This document shows positions 1 to 64,000 of a DNA stretch of 64,000 nucleotides, piece after piece (position 1 is the stretch's first letter; every line of letters begins with the position of its first letter). The notes under the pieces are model-generated. The model did not search any database. It was not told the DNA's origin and saw only the letters and a program-made list of their open reading frames with translations. The DNA is from Anthracocystis setariae (taxonomy: Eukaryota > Basidiomycota > Ustilaginomycetes > Ustilaginales > Ustilaginaceae), in contig CAKMXJ010000002.1 in the NCBI GenBank assembly GCA_928724745.1, positions 1 to 64,000 of the forward strand. The letters run 5' to 3'. The translations under genes were made by a program, and so were the position numbers.

Positions 1-754
1 TGAGCATAACACTACCCGTGCCTCCCGTGCCTGCCTGTGGAATTTCCGAAATTCCGAAATTGGACCCAGGATACGGAACGCGTCTCCGTGCTTCCCGTGG
101 CCATTCCCGTGCCTTCCGATCCTGCCGACCATTTCCGAGGGTCGGGAACCTTGGGGAAGTATATAGTCAACTTGACTCGTCACAGGTGGCCCCTAGCCAT
201 CTTCCTGTGCTCTGTTCTCTTTCCCATCCTTCCTCGCCAGACCATGCAGCAACACGAGCCAAGTCTTGATCGGTATGCTGGCAGTTCAAATGTTGCTATG
301 CAACCCTAAGGCAAGCCATCACACAAGAGGACCGCCATAGAAGCTTCGTTGCCCGCTTCAAAAAAGCTCGCTTGCCAAGGCACGCAGCTACCATCCTCAT
401 CTTCCAAACACGCCGTTCTCAGTGCTCTTTGGCGACACCGGATGTGTTTGATCAATGTCATCAACACGATCCGACACCGCAAAAAAGCGAGAATTTTGGA
501 CGTTCTTGAACATGTTAGATTGCGTTGAGTAACACGTTCTGCATTGCAAAAAAAGCGGAAATTTTCCGACATTTCCAGATTTGTTAGATTGCGCCAATTA
601 ACACAATCTGTCATTGCAAAAAAGCGAAAAAAATTTTCCGACACGGAAACTCGGAAAATTACCTCGGGGAGCTCGGAATGCGTCAGAATAGCTCGGGAAG
701 CTTGGGAAGCTCGGGATCCTCCATGAGTCAAACTTGACTCCCCATCTGCGGCCC
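1..754. other. Repeat-rich left edge without a gene
   Basis: No open frame here shows a recognisable domain or convincing coding pattern. The stretch has runs of short related words (TTCCGA, CCGTGCC) and a degenerate tandem repeat, listed separately. It looks like decayed repetitive DNA, possibly subtelomeric given the telomere units at 1166. Confidence 0.5.
478..645. repeat. Degenerate ~70-bp tandem repeat, about 2.4 copies
   Basis: Units start at 478, 546 and 616 (the last partial). Each opens with GCAAAAAAGCG, followed by an AATTTT..CCGAC or GGAC block and a TGTTAGATTGCG block, and ends near AACAC..TCTG(T)CATT. Copies have diverged. No coding potential is evident. Confidence 0.6.
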
Positions 755-1053
755 CTACGCTGCAGCTACTGCACCAAGCCTTTGCATGACAAAGTGTACC
801 CATATAGTGCACACACTGACCCCAAGCAGCCCCCAAAGTTTGGCTTGCTCACTGTCGCCACCAGCCAACATGTACGCGCAGACGTACATTTACGTCAACT
901 ACGCCCGCTACGGTGCAGCCACTGTGCCTGGTGTTTGTGTTCCCAAGTCTATCTATATACTGCACAAACTGACATAATAAAAACCCCAGGGTTTTGCTTC
1001 CTCATCGACGCCCCCAGCCAAAGTGTACGCGTGGACCTACGTTTACGTAATTT
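755..1053. repeat. Two diverged ~150-bp direct repeats
   Basis: Copy 1 spans about 755-900 and copy 2 about 908-1053. Shared blocks in the same order are CTACG.TGCAGC.ACTG, a TATA..TGCACA.ACTGAC block, CCCCCA(A/G)..TTTG/GTTTTGCTT, and GTACGCG..GAC.TACGTTTACGT. The copies are clearly related but differ by many substitutions and small indels, so the duplication is not recent. Confidence 0.6.
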
Positions 1054-1165
1054 CGCAAAAAAGTATGCAAACGATTTTGCCAAAATTTTCTGATCACAAT
1101 CTACAAGAAGAGAGCTTTCCAACGGTACCAAATGATTACCATAACTCACAAAGGATACCCCTATG

Positions 1166-1213
1166 TAACCCTAACCCTAACCCTAACCCTAACCCTAACC
1201 CTAACCCTAACCC
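1166..1213 (+). repeat. Interstitial telomeric repeat, (TAACCC)8
   Basis: Eight perfect TAACCC units (the complement of TTAGGG) run without interruption and stop exactly where a gypsy chromodomain reading frame begins (CGGTATGAG). C-rich strand on top is the orientation of a left chromosome end. Smut and other basidiomycete telomeres use TTAGGG, so this is either a relic of a chromosome end or of telomerase-mediated repair. Confidence 0.95.
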
Positions 1214-1380
1214 TCGGTATGAGGTGGAACGTATAGTGGACGAGCGTCTCTTCCGCGGGCATCTTCAATACCGCATCAAATGGAAGCACGACCCTCGGCT
1301 AACTTGGGAGTTTGCGGACAACCTGGCCAACAAGAATTGTGACAAAGTCATGAACAATTGGAGACTGCGAGACGTATCAA
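1214..1380 (+). pseudogene. Ty3/gypsy chromodomain fragment
   Basis: Translation in the frame read across the telomere units gives RYEVERIVDERLFRGHLQYR, then IKWK and LTWEFADNL. This is the typical chromodomain that ends the integrase of chromovirus-type gypsy elements (YEVE.I.D.R..rg.lqY.iKWk....TWE). Only this terminal domain is present; the rest of integrase is missing upstream, where telomere repeats take its place. It is a fragment, not a functional gene. The domain call is secure from the motif; which gypsy family it came from cannot be told. Confidence 0.75.
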
Positions 1381-1459
1381 CTCCACCACCCCAGGAGTGT
1401 TACAATCAAGCTGTCTTGTCGTCCGCCGAAGACGATGGCCTGGTCAAGCGCCCGATCAC

Positions 1460-2026
1460 CCTTATTTCCACTGCAACCTCCGTCACAGAGTCACAAATGG
1501 CAGCGCTTGAGCTCGAAATCTCATGCCTAGCCTGGGCTCTTCATCAACTCCAACACTTTCTCGAGGGCGCCCAGAAGATCGTTGTGATCACCGATCATGC
1601 CCCTCTATTGGCGGTACTGAAGTCTCCCTCGCATAGCCAGCGACACTTCACACCCAGGATCGAGCGCTTACGCGCCTTTCTGATGCCGTATCTCGCAGCT
1701 TGGAGTTTTGATACAAACAAGGAAAGCTCCACGCTAGCGTCGACGCACTCTCACGCCTCCCGCCAAGCGACACGTCCGCCTCATCGCACCACCAACAACC
1801 GTCAACTATCCCTCAATCGCCATAGAGTTCCATTTCCGTTGTATCAGGTTCTCGCCTCAGTCCCGTTCAGGCCTCGTTCCATCTCGTCAAAGCTCCGGAT
1901 CCGTCTCGCATTTGCATCAGTTTCTGCATTGTTCCGCATCGTTCCGTTTTGCCAAGCTCTGGATCAGTTCCGCATCGCATTTCTGTTTCATGTCACGCTC
2001 CTCGGCTCTTTACGGAGGGGGGGGAT
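1460..2026 (+). pseudogene. Collapsed gypsy element: RNase H piece plus 3' untranslated end
   Basis: From about 1490 the frame reads AALELEISCLAWALHQLQHF, then VVITDHAPLLAVL and a degraded version of the VDALSR end. These are the RNase H motifs of Ty3/gypsy polymerases (Glu of the ELE motif, Asp of TDH). Integrase should follow but is absent. Instead the sequence passes into a C/T-rich tail and a polypurine tract (about 2016-2026, ACGGAGGGGGGGA) that resembles the 3' end of the intact element at 14 kb in style. An internal deletion therefore removed integrase. Order relative to the chromodomain piece (upstream) shows two different remnants lie side by side. Confidence 0.65.
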
Positions 2027-2191
2027 GTCGTGAGCTCTCGTTTCCGTCACGCCACATTGTGTAATTAGTGGATTATTTGTCGGCCTAACAGTCGACTGAG
2101 CAGGTATAACCCGCTCAGTCCGTCTGCTAGGCCTCTCTCCGGAATACAACCATCTTTACACACTCAATTCTCACTTTGTCTGTGCTAAACA
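2027..2191 (+). mobile_element. 3' LTR of the degenerate gypsy element
   Basis: It begins TGTCGTGAGC straight after a polypurine tract and appears to end at GTGCTAAACA, giving TGT...ACA termini and a length of 165 bp. A TATAA word lies at about 2104. No second copy of this LTR is visible in the window, so the boundaries rest on the termini and the polypurine tract only. Confidence 0.55.
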
Positions 2192-2393
2192 GCATGACAA
2201 TACCTCGTACTTCATCAAGATCCTGGGCCAAATTGAGGAGTTTGTTGACAAACGCAAAGCACCTGGCCCGCAAAATAGGTATGTCCAAGCGACTGGTTCT
2301 GGCACTTTGGGTCCTTAAGACCCGTCGTAAATTTCATTCCATAGCAATGATTGATGTGTGCGTGAAGTGTGTGAAGTGCTCAACGAGGGGGAC

Positions 2394-3050
2394 TGTTGGA
2401 ACTCAGGTTCCACTTGTCGTCTCACACTTAGAGCATTTCACCCTTCGGCAACAAACCCGCCGTCGGGTTTTGTAACCCGCATGCGGGTTCATGTTTTTCT
2501 AACCGGATTTGGACAATCACGGAGTAATTCACAAAACCAACCGAAACTCACACACGCGCCCAAGACACACAATTCAAGACAGGAGGTTTGAGACATTGTC
2601 CCAGAACCTGCGCTTGGGTTTGATAATTCCGGATGCATCACCAGGGAGAATCCAAAAGTACTTTGACCCGACCAGCATACACACTACACAAAGATGAGAA
2701 GGCCTCAAGCGACCAAGTAAGGGGCTCACGCTATGAACATTGTAGCATTCATCAAGGGACGCTCAGTAAGAATGCTGGGAAGCATTTTCTAGTAGTCTTG
2801 ACGTGTATATAAGTGCTCCCTTGTCATGACCCATTAGTGCTCTCGGAATACATCGAATCTTTTCCCCATTGACTCTTACTTTACCTTCTCTCCAACAACT
2901 CATCAAGTAGTCATCAAAGCACTCATAGTATTCATCGTTCAAGCTTCCTACCTCTGCAAAAACAATGTGAGTGTACAAGACCCGACGTGGATCTTTGGAA
3001 TAACAACAAAGATAACGCTCAGTCATCCTAAGACTTCCGGGATTCTAACA
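2394..3050 (+). mobile_element. Probable Ty1/copia-type LTR
   Basis: The sequence starts TGTTGGAACTC directly after a polypurine tract (GAGGGGGAC) and ends GGGATTCTAACA. The outer eight bases are near-perfect inverted repeats (TGTTGGAA / TTCTAACA, one mismatch). A good promoter word (GTGTATATAAG, about 2804-2814) lies inside, as expected of an LTR. A perfect 16-bp palindrome AACCCGCATGCGGGTT occurs at 2474-2489. No partner LTR, pol domain or target duplication is visible, so it is a solo or truncated copy. About 200 bp between the gypsy LTR and this one (2192-2393) has a short open frame that I do not recognise. Confidence 0.45.
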
Positions 3051-4165
3051 AACCTGCAGTTTGTCAGAACCCAATGTTGGGGTTGATCACCCGACGCCTA
3101 CTTCCGTAAGTCACACTCAAAAGTCAAAATTAACTATTTATTCTTGGCTTTGCCGTAAGGCCGTAATTTCTTGACCCCTATTCTTTCACACTACCAATGT
3201 CTGTAATGTCAGATCCATGGTTGATGCAGTAGGTGACCGTATATTTCAACAATCTTGGTAAGGGCTAACATCCCATACAACGGTCTAGGGTAACTCGGTG
3301 AACTCACAATCATGCACAGGGTTTGAAATTGTGCATAAGCGAGGTCAATTCCACCCATACAAGGGTGTACCAAAACCTCCCTAGCATTAACACAAGAGAT
3401 GACAAGATGCTGAGCAGGCATAACTCGCTCTGCGCAGTGTTAGATCAAGATACTGAACAAATTGGCAAAACCAAAACCATGAACGTGAGATCTAGACGTA
3501 AGTTGAGTTGTCGAGTCGACGCTCTGCATTGGAGGCAACGAAAGTGGACAAAGTGGAAGCCGAGCAGCAAGTGGACGAGTTAACAGCCAACAACTTGCAT
3601 TACCTCGTTACAGTACAGCCGCAACGGAGAAACGCCGCGGTCGGACACCGTCCGCGATGCGAAATCTCCACTTTGGCCTCGAATCCTTTGCGGGGGAAGG
3701 CTTGGTTTCAGATGCACCCTGACCGTTTCGGCTATAGACCCCACAGAGTCCGACAAAGGCGTGCTGGACACTGTACTGTTTCTCGATATGATAGACCGGG
3801 CTCGCAAGGGGTTGTGTTGGAAATCGAGGCTAGGAGGTGACACCGATGCTGGGCTCACGGACCACTGTTATGGCTGCGGCCCACTTCATTGTGGCGGCCG
3901 AGGCTGGCAACGAGCGGCCCACCCAACTCATCCGGACCAGATGCGAGTTGTCGGACCGTCCCCGAAAGCTACAGCTCCTGTCTCGCTGTTCGGCCAACCA
4001 GAAGGTGGCTACAGTATAGCGACAAAGTCGTAGTGATTGCATATATAGAGCCGGTTTACAGTTGGAACCCTTGCACGATCCCAGCACATACTCTTCTAGC
4101 AGTTTCCCGCCTCAGCACATCCTTTCAACACCATCTTATATTTGCAGGGCATCCTACCAACAAAC
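3051..4165. other. Intergenic region; no gene recognised
   Basis: Several open frames overlap on both strands, none with a recognisable domain. The last ~130 bp are the probable promoter and 5' leader of the decarboxylase gene, with pyrimidine-rich sequence before its ATG. Confidence 0.5.
4041..4047 (+). promoter_or_regulatory. Candidate TATA box of the decarboxylase gene
   Basis: ATATATA lies 125 bp upstream of the ATG at 4166, followed by a C/T-rich leader containing CAGCACA. Position and sequence fit a fungal core promoter; no further support. Confidence 0.35.
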
Positions 4166-5263
<1,098 letters not shown>

Positions 5264-5346
5264 ATCGACCTTCTGAAATTGCGTGTCACTTCACGAGTTG
5301 CTAATACATACATCGTCCTTCCAAACGGGATCCGGTCTGTGTCCCT

Positions 5347-5907
5347 TCATGTGTTGGAGAGCTCCTTTTCCATACAGATCGAGGTAGTGACGCCTGCATA
5401 GTAGCCAAAGTTGGGTATGACACGGTAACCGTTGCGTGTGTAGAAGCGGTGTGCTTCTGCGAGCTTATCACCGGTCTCAAGACGGAGGGTGGTACAGTCG
5501 AGCTTGAGGGCGCCGTGTTCTAGGAAGGTAAGGATGGCGTTCGCAGCTCCTTTGCCGCGTGCTTCCTGGGCGACGAACATCCTCTTGATCTCGGCCGAAT
5601 TGTGATCAAGCTTGCGAAGGCCTCCACAGCCGACGGCACGACCATCTTGATAAGCAACACAGAAGAGCGCCATGTCGTCGGCTGTAGGTGGTGTTCCTGG
5701 TTCCGAGTCGACACGTTCGTACTTCTTGGCAATATCTAGACGCTGCTGTTGCCGCAAGGCGCAGGCATCCGGATGATGCCAGGCCACTTGTTCGACTCTA
5801 AGTGTGTCTTTAAGCGCCGTAAATGCACAATGAGGAAGCAATCATCATCTCAGCAGCTGGCACCGGCATCTAGGACAAGTTCTGCAACCCTGGCACTCAC
5901 TCTCCAT
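5347..5907 (-). CDS. GNAT-family N-acetyltransferase
   Basis: The long exon (5807-5347) encodes a small GNAT fold: a first strand TLRVEQVAW, GCGGLRKLD, EIKRMFVAQEARGKGAANAI (the acetyl-CoA pyrophosphate loop, here QEARGKG), LRLETGDK, EAHRFYTRNGYR and the last strand ending CMEKEL. The open frame has no ATG of its own before the domain (it follows in-frame stops). I therefore propose a 7-bp first exon ATGGAGA at 5907-5901, spliced by GTGAGT...AAAG (intron 5900-5808). This gives a 155-residue protein beginning MENTLRVEQ, the right length for the family. Acetyl acceptor unknown. It is convergent with the decarboxylase gene, the stop codons being about 80 bp apart. The domain call is firm; the tiny first exon is a prediction. 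Confidence 0.72.
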
Positions 5908-6277
5908 ATCGAATCTTGTTTTCGGTCACCTTTGATCGTAGTACGGACGTAAGTACTTCTCGTCAGCGCGAAAAAGCAGGGTTTGAGGATGAAAGCAAAG
6001 TGGGATTTCGCAACGAGGCAGCGATGATTGGCAGGTCGGTGAGTCACTGTGAACCAGAGGCGTGAACGAGAGATGTGCGGAGCGTCGCAAGAGCATAGAA
6101 AGTAGTCGAAGGAGTCACAGAGTCGATTCTTCCGTCTCCATCTCGAACATGCTTCCTCGGTGCTTTGAACGGCTAGTTGTCTGGCGCTATCAGATTGCAG
6201 ACAAGGTCTGTTTACACGGCGAATATCCGAGGTGTCATAAATGTTGAAATTGTGTTAGAACGGAGGCCGTTGTACAT
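5908..6277. other. Intergenic, between two minus-strand genes
   Basis: Promoter side of the GNAT gene and 3' side of the MATE gene. No further gene or repeat seen. Confidence 0.5.
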
Positions 6278-8458
6278 TCAAGCTCTAAAATTCTGAATTT
6301 CCTGCACATGTTCCGGGTCGGACGGGTCATCGACAGCCATGCGTAACTGCACCTTCTTGACCTCCCACTCCCAGTCAGTGATGCCGATCAGCCAAATCAT
6401 ACCGGCAGAGCCAAAGAGCAGTGCAATGGTCAGACCCCACCAGAGACCTGCTAGACCGAGGTTGATCCCGGTGAAGGTGAGCACGAGACCGACAGGAATG
6501 CCGATGATGTAGTACGAGACCATGTTGATACCGGCACCAGCAGCCTGCCTTCCTGTGCCACGAAGCACGCCTCCGGCGATGCCGCAAATCCCGTCAGCGA
6601 CCTGGAAGAAAGCCAACAATGGCAAGATGTATTCAACGAGCTTGATGACCTCGACGTCAGAACTGAAGAGCCAGCCCCACTGTCGGCGGAAGATGAGGAA
6701 CATAGCAGAGTTGAGACCACCCATAGCGAGAGAGAGAATGAGGGCAACTCTGCTCGAGATTTTGGCTTCGTCGGGACGATTGGCGCCGAGTAGGTTACCG
6801 ACTCGCACGGCTGCAGCCACGGATGCGCCAAAAGGAAGCTGATAGGTGACGGAAGAGCTGACCAGTAAAACGGATTGAGCAGCGAGCGCGACGACGCCGA
6901 GCTGACTGGTGACGAGACCAACAATCTCCCAAGCCCACCATTCGGCGGCCAGGCTGATCATGCCGGCAAAGCCAAGGAACAGCACTGGTCGGATACCATC
7001 CCACTTGAAAGCCGCAGATGTGAAGCCATCCCAAGCATCTCGGGGTCCGAGAACACATTGCAGGAAGCACAGGATAGCCATGAGCCACATGGAAAGCGCC
7101 GAGGCAAGCGGAGCACCAATGAAGCCGAGTCGAATCGAGTCAGGCCCCCAAACGAGCAAGTAGTTTGCGAGAGCGTTGAGAGGCGAGACAAACATGAGCA
7201 CGACGGTGGGAGCGTGCATGAGGCCCTGGGCCTGCAGGTATCTTCGACACACTTCGAAGAAGGCATAGCCAGGAAGACCGATGGAGAGCACGGCAAGATA
7301 GCGGCCTGCGAGGTAAGCTACTTCGGGATCCTGACCAATGCGAATCAAGATGGCCTCGGCATTGAGCCAGACGGCTAGGATGAGAGGAAGAATCGCCACG
7401 ATGATGACGCCCATTCGCTGTGTCCAAAGGCCGACCGACTTGGGTTGTTGCGTGTAGGCGGACGGCAGCAGCGTGTCTAGAGCGGAGATAAAGCCAGACA
7501 GAACACTGAAGCCCGAGACATTTGCCGTCATGCTGGACAAAGAGGCCGCTGCCAGCTCTACCGTACCCAGATGGCCCAGAGAGAAGACAGAGGCGACCGA
7601 AAGCGACAATTCCAGCAAATGAGTGGCAAAAATAGGAATAGTGTATTCGGTCAAAACCCTCGCTTCCCTCCAGGCAATGTGATCTGTTGGTTCGTGGGCA
7701 ATGGATTCGATCTGTTCTACGCCTGGCAACGGTACTTCTCGCATAACGTTGGCGGCAGCCCATCCGCTGACACCTGGACCGCCGCCGACGATGCTTGTAT
7801 CATCGATGGACGGACGACGAACGGCGCCATAGGAAGCGTCTAGTGGTTGAGGAACTCGACGTTGGAGGAGAGAAGTGGATTCGGTGGCATCCGAGTCAGC
7901 ATGTGTACTCGCAGCAGAATCATCGACTGAGGGCCTGGATGATTTTTTGACCGGGTGAGCCGGAGTTGAGGTGGCGGGAGCCCATAAGGTGATGTTGGAG
8001 GCTGCGCCGGTACGATGGGTCGGTGGATGGGCGGGGCCTCCAAGCAAGTACTCGGATGGGATTCCTGCGATTTGGGGATACGCATTGACGCTGGGTCGAC
8101 GATTTCTAGGCGATGCAAGCGGAGCGGTGGTGGAAAGTCGATTTGTGCGACCAAACGCGGGGGAATTTGGAATGGCTAGGTGATTAGGAGGGAGTGAGAT
8201 GTTGCTGAGACTGTTGTCAGTCGAGTCATCGGGATGTGCGGAGGATATCGAAGCAGCATTTTCGTGATCGTCATGCTCGTCTCCGTCGTCGTAGACGCTA
8301 TGGCCATTTTCGCCTCCATCTTGCGCCGTGTCCGGTTGATCGGCACTGTGCAAAATACTTCTGCTGAGGGCACCGAAGTGTTGATAAGAGCCGGGGTGTC
8401 CCTGGAGCAAGGTGTAGTCTCTCGTAACGGACGAACCGTAGCGCGGAGTGAAGCTCAT
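6278..8458 (-). CDS. MATE-family multidrug/toxin exporter
   Basis: Single-exon gene for 726 residues. I start at MSFTPRYGSS (8458); the open frame extends upstream only through an (AG)n microsatellite that would encode a Leu-Ser run. The first ~255 residues are polar, Ser/Pro/Asp rich and probably cytosolic. From about residue 260 to 715 there are some twelve hydrophobic segments with MATE features: EYTIPIFATHLLELSL, FSLGHLGTVELAAASL, a duplicated second half with LAAQSVLL and ASVAAAVRVGNLLGANRPDEAK (compare the VGN.LGA signature). Family members are cation-coupled exporters of organic compounds in the plasma or vacuolar membrane, similar to yeast Erc1 and its paralogue. Substrate unknown. 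The full gypsy element is inserted about 330 bp upstream of its start codon, so its promoter may be altered. Confidence 0.9.
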   Translation of the reverse strand: MSFTPRYGSSVTRDYTLLQGHPGSYQHFGALSRSILHSADQPDTAQDGGENGHSVYDDGDEHDDHENAASISSAHPDDSTDNSLSNISLPPNHLAIPNSPAFGRTNRLSTTAPLASPRNRRPSVNAYPQIAGIPSEYLLGGPAHPPTHRTGAASNITLWAPATSTPAHPVKKSSRPSVDDSAASTHADSDATESTSLLQRRVPQPLDASYGAVRRPSIDDTSIVGGGPGVSGWAAANVMREVPLPGVEQIESIAHEPTDHIAWREARVLTEYTIPIFATHLLELSLSVASVFSLGHLGTVELAAASLSSMTANVSGFSVLSGFISALDTLLPSAYTQQPKSVGLWTQRMGVIIVAILPLILAVWLNAEAILIRIGQDPEVAYLAGRYLAVLSIGLPGYAFFEVCRRYLQAQGLMHAPTVVLMFVSPLNALANYLLVWGPDSIRLGFIGAPLASALSMWLMAILCFLQCVLGPRDAWDGFTSAAFKWDGIRPVLFLGFAGMISLAAEWWAWEIVGLVTSQLGVVALAAQSVLLVSSSVTYQLPFGASVAAAVRVGNLLGANRPDEAKISSRVALILSLAMGGLNSAMFLIFRRQWGWLFSSDVEVIKLVEYILPLLAFFQVADGICGIAGGVLRGTGRQAAGAGINMVSYYIIGIPVGLVLTFTGINLGLAGLWWGLTIALLFGSAGMIWLIGITDWEWEVKKVQLRMAVDDPSDPEHVQEIQNFRA

Positions 8459-8543
8459 GACTTCAATTGGCTGTGGGGATGAGGTCGAAAGCCGGTTGTC
8501 CGAGCAGCAAGCTGATGAATATATGAGAGAGAGTGTGTGTGTG

Positions 8544-8547
<4 letters not shown>

Positions 8548-8595
<48 letters not shown>
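8548..8595. repeat. (AG)24 microsatellite
   Basis: 48 bp of uninterrupted AG/GA, 90 bp upstream of the MATE start codon, preceded by (GT)n. It lies in the probable 5' leader or promoter of that gene. Confidence 0.95.
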
Positions 8596-8598
<3 letters not shown>

Positions 8599-8708
8599 GC
8601 AATAAGACTTGCGCGGAGACGGTTTGCAAGAAGACCGCGGCAAGTTGGAAAATGGACGGTCCAGGGTCCTATGGACGATTAGTCGGCAGGCAGATAGACA
8701 GGCAGATA

Positions 8709-8710
<2 letters not shown>

Positions 8711-8774
<64 letters not shown>
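8711..8774. repeat. (CAGG)16 microsatellite
   Basis: Sixteen perfect CAGG units, preceded by two CAGATAGACAGG-like units (about 8690-8710). It ends 17 bp before the left LTR of the gypsy element. Confidence 0.95.
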
Positions 8775-8786
8775 TTGAGCCGGTGG

Positions 8787-8791
8787 GCACC
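8787..8791. repeat. Target-site duplication, left (GCACC)
   Basis: Matches the five bases immediately after the right LTR (14364-14368). Confidence 0.9.
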
Positions 8792-8986
8792 TGTCACGTG
8801 TGCACGTGACTAACGCTTAGTCAGCGTCTGCCAAGCATTCTGTGGCTTGCCTCACCGATCTCTCGTCGCTTCGCTCTTGCTTCGCTCCTCATGTATATAG
8901 TCAAGGTCTCGTCTGGATCTCACCTTTCCGGAAATCCACTACCTTCACTATTCACATTCCGCATACAAGCTGTGCATCGTGTGACA
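8792..8986 (+). repeat. 5' LTR (195 bp)
   Basis: Begins TGTCACGTG and ends CATCGTGTGACA; the terminal TGTCAC/GTGACA are perfect 6-bp inverted repeats. A TATA-like word TGTATATAG lies at about 8889-8899. A palindromic CACGTG core occurs twice near the start (8795-8800 and 8804-8809). Confidence 0.95.
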
Positions 8987-8987
8987 T

Positions 8988-8997
8988 TGGTAGCTTC
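8988..8997 (+). other. Probable primer-binding site
   Basis: TGGTAGCTTC starts one base after the LTR. The first seven bases match the TGGTAGC that pairs with the 3' end of yeast initiator tRNA-Met; the last three do not fully match that tRNA, so the primer identity in this fungus is uncertain. Confidence 0.5.
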
Positions 8998-9229
8998 TGT
9001 GGTCTTCGACAATCTCTCAATCTTCAACCAACGTCAACTCTGCGAATCTTCGCAAAATTCTTTTCAACCTCCTCATTCCCACTAGCATACAGCCACCATT
9101 CCTCCTACAACTCGCTCTCGCAGGTCGCCCGACTTGCTTCCCCTTGATCCAGACATTCATCTCATTCGCCGGCGGCTACAACCGACGCCGTCCTCTTCTG
9201 ATCGTTCTTTCACACCAGCGACATCCACG

Positions 9230-10336
9230 ATGCCCGACACCCCTTCCTCCTCCGTCCCTTCCTCGGCCAGCCCTACCAGTGCTGCGCCTGCTTCCACTAA
9301 CGACATGGGACACCTCATGGCCCAGCTGCTCGCTTCCTCCCTCAAAACAACCGAGTTGCTTGAGCAGCTCCTGGCAGGTCGCACTCCTACTCCTCAATCT
9401 CCTTCTCTTGCCCCGCCCACGTCCCCTCGACCCCTCGACGACGTTCCACGCGCTTCTATGCCCTTGCTCGAGGTTCGCCTGCGTCCGAAGGATATCGCTA
9501 TCTTCGATCCCGAGGACAAGGGCGACGTAGAGCTCTTCTGTCGCCGCATTCAGGACGTAGCCGGACAGCATCCCGCCTTAGTCGTATGCGAGACTCTTCC
9601 TCAGTGCCTCCGGGGCACGGCTCTCGATTGGTACACCAACCTGGGTGCCATCGACCGCGCCAGTCTCCAGCGCAGCCCCCAGGCGTGGATTCGCCTCCTC
9701 AAGGATCGCTTTGGCATGAGCGAAACAGAGGCCTTCAGTGAACTGCAACGAATGCGATATAATCTTACCACGGATTATAACGCTTATCACGAGCGCGGTA
9801 TCCGCTTGGCCCGCATTGCCAACCAGGTATCGCCCAAGCAGGTTGTCCAGTGGCTGCTCAACGGCCTCCCCTTCCCCATGCAAGCTCAACTCGCTACCGC
9901 GGCAGAAGATCCCGACGTCGATCCCAACATTTTTCGACGCAAAGCTCTCGCCGTCCGTGCGATCCTGCAGCAGGGCAAGGAACGCCTCGCCGCCGGTCGT
10001 GATTCGTCTCGTCAATCTCTTCCCTCCCGCCAGGCTCCTCAGATGCGCAACTTCGACAAACCTTCCCGACCCCCTCCGCGGCCCTGCCAGCATTGCGGCG
10101 GCTCTCACTGGGACGCGGACTGCCCCTCTCGGGCTAAAGCGGTGCAGTTGTACAAGCCGGCCGTCCCAGCTGTCGCTGCTCATCACGTAGATGCTACCGA
10201 GGAGCATCAGGAGCAAGCCTATGAGACGCTCCAGTACGAAGCGCTTCAGGAAGCGTACCTGTCCTACTCTGGGGACGCTACTCCCGAGCTGTCCTTCTCG
10301 TCTGACGAGAGTAGCGACCTTTCCAAGGTCGATTAG
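9230..10336 (+). CDS. Gag protein of the Ty3/gypsy element
   Basis: 368 residues from the first ATG of the frame (MPDTPSSS). The Ser/Pro/Thr-rich start is followed by a gypsy capsid region (IAIFDPEDKGDVELFCRRIQ, LRGTALDWYTN, AWIRLLKDRF, FSELQRMRYN) that resembles the retrotransposon gag family. Near the end comes a zinc knuckle CQHCGGSHWDADC, with spacing C-x2-C-x3-H-x4-C. It forms the particle that packages element RNA. The frame ends at UAG (10334-10336), and pol continues in the same frame five codons further on. Confidence 0.9.
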   Translation: MPDTPSSSVPSSASPTSAAPASTNDMGHLMAQLLASSLKTTELLEQLLAGRTPTPQSPSLAPPTSPRPLDDVPRASMPLLEVRLRPKDIAIFDPEDKGDVELFCRRIQDVAGQHPALVVCETLPQCLRGTALDWYTNLGAIDRASLQRSPQAWIRLLKDRFGMSETEAFSELQRMRYNLTTDYNAYHERGIRLARIANQVSPKQVVQWLLNGLPFPMQAQLATAAEDPDVDPNIFRRKALAVRAILQQGKERLAAGRDSSRQSLPSRQAPQMRNFDKPSRPPPRPCQHCGGSHWDADCPSRAKAVQLYKPAVPAVAAHHVDATEEHQEQAYETLQYEALQEAYLSYSGDATPELSFSSDESSDLSKVD

Positions 10337-10351
10337 GAACTCGGGGGGGAC

Positions 10352-13300
10352 ATGGTTTGTCAACTTTCTCACAGCCGTGACCCCCCGGACAAAGTTTCGA
10401 CATTGCCCATAGTCGATGCTCACGAACCTCCTACCCCGACCTTCCACCTCCTTCCATCTTACCTTCGTCTCCGCGTCCAGCCTCCCGGCGGTGTCATCTT
10501 CGAAGCTTGCTTAGACACTGGGTCGACGCTATCACTCATCGACAAATCCTTACTTCAATCCTTCGGCCATGACGTGTCCGGCGACGCCGTGGTGGTCGAT
10601 ACCGCCAGTACACCAACTCGTACTCTCGGCCATGTCATCCTTACGCTGGATATTCCCTGTCCCCCGCAGGCGATTGCGCGCACTCAAGTCAAGTGTCACG
10701 TTCTCGAGCAACTCCCTCCCCGTCTCATCCTCGGCATGGATTTCATTTTAGCGCACGGTATCTTGTTCGACGCAATCAAGTCAGTCATTACCCTTCAATC
10801 TTGTGGACTTCGCACAGCCGTGGCTGTGGCGCGAAGCAATTCCAAGGTATCGCCCATAGTCGCTCATGTCATGGGTCCTCCTCCTGATCGCGTCCTTGCG
10901 CCCGACATGCGCGCTCCACCCGACATGGACGCTTACACGCTCCCATTCACTATCATCCCCGATCAGCCCCACTCGGACGCCCTTCCCACATTCGATGCCG
11001 ATTTCCCTCCAAAGCGCAAAGCCGAGTTCCTCGCCCTCTTCGAGCGCTATGCAGACGTGTGGCGCCCGGAACTAGGCTTGCTTAATACGGGTGATGCTAT
11101 GCGACTACCCTCTCGGGAACTGGACAGCAACCCGCGCCGATTCAAGCCACGTCTTTATCGGGTCTCACCACGTGACAAGCAAGCCATTGACGAGGTCTTC
11201 GACGAACTTACCCGTCAAGGTCGGCTTCACAAGGCGCCGCCGGGCACACCCTGCGGATGGCCGGTGTTTGTCGTTTATCGCCAAGGCAAACCCCGCCCCG
11301 TTGTGGATCTCCGGCAACTTAACGCGGTTGTATCGCCCGATCACTACCCTCTACCCACCCCGGATGAGCTGCGAGAATGTCTCGCTGGAGCCCAGTTCAT
11401 CACAACCTTCGACTTACGCAAGGCATTCTACCAGATGCCTTTGCATGAAGATGACCGGTGGAAGGCGACCGTTCTTACACACCGCGGCCAGGAGACGTTA
11501 TCTTGTACAATCATGGGGCAATCCCGATCTGTGGCGTTCCTCCAGCGTACTCTTACGGATGCCTTTGCCACCGCGGGTCTCAGTGACAAAACCTTCGTTT
11601 ACGTGGACGACTTCGGCGTGCGTTCAGCTACTCTCGACGGTCACATCCGTGATGTAAGTGCTGTCCTGGATGTCATCCAAAGTCTCGGCCTGACGTTGGC
11701 ACGAGACAAAGCTCACGTCGCCCGTCGCGAGGTACCGTTACTCGGTCATTTGGTGTCTGGCACCGGAACCCGTACTCTGCCTTCTAAGTGCGAGGCGATC
11801 CAGCGCATTCAGTACCCGCAGACCCTCGATCAGTTGGAGCATGTAATAGGATTCTTTTCTTATTACAAGAACTATGTGTCTCGATTTGCTGCCCTCATCC
11901 GCCCACTTCAGCATATCAAGACCCAACTGCTCCGCGGGGCCCCAGTCGGCGGCCACGCCCGCAAGAAACACTGTTCGTCAACTCCGGTTCCTCACGATCC
12001 TGCCGCCTTGCAGGCGCTGACTGAGCTCAAGATCATTCTCCAAGACCGGGCGCTGCACTTCCCCGACTACGGTAAGCCCTTCTTACTGTACGTCGATGCT
12101 TCTCAACAGCACGGATTTGCTCTAGCATTGCATCAGAATGTCGAGGTTTCGCCTTCTCAGTCGTCTCAGCCTGCTGAAGTCCCGATTTGGTTTGATTCGC
12201 GCGTGCTCCAGCCGGCCGAACGAGCCTACTGGCCGACCGAGCTAGAGGCAGCCGCGGCCGTTTGGGCCTTGCAACGCGTCAAGCGCTTCCTTGACGCCTC
12301 GCCTGGCCCGCATCTGCTCTTCACCGATCATCTGGCGGTGACATCCATCGCTGACGCAAAGCCCTTTTCAACTACTCCTGCAGCTCACAATCCGCGGCTT
12401 GTCCGTTTCGCTCTTATCCTCGCGGAGTTCCGGCCCAAACTGACAATTCTGCATCGCAAGGGCATCTACATGACCCACGTAGATGCCCTCAGTCGTATCC
12501 AGGCGGCGGAAGAAAGTGGCTTAGTGGCGCACGCGCAAACGGTGACCCTCAGCCCTTCCCTGCGTACCGATGTATTCACGAGTCAATCATCCGACCAAGC
12601 TTTCGCGCGTATCCGGTCTGACCTGGTCGCTAAAGCAGACGGTAAACGGCCCTTCCATTCTGGCTCTTTCGGTATCGATGCCGATGACTTCCTCTACAAG
12701 GTCGACGAAGACAGTACCTGGCGCCTGTGTATCGGTCCTTCCGCCTTACAACGCATGATTGCCCTAGCTCACTCGGGCCACCTTGGCGTCAAGGCAACCT
12801 TCGACCGGTTTCGTCAGGTAGGTTATGCTCCTCACCTCCTCCGTCACGTCGAGGACTTCGTACGTCGCTGCACCCCCTGCCAACAAACAGCGACCCATCG
12901 TCACCGCCCATATGGTTCCCTTCAGCCTCTCGCCAGTCCCGCCATCCCATTCGTCACCCTTTCGTGCGACTTCATCGTCCGTCTTCCCTCCGTCCGATCC
13001 ACCTTTGATCGCGACATCTTAGACACCATCTTAGTCGTAACCGACACTGGCACACGCCGTATCTACCTTCTGTCCGGTGCTACAACTTGGTCTGCCGAGC
13101 AATGGAGCTTCCGGTTCGCGGAACGCCTCCTTCCGCACATCGGCTGGCCCCAGAAGATCATTAGCGACCGTGACTCGCGTCTTACCTCACAATTCTGGCG
13201 CTCCTTGAACCTCAGGTACGGCTGCGAGCTCGTCTTCTCTACCGCCCATCATAAAAGCGATGGACAGAGCGAACGAGCAATTCAGTCAGTCGAGATGCTT

Positions 13301-13996
13301 CTTCGCGGGCTTTGTAATGCCTGGTCGGACGACTGGGCTACTCACTTACCTCTCGTCGAGCTCCTCCTTGGTAACCGTGTCAATGCCTCGCTCAACGCCG
13401 CACCCAACGATCTCCTCTATGGTCTCAAATTGCGCGACCCATTCACCGCAATGCAGCCGGTCTCTTCCCTTGGCGACCTTACTCTTCCGGACCGTCGTGT
13501 AGCATTGCGTCAAGAAGCACTCGATCACCTCGCTTCTGTCCAGGCGTACATGAAACATCGATACGATCGTCTACATACACCGCCCCCTAAACTTCACGTG
13601 GGCGACTGGGTCTGGTTAAACATCGGCGATGGGTACGCCGTGCCCAAGAGTCAACTTCCTCCGGACCGCCGACTCGGCGTCCAACGCATTGGGCCCTTTC
13701 CGATCTCTCGCGTGGTAAGCGACTTGGCATATGAATTATCACTCCCCTCGGACTCACGTCTCCATCCTGTTGTGTCCATTCAGCATCTGGAACCGTATGT
13801 TCCCTCTGGCCAACCCATTCTCTCAAACAAGGTCGCCACTATACTCAAAGAACGTCACCTGAAGACTCGTGGGCTTCAATACCTTGTTCGCTACGAGCAC
13901 GCTGGTCGAGATCACTGGATCCCCGCCTCCGCCGTCACTGACGAATCCGTCCTGGAAGCCTGGCGTGCTCGTCAGGCGGCAGCTCCTTCCGCGTGA
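10352..13996 (+). CDS. Pol polyprotein of the Ty3/gypsy element (PR-RT-RH-IN-chromodomain)
   Basis: 1214 residues without interruption. Aspartic protease: LDTGSTLSLID (Asp55) and LGMDFI. Reverse transcriptase: FDLRKAFYQMPL and the catalytic YVDD at 417-420. RNase H: LLYVDAS, TELEA, FTDH and HVDALSR carry the four acidic residues. Integrase: an HHCC-type zinc region ending CTPCQQ, then Asp873 (SCDFIV), Asp939 (ISDRDSRL) and Glu974 (GQSERA), a D,D-34-E arrangement. The last ~50 residues (ILKERHLKTRGLQYLVRYE, then DHWIPASAV) look like a chromodomain that would steer integration to chromatin. It lies in the same frame as gag, so expression must use UAG readthrough or re-initiation at the AUG 15 nt after the gag stop. 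All catalytic motifs look intact. Confidence 0.93.
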   Translation: MVCQLSHSRDPPDKVSTLPIVDAHEPPTPTFHLLPSYLRLRVQPPGGVIFEACLDTGSTLSLIDKSLLQSFGHDVSGDAVVVDTASTPTRTLGHVILTLDIPCPPQAIARTQVKCHVLEQLPPRLILGMDFILAHGILFDAIKSVITLQSCGLRTAVAVARSNSKVSPIVAHVMGPPPDRVLAPDMRAPPDMDAYTLPFTIIPDQPHSDALPTFDADFPPKRKAEFLALFERYADVWRPELGLLNTGDAMRLPSRELDSNPRRFKPRLYRVSPRDKQAIDEVFDELTRQGRLHKAPPGTPCGWPVFVVYRQGKPRPVVDLRQLNAVVSPDHYPLPTPDELRECLAGAQFITTFDLRKAFYQMPLHEDDRWKATVLTHRGQETLSCTIMGQSRSVAFLQRTLTDAFATAGLSDKTFVYVDDFGVRSATLDGHIRDVSAVLDVIQSLGLTLARDKAHVARREVPLLGHLVSGTGTRTLPSKCEAIQRIQYPQTLDQLEHVIGFFSYYKNYVSRFAALIRPLQHIKTQLLRGAPVGGHARKKHCSSTPVPHDPAALQALTELKIILQDRALHFPDYGKPFLLYVDASQQHGFALALHQNVEVSPSQSSQPAEVPIWFDSRVLQPAERAYWPTELEAAAAVWALQRVKRFLDASPGPHLLFTDHLAVTSIADAKPFSTTPAAHNPRLVRFALILAEFRPKLTILHRKGIYMTHVDALSRIQAAEESGLVAHAQTVTLSPSLRTDVFTSQSSDQAFARIRSDLVAKADGKRPFHSGSFGIDADDFLYKVDEDSTWRLCIGPSALQRMIALAHSGHLGVKATFDRFRQVGYAPHLLRHVEDFVRRCTPCQQTATHRHRPYGSLQPLASPAIPFVTLSCDFIVRLPSVRSTFDRDILDTILVVTDTGTRRIYLLSGATTWSAEQWSFRFAERLLPHIGWPQKIISDRDSRLTSQFWRSLNLRYGCELVFSTAHHKSDGQSERAIQSVEMLLRGLCNAWSDDWATHLPLVELLLGNRVNASLNAAPNDLLYGLKLRDPFTAMQPVSSLGDLTLPDRRVALRQEALDHLASVQAYMKHRYDRLHTPPPKLHVGDWVWLNIGDGYAVPKSQLPPDRRLGVQRIGPFPISRVVSDLAYELSLPSDSRLHPVVSIQHLEPYVPSGQPILSNKVATILKERHLKTRGLQYLVRYEHAGRDHWIPASAVTDESVLEAWRARQAAAPSA

Positions 13997-14156
13997 CCCC
14001 GTTCTCCTTACCGCCCCTTCCCTTCGTTCGCATTCCGGATTCGTTCAAGTTCCGTACTTCCGTCGTCCGTTCCATCTTTGATTTCGTTCCCCGTTCGCAG
14101 CATCGCATCGTACTCAGTCGCATCTTCCTTCTTCTTCGCAGCGTAGCTGCTTCTTT

Positions 14157-14168
14157 TAGGGGGGGCAG
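14157..14168 (+). other. Polypurine tract
   Basis: TAGGGGGGGCAG abuts the 3' LTR, the expected start site for plus-strand DNA synthesis. Confidence 0.75.
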
Positions 14169-14363
14169 TGTCACGTGTGCACGTGACTAACGCTTAGTCA
14201 GCGTCTGCCAAGCATTCTGTGGCTTGCCTCACCGATCTCTCGTCGCTTCGCTCTTGCTTCGCTCCTCATGTATATAGTCAAGGTCTCGTCTGGATCTCAC
14301 CTTTCCGGAAATCCACTACCTTCACTATTCACATTCCGCATACAAGCTGTGCATCGTGTGACA
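14169..14363 (+). repeat. 3' LTR (195 bp)
   Basis: Same length as the 5' LTR and identical to it by eye along the whole sequence. Confidence 0.95.
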
Positions 14364-14368
14364 GCACC
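14364..14368. repeat. Target-site duplication, right (GCACC)
   Basis: Matches 8787-8791. Confidence 0.9.
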
Positions 14369-14941
14369 TGCGATGAGTAAACCATTTCTGGCCAAACACC
14401 ATATCGCTAAATTTCAGTAGGGTACAGTACAGCACAGCACAGCACAGTACGGTGAACAGTTGGAGAAACTCTGAAATTCTGCCACCCAAATATTTTGAAT
14501 TTGTTCTACACAAACATTCCTTCTTCGCACCGAGGCTCGGTCCGTTTCGGTCCAATGTTCGGAAAGTGGATGTCGACAAGCTACAAAAAGTTGTGAATCG
14601 TTGCCTTCTTGCCACAAAGAATCGCTCTTGCTACTGTGTGGCTCGGATCCAGCCATGTGGTAGCAGCACGTCGCAGTCAATGGCCCAATCTCGACTTCAC
14701 AGACATTTCAGTCGTAAGTCAGCTCCGGCAAGGGTCTAGAAGCCGACGAACGTGCACGTCACAGACTCGCCGATGCTTTTTTTTTTCTACGTCTCGGACG
14801 CTTTAGATACAATCACACGACGAGCATGATTCGGCTCACCCATTTGCAACTCACGAAGCGGGGGTTGGGAATTGTGGAACCGAATGAATAGCTTGGTCGT
14901 GTAACAGAATCGAGACGATTTCCGTCCGACAAGAAATCGAA
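14364..14941. other. Intergenic, 3' of the fatty alcohol oxidase gene
   Basis: Contains a run of GTACA/GCACA pentamers at about 14420-14452 and a T-rich tract (about 14777-14786). No gene recognised. Confidence 0.5.
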
Positions 14942-17245
14942 TTACAAGCGGGACTCCTGGCGTGCAGGACCCGAGCTGAGACGAACAGGTTCAACGGCGC
15001 CAACATCGCGGGCGACATTGCGAGCAACGCCACGTGCAGTAGCCATGGTAGTGATCATAGGATTCACTCCGCTCGACTCGGGCATGGCTGATGCATCAGC
15101 CACCCACAAGTTCTTGGCGCCCCACACACGACCTTCAGGGTCAAGCGCAGAGATCTTGGGATTGGCACCCATGCGGCACGATGCCATCTGATGGGCCGAT
15201 CCGATGGAGAGAAGGTACGGTTTGGCACCGATGCTGACGATCTTCTGCTGCCATTCTTTGTAGGCAGGGTCATTGAGGTCCCGAGGCACGGTCTCGACGG
15301 GCGTCCAGGTGGCGGGCACTTGCGTGGTTTCGGTGTAGATGCTGTCAGCAGGAGGGGCGGGCGAAGCAGGAACACCAGTTGGAGCCCGTGTTGCGCCTTG
15401 CGAGTTGGGTACAAACACTGGGACGCCCGTCTGCGCCGTGGCGATAGCCTCAGCCCCAGCCATGAGGTGCACGTCGGCTCCACGCAGGATGCCTTGCAGC
15501 AGAGAGCGCTGATCGAACGGCGAGATGGTGTACTCGACGCGGGCTTGCCCCTTTTCGTCCAGAACAACGCGTCCGCTATCGCGATCGCGGCAAATGATGA
15601 CGAGAGTGTAGCTGTGGCTGTAACGAAGCATGCGCGACTTATGCTCCTTAGAGCTGGCAAAGTTCTGGAACGCAGCATGGATCGAGGGCGACGAGGCAAT
15701 GACTTCAATCTTGCATCCCCATCCGTCCTTGTCCACCATCTCAGCTGAATTGTCGACCATGGTAAGCAGTCCGCCTTCCCATGGCTTGATGGGGAAATTG
15801 TAATATCCGGTAACGACGGTGGCGGGGTGAAGACGCAGTGTCTGGCCGATCATCTTGTTGGCCTTAAGTTCAGGCGAACGGAGAAGCAACGCAGGCGTTT
15901 GAATCGAGCCAGACGAAACGACGACACCTTTAGCAGCGAGAATCTTGACCTTGCGTCCATCTACAGTAGCAAGTGCACCGATGGCTCGCTTCTTGCCGTC
16001 GAAGAGGATGCGCTCAACGTAACAGTTGGTCATGAACGCAGCGCCTGCCTCTGCAGCATCCTTCAGCCATGAAACCACGCCGCCCTGCTTGTGACCCGAG
16101 ACACAACCGAATTGACACTTGCCACAGTAATGAGTGTGTCCTCCGCTGTTCTGAGGAACGGGCTCGACGGGGTGACCGGCGCGCTGTCCGCCAAGGGCAA
16201 GCAGAGAGTTGCCGATGTTGTGGCGAATGGGAGCTACGGCAACACCCATGCGGGTACAAACAGCGTTAAGGTCCGATGTGAAGTAAGGGCTGTTATAGTA
16301 TGGGACTCCGTACTTTTCGGCCCATGTCCTTCGTGCGAAATGGCGAGGCTTGAGAGAAGCGGACCAGTTGATGGACGAGCCTCCACCGAAAGTGGAACCG
16401 GCCAGAATGTTGATCGAGCCATCTTCGGAAGGGAGAATACCGCCAGCTTCGTACAAGAGACCGTAGCCCTGGTCCTCTCGACCCACTACCTTGTCCGGGT
16501 GCAGGTAGATGCCCTTGTCGACGATCAGAGTGCGTACGCCTCGTTGAGCCAAGTAGCTGCCTGCGACACCGCCACCGGAGCCAGACCCGATGACAAGCAC
16601 CTCAGTGTCGACGATGATCTCGGATCCAGAGGGCTGTGCGGCGATCTTTTCGTTCTCGAATTTATAGTCGTATACGGGAGTCGCGGCTTCGGGCTCAGCG
16701 CCCTGGCCGGGCCGCGTCCAGTCATCGCCACGGCCATCAGGGTATCCCATGGCTTCCCAGGCGGGCTGATGGTTGCGGTAGTAGACCAGAAGCACGATTC
16801 CTTTAAGTCCAGCCGAGGCCTTGCGGAAGAGGGTGATGCGAGACGACAGCCAGCCAAAGATGATCTTTTCGCGGGTGGCACGATCGAGCTGAGAGAAGGG
16901 ACCAACGTGGCCGGAGAGAGCAAGACAGCCCGGGCGAGTCGAGAGAAGCGTAAGGAACATGTTGATGTCGCCGGCGACTTTGGTCGAAAGCGAAGTCTTG
17001 ATCTGCCAGGCGGCACAGTCGAGCAGACGGGGATCGGACTTGAAACCATCCTTGGCGAATCGAGGAGCGAGCTCGCGCTGACGTTTAGTAGCCTCCGCGG
17101 GCAAATGAGAAAGGACGTCAGCAGCATCAGCACCCTCGAGCTCTGGGACGACGGCATCGGCGAACGCAAGCATCACATCCCTTTGAGAAGCGCTCCAGTA
17201 CTCCTCTGCCTCCCCCCGCTTGACCTGCGGCATGGGAACCGACAT
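14942..17245 (-). CDS. Long-chain fatty alcohol oxidase, GMC oxidoreductase, peroxisomal
   Basis: Single exon, 767 residues from ATG at 17245. The N-terminal ~200 residues are helical and typical of the FAO subfamily. The FAD-binding GSGSGGG loop (VIGSGSGGGVAG) begins at residue 218, followed by TLIVDKG. Further GMC features are AGSTFGGGSSINWSASL, a Cys-rich HYCGKCQFGC, the SSGSIQTPALLLRS signature, a catalytic SAHQMASCRMG His motif and the C-terminal SGVNPMITTMA. FAO enzymes oxidise long-chain alcohols to aldehydes with oxygen, releasing hydrogen peroxide, in alkane and wax-ester use. The last three residues are SRL, a peroxisomal PTS1 signal, which fits an enzyme that makes peroxide. The nearest neighbour upstream is more than 1.7 kb away (tRNA). 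Confidence 0.92.
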   Translation of the reverse strand: MSVPMPQVKRGEAEEYWSASQRDVMLAFADAVVPELEGADAADVLSHLPAEATKRQRELAPRFAKDGFKSDPRLLDCAAWQIKTSLSTKVAGDINMFLTLLSTRPGCLALSGHVGPFSQLDRATREKIIFGWLSSRITLFRKASAGLKGIVLLVYYRNHQPAWEAMGYPDGRGDDWTRPGQGAEPEAATPVYDYKFENEKIAAQPSGSEIIVDTEVLVIGSGSGGGVAGSYLAQRGVRTLIVDKGIYLHPDKVVGREDQGYGLLYEAGGILPSEDGSINILAGSTFGGGSSINWSASLKPRHFARRTWAEKYGVPYYNSPYFTSDLNAVCTRMGVAVAPIRHNIGNSLLALGGQRAGHPVEPVPQNSGGHTHYCGKCQFGCVSGHKQGGVVSWLKDAAEAGAAFMTNCYVERILFDGKKRAIGALATVDGRKVKILAAKGVVVSSGSIQTPALLLRSPELKANKMIGQTLRLHPATVVTGYYNFPIKPWEGGLLTMVDNSAEMVDKDGWGCKIEVIASSPSIHAAFQNFASSKEHKSRMLRYSHSYTLVIICRDRDSGRVVLDEKGQARVEYTISPFDQRSLLQGILRGADVHLMAGAEAIATAQTGVPVFVPNSQGATRAPTGVPASPAPPADSIYTETTQVPATWTPVETVPRDLNDPAYKEWQQKIVSIGAKPYLLSIGSAHQMASCRMGANPKISALDPEGRVWGAKNLWVADASAMPESSGVNPMITTMATARGVARNVARDVGAVEPVRLSSGPARQESRL

Positions 17246-19016
17246 TGTTTCGATCGAGAGATTGATGTGAACTTTCTGGGAGGTCAGGCTGGTCGGGCTC
17301 TCCTATGGTTGTATGGGTAGATGGGAAGGGGGAAAGGTAATGTCTTGGCGAATGTGATGGTTGGCAATCTAAGCAGGGTGTATGATATTCGAATGGATTG
17401 AAGGGCAGAGACGTAGAAGGGGGAGGGGCCATATGAGGGAGGTGGCGGAAGCGGTCTGAGCGTAAATTCGAGGTGCGACAAGAGGCGTGATGTGAGGCAG
17501 AACAGAGCGGGTTGGGGGCAAGAAGAATGCAGACAGGGTGGGTGGTAACCTGGGGGAAAGGGCTTCAACGCCGTAGGGGCAGCAACATGAGGGATTGCGC
17601 GAATGCAGATAATGAATGCTGGCGGCAGAGGTGCAAGCGCCAGCTTGTGTGCAGCACTGCTACTCTGTACTTGTGAATATAACGGCAAACGCCCCAATTT
17701 CTGCGGAATGATTGCATGATTGCGGGGAATCGGATTTTGTAGTTTTGTGGAAGCTGTGCGGAGGAGCTCGCTCGTCACTTTGTACAGTCAACTCTTGTGG
17801 GAGCCTTACCCATAGCATACCAGCTCACGATCCGACAGGGGAACTGTGTTGGAGAAGTCTCTACCCACTCCCCTCTGACAAATGCGAAACTGACATTCCT
17901 ACGAAGTGTTGTCGCTCACGGTCGATGTAGTGAACCGTTTCAGGAAGGCCAGAGATGAAGCCTACTCCGCACCAATATGCGACACTGCAGCCATGCACAT
18001 TCATAATAAAGCTGTACACGTCGTCACCACGACACAAGTCACCTCGGAGTTCCAACAAGCTACACTTGATAGATGCCATGGACCCATGTTGACAGGCCTC
18101 ATCGCCACAATGTTGTGGGCCCGTTGGCGTTCGGATAAGTAGCGCAGATGGGCAGGGTAGTGAACAAACCATCCCAACGTCTGAACCGCGGACTGACAAG
18201 AGTAACGTAAGCAGGTCTGAGTGCATTGAAAGGAAAAACTGTCAACTCGAAGGTGAATCGAATGGACCTGGCGTTATTGGATCCGCCCTGCAACTTTAAT
18301 CTCAGTTGCGGCTCTACGAACCACCCTGTCGCTGTCCTATACGGTACGGCACGGCACGGTACCGTAGCAAAGTCTCGGAAAGTAGGCACAAACGTGGGGT
18401 AGGCGGTAACCTGCAAGCTTGGCCTAGCAAGAAACCTGGCGCTGTCACGCCAGCATAATTTGGTTTCGTTCTGACGGTCCACCTACCTGTGAATCAACAT
18501 CAGACAACGGCAAGGTCTTGTTCGTGCCACTCTTCTTAATCCTTTGCCTCCTTTTGCCAGCGATAGCTACACATGTTCCCGAGCACTTGAATGGGGAAAG
18601 GGCCCAACAGTTGACGTTCGAGTTCACGGGTTCACAAGCTGTTACCACGATGCGTGACATGCCCAGTGATGTTATGGGGTAAGCAGACTGTGCCCTACGG
18701 CCTCTACAACGCGCGTGAATGCGGATCAAAGCAATTGTGCATGCATGCAAGCACTTCGCCAAATTAGCAAAACAATCTGTGCGAGCCGCGGGTTGCATGC
18801 GTGCAAGCGTGTTCACACCTCCTTCTGACTAGCGCCGCCATCGCCTGATGGCCATCAAAGTGGGCATACTCCCTCCATGCCCTCATCCCCGCCGCCGTTC
18901 TCAGCAAACCGTTTCTGTATCCATTGGTTGAACCCGAATACCCTTATCCATTCCGCTCAACTCACGAACGCTTTGCAGTGCGGAACAGTCCTTGAGATAA
19001 GAAAAAAAAATATCTA
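17246..19016. other. Long intergenic region; no protein gene recognised
   Basis: The first several hundred bases are the likely FAO promoter. A GTACGGCACGG repeat patch lies at 18339-18364. Open frames on both strands show no domain. At its right end lies the T-run (on the minus strand) ending the first tRNA. Confidence 0.5.
19002..19010 (-). terminator. Pol III terminator of tRNA-Gln copy 1
   Basis: Nine T residues on the minus strand, 6 bp beyond the tRNA 3' end. Confidence 0.8.
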
Positions 19017-19129
19017 GGTCGTACTGGGATTCGAACCCAGGGCAAGAGAAATCAATTTTGTATCGCAGAACGGCCTCGGCAGCTCCAACAATCAGAATCT
19101 CCTAAGTTAACCAACTACTCCATACAACC
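19017..19129 (-). tRNA. tRNA-Gln (anticodon CUG), with intron
   Basis: On the minus strand the exons are 38 nt (19129-19092) and 34 nt (19050-19017), separated by a 41-nt intron one base 3' of the anticodon, the standard nuclear position. The acceptor stem GGTTGTA/TACGACC pairs at all seven positions (one G-U). The D stem is GAGT/ACTT, the anticodon stem GGAGA/TCTCT with loop TTCTGAT (CTG at 34-36), and the T arm CTGGG-TTCGAAT-CCCAG. It decodes CAG. A Pol III terminator follows. The 3' CCA is not encoded, as usual in eukaryotes. Confidence 0.93.
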
Positions 19130-19712
19130 TCGGATGCTGCGCCTCGCTTAGCCAGGCATATCCATAGGCTGATTTTGGTCGACACATGTAATTCATTTAT
19201 ATGGTTGCTTCTCTCTGATGGGGTTCGATATCGAGGTCGGACCATGACGGACAACGATGACGTTTTGTTTGGATCCTTTCAGCTCATGCAGGCGAAATGT
19301 CAAGGATGACGACGTGAGCTCTTCAGCGTCGCTCTGTAATGGGGGGCAGCCGCGAACGGCGATACACGGCAGCTAATTCTCGTCCAAGGGTGGTCATTTG
19401 GCGTGTACAACGTGTTCAAGCGGTCAATAGTGACAAGGCGCGGTAATCGGGTTCTGTGACAGTCAGCGGCTGGTTGGCTGGCATGCAACTCGGTGGTACA
19501 AGACGATGCTATTAGGAAGGCAGCAAAGTTGATGCGACTTCCAGAAAGTTGCATGATGACGGCCGGAATTGGTTGGCGAAAACCATCATCTCAAAGCAAC
19601 CATTACTCTGCCATTTTCTGATCGATCATGTTTGAGATCTGACCACGGAAGTCCCTTCCAAATGCCGCGTACGTGGTGGCCAAAAAGCAGGCAAAAATCG
19701 GCCAAAAAGTGA
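19130..19712. other. Spacer between the two tRNA-Gln genes
   Basis: No gene recognised; one short minus-strand open frame (19300-19554) has no domain. Confidence 0.5.
19704..19708 (-). terminator. Pol III terminator of tRNA-Gln copy 2
   Basis: Five T residues on the minus strand, 4 bp beyond the tRNA 3' end. Confidence 0.7.
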
Positions 19713-19821
19713 GGTCGTACTGGGATTCGAACCCAGGGCAAGAGAAGGTCGAATCGTACTGCTGGTCCGTCAGGACTGCACAATCAGAATCTCCTAAGTT
19801 AACCAACTACTCCATACAACC
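19713..19821 (-). tRNA. tRNA-Gln (anticodon CUG), second copy, with intron
   Basis: Both exons are identical to the first copy over all 72 mature positions, but the intron is 37 nt and its sequence differs apart from the first few bases. All stems pair as described for copy 1. It lies 583 bp upstream of copy 1 on the same strand and has its own T-run. Confidence 0.93.
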
Positions 19822-19943
19822 AATGTTGTTAGGTCTGAGGATAGTTGTAAATAGATAGTGTCGTCGAATCACATCAAATAATGTCACTTCGATCTAGAAC
19901 AACCTACGGGCAAACCACTCCGAGCAGGAAAAGCAATGTGCAA

Positions 19944-22633
19944 TTAAAAGAGCTGGTCTACGTCTTTCAGGAAGGCTTCGAGATCGAACGGCATGCATGC
20001 ACTGTAGATGTCAGCGTCAATGGAGCTTACAGGACCACCCACTGGGGATGTTAGGGGCCCTATGGACTCGGTTCGAGGATCTCCCAAACTCGTTTCTTTC
20101 CAAAACTGCGCATCGTGATCAAGACCGAGTGTTCTGCTATTTGAGGTACTCTCTGACGGTAAACGACCACTCTGAGCTGTCATGAAGGTCGCAACGGCCA
20201 CACCGTCCATATGAGATTGCCGTTTCGATTGGTCCTGTCTCGAAAACGCGGCTCCTTGAGCAGCCTCCGCAGCCGAAGCCAGAAAATCCATCGCGGACCT
20301 TTTATCGGCGTCTTTCGCATAGTCGGGATCGGTCCTGGCATCGGCGCCGTTCAGCTGTGATGCCGAGTTAGGCCGATCGCCATTTGGAATTGTGGATGGG
20401 TCCATTTGAACACGGGACACCGGTCGATATACTCGATAGTACAGCTGCCAGAGCTTGATAGTTTCCACCATTTCATCGATAAACCCCGCCGCTACTTGTG
20501 GTATCGTGACGGCCTCTTCACTAGAACTTCTCGGTGCAAGTTGAAGGATGCGTTGAGACGCAGCCTCCATGAGGGTTACAGGAATACCGACGTCTTGCGG
20601 TGGACGTGCCCACACTACAAGCACAAAGGCTACGCTCTCGAGACAGCTCTTGGCAGCATCCACCGTCATAGCGCTCACGAGCAGCGTCGGCAAGCGGTGC
20701 ATGAATCGAGTTGATGTTTGACGTGACGAGTCAGCCTTGCGCAGCACAGGTTGCCTGTCGAGCTGTGAAATGCCCGAAAGTACGGCACGGCTGGTCTCTA
20801 CGTTGAACCGACCAATCTTGCCAATAAGCTCCGCTGGTCCCAGTCTGAAACGCAGGGAACGTGTCAGCTCGTCGATCTCGATCGTTCCATCGATCTTGTC
20901 TGCAAACAGTGCAGAGGTGCAGTAATTGCTAAAGAGGCCGCAAAGGAAAGCACACTCGATATGCACGATTTGCTCCCACAGACGAACAAGCCGTAAGCTT
21001 GCGAAAGCACCTGAGACCGAGCACAAATCCCGTCGAAAGTCAGTATACAACGCGATATGACCTTGCAGACATCATTGGACTCACCTAGCTGTTCATCTGT
21101 GCCATCTCTCACCGCCATGATTCCATCAGAAGCCTGGGTATGGATGGCAAAAATATGACTATGCTTCTCCTCGAGCGTCAAAATGCCATTCGAAAGTGTC
21201 TCCTTGATGGTGCGAAGGGAGTCAAACAGGCAGCAGGCTGTCTGTATGCGTAGACTGATCACTGTACGGCCTGCAGAGCGTAGTACACCATCGTGGCCCA
21301 GGCGTCTCTCCATTTCAGAGCTGAACTCGCGCATCTCGTGGTGGGAGCCGGCTGTGGGCTCTCCTGCATCTTCAAGCCGAGGTGGCGAGGGTAATTTGTG
21401 TCCTTCGTCATCGATGTTATGTAGAAGGCTTCGGATCTGAGCAGAGAACCCAGCATCTAGTCCTTCCAGGGCCATCATGGATGTGCCGACAAAAGAATAA
21501 AGTGTTTCCCAAATCCGCAGACAGCACCATAGACTCAGATCTGCCAGTCTTGTCTCCGAATCCTGTGAGTCTGGGCCGACTTCGTGAAGCTTCAATTCTC
21601 GAGCGATCTTGATGGAGCAAGTGAGCAGATTCTCTGACGCTAAGCCATATCCCCGTGCCTCTGGTTGGTACTGAGAGGCGTCAGTGCCTACCAGTCCGGG
21701 CTCGTGAGCTAGCAGAAGCTCAAAGGCCATGACCAGATGAGCATCGCGAGGCGCGGATAAAAGCATCTGCGTGCCGAGACGGTCAACGTAGGCCGACAGA
21801 TTCCGACTGTCGGGGGAGGTGATGTGATCCTCTACACCGCGCAGCGCTAGCAGAGTCATTGTTGCCAGGAGCAAAGCTCTCGGGCCAGTCGCTTTCCGTG
21901 ACTGTTGGACATGAAGCATCGAGAGTGATGGCAGGTATGGATGACCAACGAGATGATCTTGAAGTTCGATCTCCAGCTTCTTAAGCATTAAAGGGTCTAG
22001 AAAGGTAACAATGTCCGGAGTGGAGGGTGGGGCATCGATACGTAGGGCAAGATAGTTGCAATACTTGCGTTCTTTCTGCAGGCGTTCAACGAGCGTCAGT
22101 AGAGTTCTCGCCATTGTCTTCCAGCCCTTTTGCCGATTTAGCAGAAGTCGCTGAGCTTGACTTATGTCTGACGCTGCCAGCGGTTCGCCGTTTGCGTTCA
22201 GACCAGCTTTCTTCGAGGTGGCCTCGTGCCGTGGTCCCTCGATCCCAGGCAGATTAGCATATGTGATGCTCGAATCGAGGCCGGTCTCCAATCTATCGAC
22301 GTCAGCGAGAGCCGTCGAAGAAGCTTCTGCGTGGGCTCTTACTGTCGAGGCAGCAGTGCGTTCCACGGGCCTAGTTCGTGTCGACCCTTCTGGTTGCTCC
22401 AGCTTAGGTTTCCGTTTGCGATCGCCATCCCAGACGACACATTGGATGTTCAGCACATTACAGCGGTGACATCGCTTCGCGTCAGGTAATGGTGCCTTTG
22501 AGCTGTCAACGTACAGATCCGGAAGCTCGCATCGTGCCTTTTTCTCGCGACACTTCAGACAGCTTCTCCTAGCTAGAGGGCGCTTCCTCGAAGCTGTCGA
22601 AGCTCGGCTGGCTCCGGGAGAAGTGGACAGCAT
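19944..22633 (-). CDS. Zn2Cys6 fungal-type transcription factor
   Basis: Two exons, 22633-21085 and 21010-19944, joined by a GTGAGT...CAG intron (74 bp) that keeps frame; 871 residues. The N-terminus has the binuclear zinc cluster: Cys25, 28, 35, 55, 58 and 65 (C-x2-C-x6-C-x19-C-x2-C-x6-C) preceded by basic residues. The middle loop of 19 is longer than usual. The central part (roughly residues 200-600) resembles the fungal-specific transcription factor middle region, with mostly helical sequence such as LKKLEIELQDHLVGHPYLPS and LLATMTLLALRGVEDH. The C-terminus is acidic and hydrophobic, ending FDLEAFLKDVDQLF, which fits an activation domain. It acts in the nucleus as a DNA-binding regulator. 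It is divergent from the RTA1-type gene, 655 bp apart, so it could control that gene; that is inference. Confidence 0.88.
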
Positions 22634-23288
22634 ACAGCGGCTGGTTGATCAAGCTTGAAGGAGGTCGAAGAGAGTGAAAAGTCGATGCTCGAGGCAGGAT
22701 GAGCGCAACAAAGGCTCGTTCGGCTATGGGAAAGGTAGCAAGACGCCAAGCTGAGTCGCACTGACTAAAACTGACCGGCCGGAGCAGACGGTGCAAACTC
22801 CGTCGGACCTGTCAAATCCACGTCAGACTCTCTTTTGACTGCTGTGCTGGAGCGTGAAATTCGCGTCCTCCTTTTTCGTTGTTTTGCGGTTCGAACTGCA
22901 ACTCCGTCGGACTTTGCTCGCGGAACCCAGCTGAAAGCTGCGCCAAGAGATGGTTCCTCCATTGACGAGGTTGGAAAGTTTCGTAGCACGTTGGAAGCAC
23001 AATCCGGAGCGTTGTGCACTGCTACTGCCACATGCTAAGTCCATCGGACCGGAAGAACACAGCTATATTTTGATTGCATACTGTTCTCAGATTCGCATAC
23101 GCCAAGCTTACAGAAGCACATGTCCGTAACAGGCGGGATCAACATGAGACTCGGAGAATGTAAGCGTGCTCATCGAAGGTATAAAGGCGAGGAGAGTCGC
23201 AGGCTTCTTATGATACTGTGTTCTTCTTTCACATACTACCTCCTATCTTTCCTCCCTACAGCTCCTACAGCTTCAATACGTGCTGACG
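22634..23288. promoter_or_regulatory. Divergent promoter between the Zn2Cys6 factor and the RTA1-type gene
   Basis: 655 bp between the two start codons. Several CGG words occur (for example TCCGTCGGACC near 22801 and CATCGGACCGGAA near 23041), which are the half-site type bound by zinc-cluster proteins. No strict inverted CGG pair with clear spacing stands out. GGTATAAAGG at about 23178 may be the TATA box of the plus-strand gene. Confidence 0.4.
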
Positions 23289-24552
23289 ATGGAGGCAATT
23301 CTTTGCATGTTTTTGGCTGCTCCTGCAGTCGTTGCTGCACTTCCGAGTACGGTGCAGAGCGCGACAGCAACGACGAGCACACATATGATTGCAGCAGCCA
23401 CGCCAACTGGACCCCCGACCGGAATCCTCAAGTACGTCCCCAGCCCAGGGGGCAACTACTTTGTCGGAAGCGTATACGCTCTGTATAGTGTCGTGATCTT
23501 CTATTACATCTTTCGAAGCAAAGATCGCTGGGCGCTCTGTTTGCCCATCGGATGCCTTTGCTCCGCCGTCGGATACTTTGTACGACCCTCCATCGACCCG
23601 TACAACGTCAGCTTGGGTCTTTACATCATCCAGAGCATGTTCGTTGTCATCTCTCCGGCAGCGTTTCTAGCGTTCAATTACTTGTTGTACGGACGTATGA
23701 TCTTGGCAGTGGACAAGGAGTTCGGCAAATCTACTGTCGACATGCAGGCGCTCGAGACCCAGCCACTGACCGCTGCAGAGAAGATCACCATGCTCCACAA
23801 GGCTGGCGGTTCGAAGAGGGAGAAATCGCGCTTCTCGTTCATCCCTCCCCGCATCGTTGGTCGGGTGTTTGTCTGGAGTGATGTGGCCACATTCTTCGTC
23901 CAGATCTCAGCTGGTGGTCTTCAAGCTACCGGATCCAGCGGCAATCGCAGTTTAGTCAACGTCGGAGACAAGCTGTTCCTCATTGGTGTAATCTTACAAG
24001 GACTATCCTACATTCTCTTCACCTTGCTGTTGACTTATGCCACGATGCTGGTGATCCGGGACGGGGCCCGCGCTGGAGCTGCGCAAACGCAAAAAAGCAC
24101 GATTCTGGGCCTTGAAAGGGAGGTGTTCGCTCTCGTGGCCGGTCTTTATTTCTCGTCGATATTTGTCATTGTAAGTTGGAAGACTTGGTGGCTCGTCAGT
24201 TGGATCGCTACTAATACCATTCTCTTGTTTGCACACCACGACAGGTAAGGTCGGTCTATCGAATCATTGAATTCTCCCAAGGATACCAAGGCTACTTGGT
24301 CTCGCATGAAAGTAAGTACATTTCCGACACCGACGATCGTGTTGGCCTGCAGTCACTGACCCTCGTCTTGGCATCGTCTCGCTTGCCTTTTGATGTGATG
24401 CGCTAGTCTACCTGTTCGTCTTGGATGCGGCTCCCTTGCTTTTGGCAGTTGGAATTTGGGCCGTGATGTGGCCATCGACGCTGTTGGGCAAGATCTTTGA
24501 AACGAGATACTCAAGCGTAGGTTTGTTCGCGCTCCACAAAACGTCGTCGTGA
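23289..24552 (+). CDS. RTA1-family (lipid-translocating exporter-like) membrane protein
   Basis: Three exons, 23289-24170, 24245-24311 and 24407-24552. Both introns start GTAAGT and end CAG or TAG, and frame is kept, giving 364 residues. The start is the ATG at 23289; the nine bases before it are not a standard start. An apparent N-terminal signal (MEAILCMFLAAPAVVAALP) is followed by seven hydrophobic segments. RTA1 features are PNxxLG-like VSLGLYIIQSMFVVISPAAFLAFNYLLYGRMI, FVWSDVATFFVQISAGGLQATG, IIEFSQGYQGYLVSHEI and the last segment LDAAPLLLAVGIWAVMWPS. Family members (yeast Rsb1, Rta1, Rtm1) are plasma-membrane proteins linked to sphingoid-base export and resistance to toxic lipophiles. 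Substrate unknown here. Its divergent neighbour may regulate it. Confidence 0.9.
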
Positions 24553-24916
24553 TCACGCAGCTTCGGCAAGCGAGCTGAGCGCTACAGGCGCACAGCTTGT
24601 AACACTTGTTGTATATCAGCACGGACAATAGCATGTTAGAACTTGGCAACGGAAAAATCATCAAGTGCAGACAGGCAAACATAGGCCGGGTACAAACAAG
24701 GATGAGGGCTCCTTGAGTGGTGTCTGATAAGGCTTGAGAGTATTCAAGCGTCCTAGATTAGACACCAACAGTGGGTGTGGAAATGAGAAGCATGCGAATG
24801 GTATTGGATGGAGCTAGTGGTACATATGGTGGTTGCGAAGTGTGCGACGCTGAATTATGCTGGTGTGGTGACGAAGACAGTGACAGATCCCTACCCGGAT
24901 GAAGGTAGAACAGCGT
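24553..24916. other. Convergent intergenic spacer
   Basis: 3' regions of the RTA1-type gene and TMA16. Nothing else recognised. Confidence 0.5.
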
Positions 24917-25748
24917 TCACCCCATTTGAGCGAATTCGTCGACACGCTGGAATTCAACCGGATCTGCCGGCGTGGATTCCGTGGTGTCCATACGAATTTG
25001 TGCGTCGTTTGTCGATTGTTCCTTTTCCTGCTTCAATTCGAGCTGCAGAAGTTTGTGGTTGCCGGGATGCATCAACTTGCATTGTTCACTGTTGCGCACA
25101 GAAAAGACGAGGGAAGTTGAATATGGACGAATGGAGGCTATACGAGGCCAGACACATTCGGAAGCGAAAGACTTACGGGTATTTGCCACTGATGCGGACC
25201 ATGCGAAAGAGGGGGAGTGCTTGAGGATCACCTTGCCAATCACGGAGTAGCTTGACATTGGTGGGGTTGGTGAGATCGGGCAGCTCGAAACCTTCGTTAT
25301 ACTCCTGCAGCTCCTTGGCGATAAGGTCGTTGAGCTCAAGCTCGCGCTTGTGAGGGGGTCTAGCTGATCTGCGCTCGGCCTTGAGTTCTAGGAGCTCGTC
25401 ATTGTGGCGTGTGAGGAAGTTGTCGATCATAAAGGCATGAACGGAGGCTAGATCTGGCAAGGCATCGATGTCGTCCGGAAGCATAAGGATGAGCGTCGAG
25501 AGACGATCTACTTTTGCATTGAAGGAACGACTACGAACCGCTTTGGCGTGGTTGAGCTTGTCTTTGCGGTGAGCGACTCGTGCGAGCTGTGTGGCTCTTC
25601 TGGAGTGTGGATGCGTGGGGCCCGACTTTTTCTTGATGGAGCGTTCAGATATCTGAAGCGATCATAAGGAGAAGGCAGCGTCAGGAAGTCATTGAAACCA
25701 ATCTTGTAGAGTGTTCGTGCCGCAGCAGCTTACCTTCTTTCCTCCCAT
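24917..25748 (-). CDS. TMA16, ribosome-biogenesis / translation machinery-associated protein 16
   Basis: Exon 1 is only 15 bp (25748-25734, MGGKK). Exon 2 runs 25652-25177 and a likely exon 3 25088-24917. Introns have GTAAG/GTAAGT donors and CAG acceptors, the second with a strong pyrimidine tract. The total is 663 bp, exactly 220 codons plus stop. The protein has the TMA16 hallmark THPHSRRATQLARVAHRKDKL followed by RLSTLILMLPDD, the long helical FLTRHNDELLELKAERRS and the LRDWQGDP...RMVRISG end. Family proteins bind pre-60S ribosomal particles in nucleus and cytosol. If the second intron is retained, translation stops at 25173 right after ISGKYP, giving about 163 residues; I prefer the spliced form because the signals are good and frame is kept. 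TMA16 and the NTPase gene are divergent. Confidence 0.88.
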
Positions 25749-26070
25749 CTTGGCGATACTGGATGTAAAGGTGTGGTTCGGATGGCCTTAGATGGTGAAG
25801 GAATCTGTCCGACGAACACTACCTCTGCTTGGACCCTTGGCAAACTCAATAATAAAGGGGGTATCAAATTTTTCGGGGTTTTTTTGGAAACGTGAGTAGT
25901 TTCTGAAAGGGCGAGTTACTCGTTGGATATGTTTCGGCCGTAATGACGCGCCACGTGAAATAATTTCCAACAAAGCTAGGACGGTTCGGCAAGCGAGTTC
26001 TTTGAGACGACGATCCTCCGAACCACCACCATCCCAACTATCTACAACATCTCGCCAACCTAACCGGCTC
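25749..26070. promoter_or_regulatory. Divergent promoter between TMA16 and the NTPase-nuclease gene
   Basis: 322 bp with a run of T (25882-25888, after TTTCGGGG). No clear TATA box on either side. Confidence 0.35.
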
Positions 26071-29000
26071 ATGCCGACGACGACGAACCGAAACTTGCCT
26101 AATAACTTATATTATGAGGAACGTCTCGAACAGATTCTAGCCGCCGACAGCCACGACGCCAATGAGCTGAAGGACCTTCAGCTCGATCCGGCCGTGGATC
26201 AAAGGCTGTCCGAGATCACCGCCTACCTTCGCAACAACCCAAGTAATTCCGCACGATTCTGGCAAGTGCCTGGGACGGCTCAGTTGCTATACAAAGTGTT
26301 CGAGGACAAAAGCCGGACGCTCGCCGCCCAAACATCTCACTCGATGTTTTCCACCACGCAGCTAGCAAGCATGCCAACTTCAACGTCCGACATGTCCTCA
26401 TCAGCACGTCTTGCAGCTGCCGTGACGGTTCCAGGCTTATCCAAGATCATGGCCGAAGAGAGTTGGGAAGAATTGCGATTCCTTCTCTCAATTTATGCTC
26501 AGCGTAAAGGCATCAGGACAGGCTCTACCCTCAGACTCTCGGCCAAGATGATCGCTCAGCTGGTCGAGGACCTCCGCACAAACAACAGCGACGACTTCAA
26601 CGCCCTCTTTCCCAACTTATCCAACCTGAAATATGCCTTCGCTTCGGAGGAAAATGAGACGATCTTCATGTTACAGCTGGACAAGTTCATCGATTCGCAG
26701 TCACCCGACTTCGCATTCGCCATCCCACAAGAGGTCTACTCAATGCTTTCCACCCTTCAGATGCCTATTTCCAACGCCATCTCTGTTCAGAATCAGCTGC
26801 CCGCTGAAGAGAACGTCGAAGAGCACTTTGCTCGCCAGTTTGATCGTCACTTTAGGGGTGACGCGCCCCTCCGATTCCTCAAATTCGTTCTCCAAGTTCG
26901 CTCCCATTTCGAAGGTACTGACAGCGCCGAGGATCGCTCTCAGGGTCGTGCGCTGTACTTCAAGGGCAGCCCCATCGTCCAATCTAGCGGCACAGGCAAA
27001 ACTCGGATGGTTCTCGAGCTGGCCAAGTATGCACCGCTCTTGTTTGTGTGCTTGCGGCCCCACGGTGCGACTCCTAACTCTGGCTTTCCCCCCAGCGATG
27101 CCGACGTCGCTCAGTACTTTTCCGATCCTCCGCCGAAAGCTAGCTGCGATCTTGTAGTCGCTGCTTTCCTCGGCGCTTGGTTCGACAAGCTCGCGGCTCG
27201 ACTTGCCGAGCGCCCAGATACGGAAGCCAAGTACAGAGATCTCTTCGACCTGAACCGCTATAGCACCACCACCACCACCACCGACGAGATGATGCGACGC
27301 CGCAGCACGTTCTTCAAATCTGTCTGCGACGCAGCCAAGGAAAAGCTGAAACATTCTTCCCAAGACAGGTCAGAGAATCATCAAGACACGTTCAAGGACT
27401 GTCTACAAAAGGGCTACCGCGCACTTGCAGATCAACTACGTATGGTCGCCGACTACCTCTCGGACAGGCTTCGACCGGGGGATCAAGTAAAGAATATCTT
27501 TGAACAGGTCGGCCTGGAAGGACAAAACGCAAGACGGATGCCGGTCTTTGTCGCCTTCGACGAGTGCGTCAGCCTGATCAAGGACATGGCCAGCAGGAAA
27601 CACCATCTCAACAGCCTTCGCAGGGCTTGGCACTACATCAATAGCCAAGAGGCAGCTGTTGGTAGCCCAACCTTTTGGCTCGTTCTGCTTAGCACCAACA
27701 GCGCCGCCTCGGTCCTCATCGAGCCGAAAGAGTTGCTGGGATCGGAAAGGGCCAAGGAATTCGACCTTTCACCCACCTTTGTCAACCTTGGCTTTGACGT
27801 CATGCGGCTCGAATCTCAACCGCTGCGCTCGGCTCGTCAAGTAGGCAACCTCGAACATCTGCGTACTTATGGACGGCCCTTGTGGGTCTCCCTCCGCGAC
27901 GAGTGGTTCTGGGATGATGCCATGCTAAAATTGATGGGAACCAAGGAGCAATATCCCCAAAGCAATCGTACCCGTTCACAAGAAACCAATTACAACATCA
28001 TGGCTTCTCGGCTGGCACTCCGATTCGTTCCTACCCGTCACCGCAACAACACGGAGAGGCAGATCATGCTGGCCGGTGCTTCTGTTGATAGACACATGCG
28101 CATTCTCGAGAGGGTGATCAAGGAGTCCCGCCTCTGTGTCAGCGCTCCTTCGGAACCTGTGCTTTCGGTCGCTGCAGCGCTGATTATGCTAAAGGTACCA
28201 TGCCCTGACCGAGAAGTCGTCAGTCGTCGCTATCAGGCGGTCTTCAACGAGTTCCGATACCAGTGCCTTCCGATCCTCGAAGGGAGTCTGCTCAACGGCA
28301 CTTTGGGCGAGCTCATGGCGCGCATCGTCCTAATGACTGCCTGGGACGCTGCCAAGCTTGAACCCATGCTCGGAGCAGCGGCAAAGTCCGACTCGGTGGC
28401 GATCATTGCGAAGGAATTCCACTCGCCGTTGCCACTTGCCAAGCTCCTCGAACAGCTGGCCCGCTTTGATAAGACTTCGGAGGAGATCATCAAAGAACGC
28501 ATTGACTCGATTTGCAGCCTCGCCCGGGCGACTTTGCATACCGTTCGATCGCCTGAAGTCGAAGCTTGGGTCAACTTTACCCACTTCGACATTCTTCCAG
28601 AAAACATTTCTCAGATCTCGTGCGATTATCTCTGGTTTTGCTTCAAGCGGGGTGTCGCAATTCAGATGTCGCACGGCCAGCATGGTATCGACGGCATCAT
28701 CCCAGTTTTCGTCGGCGATTTGACGCGTGACTTCACGGAGGATGGGCGCGACCAGCCCGGTATGGACATGGAGAGCTATGCCGCTCGACACATGACGTTT
28801 ATTGGTTGGGAAGCCAAGAATCAGAGCAAGCCTGTAAATCGCACATCGACCGACACGGTGTCATTTCGAGGACCTGAACTGCGAGCTGCTGGTGTCACTG
28901 CCAATGCCACAGGAACGGCGGCGAACAAGGCTCTCACGGAGCGATCGTTGTTCACTATCCTCATGGAGTTCGGCACGGAGAGCGCCAACAAAAAAAACTC

Positions 29001-29364
29001 AAAGCTTGCGTGCGCGTACCTCCCCGACCTGGGACGACGTCACAAACGAAAAGCCGAGGAGCCGCCTCTCGGGTCATCAACGAGCATGCAGACCTCAACT
29101 CGCGCCAACATTGACGAAGATGAAGGTGCATCCTCTCAGCCTCCGCGCAGGGATGAATTCATCTGGATCTCGATCAGGGGCACATACCATAAGGATGTCT
29201 ATCCATGCCTCGAGGCTCTCCAAGTGCGGGATGTGCTGACCAGAATGGTCGAATGCCTTGACAAGGAGGTGATGTACGAACGCGAAAATTGCGTCGAGTC
29301 ACCGATCTACACGGCAGACCGCCGGCCCGAAACTCCTGCTCATATTAAGGAATGCAGAGATTAG
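26071..29364 (+). CDS. Large P-loop NTPase with C-terminal PD-(D/E)XK nuclease-like motif (Crinkler-type effector/NTPase candidate)
   Basis: Intronless, 1097 residues from ATG at 26071. The N-terminal ~280 residues are helical with no known domain. A Walker A motif IVQSSGTGKTRMV (Lys310) is followed by a Walker B-like VFVAFDEC (Asp497-Glu498), with a helical segment beyond. In the C-terminal part GIDGIIPVF (Asp874) and, 40 residues later, IGWEAKNQ (Glu914-x-Lys916) form the D...ExK signature of restriction-endonuclease-fold nucleases, with a typical hydrophobic strand before each. NTPase followed by a restriction-endonuclease-fold domain is an architecture known from Crinkler-type eukaryotic effectors and related lineage-expanded fungal proteins; the QSSGTGK loop is typical of that group. 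No signal peptide or N-terminal ubiquitin-like header is obvious. The function is not known. The P-loop is firm, the nuclease call is moderate and the Crinkler link is inference. Confidence 0.7.
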   Translation: MPTTTNRNLPNNLYYEERLEQILAADSHDANELKDLQLDPAVDQRLSEITAYLRNNPSNSARFWQVPGTAQLLYKVFEDKSRTLAAQTSHSMFSTTQLASMPTSTSDMSSSARLAAAVTVPGLSKIMAEESWEELRFLLSIYAQRKGIRTGSTLRLSAKMIAQLVEDLRTNNSDDFNALFPNLSNLKYAFASEENETIFMLQLDKFIDSQSPDFAFAIPQEVYSMLSTLQMPISNAISVQNQLPAEENVEEHFARQFDRHFRGDAPLRFLKFVLQVRSHFEGTDSAEDRSQGRALYFKGSPIVQSSGTGKTRMVLELAKYAPLLFVCLRPHGATPNSGFPPSDADVAQYFSDPPPKASCDLVVAAFLGAWFDKLAARLAERPDTEAKYRDLFDLNRYSTTTTTTDEMMRRRSTFFKSVCDAAKEKLKHSSQDRSENHQDTFKDCLQKGYRALADQLRMVADYLSDRLRPGDQVKNIFEQVGLEGQNARRMPVFVAFDECVSLIKDMASRKHHLNSLRRAWHYINSQEAAVGSPTFWLVLLSTNSAASVLIEPKELLGSERAKEFDLSPTFVNLGFDVMRLESQPLRSARQVGNLEHLRTYGRPLWVSLRDEWFWDDAMLKLMGTKEQYPQSNRTRSQETNYNIMASRLALRFVPTRHRNNTERQIMLAGASVDRHMRILERVIKESRLCVSAPSEPVLSVAAALIMLKVPCPDREVVSRRYQAVFNEFRYQCLPILEGSLLNGTLGELMARIVLMTAWDAAKLEPMLGAAAKSDSVAIIAKEFHSPLPLAKLLEQLARFDKTSEEIIKERIDSICSLARATLHTVRSPEVEAWVNFTHFDILPENISQISCDYLWFCFKRGVAIQMSHGQHGIDGIIPVFVGDLTRDFTEDGRDQPGMDMESYAARHMTFIGWEAKNQSKPVNRTSTDTVSFRGPELRAAGVTANATGTAANKALTERSLFTILMEFGTESANKKNSKLACAYLPDLGRRHKRKAEEPPLGSSTSMQTSTRANIDEDEGASSQPPRRDEFIWISIRGTYHKDVYPCLEALQVRDVLTRMVECLDKEVMYERENCVESPIYTADRRPETPAHIKECRD

Positions 29365-30920
29365 TGCTGAGGGCGATCGTGACCATGGCAGAGGTCACGC
29401 CGGATTCCGAACTCGATCTCACAAGTTTTGAGATCGGGTCTCATTTAATCACGATCGGTTTAGGTCCATCTTGGATCCGTCCCGAGAAAGAGGTTTGTGC
29501 ATTCGGCAGAGCCTTGTTGAAGCGTCACAATTTAGCTGTGATGACAGCTGACAGAAATTGCATGTGCTGTATGAGTCTCGATGCTTGTGAACTGCAATGA
29601 GCTGCTGCGTTGCATCATGTTGTACGCGCCAAAGCAACAGAAATGCTGCACCTGAAAGGGCTGGCTGGGCAAAGCAGACGCAGAGCAGCACAGGGGAGGG
29701 GGCGAGAGGAAGAGAGAGGAATCCCTTTTTCGAATCTGAGGATCTTCTCGGCGATCAAGAATTTGAGGTCTGGTGATTCTTACCGAACCGCGGGCACAGC
29801 CTCAAAAATTCGAATCAAATTTTGTTTTTTTTTTGGAAATCAACACGCCGTGTGGTTGGAGCAGCGTAGGACTGTGAGTCCGTCGAAGTTGCACAGATCG
29901 AGCCTTACCTTTGTCGATGAGCACGAAAAGAAAGTGGATTTGGAATGCACATTCGATTCCTGTGCAAGTCAATTGCACCAAGATGAATAATTGCAAGCGC
30001 TGACAAGGGATGCTTGTGGACAGCATCAAGCCCAACACCGAGTGAATGGCTATACTGTATTTGAGGCTCTGAACGATTGCTGGCAGCAGGGTCGTGTGAA
30101 TCATGAATGCAACAACAGGAGGCGGTCTTGCGCGCGTTTCAAGATGAAAAATTTACAGAGAGAGAGAGAAATGAAAAGCAAAAAGGAATGAACGATTTCA
30201 AAATGTCGATTCTGCCAGGAGTACACTCAGGGCACTGTATCCCAGCTCTGTCCCATGCAGCTTGAATTGCAAGCCAAGCCATGCGCGCTCAGCCAGGCAC
30301 TTATACAATACACACACACACACACACAGGCGATTCCGCTGCGCCCTGTAATCCCTATCGTTTGGATGGGAGGAATGCTTAACCTCGTGCTCGCGACCTT
30401 CAAGTTTCATACAGCTAAGCATCCACCACAACACTCTTACCCTGTAGATCCTCCAATTTCAGCGGTTCGAATTCCGCTCCCTCTCTGTGTCGCGTTGATC
30501 GAAACCCATCTCATCGCTCGTTGCATAGATACCTACCTCCCTGCCTGCCTGCCTGTCTGTCTGCCAGGTTGCGCCCTGTACCCCCTTTTCCTGAATGCCT
30601 TGTCCTTCTGAGCCGCCTCCTTCCTCATTTCTAGCCCCGTCTCAACTCGGAACTCACCCTTCTTGCTCCCAACCGGGTATCCCCCCTCCCCGGATATCCC
30701 CCCGTCTCTGACTGTTTCTTTGGTGTCGTCTGTGTCTTGTGCCTCAACGGGCATCGGGCTGGAACCAGTGTCTCTTCTTGACATCTGCGGACCAACTTGA
30801 ATGCCTCTTCCTTCCCAACCATTCCACGTCCCTCTATCTTTTCCGGATCCTTTGCTTTCATTCTATATCGACCTCCCTGTGTCCCAACTACGCTCAAGAT
30901 TAGAGACGACTCGGTACAAC
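29365..30920. other. Intergenic region; no gene recognised
   Basis: Holds an AG-rich patch near 30160, (CA)9 at 30311-30328 and CCTG/GTCT repeats at 30539-30566. The last ~150 bp, rich in C and T, are the probable leader of the chitin deacetylase gene. Confidence 0.5.
30311..30328. repeat. (CA)9 microsatellite
   Basis: 18 bp of uninterrupted CA in the intergenic region upstream of the chitin deacetylase gene. Confidence 0.9.
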
Positions 30921-32306
30921 ATGGTCAAGCTCACCTTTGCTGCTGTGCCTATGGCACTTGCCGCCTTGGCCGCGGCCAAGCCTGACTTTGAGAAGCGTCA
31001 GGTCTCCGCTTCGTCTGCTGCCGCAGCTGCTCCTACTTCCACCTTTACCGGTACTCTGCCTGCCTCGGTCTCCTCGCTTCTCGCAGGCATTTCGTCTGGT
31101 ATGGGCGTGACTACTTCCACCACATCGCTTTTCACCACATACCCTGCCGGAGCTCAGAATCCTCAGGTCACGGGCGCTCCTGGTCTGCCGGACCTCAACA
31201 GCATCCTGCCCACCAACTTCCCTACTCTCGATGTTGTGCCTCCCACCAACTCATCGCTCGTGCAGAAATGGATCTCGCAAATCGACTGGTCCAAGGTGCC
31301 TAACGTGACCACCACAGTTGACGATGCTTCGTGCAGCGGCAACCCTACCAACCTCGCACAGGCTGGTGCCGACGGCAACTGCTGGTGGACCTGTGGCCAT
31401 TGCACTCGTTCCACCGATATCACCACCTGCCCTGACACCAACACCTGGGGTCTCTCTTACGATGACGGCCCCTCGCCTTACACTCCCACCCTGCTTGAGT
31501 ACCTCAACCAGAACAACCTCAAGTCCACCTTCTTCGTCGTAGGCTCGCGTGTCATCTCGCGTCCGCAAATGCTTCAGACCGAATTCGAGCAGGGTCACCA
31601 GATCTCGGTGCACACGTGGTCGCACCCACCGCTCACCACGCTCACCAACGAACAAATCGTTGCCGAACTCGGTTGGAGCAAGGAAGTCATCCGCACTGTC
31701 ATTGGCGTCACGCCCAACACCATGCGTCCTCCTTACGGTGACATTGACGATCGAGTGCGTTCCATCGCACTGCAGATGGGTCTCACTCCCATTATCTGGA
31801 CCACCCCCTCTGGAGGCCTTCCTTACGATACCAATGACTGGAAGATCGCTGCCGGTGTTGTTTCGCCCGCCCAGGTGGTATACAACTTTGAGCAGATCAT
31901 CCAGAACGCTTCTTCGCTTTCTACCGGCTATATTGTGCTCGAGCACGACTTGTACCAGCAGGCCGTCGACATTGCCGTCAACATTGTGCTTCCCGCCGCT
32001 CAGCAGATGAGCCCGAAGCAGAATTTGATGCCCATCGTTCAGTGCCTCAAGAAGCCCGCTTCGGATGCCTACATCGAGACCTATGCCAACAACTCTGGCT
32101 CGCTCCCTAACGAGACTGGTGCGTCTGGCACGCACTCTCTCACCGGCACCGGCGCCGCTTTTGGCTCGCTTGCTACCGCTACGGGCTCATCGAGCTCGTC
32201 AGGCTCCGGTACCAAGTCAGCTGCCACAACGGTGTTTATCCCATCTGCCGTGCTCTACACTGGAATCCTCGGCGTGGTTGTGGCTTGCTTTGCTCTGCTT
32301 GTTTAA
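30921..32306 (+). CDS. Chitin deacetylase, secreted and GPI-anchored
   Basis: Single exon, 461 residues; ATG chosen at 30921 because it begins the signal peptide (MVKLTFAAVPMALAALAAA), followed by a KR dibasic site. A Cys-rich stretch (CSGNP...CWWTCGHC...TTC) precedes the NodB polysaccharide deacetylase domain. Its motifs are SYDDGPSP near residue 180, HTWSHPPLTTL and RPPYGDIDDRVRSIA, with metal-binding Asp and His residues and catalytic Asp in place. A Ser/Gly/Thr-rich tail and a C-terminal hydrophobic segment (VLYTGILGVVVACFALLV) mark a GPI anchor. The enzyme converts cell-wall chitin to chitosan at the plasma membrane or wall. In plant-pathogenic fungi this helps wall integrity and hides chitin from host receptors. 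Confidence 0.94.
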   Translation: MVKLTFAAVPMALAALAAAKPDFEKRQVSASSAAAAAPTSTFTGTLPASVSSLLAGISSGMGVTTSTTSLFTTYPAGAQNPQVTGAPGLPDLNSILPTNFPTLDVVPPTNSSLVQKWISQIDWSKVPNVTTTVDDASCSGNPTNLAQAGADGNCWWTCGHCTRSTDITTCPDTNTWGLSYDDGPSPYTPTLLEYLNQNNLKSTFFVVGSRVISRPQMLQTEFEQGHQISVHTWSHPPLTTLTNEQIVAELGWSKEVIRTVIGVTPNTMRPPYGDIDDRVRSIALQMGLTPIIWTTPSGGLPYDTNDWKIAAGVVSPAQVVYNFEQIIQNASSLSTGYIVLEHDLYQQAVDIAVNIVLPAAQQMSPKQNLMPIVQCLKKPASDAYIETYANNSGSLPNETGASGTHSLTGTGAAFGSLATATGSSSSSGSGTKSAATTVFIPSAVLYTGILGVVVACFALLV

Positions 32307-33014
32307 ACAGTTTGATCTGCTGGACCGCTCCACTCGGGAGACTAGACATCCTCTACCGGATCAACCCTTCAGCGAGGATCGCACTACACCTTTTCTCTTG
32401 CCCCTTCACTTGGACATTTCATGGGATTCGCTTTTTGCCCTTTGCCTACGCTGCTCTGATGTTGCACACCGTGGCTGGGTCGACTGGCCTGCGAATGTGC
32501 AGCGTTCGTTACCTGTCGCTTTTCGGTTGCTCATTTTCCGGGCAAATCTCAAGCCATCAACGTTTGGATCTCTTGCCTGTTTCATTGTCTGTTTCCAGTA
32601 TACGTGTTGAGCCAGTTACATGACCAACGCTTTGTCGAGTTGCCAACTTGCCAAAGATCGCCTTGGTTGGCCTCCACTTGAACCATCACCGCGATGCTGT
32701 CTGAGCGCCAGAATAGAACCCAAAAACAAAAATATATGCGCATTCAACACTGCAGGAAATTGTAAGCGATCTGCAGCGACCTGCATGTCATCAGCCCCTA
32801 GCCGAGTCGAATTCACTACTACAACAGTATTCTACCACAACCTGTCAATGCTGTACCACACAAGTCTCGCTCAACACTCGAGCCTCTTCACTCCGGCTAA
32901 CTCCTATCTTGTACTCCACCGCCATCCTTTATAAGACGTGAGCCGGCGTGCCGTCGCTCTTGCCGTCAAAGAGGCCTCGACGCTCACCTTTCCGCACAAC
33001 CATCGGCCGCAACC
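32307..33014. other. Intergenic region; no gene recognised
   Basis: 3' end of the chitin deacetylase gene and promoter of the SAC gene. GAGTCGAATTCA-type text near 32803 is not a tRNA. TATAAGACG at about 32930 may serve as a TATA box for the SAC gene, 85 bp before its ATG. Confidence 0.4.
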
Positions 33015-35465
33015 ATGTTCAGAGCCATCTTCTCATCATCTAGTAGCTCCAAGGAGCAAAAGCCAAACAAGGCCAACGCTGCGTCCTCGTCGTCTCCCAG
33101 TGGAAGCGCAACCACCTCCCCGTCATCTTCACCAATCATGTCGTCCGTACCGCTCGTACCATCGCGCAGCTCCAGCACTGCTACAGCAGCTTGGTCAGTA
33201 CCTCCTTTCCCGCATCCGCTGCCAGAGCGCCAGATCGGCATCCTGCCAACCGAGCACGGTCTTCTAGTATACCCCCGCAGCTCTGCACATGTCAACTATC
33301 ATCACCATCATCATCCACCGCACAAGCCCCACCATGCCAAGTCAAGCACAACAGCAACTGCCACTGGCTTTCGCCCCTTCGGCTCAGGAGACGGCTTCAA
33401 GGTCGCTACCGTCGGATCCTCCAATGCTGCTTCTCTTGCCGCCGTCAACGCTCCTCTAAGTGCCACAGGTGCAGTGCCCACTGTCACTTCACTCGACGTT
33501 GGGTTTTTCATAGAGTGGGGCAAACAAGCAACCATCATCCCTCTATCCCCTTCTGACTGGAAGCCCATCTTGGAACAAGCAACCCAAGACGAGCCAACCA
33601 TGGAATGCTCTGGTCTTATCGGACTGTCGCGCTTCTTCAACAGCAGCTATCTCTTTGTCATCATCAGCTCCAAGCTTGTAGGTCACTACTTCCACGACAC
33701 TAGACCCATCTACTGTTGCACCGGAGTGCTTGCCATCCCGCTGCTTCGAGAAGAAGCCACTCAGGCCATCCGCGCACATGTAGCCAAGAACGGTTCTGCC
33801 TCTACACAGTCTACCTCCAATGCAGATCAAGCCGATACCAGCACAGGCGACGTGACTACGCAAGAAAGCAGCTCTGCAAGTGAAAGTGACGCTTCCGAAT
33901 CCGACGACGACGATGTTCAGACACCGGCGGTCATCCCGAAGGAGTCTTTCTTTTCGGCATCCTCCATGTCAAATCGAGCTGATATTCTCCGTCTGCCGAA
34001 ATCGAGACCTTGGCTCACTCGCGCCGCCCGACCCGTCTCGGACAGCCGTATCGAGGCCATCTCGGAAGACCCGGTGGCGCAGTCTCAGATCGCAGATGCC
34101 ACGCCGCCCACTGGCGACGAGGTAGTTCAGGCAGACATTGCTTCGCAATCGTCCGAGGTGGTTGAGACGATCGTTCCTTCCAATGCACCCGCTACCGTCG
34201 ACGAGCTCTGGCATGCGGCCAAACAAGCCGAGCTCGAGGATAAGGCTGTTCGCGAGACAGCAAAGTACTGGGCACGCGGAGAATTTTGGTTCAGTTATGA
34301 TTTCGATCTTACTACATCTCTGCAGAATAAGAGGAAAGCTCTGGAGAGCCAATACAAGACTGACACTGCCAGCAGCCCCCGCTCAGCGTCCGTGGCAACC
34401 TTCAACTCGGGTCAAACGGGTAAGAATCAAAACGCGTCGACAGATCCTGAACAGCCTGGCGCATTCCCGTTGCTTGCCGAGCCGTATCCAAACCTTCCAC
34501 TTTGGAGAAGAGCAGACCGCAGGTTCTGGCATAACGAACACATGTCGAAGGATCTGATCCATGCGGGCTTGCACGCCTATATTCTGCCGGTCATGCAAGG
34601 ATACCTTCAGACCGTAGAGCTGCCGATCCAGTCTGCCGATCGAAACGCTGACAACAGCGACGCTTCAAGTTCCCAGGCTGATGATGCCGATGCGGTACTA
34701 CGCTGCCAGATGATGGTCATCTCTCGCCGCTCCAAGGAACGAGCTGGGCTACGCTATCAGCGCCGTGGCATCAATGAGTCTGGCCAAGTCGCCAACTTTG
34801 TCGAGACCGAGCAGATCCTCTACGTGCTTCGTTCCCGGTCTTGGTCCAAGCTCTCTGGAGACGTGCTTTCGTTCGTCCAGATTCGTGGGTCCATCCCTCT
34901 TTACTGGTCGCAGAGCCCCTTTTCTCTCAAGCCTCCACCTGTACTGGAACGTACCGAGGCCGAAAACACGGAAGCTTGCCGCAAACACTTTTCAGTCCAA
35001 GTGGATCGGTACGGCTGCATCACATGCGTCAACCTCGCCGAACAAGGCGGCAAGGAGGGCTGCATTTCGAGGGCATACCGCAGCGCTGTGGAGAATCTTT
35101 GCGCCGAAGATGCAGCCAGCGATGCGGGTGGAAAGGTGTGGGACCGAGACAAGCTGCACTATGTCGACTTTGACTTTCACAAAGAGTGTTCAGGGATGAG
35201 GTTTGAGAATGTTGCCAAACTCATCGCGCAGATGGAGCCGACTCTGGCAGAGATGAAGTATTACCACCATACGACGGAGGGGGAGGGGAAGGGAGTCAAA
35301 GTGGTGAATCGACAGACCGGCGTTTTCAGGGTGTCGTGCCTAGATTGTCTGGACAGGACCAATGTGGTGCAGTCTGCGTTTGCTAGACATGTTCTCACTG
35401 GTCAGCTGGCCCAGCTGGGAATCAGCGTTGCAAGCGCTGAGCCTGTTCACGCTACCGCCGCTTGA
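33015..35465 (+). CDS. SAC-domain phosphoinositide phosphatase, N-terminal half (INPP5F/Sac2-like), ending after the catalytic motif
   Basis: 816 residues, single exon. A Ser-rich start is followed by SAC-domain features: IGILPTEHGLLVYP, CSGLIGLSRFFNSSYLFVIISSKLVGHYFHDTRPIY, AKYWARGEFWFSYDFDLT, WRRADRRFWHNEHM, LRYQRRGINESGQVANFVETEQIL, FVQIRGSIPLYWSQSP, LHYVDFDFHKECSGMRFENV. The catalytic motif is SCLDCLDRTNVVQ (Cys775-x5-Arg781). The family dephosphorylates phosphoinositides on membranes. The protein stops only 35 residues after the catalytic motif, whereas family members carry on with a conserved WANN...DFTRTGKR block and a Sac2 homology region. Exactly that missing part is encoded on the opposite strand at 37054-35729. 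Acidic Ser/Asp-rich inserts (about residues 260-390) look disordered. Confidence 0.88.
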   Translation: MFRAIFSSSSSSKEQKPNKANAASSSSPSGSATTSPSSSPIMSSVPLVPSRSSSTATAAWSVPPFPHPLPERQIGILPTEHGLLVYPRSSAHVNYHHHHHPPHKPHHAKSSTTATATGFRPFGSGDGFKVATVGSSNAASLAAVNAPLSATGAVPTVTSLDVGFFIEWGKQATIIPLSPSDWKPILEQATQDEPTMECSGLIGLSRFFNSSYLFVIISSKLVGHYFHDTRPIYCCTGVLAIPLLREEATQAIRAHVAKNGSASTQSTSNADQADTSTGDVTTQESSSASESDASESDDDDVQTPAVIPKESFFSASSMSNRADILRLPKSRPWLTRAARPVSDSRIEAISEDPVAQSQIADATPPTGDEVVQADIASQSSEVVETIVPSNAPATVDELWHAAKQAELEDKAVRETAKYWARGEFWFSYDFDLTTSLQNKRKALESQYKTDTASSPRSASVATFNSGQTGKNQNASTDPEQPGAFPLLAEPYPNLPLWRRADRRFWHNEHMSKDLIHAGLHAYILPVMQGYLQTVELPIQSADRNADNSDASSSQADDADAVLRCQMMVISRRSKERAGLRYQRRGINESGQVANFVETEQILYVLRSRSWSKLSGDVLSFVQIRGSIPLYWSQSPFSLKPPPVLERTEAENTEACRKHFSVQVDRYGCITCVNLAEQGGKEGCISRAYRSAVENLCAEDAASDAGGKVWDRDKLHYVDFDFHKECSGMRFENVAKLIAQMEPTLAEMKYYHHTTEGEGKGVKVVNRQTGVFRVSCLDCLDRTNVVQSAFARHVLTGQLAQLGISVASAEPVHATAA

Positions 35466-35728
35466 TGGTCATGTTTGGTATTCTTTCGTCTTCTTCTCGA
35501 TCCGTCGTCATGTCCTTCTTCTCAGTCTCAGTTAGGTAGATTTCGTTGAAAAGTTGATATGACAGATATCCTTCGGAATCTTTTCGTGCGTCTGTGTGGC
35601 ATTTTTGCTCGAGATAGCTGTGTCAATTGCAATCCGAGTAGAAGACTGGACCAGGATTAGGGATTGCCGCAAGTGACAGGATTGGGGTATAAAATCGAGC
35701 AGTACCATAGCTGGGGAAAGATCAAAGG

Positions 35729-37054
35729 TTAGAGCCAAAGTCGACGCTTCAAGCCCTCGATGAGAGGACCGAAGAGAGGCATCAATGCTTTGGCCTCATC
35801 GAGACTCTGGATGGTCTTGTATGTGACGAATGCCTCCTCTCCCTCTGCCGACTGCGCCTCGGGATCAAAGGCACCTGCATCGGCACAACATTCCATCAGA
35901 AGCTCCACGATCATGGCCACCTTCTGCCTTGATGATGCAAAGGACTCCTCCCCGTCATCGTTGTCGTCTACAGCGCCGACCTCTTGCTTGGTGCCATCGG
36001 AGGCGTTGTTGGCACGCTGAGAAGAAGCCTTGACGGTATGGTGCAGGTAGCGCGATCGAAGGGTGGCATTACGCGTGGAGGAAGTGATGGAGTCATCGAC
36101 CTCGTCCGAAATGGCACGGAAGGCAAAGATGCGTTTGGCTGCTTCGGCTTCGTGGAGGGAAGACGCTACGGAAGCGGCCGCTTTTGTGGTGGTGAGATTG
36201 TTGATGGTGGCGGTGGTGTTGCTGCGAGAGATGGAGTTGAGATAGGTGATGACAAAGCCCCAGTTGTCTTCTGGATGGGAGGACTCGTGTGGAGAGGTGA
36301 CGTAGAGACCTATGGGACGCCATGTCGCAAAACCAAAAGATTAGGTGTCAGCGTTGGACGTTAAGCGCAAATAGTGCCTGGTTTGATTAGACTTACCTTG
36401 CTGTATCCCAACAATGTCGCCAACGAGCACCTTGGTAAACTCGTTGAGCTTTTCGCTTCCAAAGTCATAGCTACAGACATACAGCGCCTTGGCGGTCAAC
36501 AATACCACTTTTTCCTCGAGCTTCAAGGCTTGCACGGTGTTGGCTTGCAGCGGCGAGCATAACGTCCAACCTCGGAGCATGAGCTCGCTCTCCGGAACGG
36601 CTTGCCTGCGACAGCTCTCGATTGCACTGGCACGAACCCTAGCCAATCGGATCGACTCGGAAGGGTCACGGCTATTGAGATCGTCGTAGTATTTTTCCAA
36701 TCCTTGCAAACCGATGGACCCGTAGGTAAAGTCGAGTACAGTCTGACGGAAGAAATCGGTGACGGCACCTTGGACCATCCTATAGACCGAGTTGGTTGCA
36801 TCGTTGATCATGCCGAGGAAGCTCCTCTTGCCAGTCCTTGTGAAGTCGACTTTGAGCGCATCAGTGTTGGAATAACAGTGAGAGATGGCGTTTGCATTGT
36901 TTGCCCAGATATCGTTGAAAGCTTGATCGAGTGCCTTTTCGGTCAGAACAAACTTTGCTCGAGGGAGGACGACATTTGCGGTGGTGGGTGGGGCGACGGC
37001 GGTAGCGACTTTTTCGGTTGTCGAGAGAGGTGGTGGTGCGGGTGGGGCTGACAT
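35729..37054 (-). CDS. C-terminal half of a SAC phosphatase (post-catalytic SAC segment plus hSac2-like domain), as a separate gene
   Basis: Two exons, 37054-36397 and 36309-35729, with a GTAAGT...TAG intron (87 bp) that keeps frame; 412 residues. After a Pro/Ala/Thr-rich start of ~35 residues the protein reads ALDQAFNDIWANNANAISHC, LKVDFTRTGKRSFLGMINDATNSV, then DFFRQTVLDF. This is the segment that in INPP5F/Sac2-type phosphatases directly follows the CX5R motif. The remainder (RGWTLCSPL, VVLLTAKALYVCSYDFGSEKLNEF, GDIVGIQQG) matches the hSac2 homology domain. It has its own ATG, intron and stop, so it looks like a working gene, not debris. It is convergent with the N-terminal half, with 263 bp between stop codons. 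The two products probably assemble to make one enzyme; that is inference. Confidence 0.82.
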
Positions 37055-37766
37055 TTTTGCGTGTCAGGCCTGCGACTGGGTAACGAGATAAGCTTAAAGA
37101 TGATGGGTTGACAGCAAACTGTCGCGGTGGACAAGGAGAAGGAGGATGGTTTTTAGCCGAGCTAAGGCTGACGTGCATAAAGCGCCCCTGAGCCAATTCG
37201 ACTGAGCCAACTCCACAATATTTTCTACATAACAACAACACCGCCAATCAACTCGAACATCACATATCAGAGTTCCTTGCCTCTGCCTTGGCCTTTGCAG
37301 CAACAACAGAGAAGAGCTTTCAGAAAGTGTATGATGAAGCGCTTGATCCTGTCTAAAGATTGCCTTCAAAAATTCATTTCGACAAGATGGTGATCAGAAA
37401 GATCTCTACAGCACTATCCCCTTCTGAGCCGCATGTCGACGTAGAGGAAAACAGGCTCAGCGCCTCTAGCTGGACTATGTCGCCGAAATGGGAGCTAGCT
37501 AGATGCCTGGCTAGAAAGTGGTACGAATGATGAGGAACGAGGAGAGAGACAGAGAGAGAGCGCACTTGCAAGCTACGGTAGCTGGTGGTCTAAGCGCGGA
37601 ATTCGCGGCGTGGGAACCGAGTGGAGGTCGTGTGCTCGCGAAGAAAGCGATTTCAAAGGAGCAGAAAAAAGCGCATCTCATATGTCGTTCTCTCCAACCA
37701 CCCACCGTCATCACTCCGCACAAACCTCTCTTGGTCTCCAAGCCTTGCTGCAAGCTTCGCTTCACC
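37055..37766. other. Divergent promoter region between the SAC C-half gene and the Dap1-like gene
   Basis: No gene recognised. A short AG-rich patch (about 37546-37560) lies about 210 bp before the Dap1-like ATG. Confidence 0.5.
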
Positions 37767-38472
37767 ATGGAGCAGCTTAAAGACACACTGTTTGCAAACG
37801 AAACGCCGTCGTCCTACCTCACCGCGGTGCACCAATTTGCAGAATCTATTTACACCAATCCGCTCAACATTCTCCTACTCCTCGCGCTCCTCTACATTCT
37901 CGTCCCAGTCATTCTTCCGTCCTCCCCCAACTCATCAAAATGGACTCCTTCCGTCGCTCAAGCACGATCGCATACCTCGGCGCCTTCCGACCGCTATTCC
38001 TACCTCCCTCCATCCCATCCTGACACCGTCGAATGGACCAAATACACGCCTCGCACCCTCGCTGTATTCGATGGCACTGCCACCGACGGTGGTGGTCGCA
38101 TCCTCCTATCCATCAATCGCAAAGTGTTTGACGTCACAAAGGGCAAAAACTTCTACGGTCCCGGCGGTCCTTACGGTAACTTTGCCGGCAGAGACGCCAG
38201 CAGAGGAATGGCGAAACAGAGCTTTGATCTCGAAATGTTGACCCCACTAGATCAGCCCATCGACACACTCGACGATTTGACCGCAAGCGAAATGTAAGTC
38301 ACCTCAAACAGCCGCACAGACCCTCACCTCGATCCGCCCATCACTGAAACCCAATCTGATCCCATCTCACCTCTCCTGGCCACTTTGCAGAAAAAATATG
38401 AAGGAATGGGAGGCCCATTTCACAGGCAAGTACGGCATCGTCGGCGAGCTCGTCAACGAGGACCAAGCTTGA
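37767..38472 (+). CDS. Dap1/PGRMC-type membrane-associated haem-binding protein (cytochrome b5-like)
   Basis: Exons 37767-38293 and 38391-38472 (GTAAGT...CAG) give 202 residues in frame. An N-terminal membrane anchor (NPLNILLLLALLYILVPVIL, about residues 32-51) is followed by the cytochrome b5-like MAPR domain: YTPRTLAVFDGT, ILLSINRKVFDVTKGKNFYGPGGPYGNFAGRDASRGMA, and the last helix WEAHFTGKYGIVGEL. The Tyr-rich FYGPGGPY loop carries the haem ligand in Dap1/PGRMC1. Yeast and mammalian members bind haem and support sterol-synthesis P450s (Erg11, Erg5) at the ER, giving azole and DNA-damage resistance phenotypes. The ATG used is the first that gives the membrane anchor; the open frame upstream is probably leader. 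Confidence 0.92.
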
Positions 38473-38595
38473 AATAGATGCGAAACCAGTCAATGATAAC
38501 AACGCATCTTTTCAGATATCCCGCGAATGATGTGTCTCAACGCAAACCAGTATACGGAATGTGAATGTAGCCAACAAGCTCGCACATAGAGATGG

Positions 38596-40671
38596 TTATC
38601 GCGACCCCGTGCCCCAGAACCGATCTCCGATCGAACCACATCCCGGAGTGATCGCGAATACCACACGGCTTCCCTTGGCACCACTCGATTGCCTTGGAGC
38701 CTGCGATGCCTGCCTTTGATCTTTCAGCCCGGCAAATCTGCCATCGATACTAAGCAGTGGTGGCGAGGCCAACAGATGCAGATCATCCCTCCCGTTGAAT
38801 CCGGACGAACCATCCTCCTCGTCCCCATGCGCATCGTCTCGCTGTCCTACAGCCTCCATCGACTGGGTGCGTTCAGAATTCGAGCTAGACGAAGTCGACC
38901 AAGGAATCCGCAGCTTCTGAAGTCCCGGGTCGACACCGGCAACTACGATGCGAACCCTGGGGAAAGCCCGGTTCAGTGCGTAAATCCCACCTTGCGAGCT
39001 AGCAAGCAAGGTGAGGAAAATGATCTGATCTTCTGGCACCGAGTGGTCCAACAGCACGCGGATCGCCATGAATGCGGCTGCACCCGTGCCAATCTGAGCA
39101 TCCAACAAGAACACCCAAGACTTCTCAGCCGTTTCCCTGCGTCGAATAAAAGACGGCAACGAGACATCATAAAGATGCGGCTCACCATCTTCCTCATTCG
39201 ACTGAATCAGCAGACTGCCCAGCGACATTGCTGGGAACGCCCTGCGCAGTGAAGGTTCGAGCACTGCGCCAGATCGGAGGATCGAAACCGAGCAAAGGCT
39301 CGAAACATTGAGTTCGTGTCCGATATGCTTTCGGCCGCCGTGGATGGTGATCTCCTTCTCGCGGTATGGCAGCAATGTGGTGGCAAGTTCCACAACGAGC
39401 GTACCTACGCGCTTGCAAGCAAACGTGAATTCCGAGGTGGGCGTGGATCGGTCGTGAAGAATGGTAAGTAAGCCCTGGAGCTGTGGTGTCTGCGCCAGCA
39501 TAATCACATTTGGTGGCAGTGCGGCATCGTCAGCCATCGGAGAGGTAGATGGTGCACGAAGCAACGACGGCTTTGATGCGGGTGCATCGTCATGGTTGGC
39601 GAACGATTTCAAATGTGTCAGACTAGTGCGTCTCTCGTGAGGTGATCCCAGCCCGTCGTACGGACTCAAAGAAGTTGATGGTGCAGACGGCTGCGTGGCA
39701 GGCGTCTTGTAGAATTCGGCCCTTAGCTTCATCGACCTATTCCTCAACTGCTTCTCCATGTGTTGGCTGATAACCTCGATGGCAACTTCGTTATGCGAGC
39801 CAGGTACGATCATGTCTGCATGTCTCGCAGTCGCCGACACGAAGGTATCAAAGGCGGGCTTGACAAATCTAAGGTATTGATGTAGAACGCTGCTGACCGA
39901 CCTGCCTCTCTCCACAATGTCCCTCTTGATCCTTCTCGCGAGCATCAAGTCGGAATCTGCCTGAACATACACCTTGAGATCCAATAATTCTCTGATCTCT
40001 GGATCGTGCAGCACAAAGATCCCCTCGACGATCAACACGGCTGGTCCGTAGAGGTAGTTGGTTTCGGAAGTCCTTTGGTGCTGCACGAAGCTGTATACCG
40101 GGATCTCGACCGCTTTGCCCATGCGCAGGTCTTGAATGCACTGCTTGAGGATGTCGTAATCGAAAGCATCGGGATGGTCGAAATCGTACTGCTCCTGGAA
40201 AGCCAGCTTGGATTGTTGTGGAGTGAGCGATTTATAGTATGCATCTTGACTGACGATCGCAACCCAAGGCACATTGGGAAGCTGTTTGAGGACGGATCTA
40301 GCTACGGACGTTTTTCCACTTGCGGAGCCCCCAGCAATACCAACTACGTAAGCTGGAACAGGTTCTCCGACCGAGTTGTACCAAGGCGCCCTTCCAGCAT
40401 CGGTGAGCACGATGGTTTTGGATCGAGTTGCCGCTTTGGCACCGGCAGCATCTGTCTTGGTCTCGACAGCTGAGGGAGGGCCAAGCGAGCCCACAGAAGA
40501 CTGCAACGAAGATTCAGGCATGGAGTTGGAAGAGGTAGCAGCAGCAGCAGTAGCAGCCGCGGCCGCAAGGATGCCATGACCCAATCCCTCGTTTGGCGTT
40601 ATGGGGGTGACAGGCTCCAGGATTGGCGTACCGTTGCCCGAAGGCCGCTGAACGATCTTGCCAGCCTGCAT
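38596..40671 (-). CDS. Uridine/cytidine kinase fused to a UPRT-like domain (UCKL/URK1 type)
   Basis: Single exon, 691 residues. After ~110 low-complexity residues comes the uridine kinase domain: P-loop VGIAGGSASGKTSVA, SQDAYYKSL, NFDHPDAF-like DFDHPDAFDYD, IPVYSFVQHQRT, LIVEGIFVL and RRIKRDIVERGRSV. A Ser/Pro-rich linker (about 330-395) leads to a uracil phosphoribosyltransferase-like domain: TFACKRVGTLVVELA, SILRSGAVLEPSLR, LLDAQIGTGAAAFMAI and GDRFWGT near the end. The kinase phosphorylates uridine and cytidine for pyrimidine salvage. The PRPP loop reads GTGAAA instead of the ATGG seen in active UPRT, as in UCK-like proteins of other eukaryotes, so the second domain may be regulatory. The frame starts with a sensible ATG (MQAGKIVQRPSGNG). 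Confidence 0.9.
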   Translation of the reverse strand: MQAGKIVQRPSGNGTPILEPVTPITPNEGLGHGILAAAAATAAAATSSNSMPESSLQSSVGSLGPPSAVETKTDAAGAKAATRSKTIVLTDAGRAPWYNSVGEPVPAYVVGIAGGSASGKTSVARSVLKQLPNVPWVAIVSQDAYYKSLTPQQSKLAFQEQYDFDHPDAFDYDILKQCIQDLRMGKAVEIPVYSFVQHQRTSETNYLYGPAVLIVEGIFVLHDPEIRELLDLKVYVQADSDLMLARRIKRDIVERGRSVSSVLHQYLRFVKPAFDTFVSATARHADMIVPGSHNEVAIEVISQHMEKQLRNRSMKLRAEFYKTPATQPSAPSTSLSPYDGLGSPHERRTSLTHLKSFANHDDAPASKPSLLRAPSTSPMADDAALPPNVIMLAQTPQLQGLLTILHDRSTPTSEFTFACKRVGTLVVELATTLLPYREKEITIHGGRKHIGHELNVSSLCSVSILRSGAVLEPSLRRAFPAMSLGSLLIQSNEEDGEPHLYDVSLPSFIRRRETAEKSWVFLLDAQIGTGAAAFMAIRVLLDHSVPEDQIIFLTLLASSQGGIYALNRAFPRVRIVVAGVDPGLQKLRIPWSTSSSSNSERTQSMEAVGQRDDAHGDEEDGSSGFNGRDDLHLLASPPLLSIDGRFAGLKDQRQASQAPRQSSGAKGSRVVFAITPGCGSIGDRFWGTGSR

Positions 40672-41083
40672 CGCCGGATCCTAGAATTAAGTCTTAGCTG
40701 CCCGATGGGGGAGATGATGGGAGGATTCAGGGTCAATGTGGAGAGAGAGGCAGAGCTCTGTGTGACATCTAGTGCGACCATGCGTGTGAGGAAACAAGAA
40801 AGAAGAAAAAAAAACCCCTCCTTGCAAGCACAGCATCTCCACATCCAATGGGCAGAGAGAGGAGAGGGGACGGACCACTTCGTTTTTCGACTTTTTTTTG
40901 GTTGGGGGTGCCAAGAGATGCACCGAGGTTTTATTTTTAAAAATGCTTTTATTTCTCCTTTTTTTTCCCACGGGTAGAACACTCAGGGTCCGGAAAGCAA
41001 GTGGACCTCCTCCTCTTCACCGAACAGCTCCAGCTTACTCCAGTCCATCGCCGCCGTCGGAGAGCCCGAGAAGGAGCGTGGGA
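40672..41083. promoter_or_regulatory. Divergent promoter between the UCK-like and the rhodanese-methyltransferase genes
   Basis: 412 bp with A-runs (40805-40814) and T-runs (40890-40897, 40961-40968), a common layout of nucleosome-poor divergent fungal promoters. Confidence 0.4.
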
Positions 41084-42379
41084 ATGACCACTACTGGTGG
41101 TATCGGCTCGTCTGTTTCAGCAAGCGGTGATGCCGGTGACAGCGTTCTCGAGCCATACCTCTCATTACCACAACCAAGACTGACGTTGGATGTGCGTCCG
41201 GCCGATGCGTTCCACCAGTCACATCTCGTCAATGCTTATCACATTCATCCGATCTCGGAGCTCAAGTCGCGCTACAGCTACCTGCCACCTCGCAATGTCC
41301 CATTCCTGGTTGTAGCAGACTACGATCAGCATCAACAAGTGCACCAGGCGTTCGAATCCACTCCTTCGGCGAGGCTTGTCTTCCTGTTCAGCTCGAGCTC
41401 ATTCGGCTCGGTAGACCGCGGGACCTCGGCGGATGCGACAACTTTTTTTAAAGCTGCCCAACGTTTAGGGCTCATAAGGACGTCGCAGTCACAGCGAGCA
41501 AGACTCGTAGCAAATAGAGGGCCTTTCGACATCCCAAACCTTCTCTTCCGGCCCTCAAATGCAGTACGCAGGACCGTTTTGCACCTGGAACATTGTAGCA
41601 AGGACCACGACAGCCTGAAAGTGCTCGATCTGGGCTGTGGAGCAGCTCGCGATCTGGCATGGATTCTTCATGATTCACGCAAACGCCTTGCTTCCGGCAG
41701 CACGTCACCAACATGGACCGGTGTCGGCGTGGACAATTGGAAAGCAGCCCTCAATCGAGCACATCAGCTTATGGACGACCTTGACCTACACCCGTCTCAA
41801 CAAGACGCCTCACAAACCTCCTTGGATCCGTGCTGTGACAGCCTCCTCTGGGCTAGATGCACCGATGACGGCTATCTCGAACCTCTCACCGGTACGGGCA
41901 AGGGCAAGCCCATCACCACTACTGGCTCTTCTCACAGTGACCATCAGCTTGTCAACGACTGCGTCCGGCTTGGACTCGCACCTCTGCTTCCGCCCTGCCT
42001 CAGTTCTGAATCCGAAGAGGATATCGACAGGGAAAACCACTTTGACCTGATCCTCAGCATCCGCTTCCATCCCCGCGCGCTTCTTCTGCGCCTGTCTCCA
42101 CTTGTGCGCATCGGCGGCATTGTTCTTCTAAGCCACTTTGTCTTGCTGACAGATGTTGAAGCACAAGCTGCAAAGCAAAAGCATCCGGATGCGCTAACCG
42201 ACTACGAATCGCCGCCCCTTGAAGGTCGTATTCAACCGGCAGAGATCGAGGCCTTGATCGAGGCTTGGAATGCGTCTGTCGCGCCGTGCTGCAAGTGGAT
42301 CATAGCTGAACAAGTCTTGGAGCCTATCGAGGACGGTCGGATCGTCAAAAGCGTCGCTTTGCGCAAGGTTCCATCCTGA
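41084..42379 (+). CDS. Rhodanese-like plus SAM-dependent methyltransferase fusion
   Basis: 431 residues from ATG at 41084. Residues ~25-110 look like a rhodanese domain (RLTLDVRPADAFHQSHLVNAYHIHP, then FLVVADYDQHQQVHQAF), but the expected catalytic Cys of the active-site loop is absent (ADYDQHQQ), so sulfurtransferase activity is unlikely. From about residue 180 a class I methyltransferase follows: VLDLGCGAARDLAWIL (the SAM-binding glycine loop), TGVGVDNWKAAL, FDLILSIRFHPRALL and GGIVLLSHFV. The same two-domain order is known in fungal proteins of unknown substrate. Convergent with the YFH7-like gene, 35 bp between stops. Confidence 0.8.
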   Translation: MTTTGGIGSSVSASGDAGDSVLEPYLSLPQPRLTLDVRPADAFHQSHLVNAYHIHPISELKSRYSYLPPRNVPFLVVADYDQHQQVHQAFESTPSARLVFLFSSSSFGSVDRGTSADATTFFKAAQRLGLIRTSQSQRARLVANRGPFDIPNLLFRPSNAVRRTVLHLEHCSKDHDSLKVLDLGCGAARDLAWILHDSRKRLASGSTSPTWTGVGVDNWKAALNRAHQLMDDLDLHPSQQDASQTSLDPCCDSLLWARCTDDGYLEPLTGTGKGKPITTTGSSHSDHQLVNDCVRLGLAPLLPPCLSSESEEDIDRENHFDLILSIRFHPRALLLRLSPLVRIGGIVLLSHFVLLTDVEAQAAKQKHPDALTDYESPPLEGRIQPAEIEALIEAWNASVAPCCKWIIAEQVLEPIEDGRIVKSVALRKVPS

Positions 42380-42414
42380 GGCAGTCTCGGTCCTGGTCCA
42401 ATCCTGTATATTCC

Positions 42415-43277
42415 TCAGCGCCAAGTGGGATCATCTAAACTCGTCACCACAGTGTACGGTTCCAAAAGGTGTGACATGAGCCAGTCGCCGTTTGGAAGGT
42501 CGTTGTTGTCCGCTGATTTAGTGTCAGATAGGATTCAGATAAGTTGACGTCAGTTGTCATATCCAGCTTGAGACTCAAGAGTGACAATCAACTTACCTCT
42601 CCAAGCAGCCTCTTGCTCATCTTTAGCCACACCGGTGATCACATGTCGGGTGATGAGTCTTTTCTTGGCCTCCTGCTTGTCCACCTGGAACACCAACCTT
42701 TTATCGAACTGTTCCGCTGCTCTCTTCCACTCCTTCACACCACAATTGACGTACAAGCCCTCGAACACCACCACCTTGACTTGTGGTTGAACGGTAATGT
42801 CGTTTTCGACGGGATCTTTTTTGGCATGGTCGAAACTGGGCGCAAAGTGACTCTGACTCGTATCGCGCTTGACCAGCGAGACGAAATCAGCGAAGCGCGA
42901 AGCGTCGAATGTCCATTCAGCCCCACGTCGATCGAATGCGAGCTTGGCATCCCGGAAGGTGGAAAGTGTCGAGCGAGGGTAGTGCCAACCATCCATACCG
43001 ACGTAGGTCGCAAGCGAGGGCTGAACGGCATTGAGGGAAGTGACCAATTTGGTTGCAAGGATCGTCTTGCCTGATCCAGGGATACCAGACACACCCACAA
43101 GAATCCTCCCCTCCGAATCCAACCTGTGATGAGCAGAAAGTTCAGTGGATTGTCAGCAACACACAGCAAAACGAACCCACAGTCCCCGGGTGCTACAGCA
43201 TACCCCCGGCTGAAGTGCACCTACCGTTCAACCCGTTCCAGCAAGGCCGACACTAGACGATCCAACTGCTCCTGCAT
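42415..43277 (-). CDS. YFH7-like P-loop kinase (phosphoribulokinase/uridine kinase family)
   Basis: Three exons, 43277-43225, 43123-42597 and 42512-42415, with GTAGGT...CAG and GTAAGT...CAG introns; the total of 678 bp keeps frame and gives 225 residues. The N-terminus MQEQLDRLVSALLERVER is followed by the P-loop ILVGVSGIPGSGKTILA. Family features are VGMDGWHYPRSTL, DPVENDITV, VVVFEGLYVN, WKRAAEQFDKRLVFQVDKQEAKKRLITRHVITG and the end DNNDLPNGDWL. Yeast Yfh7 is an ATP-dependent kinase of unknown substrate whose family includes phosphoribulokinases and pantothenate kinases. Both introns were placed because the long middle exon lacks an ATG at its start and a family-like end. Confidence 0.85.
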
Positions 43278-43633
43278 CCTCGTCAATGTTGTCTGGCTCC
43301 TCTACTCTACAGTGGTGAAGCTAAGCTGTGTTGCACTTGCATCAAGGTCAAGAACAAGGTCAAGCTTGTGGAGCAACAAGTTCTGCACGGTTCACACCCA
43401 AATTGGTCGGTCAATTTCACGTTTGGCTGCCGGGCAAAAAAAAAACCCCACGTCAAGAATAACGTCGAAAAATTATGGTCTGAAAAATCCTTTCAAAATA
43501 CTGATCCCGGGAGATCAACCCGCTCGTCAACACCAAACTTCACCCCAATCGTCGACATTCGAATCAGATATCGTCCAAAGTCTCAGATCCCAATCAAACA
43601 GTCGCAAGACTACAGAATACATGATTAGCGGTT
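43278..43633. other. Intergenic spacer
   Basis: Promoter of the YFH7-like gene and 3' side of the GRAM gene. A short A-run (43437-43445) is the only feature seen. Confidence 0.5.
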
Positions 43634-46477
43634 CTAAGAAGCCTTGGCACCAGCATCGGTGGACACTGCCAAGACCAAGTTGAAAGCCTCGTCCCTGTGC
43701 TGCACATTGGCCAGTAACAAGGGCGCCTTGCCATTATTCCTAACGATCTTGAGCCCCAACGAATTCCATACCCAGAGACGAATGTTCTTGGTTTTGACGA
43801 TGCTCTCGATCGCATCGACTGGAGTGCGTCCGCGTTTGTGCGAAGGCGAGTGCAGCGGTGTAAAGTAAAGGTACTTGGTGTTGACGTGCAATCGGCCGGG
43901 CAAGCCTTTGTACTGACAAAAGAAGCTACCCAACTTGCGAGGCTTGAGCATGGCATGGTTGCTCATCTCGACATAGTCCAGGCTCGCGCGAGAAGGATCC
44001 TCGATCTGATCGTATGCGATACCTTCTTCACGTCGATCTGCACGCGGTTTGAGCTTCGAACTGCGTTGCGAGCGCACGGCTCGACGCACATCTTCCGCAG
44101 TCATGGGTTGCCCAGCGAAACGGTCGATGTCAAGATGTCGTTTCCGCAGCAGTTGAACCGCGAATTGAGCGTCCGTAGGTGCTCCAAACGTGGCCCACCA
44201 TAACGGGGAGAGGGCTTTCCGATGTGAAGGAAAGTAGCTCTGCAGCGGCAAGAGGCAAAAGAAGGTGATGCCCAGGAAAAAGAAGATAGCCTTGCTGACA
44301 TAGTGCGACGGAGCAAATGTGACAAACAGATTCAGTACACCGAACAGGATCAGGGTTCGTCGACTTGCAGCAGGGTTTCGCCACAGGACGAGATTCTTGA
44401 CTTTTTCATGAAAGTCAGCCACGAGTCCCATGGCTTCCTGCGTCGGCGCACCGACTGCAACCACCCATCTCTTGTAGATGCTGAGGATATCGAGTCGACT
44501 ACGGCGACGCAGTTTTTCCGAGAGCGTGTTTGCAGCCTGACCTCGAGCCATGCGCATCTTGACTTTATCATGCAAGTAACTTTCCGAAGGAGGGAAGTAC
44601 TTGAATCTCATAATAAAGAACATGATCATGAGGATGAAGGCGGTGGGGATCATGTTGGTGTACCAGAGCACAAAGTAGATCATCGCTGCTGCGGCCGTGG
44701 TCTTGGGATCCTCCCACCGGTACAGGCGTCGTGTGCGGAAAGCAAGCTGTTCCCAGAATGGGGCGATCGTGTAAAGACGTTCCAGGTGCGATCGTATAAG
44801 GCCTTCCCGGTATCGTCTATCTGGATGATGGTCGATCTCTTCTGGCGCGAGTTTCTCCACAAGCGCAAGAATGTAGGCAATGCAAAAAGCGACTCCATCG
44901 ACGCCTTCGTCTTCGGCATCTACACGGAGCTCGTCATGCAGCGAAACAGCTTCATAGCTGTCGGGGTCGGCAGGACAAGCTACAACCAAATCCCAATCCT
45001 CATCAGTCCCGCCTTTTTTAGAGCTGCCATCCTTGCTGCTTGCAGTTGGCTTCTTAGGCACTTTGCCCTTCGACTTCCTTTTGGATAGCGTGGTGGCTTT
45101 GGTCTCTTTATCGGGAGCTTCTGACCAAGAATCATTCGCCGATTCGTCCCCAGCAGACTTGGATCTTGGCATGGAGTCCGAATGGATATGACTGTGCTCT
45201 TGTGTGGGACTCCTTCCCTTGCCCGAATCAGGCGATCGTAGATTGTCGGAAAATTGATGAAGCCCGCGATCGACGCGGGTCAGCATGGAGGGTCGTTTGC
45301 TACTTGGTTCGCGCTCCATATCCATGTCTGGCGACACACGAAAATCGGACCACTTGGGCATTCTATACTTTTGCTGACCTGAGGCACGAGTGACGGTGAC
45401 CTCTCTGGTGTGGCGAGCGAAGTTCTGCAAGAAAGTTTCAAGCTCGATGTCTTCAAGCTCCAATAAGGGCTGGCTGAGAGCTTTAGAAGCACCCCCCGAG
45501 TAGGTGCTGTGTTCACTTCTTGTGTCCTTGTTGCTTTTCTTGTCACCCAGGGATCGCTCTTTGTTGCGAACAGCTTGGAGAGTATCAAAGTCGAGCCCTG
45601 CAGACAGCTCGCCTTTTTTGTTGTAGCGAAGGCTGTCGTACCCATCAGCTTCGCGGATCATATGCGCGATCGTATCATCCGAGTCATCGGAATCGTAATC
45701 ATGTTGATGATCCTCCTCACCGAAGAGGTCCTCGTGCTGGTGGTCGTTGAAAAGGTCGTCGTCGCGTTTCGACCTTATGGGAGCAGTCTCGTTTTGTGCT
45801 TCGTAGAGACCGCCAGGAAAGTGACGGGTGGCATCACTTCGAGCACGATCGAGCTCAGAGGGTTCCTCGGAGAGATATAGAGGCGTTGTGTGGTCGAAAT
45901 CGTGTTGGCCATCATCCTCTTCGGTATCGGTATCGGAGCTATCGAGAGCCTGCTTGGGCTTTTTGCCACGAAAGATGGCTCTATGTCGAAGCGCTTCGAC
46001 ACTGCTGTACGGAGCCTGCTTGTTGCGAGCTCGCTGGTGTGACTCTTCCGTGAACGGCTGTTGCACCTGATCTTGGCGAACATCGAACTCGCGCTGATTG
46101 CGATGAGAAGAACCCCGGGCTCCACTGGAGAGCTGCGAAGGAAATGTGCTCGCCGAAGTCTCCTTTCCATCCGTGGAGCCTGGCCTGAGCTTGGAGAGCA
46201 GCTTGGAACCAATGGATTTGCGCTTCGGTATAGTATCGATTGCAGGATCACTGTCTACACGAGCATGTTGCGTATGGTTGGATTTCGAGATGGTCGGATG
46301 GTGGATGGAAGCGAGTTGGGGCTTCGAACGGGTTCCTGTTGATGATGGAGTCGATCTATCACGATTGTGGGGATGTTCTGGGACCGTTTTGAGCTCGGTT
46401 TGATCCGCTACTGTCGACTCAGCATCGGAATCGATCCGATAGGGCTCGGATGCGCCGGGGATCGAGATGGACGCCAT
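43634..46477 (-). CDS. GRAM-domain multi-span membrane protein of unknown function
   Basis: Single exon, 947 residues from ATG at 46477 (MASISIPGASEPYRID). The first ~500 residues are polar and charged with low complexity, probably disordered and phosphorylated (many Ser/Arg). About residues 510-830 hold LVVACPADPDSY, a helical region DGVAFCIAYILALVEKLAPEEIDHH, and hydrophobic segments (MIYFVLWYTNMIPTAFILMI; ILFGVLNLFVTFAP; KAIFFFLGITFFCLLPL), which look like membrane hairpins. Near the C-terminus a GRAM domain reads KLGSFFCQYKGLPGRLHVNT, KYLYFTPL, NIRLWVWNSLGLKI, then ANVQHRDEAFNLVL. GRAM domains bind phosphoinositides or lipids on membranes, and the layout suggests an ER or organelle membrane-contact role. 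That is inference; no ortholog with known function is recognised. Confidence 0.75.
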   Translation of the reverse strand: MASISIPGASEPYRIDSDAESTVADQTELKTVPEHPHNRDRSTPSSTGTRSKPQLASIHHPTISKSNHTQHARVDSDPAIDTIPKRKSIGSKLLSKLRPGSTDGKETSASTFPSQLSSGARGSSHRNQREFDVRQDQVQQPFTEESHQRARNKQAPYSSVEALRHRAIFRGKKPKQALDSSDTDTEEDDGQHDFDHTTPLYLSEEPSELDRARSDATRHFPGGLYEAQNETAPIRSKRDDDLFNDHQHEDLFGEEDHQHDYDSDDSDDTIAHMIREADGYDSLRYNKKGELSAGLDFDTLQAVRNKERSLGDKKSNKDTRSEHSTYSGGASKALSQPLLELEDIELETFLQNFARHTREVTVTRASGQQKYRMPKWSDFRVSPDMDMEREPSSKRPSMLTRVDRGLHQFSDNLRSPDSGKGRSPTQEHSHIHSDSMPRSKSAGDESANDSWSEAPDKETKATTLSKRKSKGKVPKKPTASSKDGSSKKGGTDEDWDLVVACPADPDSYEAVSLHDELRVDAEDEGVDGVAFCIAYILALVEKLAPEEIDHHPDRRYREGLIRSHLERLYTIAPFWEQLAFRTRRLYRWEDPKTTAAAAMIYFVLWYTNMIPTAFILMIMFFIMRFKYFPPSESYLHDKVKMRMARGQAANTLSEKLRRRSRLDILSIYKRWVVAVGAPTQEAMGLVADFHEKVKNLVLWRNPAASRRTLILFGVLNLFVTFAPSHYVSKAIFFFLGITFFCLLPLQSYFPSHRKALSPLWWATFGAPTDAQFAVQLLRKRHLDIDRFAGQPMTAEDVRRAVRSQRSSKLKPRADRREEGIAYDQIEDPSRASLDYVEMSNHAMLKPRKLGSFFCQYKGLPGRLHVNTKYLYFTPLHSPSHKRGRTPVDAIESIVKTKNIRLWVWNSLGLKIVRNNGKAPLLLANVQHRDEAFNLVLAVSTDAGAKAS

Positions 46478-47113
46478 GCGCGCCCGCCGACGGATCGTTC
46501 CGGATCCGAGAGGGCGCAATGGTGGTTTCTAGAGTGGTTGGTGAAGAACCTGGCTTTGCGCTCGTGTTTATGCCATTGCTGATCGTGATTCGCGTGGACG
46601 GGGTAAAGCTGAGCAAGAGTTGGTGTTTGTAACGACATCAAGTCGAAGCTTTCAACTCGGATTCTAAACGTTTCCCATGCACAGCAGATCTATTCGTGAC
46701 GCCTCCATGCAGGAGCTGAACGTGAATCGTTTGCTACAGTAAGCCGACTTCCCCGCAATTCCAAGATCGGGCGCTCAGGGAACAGGCTTGACAAACGATA
46801 CAGTAGTTTAGCACTGTAGCGGCTCAGTTTGGTGGAGGAGGCTCACCAAAAAAAAAATAAAAATATTGCGCGTGGAAATGGAGACTAACCTGGAATTCAA
46901 GTCAAAATTAGAGAAGTGGTGCTGCGGTGGCGCATTCGCCCATACAAAACGCCAAATCGGTGAGAGACAGGCGGATCCTCTAGCAACTGGCGAGATGCGT
47001 GGGGTGGGGTAGGTCCGAATTCAACCAACGCGGCGCTCTCGAGCTCTTGGTCCCACAGACATTCAATTGCGATGCATGTCGACCTTATAATGCTACCGCT
47101 CGTTGGGTAACAA
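46478..47113. other. Intergenic region left of the pogo-like element
   Basis: Promoter of the GRAM gene; an A-rich tract at 46849-46864. No gene recognised. Confidence 0.5.
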
Positions 47114-47115
47114 TA

Positions 47116-47827
47116 CAGTCGAACCTCTCATAATGAAACAATTAATTTTCTTAAATTCATATATTCCATTTTTCACAACGTCAAGGCAACAACAAAGTAT
47201 CTCAGCACACAGAGCAGCTATTAAATTGCAGTAACTTGCGCATACAGTCTGTACAGTCAAAGAATCAATCCATTTGCTAAGTGATGCTCTACCAGCCTCC
47301 AAGGCCTCCAATACTGGTTGGCTGAGCAGACCAAGTCTGCCAAGGATCTCCTGGGCCTCTTGCAGTATCTTCTTCTGATCCTTTGAGCTTACTGGTACCT
47401 CTGGCAACGTCTCTGTATGCTCCTGAGGGGTTCCAGGAAGACTGGGAGAGTCTTCAGCCTCTTGAGCATCCAGCTCTTCCATATCCTCATCCTCCTCACC
47501 TGGTATGTCCACTACATCCTGAAGTGTAACCTCTGTCAGCTTCTTCAGGGTTACCTGCAGTAGAAAGGTTTTTGCTGGAAGAAGCTGGAGAGATGGTGAT
47601 TTTGGCATTGTTGTACAGAGATGCTTGTGGCAATGGTGAGAAGGAAGCATTTGAGCAGCATGTTTACTCTACTGAGGAAGAGAAGCTGAATGGTATATGG
47701 CAAGCTTAGCTAATAATGATTATGTCAGCACCAACAAACAGACGTTGCAATAAAAGGCATATTTTTGCTGCCGGAATTTCCGCACCATTTTATGTGTGGA
47801 ATTGTTTCATTTTGAGAGGTTCGACTG
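47116..47827. mobile_element. Non-autonomous pogo/Tc1-like DNA transposon (712 bp)
   Basis: Both ends begin CAGTCGAACCTCTCA and share 28 bp of inverted repeat (left 47116-47143, right 47827-47800) with a single mismatch at position 16; the repeat continues AATGAAACAATT. A TA dinucleotide flanks each end (47114-47115 and 47828-47829), the target duplication of Tc1/mariner-pogo elements. Inside, on the minus strand about 47620-47150, a reading frame with a Glu/Asp-rich segment (GEEDEDMEELDAQEAED) could be the tail of a pogo-type transposase. No DDE core is present, so the copy cannot move by itself. Confidence 0.85.
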
Positions 47828-47829
47828 TA

Positions 47830-48623
47830 TACTGTAGACCACTCATCCCTGCTGTGTGTCTTCACTCTAAGAGCTTCCTGACACGGGTGGCATTGGATCA
47901 ACGCAACCACGATGCCACCCACAATCAGCATCCACACAGACTGACCGTGACGCCTGGTTGGTATCCGATCATATCTGACCGCCTGCTTCTGCATGTGGGT
48001 TGCCTGAGACAACAAGCGCAACATCCCCCAGTACTTCTGATTCGACTCAACGGACCTCTTCGGACCGTTGGCTCGCAGCCATCGGTTCATTTCGTCTGAT
48101 CGCCGGTGCTCCTGGTGGCCTTCGCTACCTCCTCCGTGCCTCCCTTCTAGAACATGCCGTCACCGGCCATGCGGCAATAACGGATCTTCAGAGTGGTCGT
48201 CGCACGACTCCTGCTTTCCATGCGACACCACCTCCGGGTCGGTCCGCGAACATCACGCCCACGTTTTTATCGCCGACACAGGAAAGGCGTCGGACTTCAT
48301 TTCAGTCGAAAACCCCACCCGACCTAGCGGACCAATACTGTACGACATGCGCTTTTCGTCTATGAAGCTTTAGAGTAAGCTAGCCAAGTCATCCTTTGGC
48401 CAACCGATTCATGCTACTGACTACCAACATCGACCGCGATCGAGCGCATTGAGCTCTTGTGACACAGCTCCTCATCACTGCATGCCTCGAAACTTTAACT
48501 CTGCCTCGTCTTTGTGACTGCCTTCAACGTCGAGCCCGTTTCCGTTTATAAAGCTCGAGGAGGATGCTTTCTACCGCTCCGAGACCGCACACCGCCCTGC
48601 TTTGAATCATCGCGACTTTCACC
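47830..48623. other. Intergenic region right of the pogo-like element
   Basis: Contains no recognised gene. The last ~100 bp are the leader of the secreted-protein gene (TTTATAAAGC near 48544 as possible TATA box). Confidence 0.5.
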
Positions 48624-50939
48624 ATGCGCACACTTGTTCGGTGTCTTCTCTTCACTATTTTCCTTGCCTTTGTCCAAGCCGACCTCGTTCCTCACCACGA
48701 AGGATCAGATGCAGGTTCATCTGGTCCATCGTTAAGCAAACGGCATGACTTACCGGCGGCTACTCGATGGGTACAGGCTGCAACTCGATGGACCAAAGCC
48801 GAAGTTCCCAGCACCTTGAAAGGCTGGCGCGTGTTCAGTGATGGCAACCGCTTCCGCGAAGGTATTCGCAAAGGCTGGATCGGCGTCCTACGACGTGTAG
48901 ACAATGTCCGTGATCCGTACAAAGAATACCGGCTCATGAGGAAAAAGTGGATGTACGAGCCCGATTTTCGCAAGCAGTACTTTGTTCCGCGTGTACTTCG
49001 CGTACCTGCTGTTCTTCAAGAAACCGCTATTCCCCACTACAAGCCTTTCGTTGATATGGTCAGGGATGTCGATGAAGAGATTGGCCTCGGAACCCTGGCT
49101 CGTGCCCATGTGCCAGTCATAGCAGAGGACCTCGAGAAGCAAGCTGGCGAGCGAGCAAAGGCGGCTTCTTCCGAAACAGCACCAAACGTACAGCTCTCCG
49201 GAATCGAAGGTCCGCGCCGAACCGCAAGGGCAAGAAGTCGATTGAAAACCCAGCGCAAACCAAGCTTCAACGCGTTTCGAGAAATGCCAGACCGCGATCC
49301 TACACCTGCGCGTACTCCAGTTTCTGGCATCCAAACTGACGACTCTGTGGCCCCATCGCAGCCCGGTTCAGCTCGAACCAAATCCCCGTTTAACGAGCCA
49401 GCTTCCGGTGCCATAACGCCAATCACGGCTGCACACGTAGGCAGGAATCCGTCCGCTGCAACGGCCGCAAATTTCTTGAAGTTTGGCTCTGAACTGGAAA
49501 GACTGAATCAGCAACACAAGGCGCTCCAGGCTTTCTACAATGAGCAATTGAAGAAAGCTGCAACTCGCTACCATGGTCATCCCGAACACCCATTGACCGC
49601 ACAACAAGGGACACAGCAAGCGGGGGCAGGGCTCGCTCCTATTCGCGTCGAAAAAGTCGACTCCCTCGACGCCAGTCTCGACCCAACACCTCGCCGAGCG
49701 GAGGACCCGAATGGAATAGATGCCGACGTCTCCGATCCTGTTACGCCCATGTACGGCACGCCTCACCGCGAGCCGGTTCACATGACGCCCAGCCGAACGC
49801 CAGATTGGCAATTGAAGCGATCTGGCTCGTCACCCTCTCCTATGATTCTGAGCCCCTTGGAAGACCCCTCCCCCATCGTGTCCTCCCGATTCTCAGAGCC
49901 TGATATCAACACCGTTGTTACGGGTAGTGGCGATCCTGGGAGCTTCCGTTTGCCCGGGGACTATGCAGACCTACTCCACGCGGCACGGAAGCGACAGCGT
50001 ACGGATCGCCTTCAAGCCAATCATGCGGCTGCATCCGATTATCGACAGACGTACGTTGGGCCTGAAGCGAGCTCGAGAGTAAGCGCTGGATGGGACGATG
50101 GCGACCCTTCTGCTGAAGGATTGGAGCAGCTCAGAGAGGTCGCCAACAAACACGATGCCGGCATGGCGATCTACCACCAAGATGCGTCGCAAGTCGTGAA
50201 TTCGCCGGCTCGCCTTCCCAAGTCCGAGATCCATCCTTACGGCGACGTAGACGAGGTCGAAGGACTGCCTCCGTACGGGAAGACGGGCGGGGTTCCGCCA
50301 GCCGTTCAAGGCACGACAGCATCGCCATTTGGGATGTCGCTGTCTTCTGGCTTCAATGGACGACGCGATACGAATCTATTTACGCTCGACCGAGTCAGTT
50401 CGTTCGGGGCAGCAGGCGTGCCGCCCAAAAGTCCTTTGCCTACAGACAAGAACCTCGATCATGCAACTGCGTTTGGTGGGAAAGAAGCAGCCACGTTCCA
50501 AGCCGACGCTGCTGCCTCTCCCGACTTGCGAGCCAAGAAGCGCCGAAGACCATCGGCGTTGATGAAGCCGATCTTGGATAACTTTGTCGGCTTCAGGACT
50601 ACTCCTGGTGAGCTAGTCACGCCTCATATGAAAGGGTTCAAACCGTCGTTGACGATCAAGGAAGATAACATGCAGGATCACAATCCGCTCGACTCGAATT
50701 CGCGGGGTGTGGTCTTCCATCGGCCAAGATTGCTGAAAAAGATCATGAGCACGACGTCGTCTAGGCTTCAGAACTTGCCGCACAAGCTGTCGCACACAGC
50801 TGGCGGTAGCTTTAAAGATAGGATGGTGCACATTTTCAAGAATCACCAGAATGTGGCGGATCCGAAAGCAGCTGAGGGCGTTCGAGCCAGCTCTGACGAA
50901 CAAGACCAAGGTCCGTGGGTTCACACTGCGCCGTTCTGA
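48624..50939 (+). CDS. Large secreted protein of unknown function (candidate effector or wall protein)
   Basis: Single exon, 771 residues. A clear signal peptide (MRTLVRCLLFTIFLAFVQA, cleavage before DLVPHH) is followed at about residue 39 by LSKR, a Kex2-type processing site. Residues ~45-160 are basic and aromatic (KGWRVFSDGNRFREGIRKGW, then EYRLMRKKWMYEPDFRKQYF) and may fold. The rest is low-complexity, rich in Ser, Pro, Asp and Ala and apparently disordered, with one helical stretch (AATAANFLKFGSELERLNQQ). The C-terminus is basic and amphipathic and has no GPI or membrane signal. I recognise no domain. The combination of secretion signal, Kex2 site and novelty is what one sees in smut effectors, but most of those are shorter, so the role is open. 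Confidence 0.75.
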   Translation: MRTLVRCLLFTIFLAFVQADLVPHHEGSDAGSSGPSLSKRHDLPAATRWVQAATRWTKAEVPSTLKGWRVFSDGNRFREGIRKGWIGVLRRVDNVRDPYKEYRLMRKKWMYEPDFRKQYFVPRVLRVPAVLQETAIPHYKPFVDMVRDVDEEIGLGTLARAHVPVIAEDLEKQAGERAKAASSETAPNVQLSGIEGPRRTARARSRLKTQRKPSFNAFREMPDRDPTPARTPVSGIQTDDSVAPSQPGSARTKSPFNEPASGAITPITAAHVGRNPSAATAANFLKFGSELERLNQQHKALQAFYNEQLKKAATRYHGHPEHPLTAQQGTQQAGAGLAPIRVEKVDSLDASLDPTPRRAEDPNGIDADVSDPVTPMYGTPHREPVHMTPSRTPDWQLKRSGSSPSPMILSPLEDPSPIVSSRFSEPDINTVVTGSGDPGSFRLPGDYADLLHAARKRQRTDRLQANHAAASDYRQTYVGPEASSRVSAGWDDGDPSAEGLEQLREVANKHDAGMAIYHQDASQVVNSPARLPKSEIHPYGDVDEVEGLPPYGKTGGVPPAVQGTTASPFGMSLSSGFNGRRDTNLFTLDRVSSFGAAGVPPKSPLPTDKNLDHATAFGGKEAATFQADAAASPDLRAKKRRRPSALMKPILDNFVGFRTTPGELVTPHMKGFKPSLTIKEDNMQDHNPLDSNSRGVVFHRPRLLKKIMSTTSSRLQNLPHKLSHTAGGSFKDRMVHIFKNHQNVADPKAAEGVRASSDEQDQGPWVHTAPF

Positions 50940-51106
50940 TCGCATCCAGAGTATAATCGCTCCCTCGTCCGTATCACGATCTGTCTTGTCATTCCTCCTT
51001 CGTTCTCTAGCGTCAACCGTATACGCCTTGCCACTCGTTTGTAAACTCTACCTTGCGATTGAATGGCAGTCTATCATCTAACTCGGCCGCCTAGGAAGTG
51101 AGATGA

Positions 51107-52861
51107 CTAGGGACGGTTGATGATGCCGCAAATGAGTTCGGCAAGCAACTCATCACCGGATCCTGACTCGATGATAGCCTGCTGCTTCTTGATCTGCTCC
51201 TCTGAGCTTGCGCCTGCTCGAACATTGTTGCCCAAACGCTGGTTGCGGAAATAATGCGAAAGCAGGAAAGCGACATCGAGTGATTGCTCAAAGTTGAGTC
51301 TGGGATCGCAGTGACTCTTGTAGCCCCTTTCGAGATCCTTAGGGTCCAAACGCATCGAGCCACCAAAGCACTCGGTGACGTCCTTATCACCGGTCAATTC
51401 GAGGTGAACACCACCGAGGTGGAGGGTGGGGAAGTCGGAAGCGATGATTTCAAGGAAGGAGAGGATCTCGGAGATGATGTCGCCGAACGAACGGGTCTTG
51501 AGCGGTTGTGCGTTAGGATCGGATGAGGCAGGTGGATAAGGGCTGGTCTGCGTGTTGCCGTGCATGGGATCGCACAGCAAGATGATCGAGTCCTTGTGAT
51601 TGCTGTTCGCAATGGCGTCGAGTAGAGGCGGTAGGTGGCTAGCCACTTTCGAGGCACCGAGACGGATGATGACCATGACGCGACCTTTCTCTTTGGCGTA
51701 GACCACGTGTGAAGGAGCGCTTGGCGTGGCCCAGCCGCTTGTACGGCTTGAGGCAGCGGTAGATGGGATGGGCACATCCGGATTGAGAATGTCAAGGATT
51801 TCAATGAGCTCCTGGGGCTTCATGGAAGGGCCGACCTTGATACCGACGGGGTTGCGGATGGACGAGAAGAAATCGACGTGAGCGCCGTCAAGCTGTCTTG
51901 TTCTGTCACCGAGCCAGATGGTGTGAGCCGACAAGTCGTACCTCTCTAGCTGGGCGTTGTCCAGCGAACCGGAAGCCAAGTCGGAAGGGTGGACGTTGCG
52001 TGCTGTCGGGTTGGCAGGCGTAGGCTTTCGGACGAGACGAGTGAGAGCCTCTTCGTAAGCGAGCGACAGACCCTCGTGACTGATAAAGTAATCGACCGAG
52101 TTGAGGACGCTGCTAGACGAGAAAGTGCTCGGATCAGCACCGATGGTTTTCATAAAATCAAGCGCATCGGTCAACGAATCGACGACGGATTCGAACTCGG
52201 CCTGGAGAGCGCTGGACTGAACATGCTGGAAGGACCACTGGCGGGGTGCATGGAGGTCGGCAAGACCGCTGGCAAGTTCGGAGCGGATGTGATTGAGGGT
52301 AGCAGCCGAATGGAAGTAGGCCTGGAGCAAACGTTCAGGATCGGGAATACGACCACTGGCAGGCTCAGCACTGAAGGCGTTGATGTTGTCTCCGCGGAAG
52401 GAGATGATCTCGTGCTTGGAAGCTTGACCTGTGACGGGGTCAATTTTGGTGACGATCTCGGTGGGTTTGGAGCGTGGCTTGGCATACTGGCCGGCGATAC
52501 GTCCGATTCGCACAACAGGCTTGCGAGCACCCCAGATGAGAATAAGACTCATGAGCAGCGACAGTTTGAGTTTTGCTTGGATCTGTTCCGGGTTGCAGTA
52601 GTCAAAGAGCTCGGCACAGTCGCCAGTCTGGAGGAGGAAAGCGTTGCCCTCTGCGACGGCTGCGAGCTGGGATTTGAGTCGATCGATCTCGTTGGGTGAT
52701 ACCAGGCCTGGCAATCGTTGAATGCGTCCCATGACGGACTGGAATGCCTCTTGAGATGGGTAATCGACCTGTTGGGCCTCGTTCTTGGACTTCCAGGTCG
52801 GGTTGGCGTGATATTCGCACACCGACGCCGAAGCACCTGCTGCCAGTGGGGTGGACGTCAT
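51107..52861 (-). CDS. Type II (plant-type) DAHP synthase, first step of the shikimate pathway
   Basis: Single exon, 584 residues from ATG at 52861. Starts with a typical CEYHANPTWKSK-like WP segment, AFLLQTGDCAELFDYC, LILIWGARKPVVRIGRIAGQYAKPRS and DNINAF. Further family features are SVDYFISHEGLSLAYEEALTR, HTIWLGDRTRQLDGAHVDFFSSIRNPVGIKVGPSM, HGNTQ, GGVHLELTGDKDVTECFGGS and HCDPRLN. The enzyme condenses phosphoenolpyruvate with erythrose 4-phosphate using a divalent metal bound by Cys, His, Glu and Asp. Compared with the ~460-480 residues of bacterial and plant type II enzymes it carries extra insertions (for example the Ser/Thr/Pro stretch near VPIPSTAASSRTSGWATPSA). It supplies chorismate for aromatic amino acids. 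No start ambiguity. Confidence 0.93.
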   Translation of the reverse strand: MTSTPLAAGASASVCEYHANPTWKSKNEAQQVDYPSQEAFQSVMGRIQRLPGLVSPNEIDRLKSQLAAVAEGNAFLLQTGDCAELFDYCNPEQIQAKLKLSLLMSLILIWGARKPVVRIGRIAGQYAKPRSKPTEIVTKIDPVTGQASKHEIISFRGDNINAFSAEPASGRIPDPERLLQAYFHSAATLNHIRSELASGLADLHAPRQWSFQHVQSSALQAEFESVVDSLTDALDFMKTIGADPSTFSSSSVLNSVDYFISHEGLSLAYEEALTRLVRKPTPANPTARNVHPSDLASGSLDNAQLERYDLSAHTIWLGDRTRQLDGAHVDFFSSIRNPVGIKVGPSMKPQELIEILDILNPDVPIPSTAASSRTSGWATPSAPSHVVYAKEKGRVMVIIRLGASKVASHLPPLLDAIANSNHKDSIILLCDPMHGNTQTSPYPPASSDPNAQPLKTRSFGDIISEILSFLEIIASDFPTLHLGGVHLELTGDKDVTECFGGSMRLDPKDLERGYKSHCDPRLNFEQSLDVAFLLSHYFRNQRLGNNVRAGASSEEQIKKQQAIIESGSGDELLAELICGIINRP

Positions 52862-53535
52862 TGTGGCCGTAGCTGTAGTCTAATGAGTATGGTCGTGAAT
52901 GAAGGTGCGAAATCGACGTTGAACCTGCTTTCCGAGTCATGCAACCAGGGTTGTTGGGTTGTCGGCCACGCCGCTAAGCAACAAAAAAAAAAAAAGTCTC
53001 CGAAGTCACGTTGTTGCAGTAGCAGCAGCAGCAGCAGCAGTCAACTCGCTCATTTTTGCATGACTGCATGGCTTTCTTCTTAATAATAATAATAATATTC
53101 TTAAAAAAGAAAGTGGTGGCCGTCAAGGCCGATCCACATCTGATCCGGCGGCATCACGTGCCGAATTGATCTTGAGGCAATGTTACAGCGACGCAACTTA
53201 CAATTGCATACTGTTGCAAACCGCAGACTTGCAGATTTTTGGGGAAATGATCTGACAGGTGCAAAGCGAGTCACCTTGATCAACGGTGATTTGTCCGTCT
53301 AGACTCTACCGGCCAATGAGGTTACGAGTCTAATCAGGAGCAGGCTGAAGACGATCTATTCGACCTCTGACTGGTCGGAGCCAAACCGCTGACAGGTGTT
53401 CGAATTGGCGAAACTGTACTGTCGTATTATGAGCGCCCTCATGCTTAGCTCGCACTCCGAGTGGGGCTCCAGGGTGGCGTCTCGGCTTCATTCATCTAGC
53501 TGTGCCGACAGCAAAGTTGGTACCTGAACATCCAA

Positions 53536-53595
53536 GGTACAGTACGGTACGGTACAGTACAGTACAGTACAGTACAGTACAGTACAGTACAGCAC
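53536..53595. repeat. Pentanucleotide array (AGTAC/GGTAC), 12 units
   Basis: Sixty bases read as GGTAC, AGTAC, GGTAC, GGTAC, then seven AGTAC units and a final AGCAC. Similar GTACA words occur in other intergenic regions. Confidence 0.9.
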
Positions 53596-53730
53596 ACAAT
53601 TCTGACTAGCCAATTGTGAGGCAGCATGCAAAAGAGAGCGGGATCTAGCCGACGAAGCGAAGCGATGCAATGCAACACGGGACGCACCAGTGGATCATTC
53701 ATCCGAGCGCCAAGACCGCTTCCTCGATCC

Positions 53731-53760
53731 AATGCAACGCAACGCAACGCAACGCAACGG
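53731..53760. repeat. Pentanucleotide array (AACGC), 6 units
   Basis: Six units, AATGC, four AACGC and AACGG, 135 bp after the previous array. Confidence 0.85.
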
Positions 53761-54936
53761 CGTGGGATGACAACACGCAAGGGTAAACCAAACGGCGGTG
53801 GACACGAACACGAAGCGGCTACTTCGGCATCGGCTGAACCGGTCCAGTACAGTGCTGTACAGTCCTGAAGTTGCAACCCAAAAGATCATTTCCGCGGCGC
53901 TTTCTGTGGACCGCCGACCAGTCTTGTACGGAACCAAGGCAACCAAGTACTGTACAGTACAGTGGACTGTACCACACTTGAATGCAAATCATCGGGTTTT
54001 TCCCCGGTTGAGGTGCGGGATCAAAATTGTTCCAGTTACTAGCTCCGCCGTCAACCAGTTCGTCAATCCATTGCCAACATCAGACCACATCCGATTCATA
54101 AACCGCCAACCTCATCAGGCACATAGTATCGTCATTGACTGGGGATGATCAGAATCGATGTCCTGTATGGTGTTTGATTCCAGACACCGTTCCTCCGTCC
54201 TCGCAAGACAAATGACGATCGACAGACGGAAGTCCGGGTGCAATTTGAGACTACAGTAGTACAGTAGCAGACATGCGCGTGGCGTGGCGTGACCGACTTG
54301 GATTCGAACTCAGATGGTGGTCGGTGTCGCAATTGAACTGCAAGAGGTAGTATGACCTCGCCACTGGAACCACGCATGCGAGTACCGTTCTAGTGACCAA
54401 GAGCGTCTCGCGACTTGCGACTTGCGACTCGCGTCCCAACCCAACCGTAGCCGGATCTGATCCGCCAAGCATATCACTTTGCCTTCACCACGGTCACCGT
54501 GAGAGGCGACATGATGGATCGGCAGGTGAAGGTGACTACCAAACGCTCTCACCAGCAGGCTTTGTGGTCAGAGCGTGTGTGGCGTGACTAGCTCCAGAAA
54601 ACGAAGCTCGATAGATTACCGCAGAAACGTATGCATTCTTCTGCAGCTTGCCTGTGCAACCCTGACTCGACTCACTCGCACCAACCTCGCTTAAAGAGTT
54701 TTCTCCCAACCACTTATTTGTTCCCGCGCCCATTGTCCCAGACATACAGTGCTGCCCGCTTAACGAAGACTCGAGAAGCGGCGGCAAAAGGGCGCATGTG
54801 ACAGCTGCCATCCCCGTTCTCCTGGCCGTTTCGATCCCTTTCCCCGCTTCTTGGAATTCTTATAAACCACGCTCAACCTCTTCAGTGTTCACTATAGATC
54901 CCATTTCCTTCTCCATCACATACTCGTCCCCTGGCA

Positions 54937-56711
54937 ATGTCAACCCCAGCCGCTCCAGCAGACCTCTCCCATCCGCCCGAGGCTTCCTCCTCCTCCTCCG
55001 GACACAGCGCCCACGATGTCAAGGATCCTCAAGTCCAACTCGCTGAGGTCGCCGACGACGAAATCGAACAACTCTCCACAGAGGAGCATGCCGCCCTCGA
55101 AAAGTCGCTTCTCAAGAAGCTGGATCGTCAGATCGTTCCCCTTTGTCTCTTCCTCTACCTCTTCTCCTTCCTTGACAGGTGAGTGTCGAGCGTTGCTGCG
55201 ATCATCTTGGGATGGGGGGTTTTTTTTTTATTTGTATTTTTTATTTTCTTTAACAGTTTCGACGCCACTTTTGCAATTTTACTGACATCCCCTTTCTTGC
55301 CTCCTACAGAACAAATATCGGTCAAGCCAAACTCAATGGTCTCCAGCAGGATCTTCACATGAGCAAGAATGGCCACGACTACCGCGTGGCTCTCACCGTC
55401 CTCTACGTGCCCTACATCATCTTCGAAATCCCCTCCAACCTCCTTGTAAAGCGCGTCGGTCCCGCCATCTGGATCCCCTTGCTCGTCACCTCCTGGGGCA
55501 TCGTTTCCACCTTCCAAGGTCTCGTCGTTAACAAGACCGGTCTCTACATCAACCGTGCCTTCCTCGGGATGACAGAAGCTGGCATTTTGCCCGCCATTAG
55601 CCTTTACCTTACCTTCTTCTACAAGCGCGAGGAGCTTGGCCTCCGACAGGCACTTTACTTTTCTGGTGCAGCTCTTTCGGGTACCTTTGGTGGTCTTCTG
55701 GCCACCGCTATCGGTCAGATCAAACGTCATCCCGGAGGTTGGGCCTGGATTTTCATTATTGAGGGAATCGTGACCGTCATGTTCGGTGTCCTTTGCTTCT
55801 TTATCCTTCCCAATGACATCTCGAAGCTCTGGTGGGTGACGCCGCAAGAGCGAAAGTTGGCATACGCTCGCATGGCACCACCCGTAACAACCACTTCGTC
55901 CAACGATAGCGAAAATGCTCCCGATGTGGGCGCAACAGCTGAAAAGCGGGTTGCAGCAGTGGCAGACCAAGCTGCGCTCGACTATACTGCCAAGTTTGTG
56001 CTGCGCGAGGTGCTGCGAACTTTTGCCGATCCCATCGTTTGGCTGTTTGCCGCTTCCGGTTTTGCCTACGCCACTCTGCTCTACTCGACTGCCTTCTTCA
56101 GCCCTACCATTATCAAGTCTCTCGGCATCGCTCACTCTACCGTTCAGAGCCAGCTGCTTTCGGTACCTCCCACCACCGCTGCCTTCATCCTTTCGATCGT
56201 CACCGCCTTCCTTTCGGACCGCTACCGATGGCGATGGCTTTGGATTGTCATCCTTATCGTCGTTTCCATTGCCGGTATTGGTCTTGCTTACGGTTCTACC
56301 GTCGGCCGAAACCGCTACGGTGGTATCATCCTTCTTTCCGCCGGCACGTACGCTATTCCACCCCTCGGTATCAGCTGGATGCTGAACAACACCGCAGGCG
56401 TCTACAAACGTGCCACCAGTATCGCGCTTTACATCGTGCATACAAACGCTGGCGGAATCTGCTCAGTCTGGCTCTTCAACGACTCGGAGGCACCTCGCTA
56501 CAAGCGCGGCTTCCTGGCCAACCTCGGCCTCAACTGTGCGGCTCTCCTGCTCGTTACCATTGCCGAGCTTTACATGATCTGGGAGACCAAACAGCGCAAA
56601 GCTGGCAAGCGTGACCACCGCGTCACCAAGCTCAAGGACCAAGGTTGGTCTGATGCCAAGATCCGCGAGTATCTCGGTGACCAGCACCCAGAGTTCACCT
56701 ACATGCTCTAA
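54937..56711 (+). CDS. MFS transporter, allantoate permease (anion:cation symporter) family
   Basis: Exons 54937-55178 and 55310-56711, joined by a GTGAGT...CAG intron that restores an Arg codon; 547 residues. A charged N-terminus precedes the first membrane span (QIVPLCLFLYLFSFLDRTNIGQAKL), a typical start of the DAL5/TNA1 family. Twelve spans follow. The MFS signatures LVTSWGIVSTFQGLVVNKTGLYINRAFLGMTEAGILPAISLYLT and SGAALSGTFGGLLATAI are visible, and a polar loop (about residues 235-280) links the halves. Members import organic anions such as allantoate, nicotinate, pantothenate or biotin precursors across the plasma membrane with protons. The exact substrate cannot be told from sequence. 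Confidence 0.92.
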
Positions 56712-57096
56712 GCTGCGCCGTATATACCACTTTCCGCCCTCCCAAAATTTAAGTTGTACTTTACTCCCATCTGTACTAGCGGATCAATCTAGGCGTTGCC
56801 AAAGTGTTTTCAAGATGCCTGTCCTTCTTATGATAGAAACCATTTGCGCTGTTGTGAATGTATACAGAGCCTTTCCGGGCCCTTTCTCGTTGGTAGAGGT
56901 AAGGAGGAATCACGACGAGGAAGACTCTGCCGAGGAGGGGTGGCCTGGAGGCGTGGGGCTGACGGGCAGGACGCGGATTTCGGGAATCAAAATTTAAGCT
57001 TTGCTTGGCTCAGTCAAATACTGCGTGACACCTTCGGTTTGAACGCTGCCTTCGATCCCACCTTAAAACCTTGCCGACCTGCTCCACGTATCCGAA
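56712..57096. other. Intergenic spacer
   Basis: 3' end of the transporter gene and promoter of HAM1. Nothing further recognised. Confidence 0.5.
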
Positions 57097-57684
57097 ATGT
57101 CTAAGCCAACGCTCACGTTCGTCACTGGAAACGCCAACAAGCTGCGTGAGGTGCAGCAGATCTTTGCATCCTCACCTGACTTTGCCTTCACCCTCGTCAA
57201 CAAGGATCTCGATCTGCCGGAAATCCAAGGAACCACCCGCGATGTTGCGCACGCCAAATGTGCTGCGGCAGCCAAAGCGCTCGGTGGTCCCTGCATCACT
57301 GAGGACACTGCGCTTGGCTTCCACGCTCTCGGCGGTCTACCTGGACCTTATATCAAGGACTTTATGAAAACTATCGGTCACAATGGACTCAACAAGATGC
57401 TCGATGGATTCAACGATCGTACGGCATCTGCGATTTGCACTTTTGCCTATTGTGCTGGACCCGGCGAGCCGGTCAAGCTGTTCGAAGGCATCACCGAAGG
57501 CGTCATTGTTCCTCCGCGTGGACCTACCCACTTTGGCTGGGATCCGATCCTCGAGATCACCGGCACGGGGCTCACGTATGCCGAAATGGATCCTAAGCAG
57601 AAGAACTCGCTCTCGCACCGATACAAGGCACTTTCGTTGCTGCAAGAGTTTTTGATCAGCCAGAACGCTTCGAGCAGCGCCTGA
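57097..57684 (+). CDS. HAM1, inosine/xanthosine triphosphate pyrophosphatase
   Basis: Single exon, 195 residues. Family motifs are complete: [62 protein letters not shown], the [11 protein letters not shown] substrate motif and [11 protein letters not shown] near the end. It hydrolyses ITP, XTP and their deoxy forms (dITP, dXTP) to the monophosphates plus pyrophosphate, keeping deaminated purines out of DNA and RNA. The enzyme is cytosolic, usually a dimer, and uses magnesium. Length matches the family (about 190-200). Confidence 0.96.
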
Positions 57685-57844
57685 TTCGTCAAACAAAGCC
57701 TTGGAAAGGACTCAAAAGCATCACGAGTGCACACCTCGAAAGTTGTAGCATATACCATTGCATCATAGAGACATGATCTCCGACCGGTTTCATGATACCT
57801 GACCGTAGGAAAGCTGACTGTGTTCAAGACACAATCGCGACAAT

Positions 57845-58741
57845 TCATTGAACGAGTTGCTTGAGATCCTGTCCACTGGCAACGTTCTGGAGACTTGTGG
57901 CGATGCCGGTGGAGAGGTCTGGGAGTGTAACCGCGAACGGTTTGGTACCGGTAGCGAGCTGGATGCCAGCAAAGTCGTTGAAAGTCCTAGCGTAGGCAAG
58001 TTCCTTTGCCAAATCGCCCACACCGTTGGAAGCAGGGATAGGGGCAAATTGAAGAGTGCTGAGGACACCAAAAGCGTTACCGGATTTGTCCATGAACCCA
58101 CTTCCGCTGTCACCGGGGATGCCCGGCGTCACAGTGGCCACGTTGTGTGACCAGCCGTCAGCCTGATCTTGCAGGACGGCACCGTACTTGGGACTTAAAA
58201 GCGTAATGCCTTGGCGGAGGATGGAATTGCCATAGCTGTAAACCTGCTCGAAGCTTGACAGACCCGAGGTTCTCAGACCGTCGGGACCGCCGAAATTGGG
58301 GACGGTGGGGTTGACCTTGTCGTGGTCGGCTGGGTCGATCAGGACAAGCGCAAGATCGTTGAACGCACACGTGTTGGCATCCTTCTCGCCACGCTTCTGC
58401 ATTCGCTGCCACGAGGAGTAGGCAAGGATTCCTGGCTTGGAGGCACCGGTGATGGTGACCTTGGTTCCTTCGGCAAGAGACGGCGAGGTGCAGCCGTCAG
58501 TGTCGCTCGAGCCGCCAGTGCTGGCGCAGTGCGCAGCTTGACCGAGGTAAATTTTCCCACCGTTGTAGAAGACGAAATTGGATGTGCAGCTGCCAGCGGT
58601 GTTGGTGTTGACACCCGGGTGGATGGTGGCTGTCGCCTCATCGGCCCAAGTAGGGGCACGCTTGACGACGAGAGGCAAGGCTGTAATCGCCGTGGCTACC
58701 ACGAGGAAGGAGAGAAGGGCGTTGAAGGGTGCTCCGATCAT
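57845..58741 (-). CDS. Secreted trypsin-like serine protease
   Basis: Single exon, 298 residues from ATG at 58741 (MIGAPFNALLSF); the longer frame upstream starts without an ATG. A signal peptide (about residues 1-20, ending ALP) is followed by a Kex2 site (VVKR). The S1-type triad is visible: His in YLGQAAHC, Asp in AFNDLALVLI, Ser in PGIPGDSGSGF. Cys pairs (CTSN/HC, DGC/TC) could make disulfides. It resembles the small secreted trypsin-like proteins of fungi and bacteria, not the large subtilisins. It is probably secreted outside the cell, where it could act on host proteins. There is no GPI signal. It lies convergent with HAM1 (stops 160 bp apart). Confidence 0.82.
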   Translation of the reverse strand: MIGAPFNALLSFLVVATAITALPLVVKRAPTWADEATATIHPGVNTNTAGSCTSNFVFYNGGKIYLGQAAHCASTGGSSDTDGCTSPSLAEGTKVTITGASKPGILAYSSWQRMQKRGEKDANTCAFNDLALVLIDPADHDKVNPTVPNFGGPDGLRTSGLSSFEQVYSYGNSILRQGITLLSPKYGAVLQDQADGWSHNVATVTPGIPGDSGSGFMDKSGNAFGVLSTLQFAPIPASNGVGDLAKELAYARTFNDFAGIQLATGTKPFAVTLPDLSTGIATSLQNVASGQDLKQLVQ

Positions 58742-60298
58742 GTTGAGAGGCTGGTTCAAGGAATCACGATTGTGTCAGAAGATATTGTCAGTTTGGAGCG
58801 AGAGAGATTGTTGGCTTTTCCTGTGAATAGAACTGCAAGACACGAACAGGACGCCATGCTATATATCTGCTTGGCCGATCAGAAAAGTCATAGGAGTTCA
58901 CGTCTTTAGAACAAGGTGCTCGGTTTCGAGAGTCGATTCAAACGACCAAGCGGCTGTACAAATGAGCTCCTGTCGATGAGAGGAAAGATGAACGCTCTAA
59001 GCGGGGCCAAGCCTTCGGGTACAGTTTCTCTGTAGATCCGATGCGCCTCGCTAGACCCGACAGCTTGATTGTTTGGTGCATACAGTGTATGTCAGACTAG
59101 CAGGCCAAAGAAACCTGACCCTACATGGGATGTGAGCAATGTATCTGAAGTGGATCTGGCGTGTGGAATGCTTGGATGTCAAAATGCCTGTCGTGTGCCG
59201 CCGCGTCACTAGCTCCAAGCTCGGACCACATGACCCCTGTTGAAAGAGCCTTGCGAGTGGGTCTGTCCTCTGTACTACATTGTGACAATGGGCACGAAAC
59301 AATGAAGTACGGAAGATGAGAAAACAAACAATCAAGACTCGAGCTATGCTAACGGTAACGGCAACGGGACAAAGCAGCTCCGCCAAGTCGGTTCACATTA
59401 AGCGTATTCTCGCTTGACAGGTAGGTAGGTAGGCGAGGATTTCTTGTGGGAACTTTAGTTGAAGGGTGCGGGATTGATGATAGACGTGAGGCTAGCGTAC
59501 AGGTGAGCAGAAGTGAGAATTTCTAATAATTTCCAATTTGGAGGGGAACGTGTCTCTGGACCTGAGAGACACGTCCCTCCTCGAACTACTCACACACTTT
59601 GACGCGGGCTAGGACTTTCTAGACCCAATCTCCCACATCAGCTTGGCCACAGGCGGACGTTCAACGATGATGTTACCGCGCACTTTAGCCGATGCGGGGC
59701 GCACAGAGCGATACGGCGCTAAAAGATAGTTGGCGGAAGAGCGGTTCATATTGCGAGCAATAGGGGTCGAAAGCGAACTTAGCCGCTTTGTCTGACAGGC
59801 CCGATGCGGACGACAACGTCGAGCTTACAATCTAGATAACACCAAAGGAGCTCGGTGAATTAGACGGCCTAAAGGAACAGAAGGAGCGGACCCTTGAACA
59901 TCGGTTGGCCGAGGAAATGTTGCATCGACGCAGCGAGAAAAAAAAAAAAAAAAAAGGTGGAGATTTGACCGCCGCTTCGGAAATTTCGGAAAACTGGTTT
60001 GCTTTTTGAGAAGAATCAATTAAACTTATAAGAGCAACTCGACGTCGCAACTCTACTCTTGTGCCTTCACCACCATCACTACCAATAGTCGCAGTGCGCC
60101 GCGTTACCTGTGTTGATCAAGCCGACTTATACGCTGAACTGGTCTGAAGAGAGAACGACCGCAGGTTATCATCTTAGACTCTTAAAGCACAGCTAGCCGA
60201 CGTTCGAGTCACAACCGATGGCTGCCATAGCCCAACTCGGTTTGATATTCTCTCACGACACCCATCATCGAATTGTCAGGTAAACCCAGATTGTTACG
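58742..60298. other. Intergenic region; no gene recognised
   Basis: Contains GTAG repeats at about 59421-59433, a perfect-looking inverted patch GTGTCTCTGGACCTGAGAGACAC (59550-59572) and an A-run (59939-59955). The promoter of the arrestin-like gene lies at the right end. Confidence 0.5.
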
Positions 60299-62182
60299 AT
60301 GGATCTCAAGATTCTCAGCACCACCGTTAACGACATCTTTCTCAGTCCTCAGGTTCGCTCCGAAAACGAAACACCAGAAGACGCCGAACCCGCCATCGTC
60401 CAGGTGATCATCCAACTCAGCATACCATCAAATTTTACTCCACCATCCAAACTTTCATCCCTGACTGCCTCTCTGATAGGATACGAGTCCATCGGCTTCC
60501 CCAAAGGTGGCTTCGAACAAAATCAGCCTTACTACAACAAGAAGAATATCGCTTCAGCCACCGACCTCAAGCTTTCCCCCGGCTCCGTCTACCAGTTTGA
60601 GGTCTCCTTCAGCATCGACCACAGCACCGCACCGTATCAGAGGTGCAAGTACGGTCGTCATCATCAGAAGGTGCAAGTCAAGGCCACTTTTCCCGCCGCC
60701 CTACTGGGAAAGAAGACCTTGACGGCAGAGAAGAACCTTTTCTTTGTTCAGACAGTGGCAGCTACCGGTTTCCTGCCCTACTACCATGTGCATAGGTCAG
60801 CAGAGGAAGCTCTCGGACCCATCTTTCTTGGTGTCAGAACACAGCATCTGACTGTAGGCGGATACCTTCGCATCACTTTCTCACTTGACCAGCCGAGTCC
60901 CACGCTTCAGCTTCATTCGTTGAAGCTGACGCTTCTGCAGCAAACAACACTCAAGTCCCGAATCCGTCGAAACTATGTCGAGTATCCACCAGCAGAACGA
61001 TTTGTGTTCTTCGAGGCCGGGCCGGAAGAACTTAAGAAATGCCTTGCCGACTCGGCGATCGAGACGGGCGACCTCGATGGCCTTCTGGCTCTCGCCAAGG
61101 AGCAACATCAGCAGTCCCAAGCATCTGGATTTTCAACGTCGTCACCGCAATCAAATGCCTACGCCTCTTTGCCTATTGGGCAATGCAATTGGGTTGCTCG
61201 CATCCCAGATGACTCGGAAGCACGTGCATCCACGTTGCCAGGCTCGGACTGCGCAATCGGTATGGCGCACGCTCTCGAGCTCACCATCCAGTACTCGGAC
61301 CCTGTCCTTGGCAACTCGGACGTCCGCACCTATCGAGTCTCATGGGGTTTGATCCTACCGTCGTGTGCTTGCAAGTGGCAGACGATGCGCTTGCCGAGTT
61401 ACACTCCAGAAGACGCCAATCCGGTGCCAAAGGTGTCGCGAGATTTTTGGTCCGGCAGGAACGAGCACGAGTCTGTCACACAATGCGTATGCGGCGAAGA
61501 CTTGGAACACTTGCTGGAAATGGAGCAACAGGCTGCGTCGGAAAGCGAGATTCAGGCTTCGTCAGAGCTTTGGCGCGAGATGCTGTCGCATCGATTGCAG
61601 CAGAGGCTTCTACGAAAAGGGTTTGGCGCTCGAAGTTCTTCCTCATCACCTGCTCTGTCTCGCATGGTGTCCCGGCGAAACAGCATTGACGATCTCTCAT
61701 CCCCGCCGCACGCTGGCACTCTGTCATCGTCGTCGTCGTCGTCGACAAGTCGAGATCGTGGACGAACACTCAATGGTACGTCGCCGTCTCTATCTGGTAA
61801 CGAGCGTTACGCTTTGATCGACGCGGACGACGAGATCGAATTTGAAATGCAGGCACGCGAAGTGTTGCGCGATCTCAACTTGGACGAAAGCGACTACCAG
61901 CGCGAATGGGACCGACTCAACGAACTCAGGATGCGCAGAAACAAGGCACGGAACGAGTACACCCGAGTACCGCCGTCGTCCTCGGATGCCGCCACTACAG
62001 CCGACAGAAGCAGGAGATCGCAATCTGCACATGCAGCGTTAAGGTTCTTTCAAAAGAGAAGCGCCAGTAGTAGTAATAGTAGGAGCAACAGTCGGCCTCC
62101 AAGCCCAGGTGCTTCCACCACCATCGACGAGGAAGTTGACCGATTGACGTTGCAAGATAAGGCCAAGGGTAAGCAGAAGTAA
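60299..62182 (+). CDS. Arrestin-like protein
   Basis: Single exon, 627 residues. The N-terminal part (about 1-390) has arrestin-type beta-sandwich patterns: VQVIIQLSIPSNFTPPSKLSSLTASLIGYESIGF, SVYQFEVSFSIDHST, VKATFPAALLGKKTLTAEKNLFFV, HLTVGGYLRITFSLDQPSPTLQLHSLKLTLLQQTTLKSR and DVRTYRVSWGLILPSCACKWQ. The remainder (about 390-627) is Ser/Arg-rich and disordered with acidic helical segments. Alpha-arrestins link ubiquitin ligases (Rsp5/Nedd4) to membrane transporters for endocytosis. I see no PPxY motif; PPAERF and VPPSSS are the nearest, so ligase binding through the usual motif is doubtful. The fold call is moderate and the role inferred. Confidence 0.7.
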   Translation: MDLKILSTTVNDIFLSPQVRSENETPEDAEPAIVQVIIQLSIPSNFTPPSKLSSLTASLIGYESIGFPKGGFEQNQPYYNKKNIASATDLKLSPGSVYQFEVSFSIDHSTAPYQRCKYGRHHQKVQVKATFPAALLGKKTLTAEKNLFFVQTVAATGFLPYYHVHRSAEEALGPIFLGVRTQHLTVGGYLRITFSLDQPSPTLQLHSLKLTLLQQTTLKSRIRRNYVEYPPAERFVFFEAGPEELKKCLADSAIETGDLDGLLALAKEQHQQSQASGFSTSSPQSNAYASLPIGQCNWVARIPDDSEARASTLPGSDCAIGMAHALELTIQYSDPVLGNSDVRTYRVSWGLILPSCACKWQTMRLPSYTPEDANPVPKVSRDFWSGRNEHESVTQCVCGEDLEHLLEMEQQAASESEIQASSELWREMLSHRLQQRLLRKGFGARSSSSSPALSRMVSRRNSIDDLSSPPHAGTLSSSSSSSTSRDRGRTLNGTSPSLSGNERYALIDADDEIEFEMQAREVLRDLNLDESDYQREWDRLNELRMRRNKARNEYTRVPPSSSDAATTADRSRRSQSAHAALRFFQKRSASSSNSRSNSRPPSPGASTTIDEEVDRLTLQDKAKGKQK

Positions 62183-62280
62183 TACCCCCATGTAACTGTA
62201 CAGTACTGTAATTGTAGAGTTGAAAGTTGTGCAGTCGAGATTGTAAGTGGCATGGGTGGAAGGTATGAGACAGGGTGAGA

Positions 62281-62299
62281 GCGCGCGCGCGCGCGCGCG
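62281..62299. repeat. (GC)n microsatellite
   Basis: 19 bp of alternating GC (Z-DNA-prone) between the arrestin-like and START-like genes, 20 bp from the stop of the latter. Confidence 0.9.
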
Positions 62300-62318
62300 A
62301 AAGAGCGATAGAGTGAGT

Positions 62319-63224
62319 TTACTCGGCAGGGTTCTCTGTCTTGTACTTGTTGGCCCATTCGATAAAGGCGTGAACGTCGTGAGCGATTTCGCCGGGCATG
62401 GCCATCTCCTGCCACAGGGTTGGGATGGATCCACGCGTATCTGACTGAACTGCCATTTTCCAATCGACCACTTTGCTCTGACCGTTGGCCGCTGGTGCTT
62501 CACTCAAGGCTTCAAAGGAGGAGAAGACGGCACGCACCATGCTGGCGTGGTGGGGTACGTCAGGGTGTTGGACGGGGAATTGGAGGACGACGAAGGATCG
62601 ATTGGCGGAAGGGTCATCTGAGGCGGGCGGGGTCAAGGTTCGAGAGGGATCGCGAAGCCAGGCGAGGGTGACGGCCTCGTGCGCTTCCGAGAAGGGTTGC
62701 GGGTGCGGCGGAAGGTCGAGGGTGAGTAGCATCTGGACAAAGTCCCTGTCGGCGGTGACGATGGGGAGTTTGTACGCATTGTGCCAGATTTCAGCTTCGT
62801 CGGGTTTGAGCTTGGTGACGCAGTCGAGGAGTTGGATGTCGTCGATGTAGAGCTTCTCGTGCGTCGAGTGTTGGAAGCGATCATACTTTCTCCAGTCATC
62901 GTAGGTGAGACCGCACTCGGGAGCGTGCTGCGACTCGCGCAGATGCCAACCCTTCTTGGAAAGCTCCTTGACGGTGCTGGGGAGCACTTTGCACTGAACA
63001 TCACCGCCAGTGGCGGTATTGAAGTCTTTGGTCTTCTTCCACTCGGGTGCGCTACGGATGAGCTTGAACGCTTCCGAGACGTAGTAGCCGAGCCATTCTG
63101 CATATTCGGGAGTATCAGCAGCAGGAATCGAAGAGAAAGGAACCTCGATCGCGGCAAAAGGCATACGTCGGTCGACGCTTTCCGTCTTGGCAGAGCTGCC
63201 ACCGCCAAACATTTTTCCGAACAT
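62319..63224 (-). CDS. START-like lipid-binding protein (DUF3074-type)
   Basis: Single exon, 301 residues from MFGKMFGGGSS (63224); an ATG 126 bp further upstream in frame would add a cysteine- and proline-rich leader that looks like untranslated sequence. The pattern GWHLRESQHAPECGLTYDDWRKYDRFQHSTHEKLYIDDI followed by VQMLLTLDLPPHPQPF resembles the DUF3074 START-like family of fungi (W..R.S.H......G.....F...L..dHs..E..Y). The C-terminal half (SFVVLQFPVQHPDVPHHASMVRAVFSSFEAL) continues the same fold. A lipid- or small-ligand-binding role is expected of START-like folds; no ligand is known. Convergent with the arrestin-like gene. Confidence 0.72.
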   Translation of the reverse strand: MFGKMFGGGSSAKTESVDRRMPFAAIEVPFSSIPAADTPEYAEWLGYYVSEAFKLIRSAPEWKKTKDFNTATGGDVQCKVLPSTVKELSKKGWHLRESQHAPECGLTYDDWRKYDRFQHSTHEKLYIDDIQLLDCVTKLKPDEAEIWHNAYKLPIVTADRDFVQMLLTLDLPPHPQPFSEAHEAVTLAWLRDPSRTLTPPASDDPSANRSFVVLQFPVQHPDVPHHASMVRAVFSSFEALSEAPAANGQSKVVDWKMAVQSDTRGSIPTLWQEMAMPGEIAHDVHAFIEWANKYKTENPAE

Positions 63225-64000
63225 GTTGAAGTTAATACAACGGGTTGATGGTAGCGGGAGGGATGCTGGCGTTGAGGAAGGATGATGGTTGTGACGAAGG
63301 ACAAGTAAGGTGCGAAACGGTGTCGAGCGACATGGCCAGCTACGACGCATGCATCGGGCACGACAAGGGTGTATTTAAAGGCTTGCGTTGTGCCGTGGTG
63401 TGCAGATATGCGGTAACCTAAGCTAGACCCTGAATCTGTGCCGAGCGCAATCGAGTGTCAGAGTAGCGCGTGCTTGGTAGTTGCTTGAACTCGAAGCGAG
63501 TTGGCGATTCAGCCGGCGCCGGGGTGCACTAGTTTGGATCGCTCCGACCCCGGTGTGGCAAGCAGACACAGCCCCCACTCACAGCTTTGGGATCACTCCC
63601 ACGTTGGATACCGAGATATAGACATGGAGCGACAAAATTCAAAAAATGCTCGACTTTGACAGCGGGTATACGACGTCGAGCCTGTGCGTCTTAGCGACGA
63701 TCCAACCGGCGCATGCTGAGAGCGGGACAAGCCACTACTGCACAAGTCCAGCCGATAAGCTTGTTGAGACCTCCAAGTCGTCGTTTTTGTCCAAAGCGGA
63801 CGGCCGCATGCGACGAATAATTGGACATCCACATCCCGATCTTCCAGCACAACGCTCCCGATCATCAAAATTAAGAACTCGCCGGCTGAGTGCAAGTATG
63901 GGAGGCCGGGAGGATTTCATGCCACAGAAACATGTCGAACCCACCATCAACGAACGCCAATAGCTGTGGTGGGGACGTGTGTGGCATCTGTCCAAATTAG
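63225..64000. other. Right edge; no gene recognised
   Basis: Promoter of the START-like gene (TTTAAAGGC near 63374 on the plus strand) and some 600 bp with only short open frames lacking domains. Confidence 0.5.

Follow-up and report, generated by a model that had tools for sequence, protein, structure and literature searches.

A SAC-hSac2 phosphoinositide phosphatase split into two convergent genes in Anthracocystis setariae, a probable two-chain enzyme

A phosphoinositide phosphatase of the INPP5F/Sac2 type, which is a single protein in outgroup fungi, is encoded in the smut fungus Anthracocystis setariae by two convergent genes on opposite strands. The genes lie in a stretch of 64,000 nucleotides (the window; contig CAKMXJ010000002.1, positions 1 to 64,000). 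Related fungi also have separate halves, and this suggests an enzyme that works by the assembly of two pieces. Judging from sequence, we consider it likely (a probability of about three in four) that the two products form a two-chain enzyme completed in trans, which arose by one ancestral fission, plausibly through a local inversion.

The gene pair and the rest of the genome

The features of the locus are listed below.

33015..35465, plus strand: N-half gene, 816-aa SAC protein (Syja_N) through CX5R; ATG at 33015, TGA at 35465
35337..35363, plus strand: catalytic P-loop CLDCLDRTN (CX5RT), within the N-half gene
35364..35465, plus strand: post-P-loop helix and Ala/Ser-rich, linker-sized N-half tail, from comparison with orthologues
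35466..35728, no strand: convergent intergenic stretch of 263 nt between both stop codons
35729..36309, minus strand: C-half exon 2, remaining hSac2 and conserved C-terminus (IEGLKRRLWL)
36310..36396, minus strand: C-half intron, GT-AG, 87 nt
36397..37054, minus strand: C-half exon 1, Pro/Ala-rich head, end of the SAC catalytic domain (FNDIWANN...DFTRTGKR) and start of hSac2
36920..37054, minus strand: C-half head, 45 residues ahead of FNDIWANN
37767..38472, plus strand: DAP1/MAPR-type cytochrome b5-like neighbour gene, two exons (intron 38294-38390), flanking and outside the enzyme

An earlier note on this DNA had proposed that one family protein is divided here between two open genes on opposite strands, each with its own ATG and stop, and the locus bears this out. 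The N-half ends 35 residues past the CX5R arginine, as the note had said, and it matches Pfam Syja_N (PF02383, 3e-79). The C-half gene (37054-35729, minus strand) has two exons and a 412-aa product that, also as described earlier, takes up the SAC segment following CX5R and continues into hSac2 (PF12456, 7.3e-29). Its intron, which the note had called a good one, is supported by the models of three relatives (P0139, P0134 and P0148) that enter unrelated letters after GIQQG/GIQEG at the same place. An NCBIfam search gave no match; NCBIfam covers prokaryotes. The C-half heads of 12 relatives have 43-63 residues before FNDIWANN, and the heads have a common EKxATAVAPP-like stretch. They end in EKALDxAFND, similar to DEAFDFAFND of unsplit proteins, and by this similarity the last head residues may be the old linker. 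The two stop codons are only 263 nt apart, so the 3' UTRs of the pair may overlap. The DAP1 neighbour is on a different contig in Violaceomyces.

The unsplit Violaceomyces palustris protein P0023 (717 aa) gave 9 matches against the whole genome. Its residues 2-501 map to the plus strand at 33909-35429, residues 511-689 to the minus strand at 36395-36928, and residues 684-714 to the minus strand at 36233-36325. The matches do not overlap across both genes, and the halves jointly cover the family protein, in agreement with the earlier note. The remaining six matches are weaker and lie in three other SAC genes, each with one frame uninterrupted beyond CX5R. The genome has a separate Sac1-like gene (L001) in one frame, and hSac2 was found once in its 21.47 Mb. 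An Rrm4-like protein of this genome resembles PDB 7pze, an Ustilago maydis structure, without being identical to it, as fits a species other than U. maydis. A complete SAC-hSac2 copy elsewhere, which the note had named, together with an unexpressed half here, as evidence against its reading, was not found with P0023 across the whole genome. SAC and hSac2 are here on opposite strands with separate ATG and stop and not on one polypeptide; as no full-length copy was found, we class the pair as a split derivative and not as an ordinary INPP5F/Sac2 member.

Separate halves among relatives

PF02383 and PF12456 are present on a single chain in Violaceomyces, Tilletiaria, Ceraceosorus, Sympodiomycopsis and Tilletia. 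The unsplit orthologue that the earlier note suggested seeking is thus found in outgroups, namely in Violaceomyces and further Ustilaginomycotina. Proteins with PF02383 only include the Ustilaginaceae matches and those of Testicularia and Thecaphora. Proteins with PF12456 only are found in U. tritici, U. loliicola, S. reilianum, Kalmanozyma, Melanopsichium, Testicularia, P. flocculosa and T. frezii, and the best C-half match (3.7e-188) is far above chance. The halves are separate in independent assemblies of Ustilago, Sporisorium, Kalmanozyma, Testicularia and Thecaphora. The locus tags of N-half and C-half follow directly on one another in U. tritici, U. loliicola, T. frezii and a fourth record, filed under Cichorium endivia, and the halves stand together on three short contigs of relatives. 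The opposite-strand layout is observed only in this window, and relatives show adjacency. The split rows fall on one side of a branch, with support of 95/93 for the N-half and 80/72 for the C-half. A single gene in outgroups and two genes in one clade is the pattern of a gene fission.

Ten PF02383-only proteins outside the clade (P0024, P0026-P0029, P0034, P0042, P0062, P0071, P0086) were rejected as cases of this split. Nine continue beyond the cut into FNDxWANN and P0071 stops before the P-loop; from their sequences, they look like partial models. The PF12456-only proteins outside the clade were taken as fragments: P0146, P0153 and P0154 have SAC-side sequence ahead of FNDxWANN on the same chain, and P0149, P0150 and P0158 start within or after FNDxWANN.

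Position of the cut and conservation of the halves

The cut falls between the P-loop helix and the FNDxWANN helix, in a variable linker in which Tilletia has insertions. The distance from the catalytic Cys to the end of the protein is 33-47 residues in 22 N-halves. In unsplit proteins the distance from this Cys to FNxxWANN, found by pattern in 78 of the 90 rows tried, is 40-46 residues in 72 and 84-119 in 6. Inspection by eye of the 12 rows that the pattern missed showed both CX5R and a WANN-like motif on a single chain in 10; the other two, P0071 and P0091, have no CX5R match. Yeast Sac1 is a single chain that lacks hSac2 and has C-terminal membrane anchors. Its crystallised catalytic chain of 505 residues (3lwt, 4tu3, 8c81) aligns with the N-half over residues 149-417 and with the C-half over residues 436-503. 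Alignments of the small PTP-fold phosphatases KAP, PRL, TpbA and Siw14 to the P0023 model reach as far as residues 544-547 and so extend beyond the cut, which is at about 502-514. As judged from these alignments, the cut is inside the PTP-like catalytic fold and removes its end.

At columns without variation among 13 unsplit relatives, the N-halves retain the invariant residue in 1366 of 1407 cells (67 columns, 21 N-halves) and the C-halves in 629 of 630 cells (45 columns, 14 C-halves). Two of the 16 C rows were dropped from this count, P0145 without the DFTRTGKR segment and P0139, which reads into the intron. The N-half alignment and retention count used 21 rows; P0021, which is identical to P0013 at 661 of 760 BLASTP positions with 70 gap columns, was added for the length measurement, and P0020 was left out of the N-half counts because its model ends before CX5R. 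The CX5R P-loop is carried by 22/22 measured N-halves, and 13 C-halves show almost no variation in their SAC-derived segment (about residues 47-105). Among the 30 listed of 41 N-half deviations, 10 rows have H in place of W ahead of the P-loop; this change was not taken as specific to the split, since H also stands at the aligned position of yeast Sac1. The identities of N-halves and C-halves, within or close to the range for unsplit pairs, give no sign that either half has evolved faster since the fission. In AF2 models the WANN helix has a confidence of 85/82 in the unsplit protein vs 64/56 in a C-half alone. Confidence of hSac2 does not drop in a lone C-half, where the 10-residue blocks from 151 to 260 score 84-96, except one at 77, and a relative's C-half model matches 4xuu (E 1.3e-5). 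From the conservation and from where the cut falls in the fold, we infer that the two chains work together.

Origin, alternatives and known systems

The ancestor would have been a single gene for an INPP5F/Sac2-like phosphatase with SAC plus hSac2. One break, no later than the common ancestor of the sampled Ustilaginales and Urocystidales (the latter represented by one species), would have fallen in the short linker. Since the 3' half is inverted in this genome, the simplest cause would be a local inversion that carried this half together with its own 3' end, and the layout fits. The 3' half must then have acquired a promoter and a start codon, and its head of 43-63 residues is probably at least partly new. 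The 5' half would have retained the active-site CX5R, and the 3' half would supply the last helices of the PTP-like fold and the PH-like hSac2 domain, so that non-covalent assembly of both chains completes the catalytic fold. By itself the 816-aa chain is expected to lack activity or stability. The 412-aa chain would be its completing, membrane-targeting and possibly dimerising subunit. The evidence leans toward a nuclear-encoded eukaryotic PTP-fold lipid phosphatase in which a second chain completes the minimal catalytic fold. The products of the convergent pair would have been retained as an obligate heterodimer ever since the sampled Ustilaginales and Urocystidales last shared an ancestor; supply or assembly of the chains could switch on PI4P turnover.

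Assemblies do show inversions of this kind, and ten proteins outside the clade appear N-only merely through partial models, but an assembly or annotation artefact hiding one collinear gene has a practically negligible probability. The assembly inversion that the earlier note had named as its main alternative is very unlikely in view of the separate halves in independently assembled relatives, in which N-halves end in the linker and C-halves have their own Met heads. The longest exact inverted match between the break regions is just 14 nt, and a repeat search of 35300-37900 revealed no long inverted repeat. None of 100 shuffles reached 14 nt; this match was not adopted as an inverted-repeat scar of the split, which should be too old to have left one because Thecaphora is also split. 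Rejoining of the halves by trans-splicing or intein-like ligation is highly improbable, as the aligned N-halves end in variable, mostly Ala/Ser-rich tails, the C-halves have their own heads, and no common intein-like or splice-like block was noticed by eye in the alignments.

The halves might instead have diverged in function. The N-half would then act as a lone phosphatase or as a dead protein that only binds, and the C-half as a free hSac2 protein that binds lipids or serves as an adaptor. Mover/TPRGL is a reported example of a free hSac2 protein (PMC6856015), and hSac2 is well modelled in a lone C-half. We regard this as unlikely, since the almost invariant SAC-derived segment would be superfluous in a free hSac2 protein, all measured N-halves keep CX5R, and the cut takes away the end of the PTP-like fold. 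The question of origin is separate: fission by another route, such as inverted tandem duplication with complementary loss, would give the identical layout and is compatible with a two-chain enzyme. The non-overlapping P0023 matches leave no residual duplicated segment, a weak argument since time erases traces, and this route is possible though less favoured than inversion.

The proposed two-chain enzyme resembles human Sac2, which has 4-phosphatase activity on PI4P (PMC6829663), and single-chain basidiomycete orthologues such as P0023 in Syja_N with CX5R, FNDxWANN, DFTRTGKR, hSac2 and motif order. It differs from them in its two opposite-strand genes, the stop in the linker and a second chain with its own head. 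Proteins split by fission are known already. In the split-Doa10 of Kluyveromyces, two ORFs around a 508-bp intervening sequence are cut between two transmembrane helices, and the fragments are reported to assemble into an active enzyme, with the second half shown to have its own promoter (PMC3464245). Both cases are clade-wide fissions of a nuclear gene in a fungal lineage, but the promoter of the second half is inferred here, trans assembly is predicted, the strands are opposite and the cut is within the catalytic domain of a lipid phosphatase. Split mitochondrial cox2 (Campsomeris, green algae, alveolates) yields complementary chains thought to be heterodimeric (PMC5374615). In both cases some unsplit relatives have in-frame insertions where the cut falls (ciliates for cox2, Tilletia for the phosphatase), and extensions adjoin the cut in some lineages, but cox2 is an organelle gene for which an insertion is the proposed cause. 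No earlier report of a split SAC-hSac2 enzyme was found in the literature searched, which mostly excludes subscription journals.

If true, this is a natural split enzyme that is cut inside its catalytic fold and kept in two fungal orders. It makes testable how a gene broken by rearrangement stays functional, how two chains can complete one fold, and whether SAC phosphatases are activated by the hSac2 part or targeted by it. Split sites found in nature are also of use in engineering split reporters, and the split may serve as a rare genomic character for Ustilaginales plus Urocystidales.

The locus and the whole-genome search

The N-half gene encodes a SAC protein that ends shortly after the CX5R motif. 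It lies beside the C-half gene, which encodes an hSac2 protein that begins with the missing end of the SAC domain.

Features of the locus
33015-35465, plus strand, N-half gene, open frame of 816 codons
37054-35729, minus strand, C-half gene, two exons, 412 aa
36396-36310, minus strand, C-half intron, GT-AG, 87 nt
37767-38472, divergent from the C-half gene, DAP1/MAPR-type gene

The N-half contains the SacI homology domain Syja_N (PF02383; Pfam, 3e-79) and the P-loop CLDCLDRTN, and stops 35 residues downstream of the CX5R arginine. In the C-half, FNDIWANN and DFTRTGKR precede the hSac2 domain (PF12456; Pfam, 7.3e-29). The convergent stop codons are 263 nt apart. The N-half aligns with residues 149-417 of the crystallised yeast Sac1 chain 3lwt, and C-half residues 44-112 align with yeast Sac1 residues 435-503 (436-503 in the 505-residue crystallised chain). 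The earlier note's description of one family protein split over opposite strands, with CX5R on the plus strand, the SAC end and hSac2 on the minus strand and a sound intron in the second gene, stands as given.

The whole 21.47-Mb genome was searched with P0023, the natural single-chain orthologue from Violaceomyces palustris. Its residues 2-501 match the plus strand and 511-714 the minus strand at this locus, the latter in two pieces, one per C-half exon. Nine linker residues lie between the matches and nothing overlaps across both genes, which bears out the claim that the halves together cover the family protein. A complete copy elsewhere had also been considered; of the nine matches, the six not at this locus belong to three further SAC genes (C28, C4, C34), each a single frame continuing beyond CX5R, which from their motifs we take to be Sac1, Fig4 and synaptojanin, respectively. 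PF02383 is found at four places in the genome and PF12456 at one.

Occurrence of the split among relatives

A search with the N-half protein, with scoring confined to the 7992 candidates sharing most words, gave 2004 matches; among the best 120, PF02383 and PF12456 occur together in 88 and PF02383 alone in 32. The best 20 (P0002-P0021) all carry PF02383 only, and their named sources are Ustilaginaceae with the exception of P0021, whose record gives Cichorium endivia. The proteins of Testicularia cyperi (P0022) and Thecaphora frezii (P0032) likewise show PF02383 without PF12456. Ten other such proteins were rejected as partial models (nine reach FNDxWANN beyond the cut, and one stops before the P-loop). 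Comparison with related smuts and other basidiomycetes, which the earlier note had called for, found the unsplit gene: among the N-half matches listed, both Pfams lie on a single chain in Violaceomyces, Tilletiaria, Ceraceosorus, Sympodiomycopsis, Parajaminaea, Microstroma and Tilletia. Violaceomycetales, Urocystidales and Ustilaginales all belong to Ustilaginomycetes, and Tilletiaria is placed in Exobasidiomycetes (taxonomy look-up).

The C-half protein gave 50 matches, 30 of them with PF12456 only. Stand-alone proteins of this kind (387-420 aa) are found in U. tritici, U. loliicola, Ustilago sp. UG-2017a, S. reilianum, Kalmanozyma, Melanopsichium, Testicularia, P. flocculosa and T. frezii. 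No P. flocculosa N-half is among the best 120 of 2004 matches, and no named C-half of U. trichophora, M. antarcticus, M. aphidis, P. hubeiensis or S. graminicola is among the 50.

N and C stand at consecutive locus tags in U. tritici (NDA13_002529/002528), U. loliicola (NDA16_001531/001532), T. frezii (ACQY0O_008290/008291) and a record filed under Cichorium endivia (L1887_56518/56517). They are further paired on contigs of the same size (8738, 23766, 6633 and 678276 bases), a size match that speaks well for linkage at the three short lengths and weakly at the long one (Testicularia). This makes eight pairs, the window not counted; the relatives show adjacency, and opposite strands were read in the window. 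The split is found across a clade and is real, and an assembly artefact, the main alternative in the earlier note, is very unlikely as its source. The pair is a split derivative of a known enzyme family.

Cut site, constraint and a proposed two-chain enzyme

A pattern search located the P-loop Cys and FNxxWANN in 78 of the 90 unsplit rows tried; they lie 40-46 residues apart in 72 of these and 84-119 apart in six (P0043, P0053 and the Tilletia proteins P0059, P0063, P0066 and P0078). The four Tilletia proteins carry about 50-75 additional linker residues at the place of the smut split. Across 22 split N-halves, the Cys lies 33-47 residues from the C-terminus. Judged from sequence, the N-half retains the helix after the P-loop plus a tail roughly as long as the linker, and comparison of these distances places the cut within a linker that tolerates insertions. 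The N-half tails are unalignable, and the cut is located to the linker, not to an exact residue.

C-halves have 43-63 residues ahead of FNDxWANN (45 in the window). These heads are variable, but an EKxATAVAPP-like stretch near the start is common to them. All 13 C-halves aligned have Ala21 and Pro22 (window numbering), and likewise Glu39, Lys40, Leu42 and Asp43 within LTEKALD, directly ahead of FND. LTEKALD may be the old linker's end, given its likeness to DEAFDFAFND of unsplit proteins; AVAPP, which lacks a counterpart there, would be new. An exact 14-nt inverted repeat (35434-35447 and 37450-37463) bounds the entire C-half gene, its copies lying in the last N-half codons and upstream of the C-half; a match of this length was reached in 0/100 shuffles of the two regions.

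Thirteen unsplit proteins agree fully at 67 columns of the N block and at 45 of the C block. The 21 N-halves keep the former in 1366/1407 cells, and 14 C-halves, after two rows were left out, keep the latter in 629/630.

Identity to Violaceomyces
Eight split pairs (window, six named taxa, one further contig; the S. reilianum pair combines two strains): N 58-64%, C 75-81%
Seven unsplit rows near the split pairs: N 59-64%, C 55-67%
Tilletia: N 52%, C 63%
Two mushrooms: N 50-51%, C 44-46%

The kept columns and these identities indicate that neither half is decaying. In the alignment, the stretch running from FND through the last of the SAC remnant ranks with the best-kept parts of the C-half. At C-half residues 53-77 (window 36824-36898), NANAISHCYSNTDALKVDFTRTGKR is common to the C-half and unsplit Violaceomyces, and other aligned single-chain relatives have NGD.IS..YAG(T/S).ALKGDFTRTG(K/R)R or near; on this alignment the catalytic-domain changes here are older than the split. 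A branch separates the split rows from the rest in the N tree (95/93; 11 of 23 rows split) and in the C tree (80/72; 10 of 22). Violaceomyces groups with the split rows in the C tree at 100/98, and the N tree leaves its place open. The C tree also pairs P. flocculosa with Thecaphora. A single fission event is the simplest reading.

Most likely, the N-half and C-half chains would meet and complete the catalytic fold. The hSac2 domain of human Sac2 is described as serving dimerisation and localisation (PMC6829663, PMC6856015), and the C-half would therefore both complete and place the enzyme; by analogy with Sac2, its substrate would be PI4P. As reported for split-Doa10, the halves of a split nuclear fungal gene can assemble into an active enzyme (PMC3464245). 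For split cox2, unsplit relatives with insertions at the same site and, in some lineages, extensions beside the cut are described (PMC5374615), and inversion is named among the recombination events able to split genes (PMC2557144). The present case is distinguished by a cut within the catalytic fold, by opposite strands and by persistence.

Gene neighbourhood

A DAP1-like neighbour lies on a contig of equal length to that of one or both halves in ten cases (8738, 23766, 6633, 678276, 23881, 4471, 431385, 1427303, 1528023 and 1737574 bases). Long contigs prove little on this linkage, since Sympodiomycopsis carries DAP1 and the SAC gene on one 4.5-Mb contig. In Thecaphora and Violaceomyces the two are on different contigs, and the longest contigs suggest the same for P. 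flocculosa. Several DAP1-type orthologues are annotated as dihydrodipicolinate synthase, yet only PF00173 is listed. The upstream neighbour (30801-32306), a 501-aa open frame, resembles by eye a secreted GPI-anchored polysaccharide (chitin) deacetylase. The Cichorium endivia records (L1887_56517/56518; P0021, P0145) appear to come from a smut yeast that contaminated a plant assembly, since apart from one gap their N-half is nearly identical with the one of Moesziomyces aphidis.
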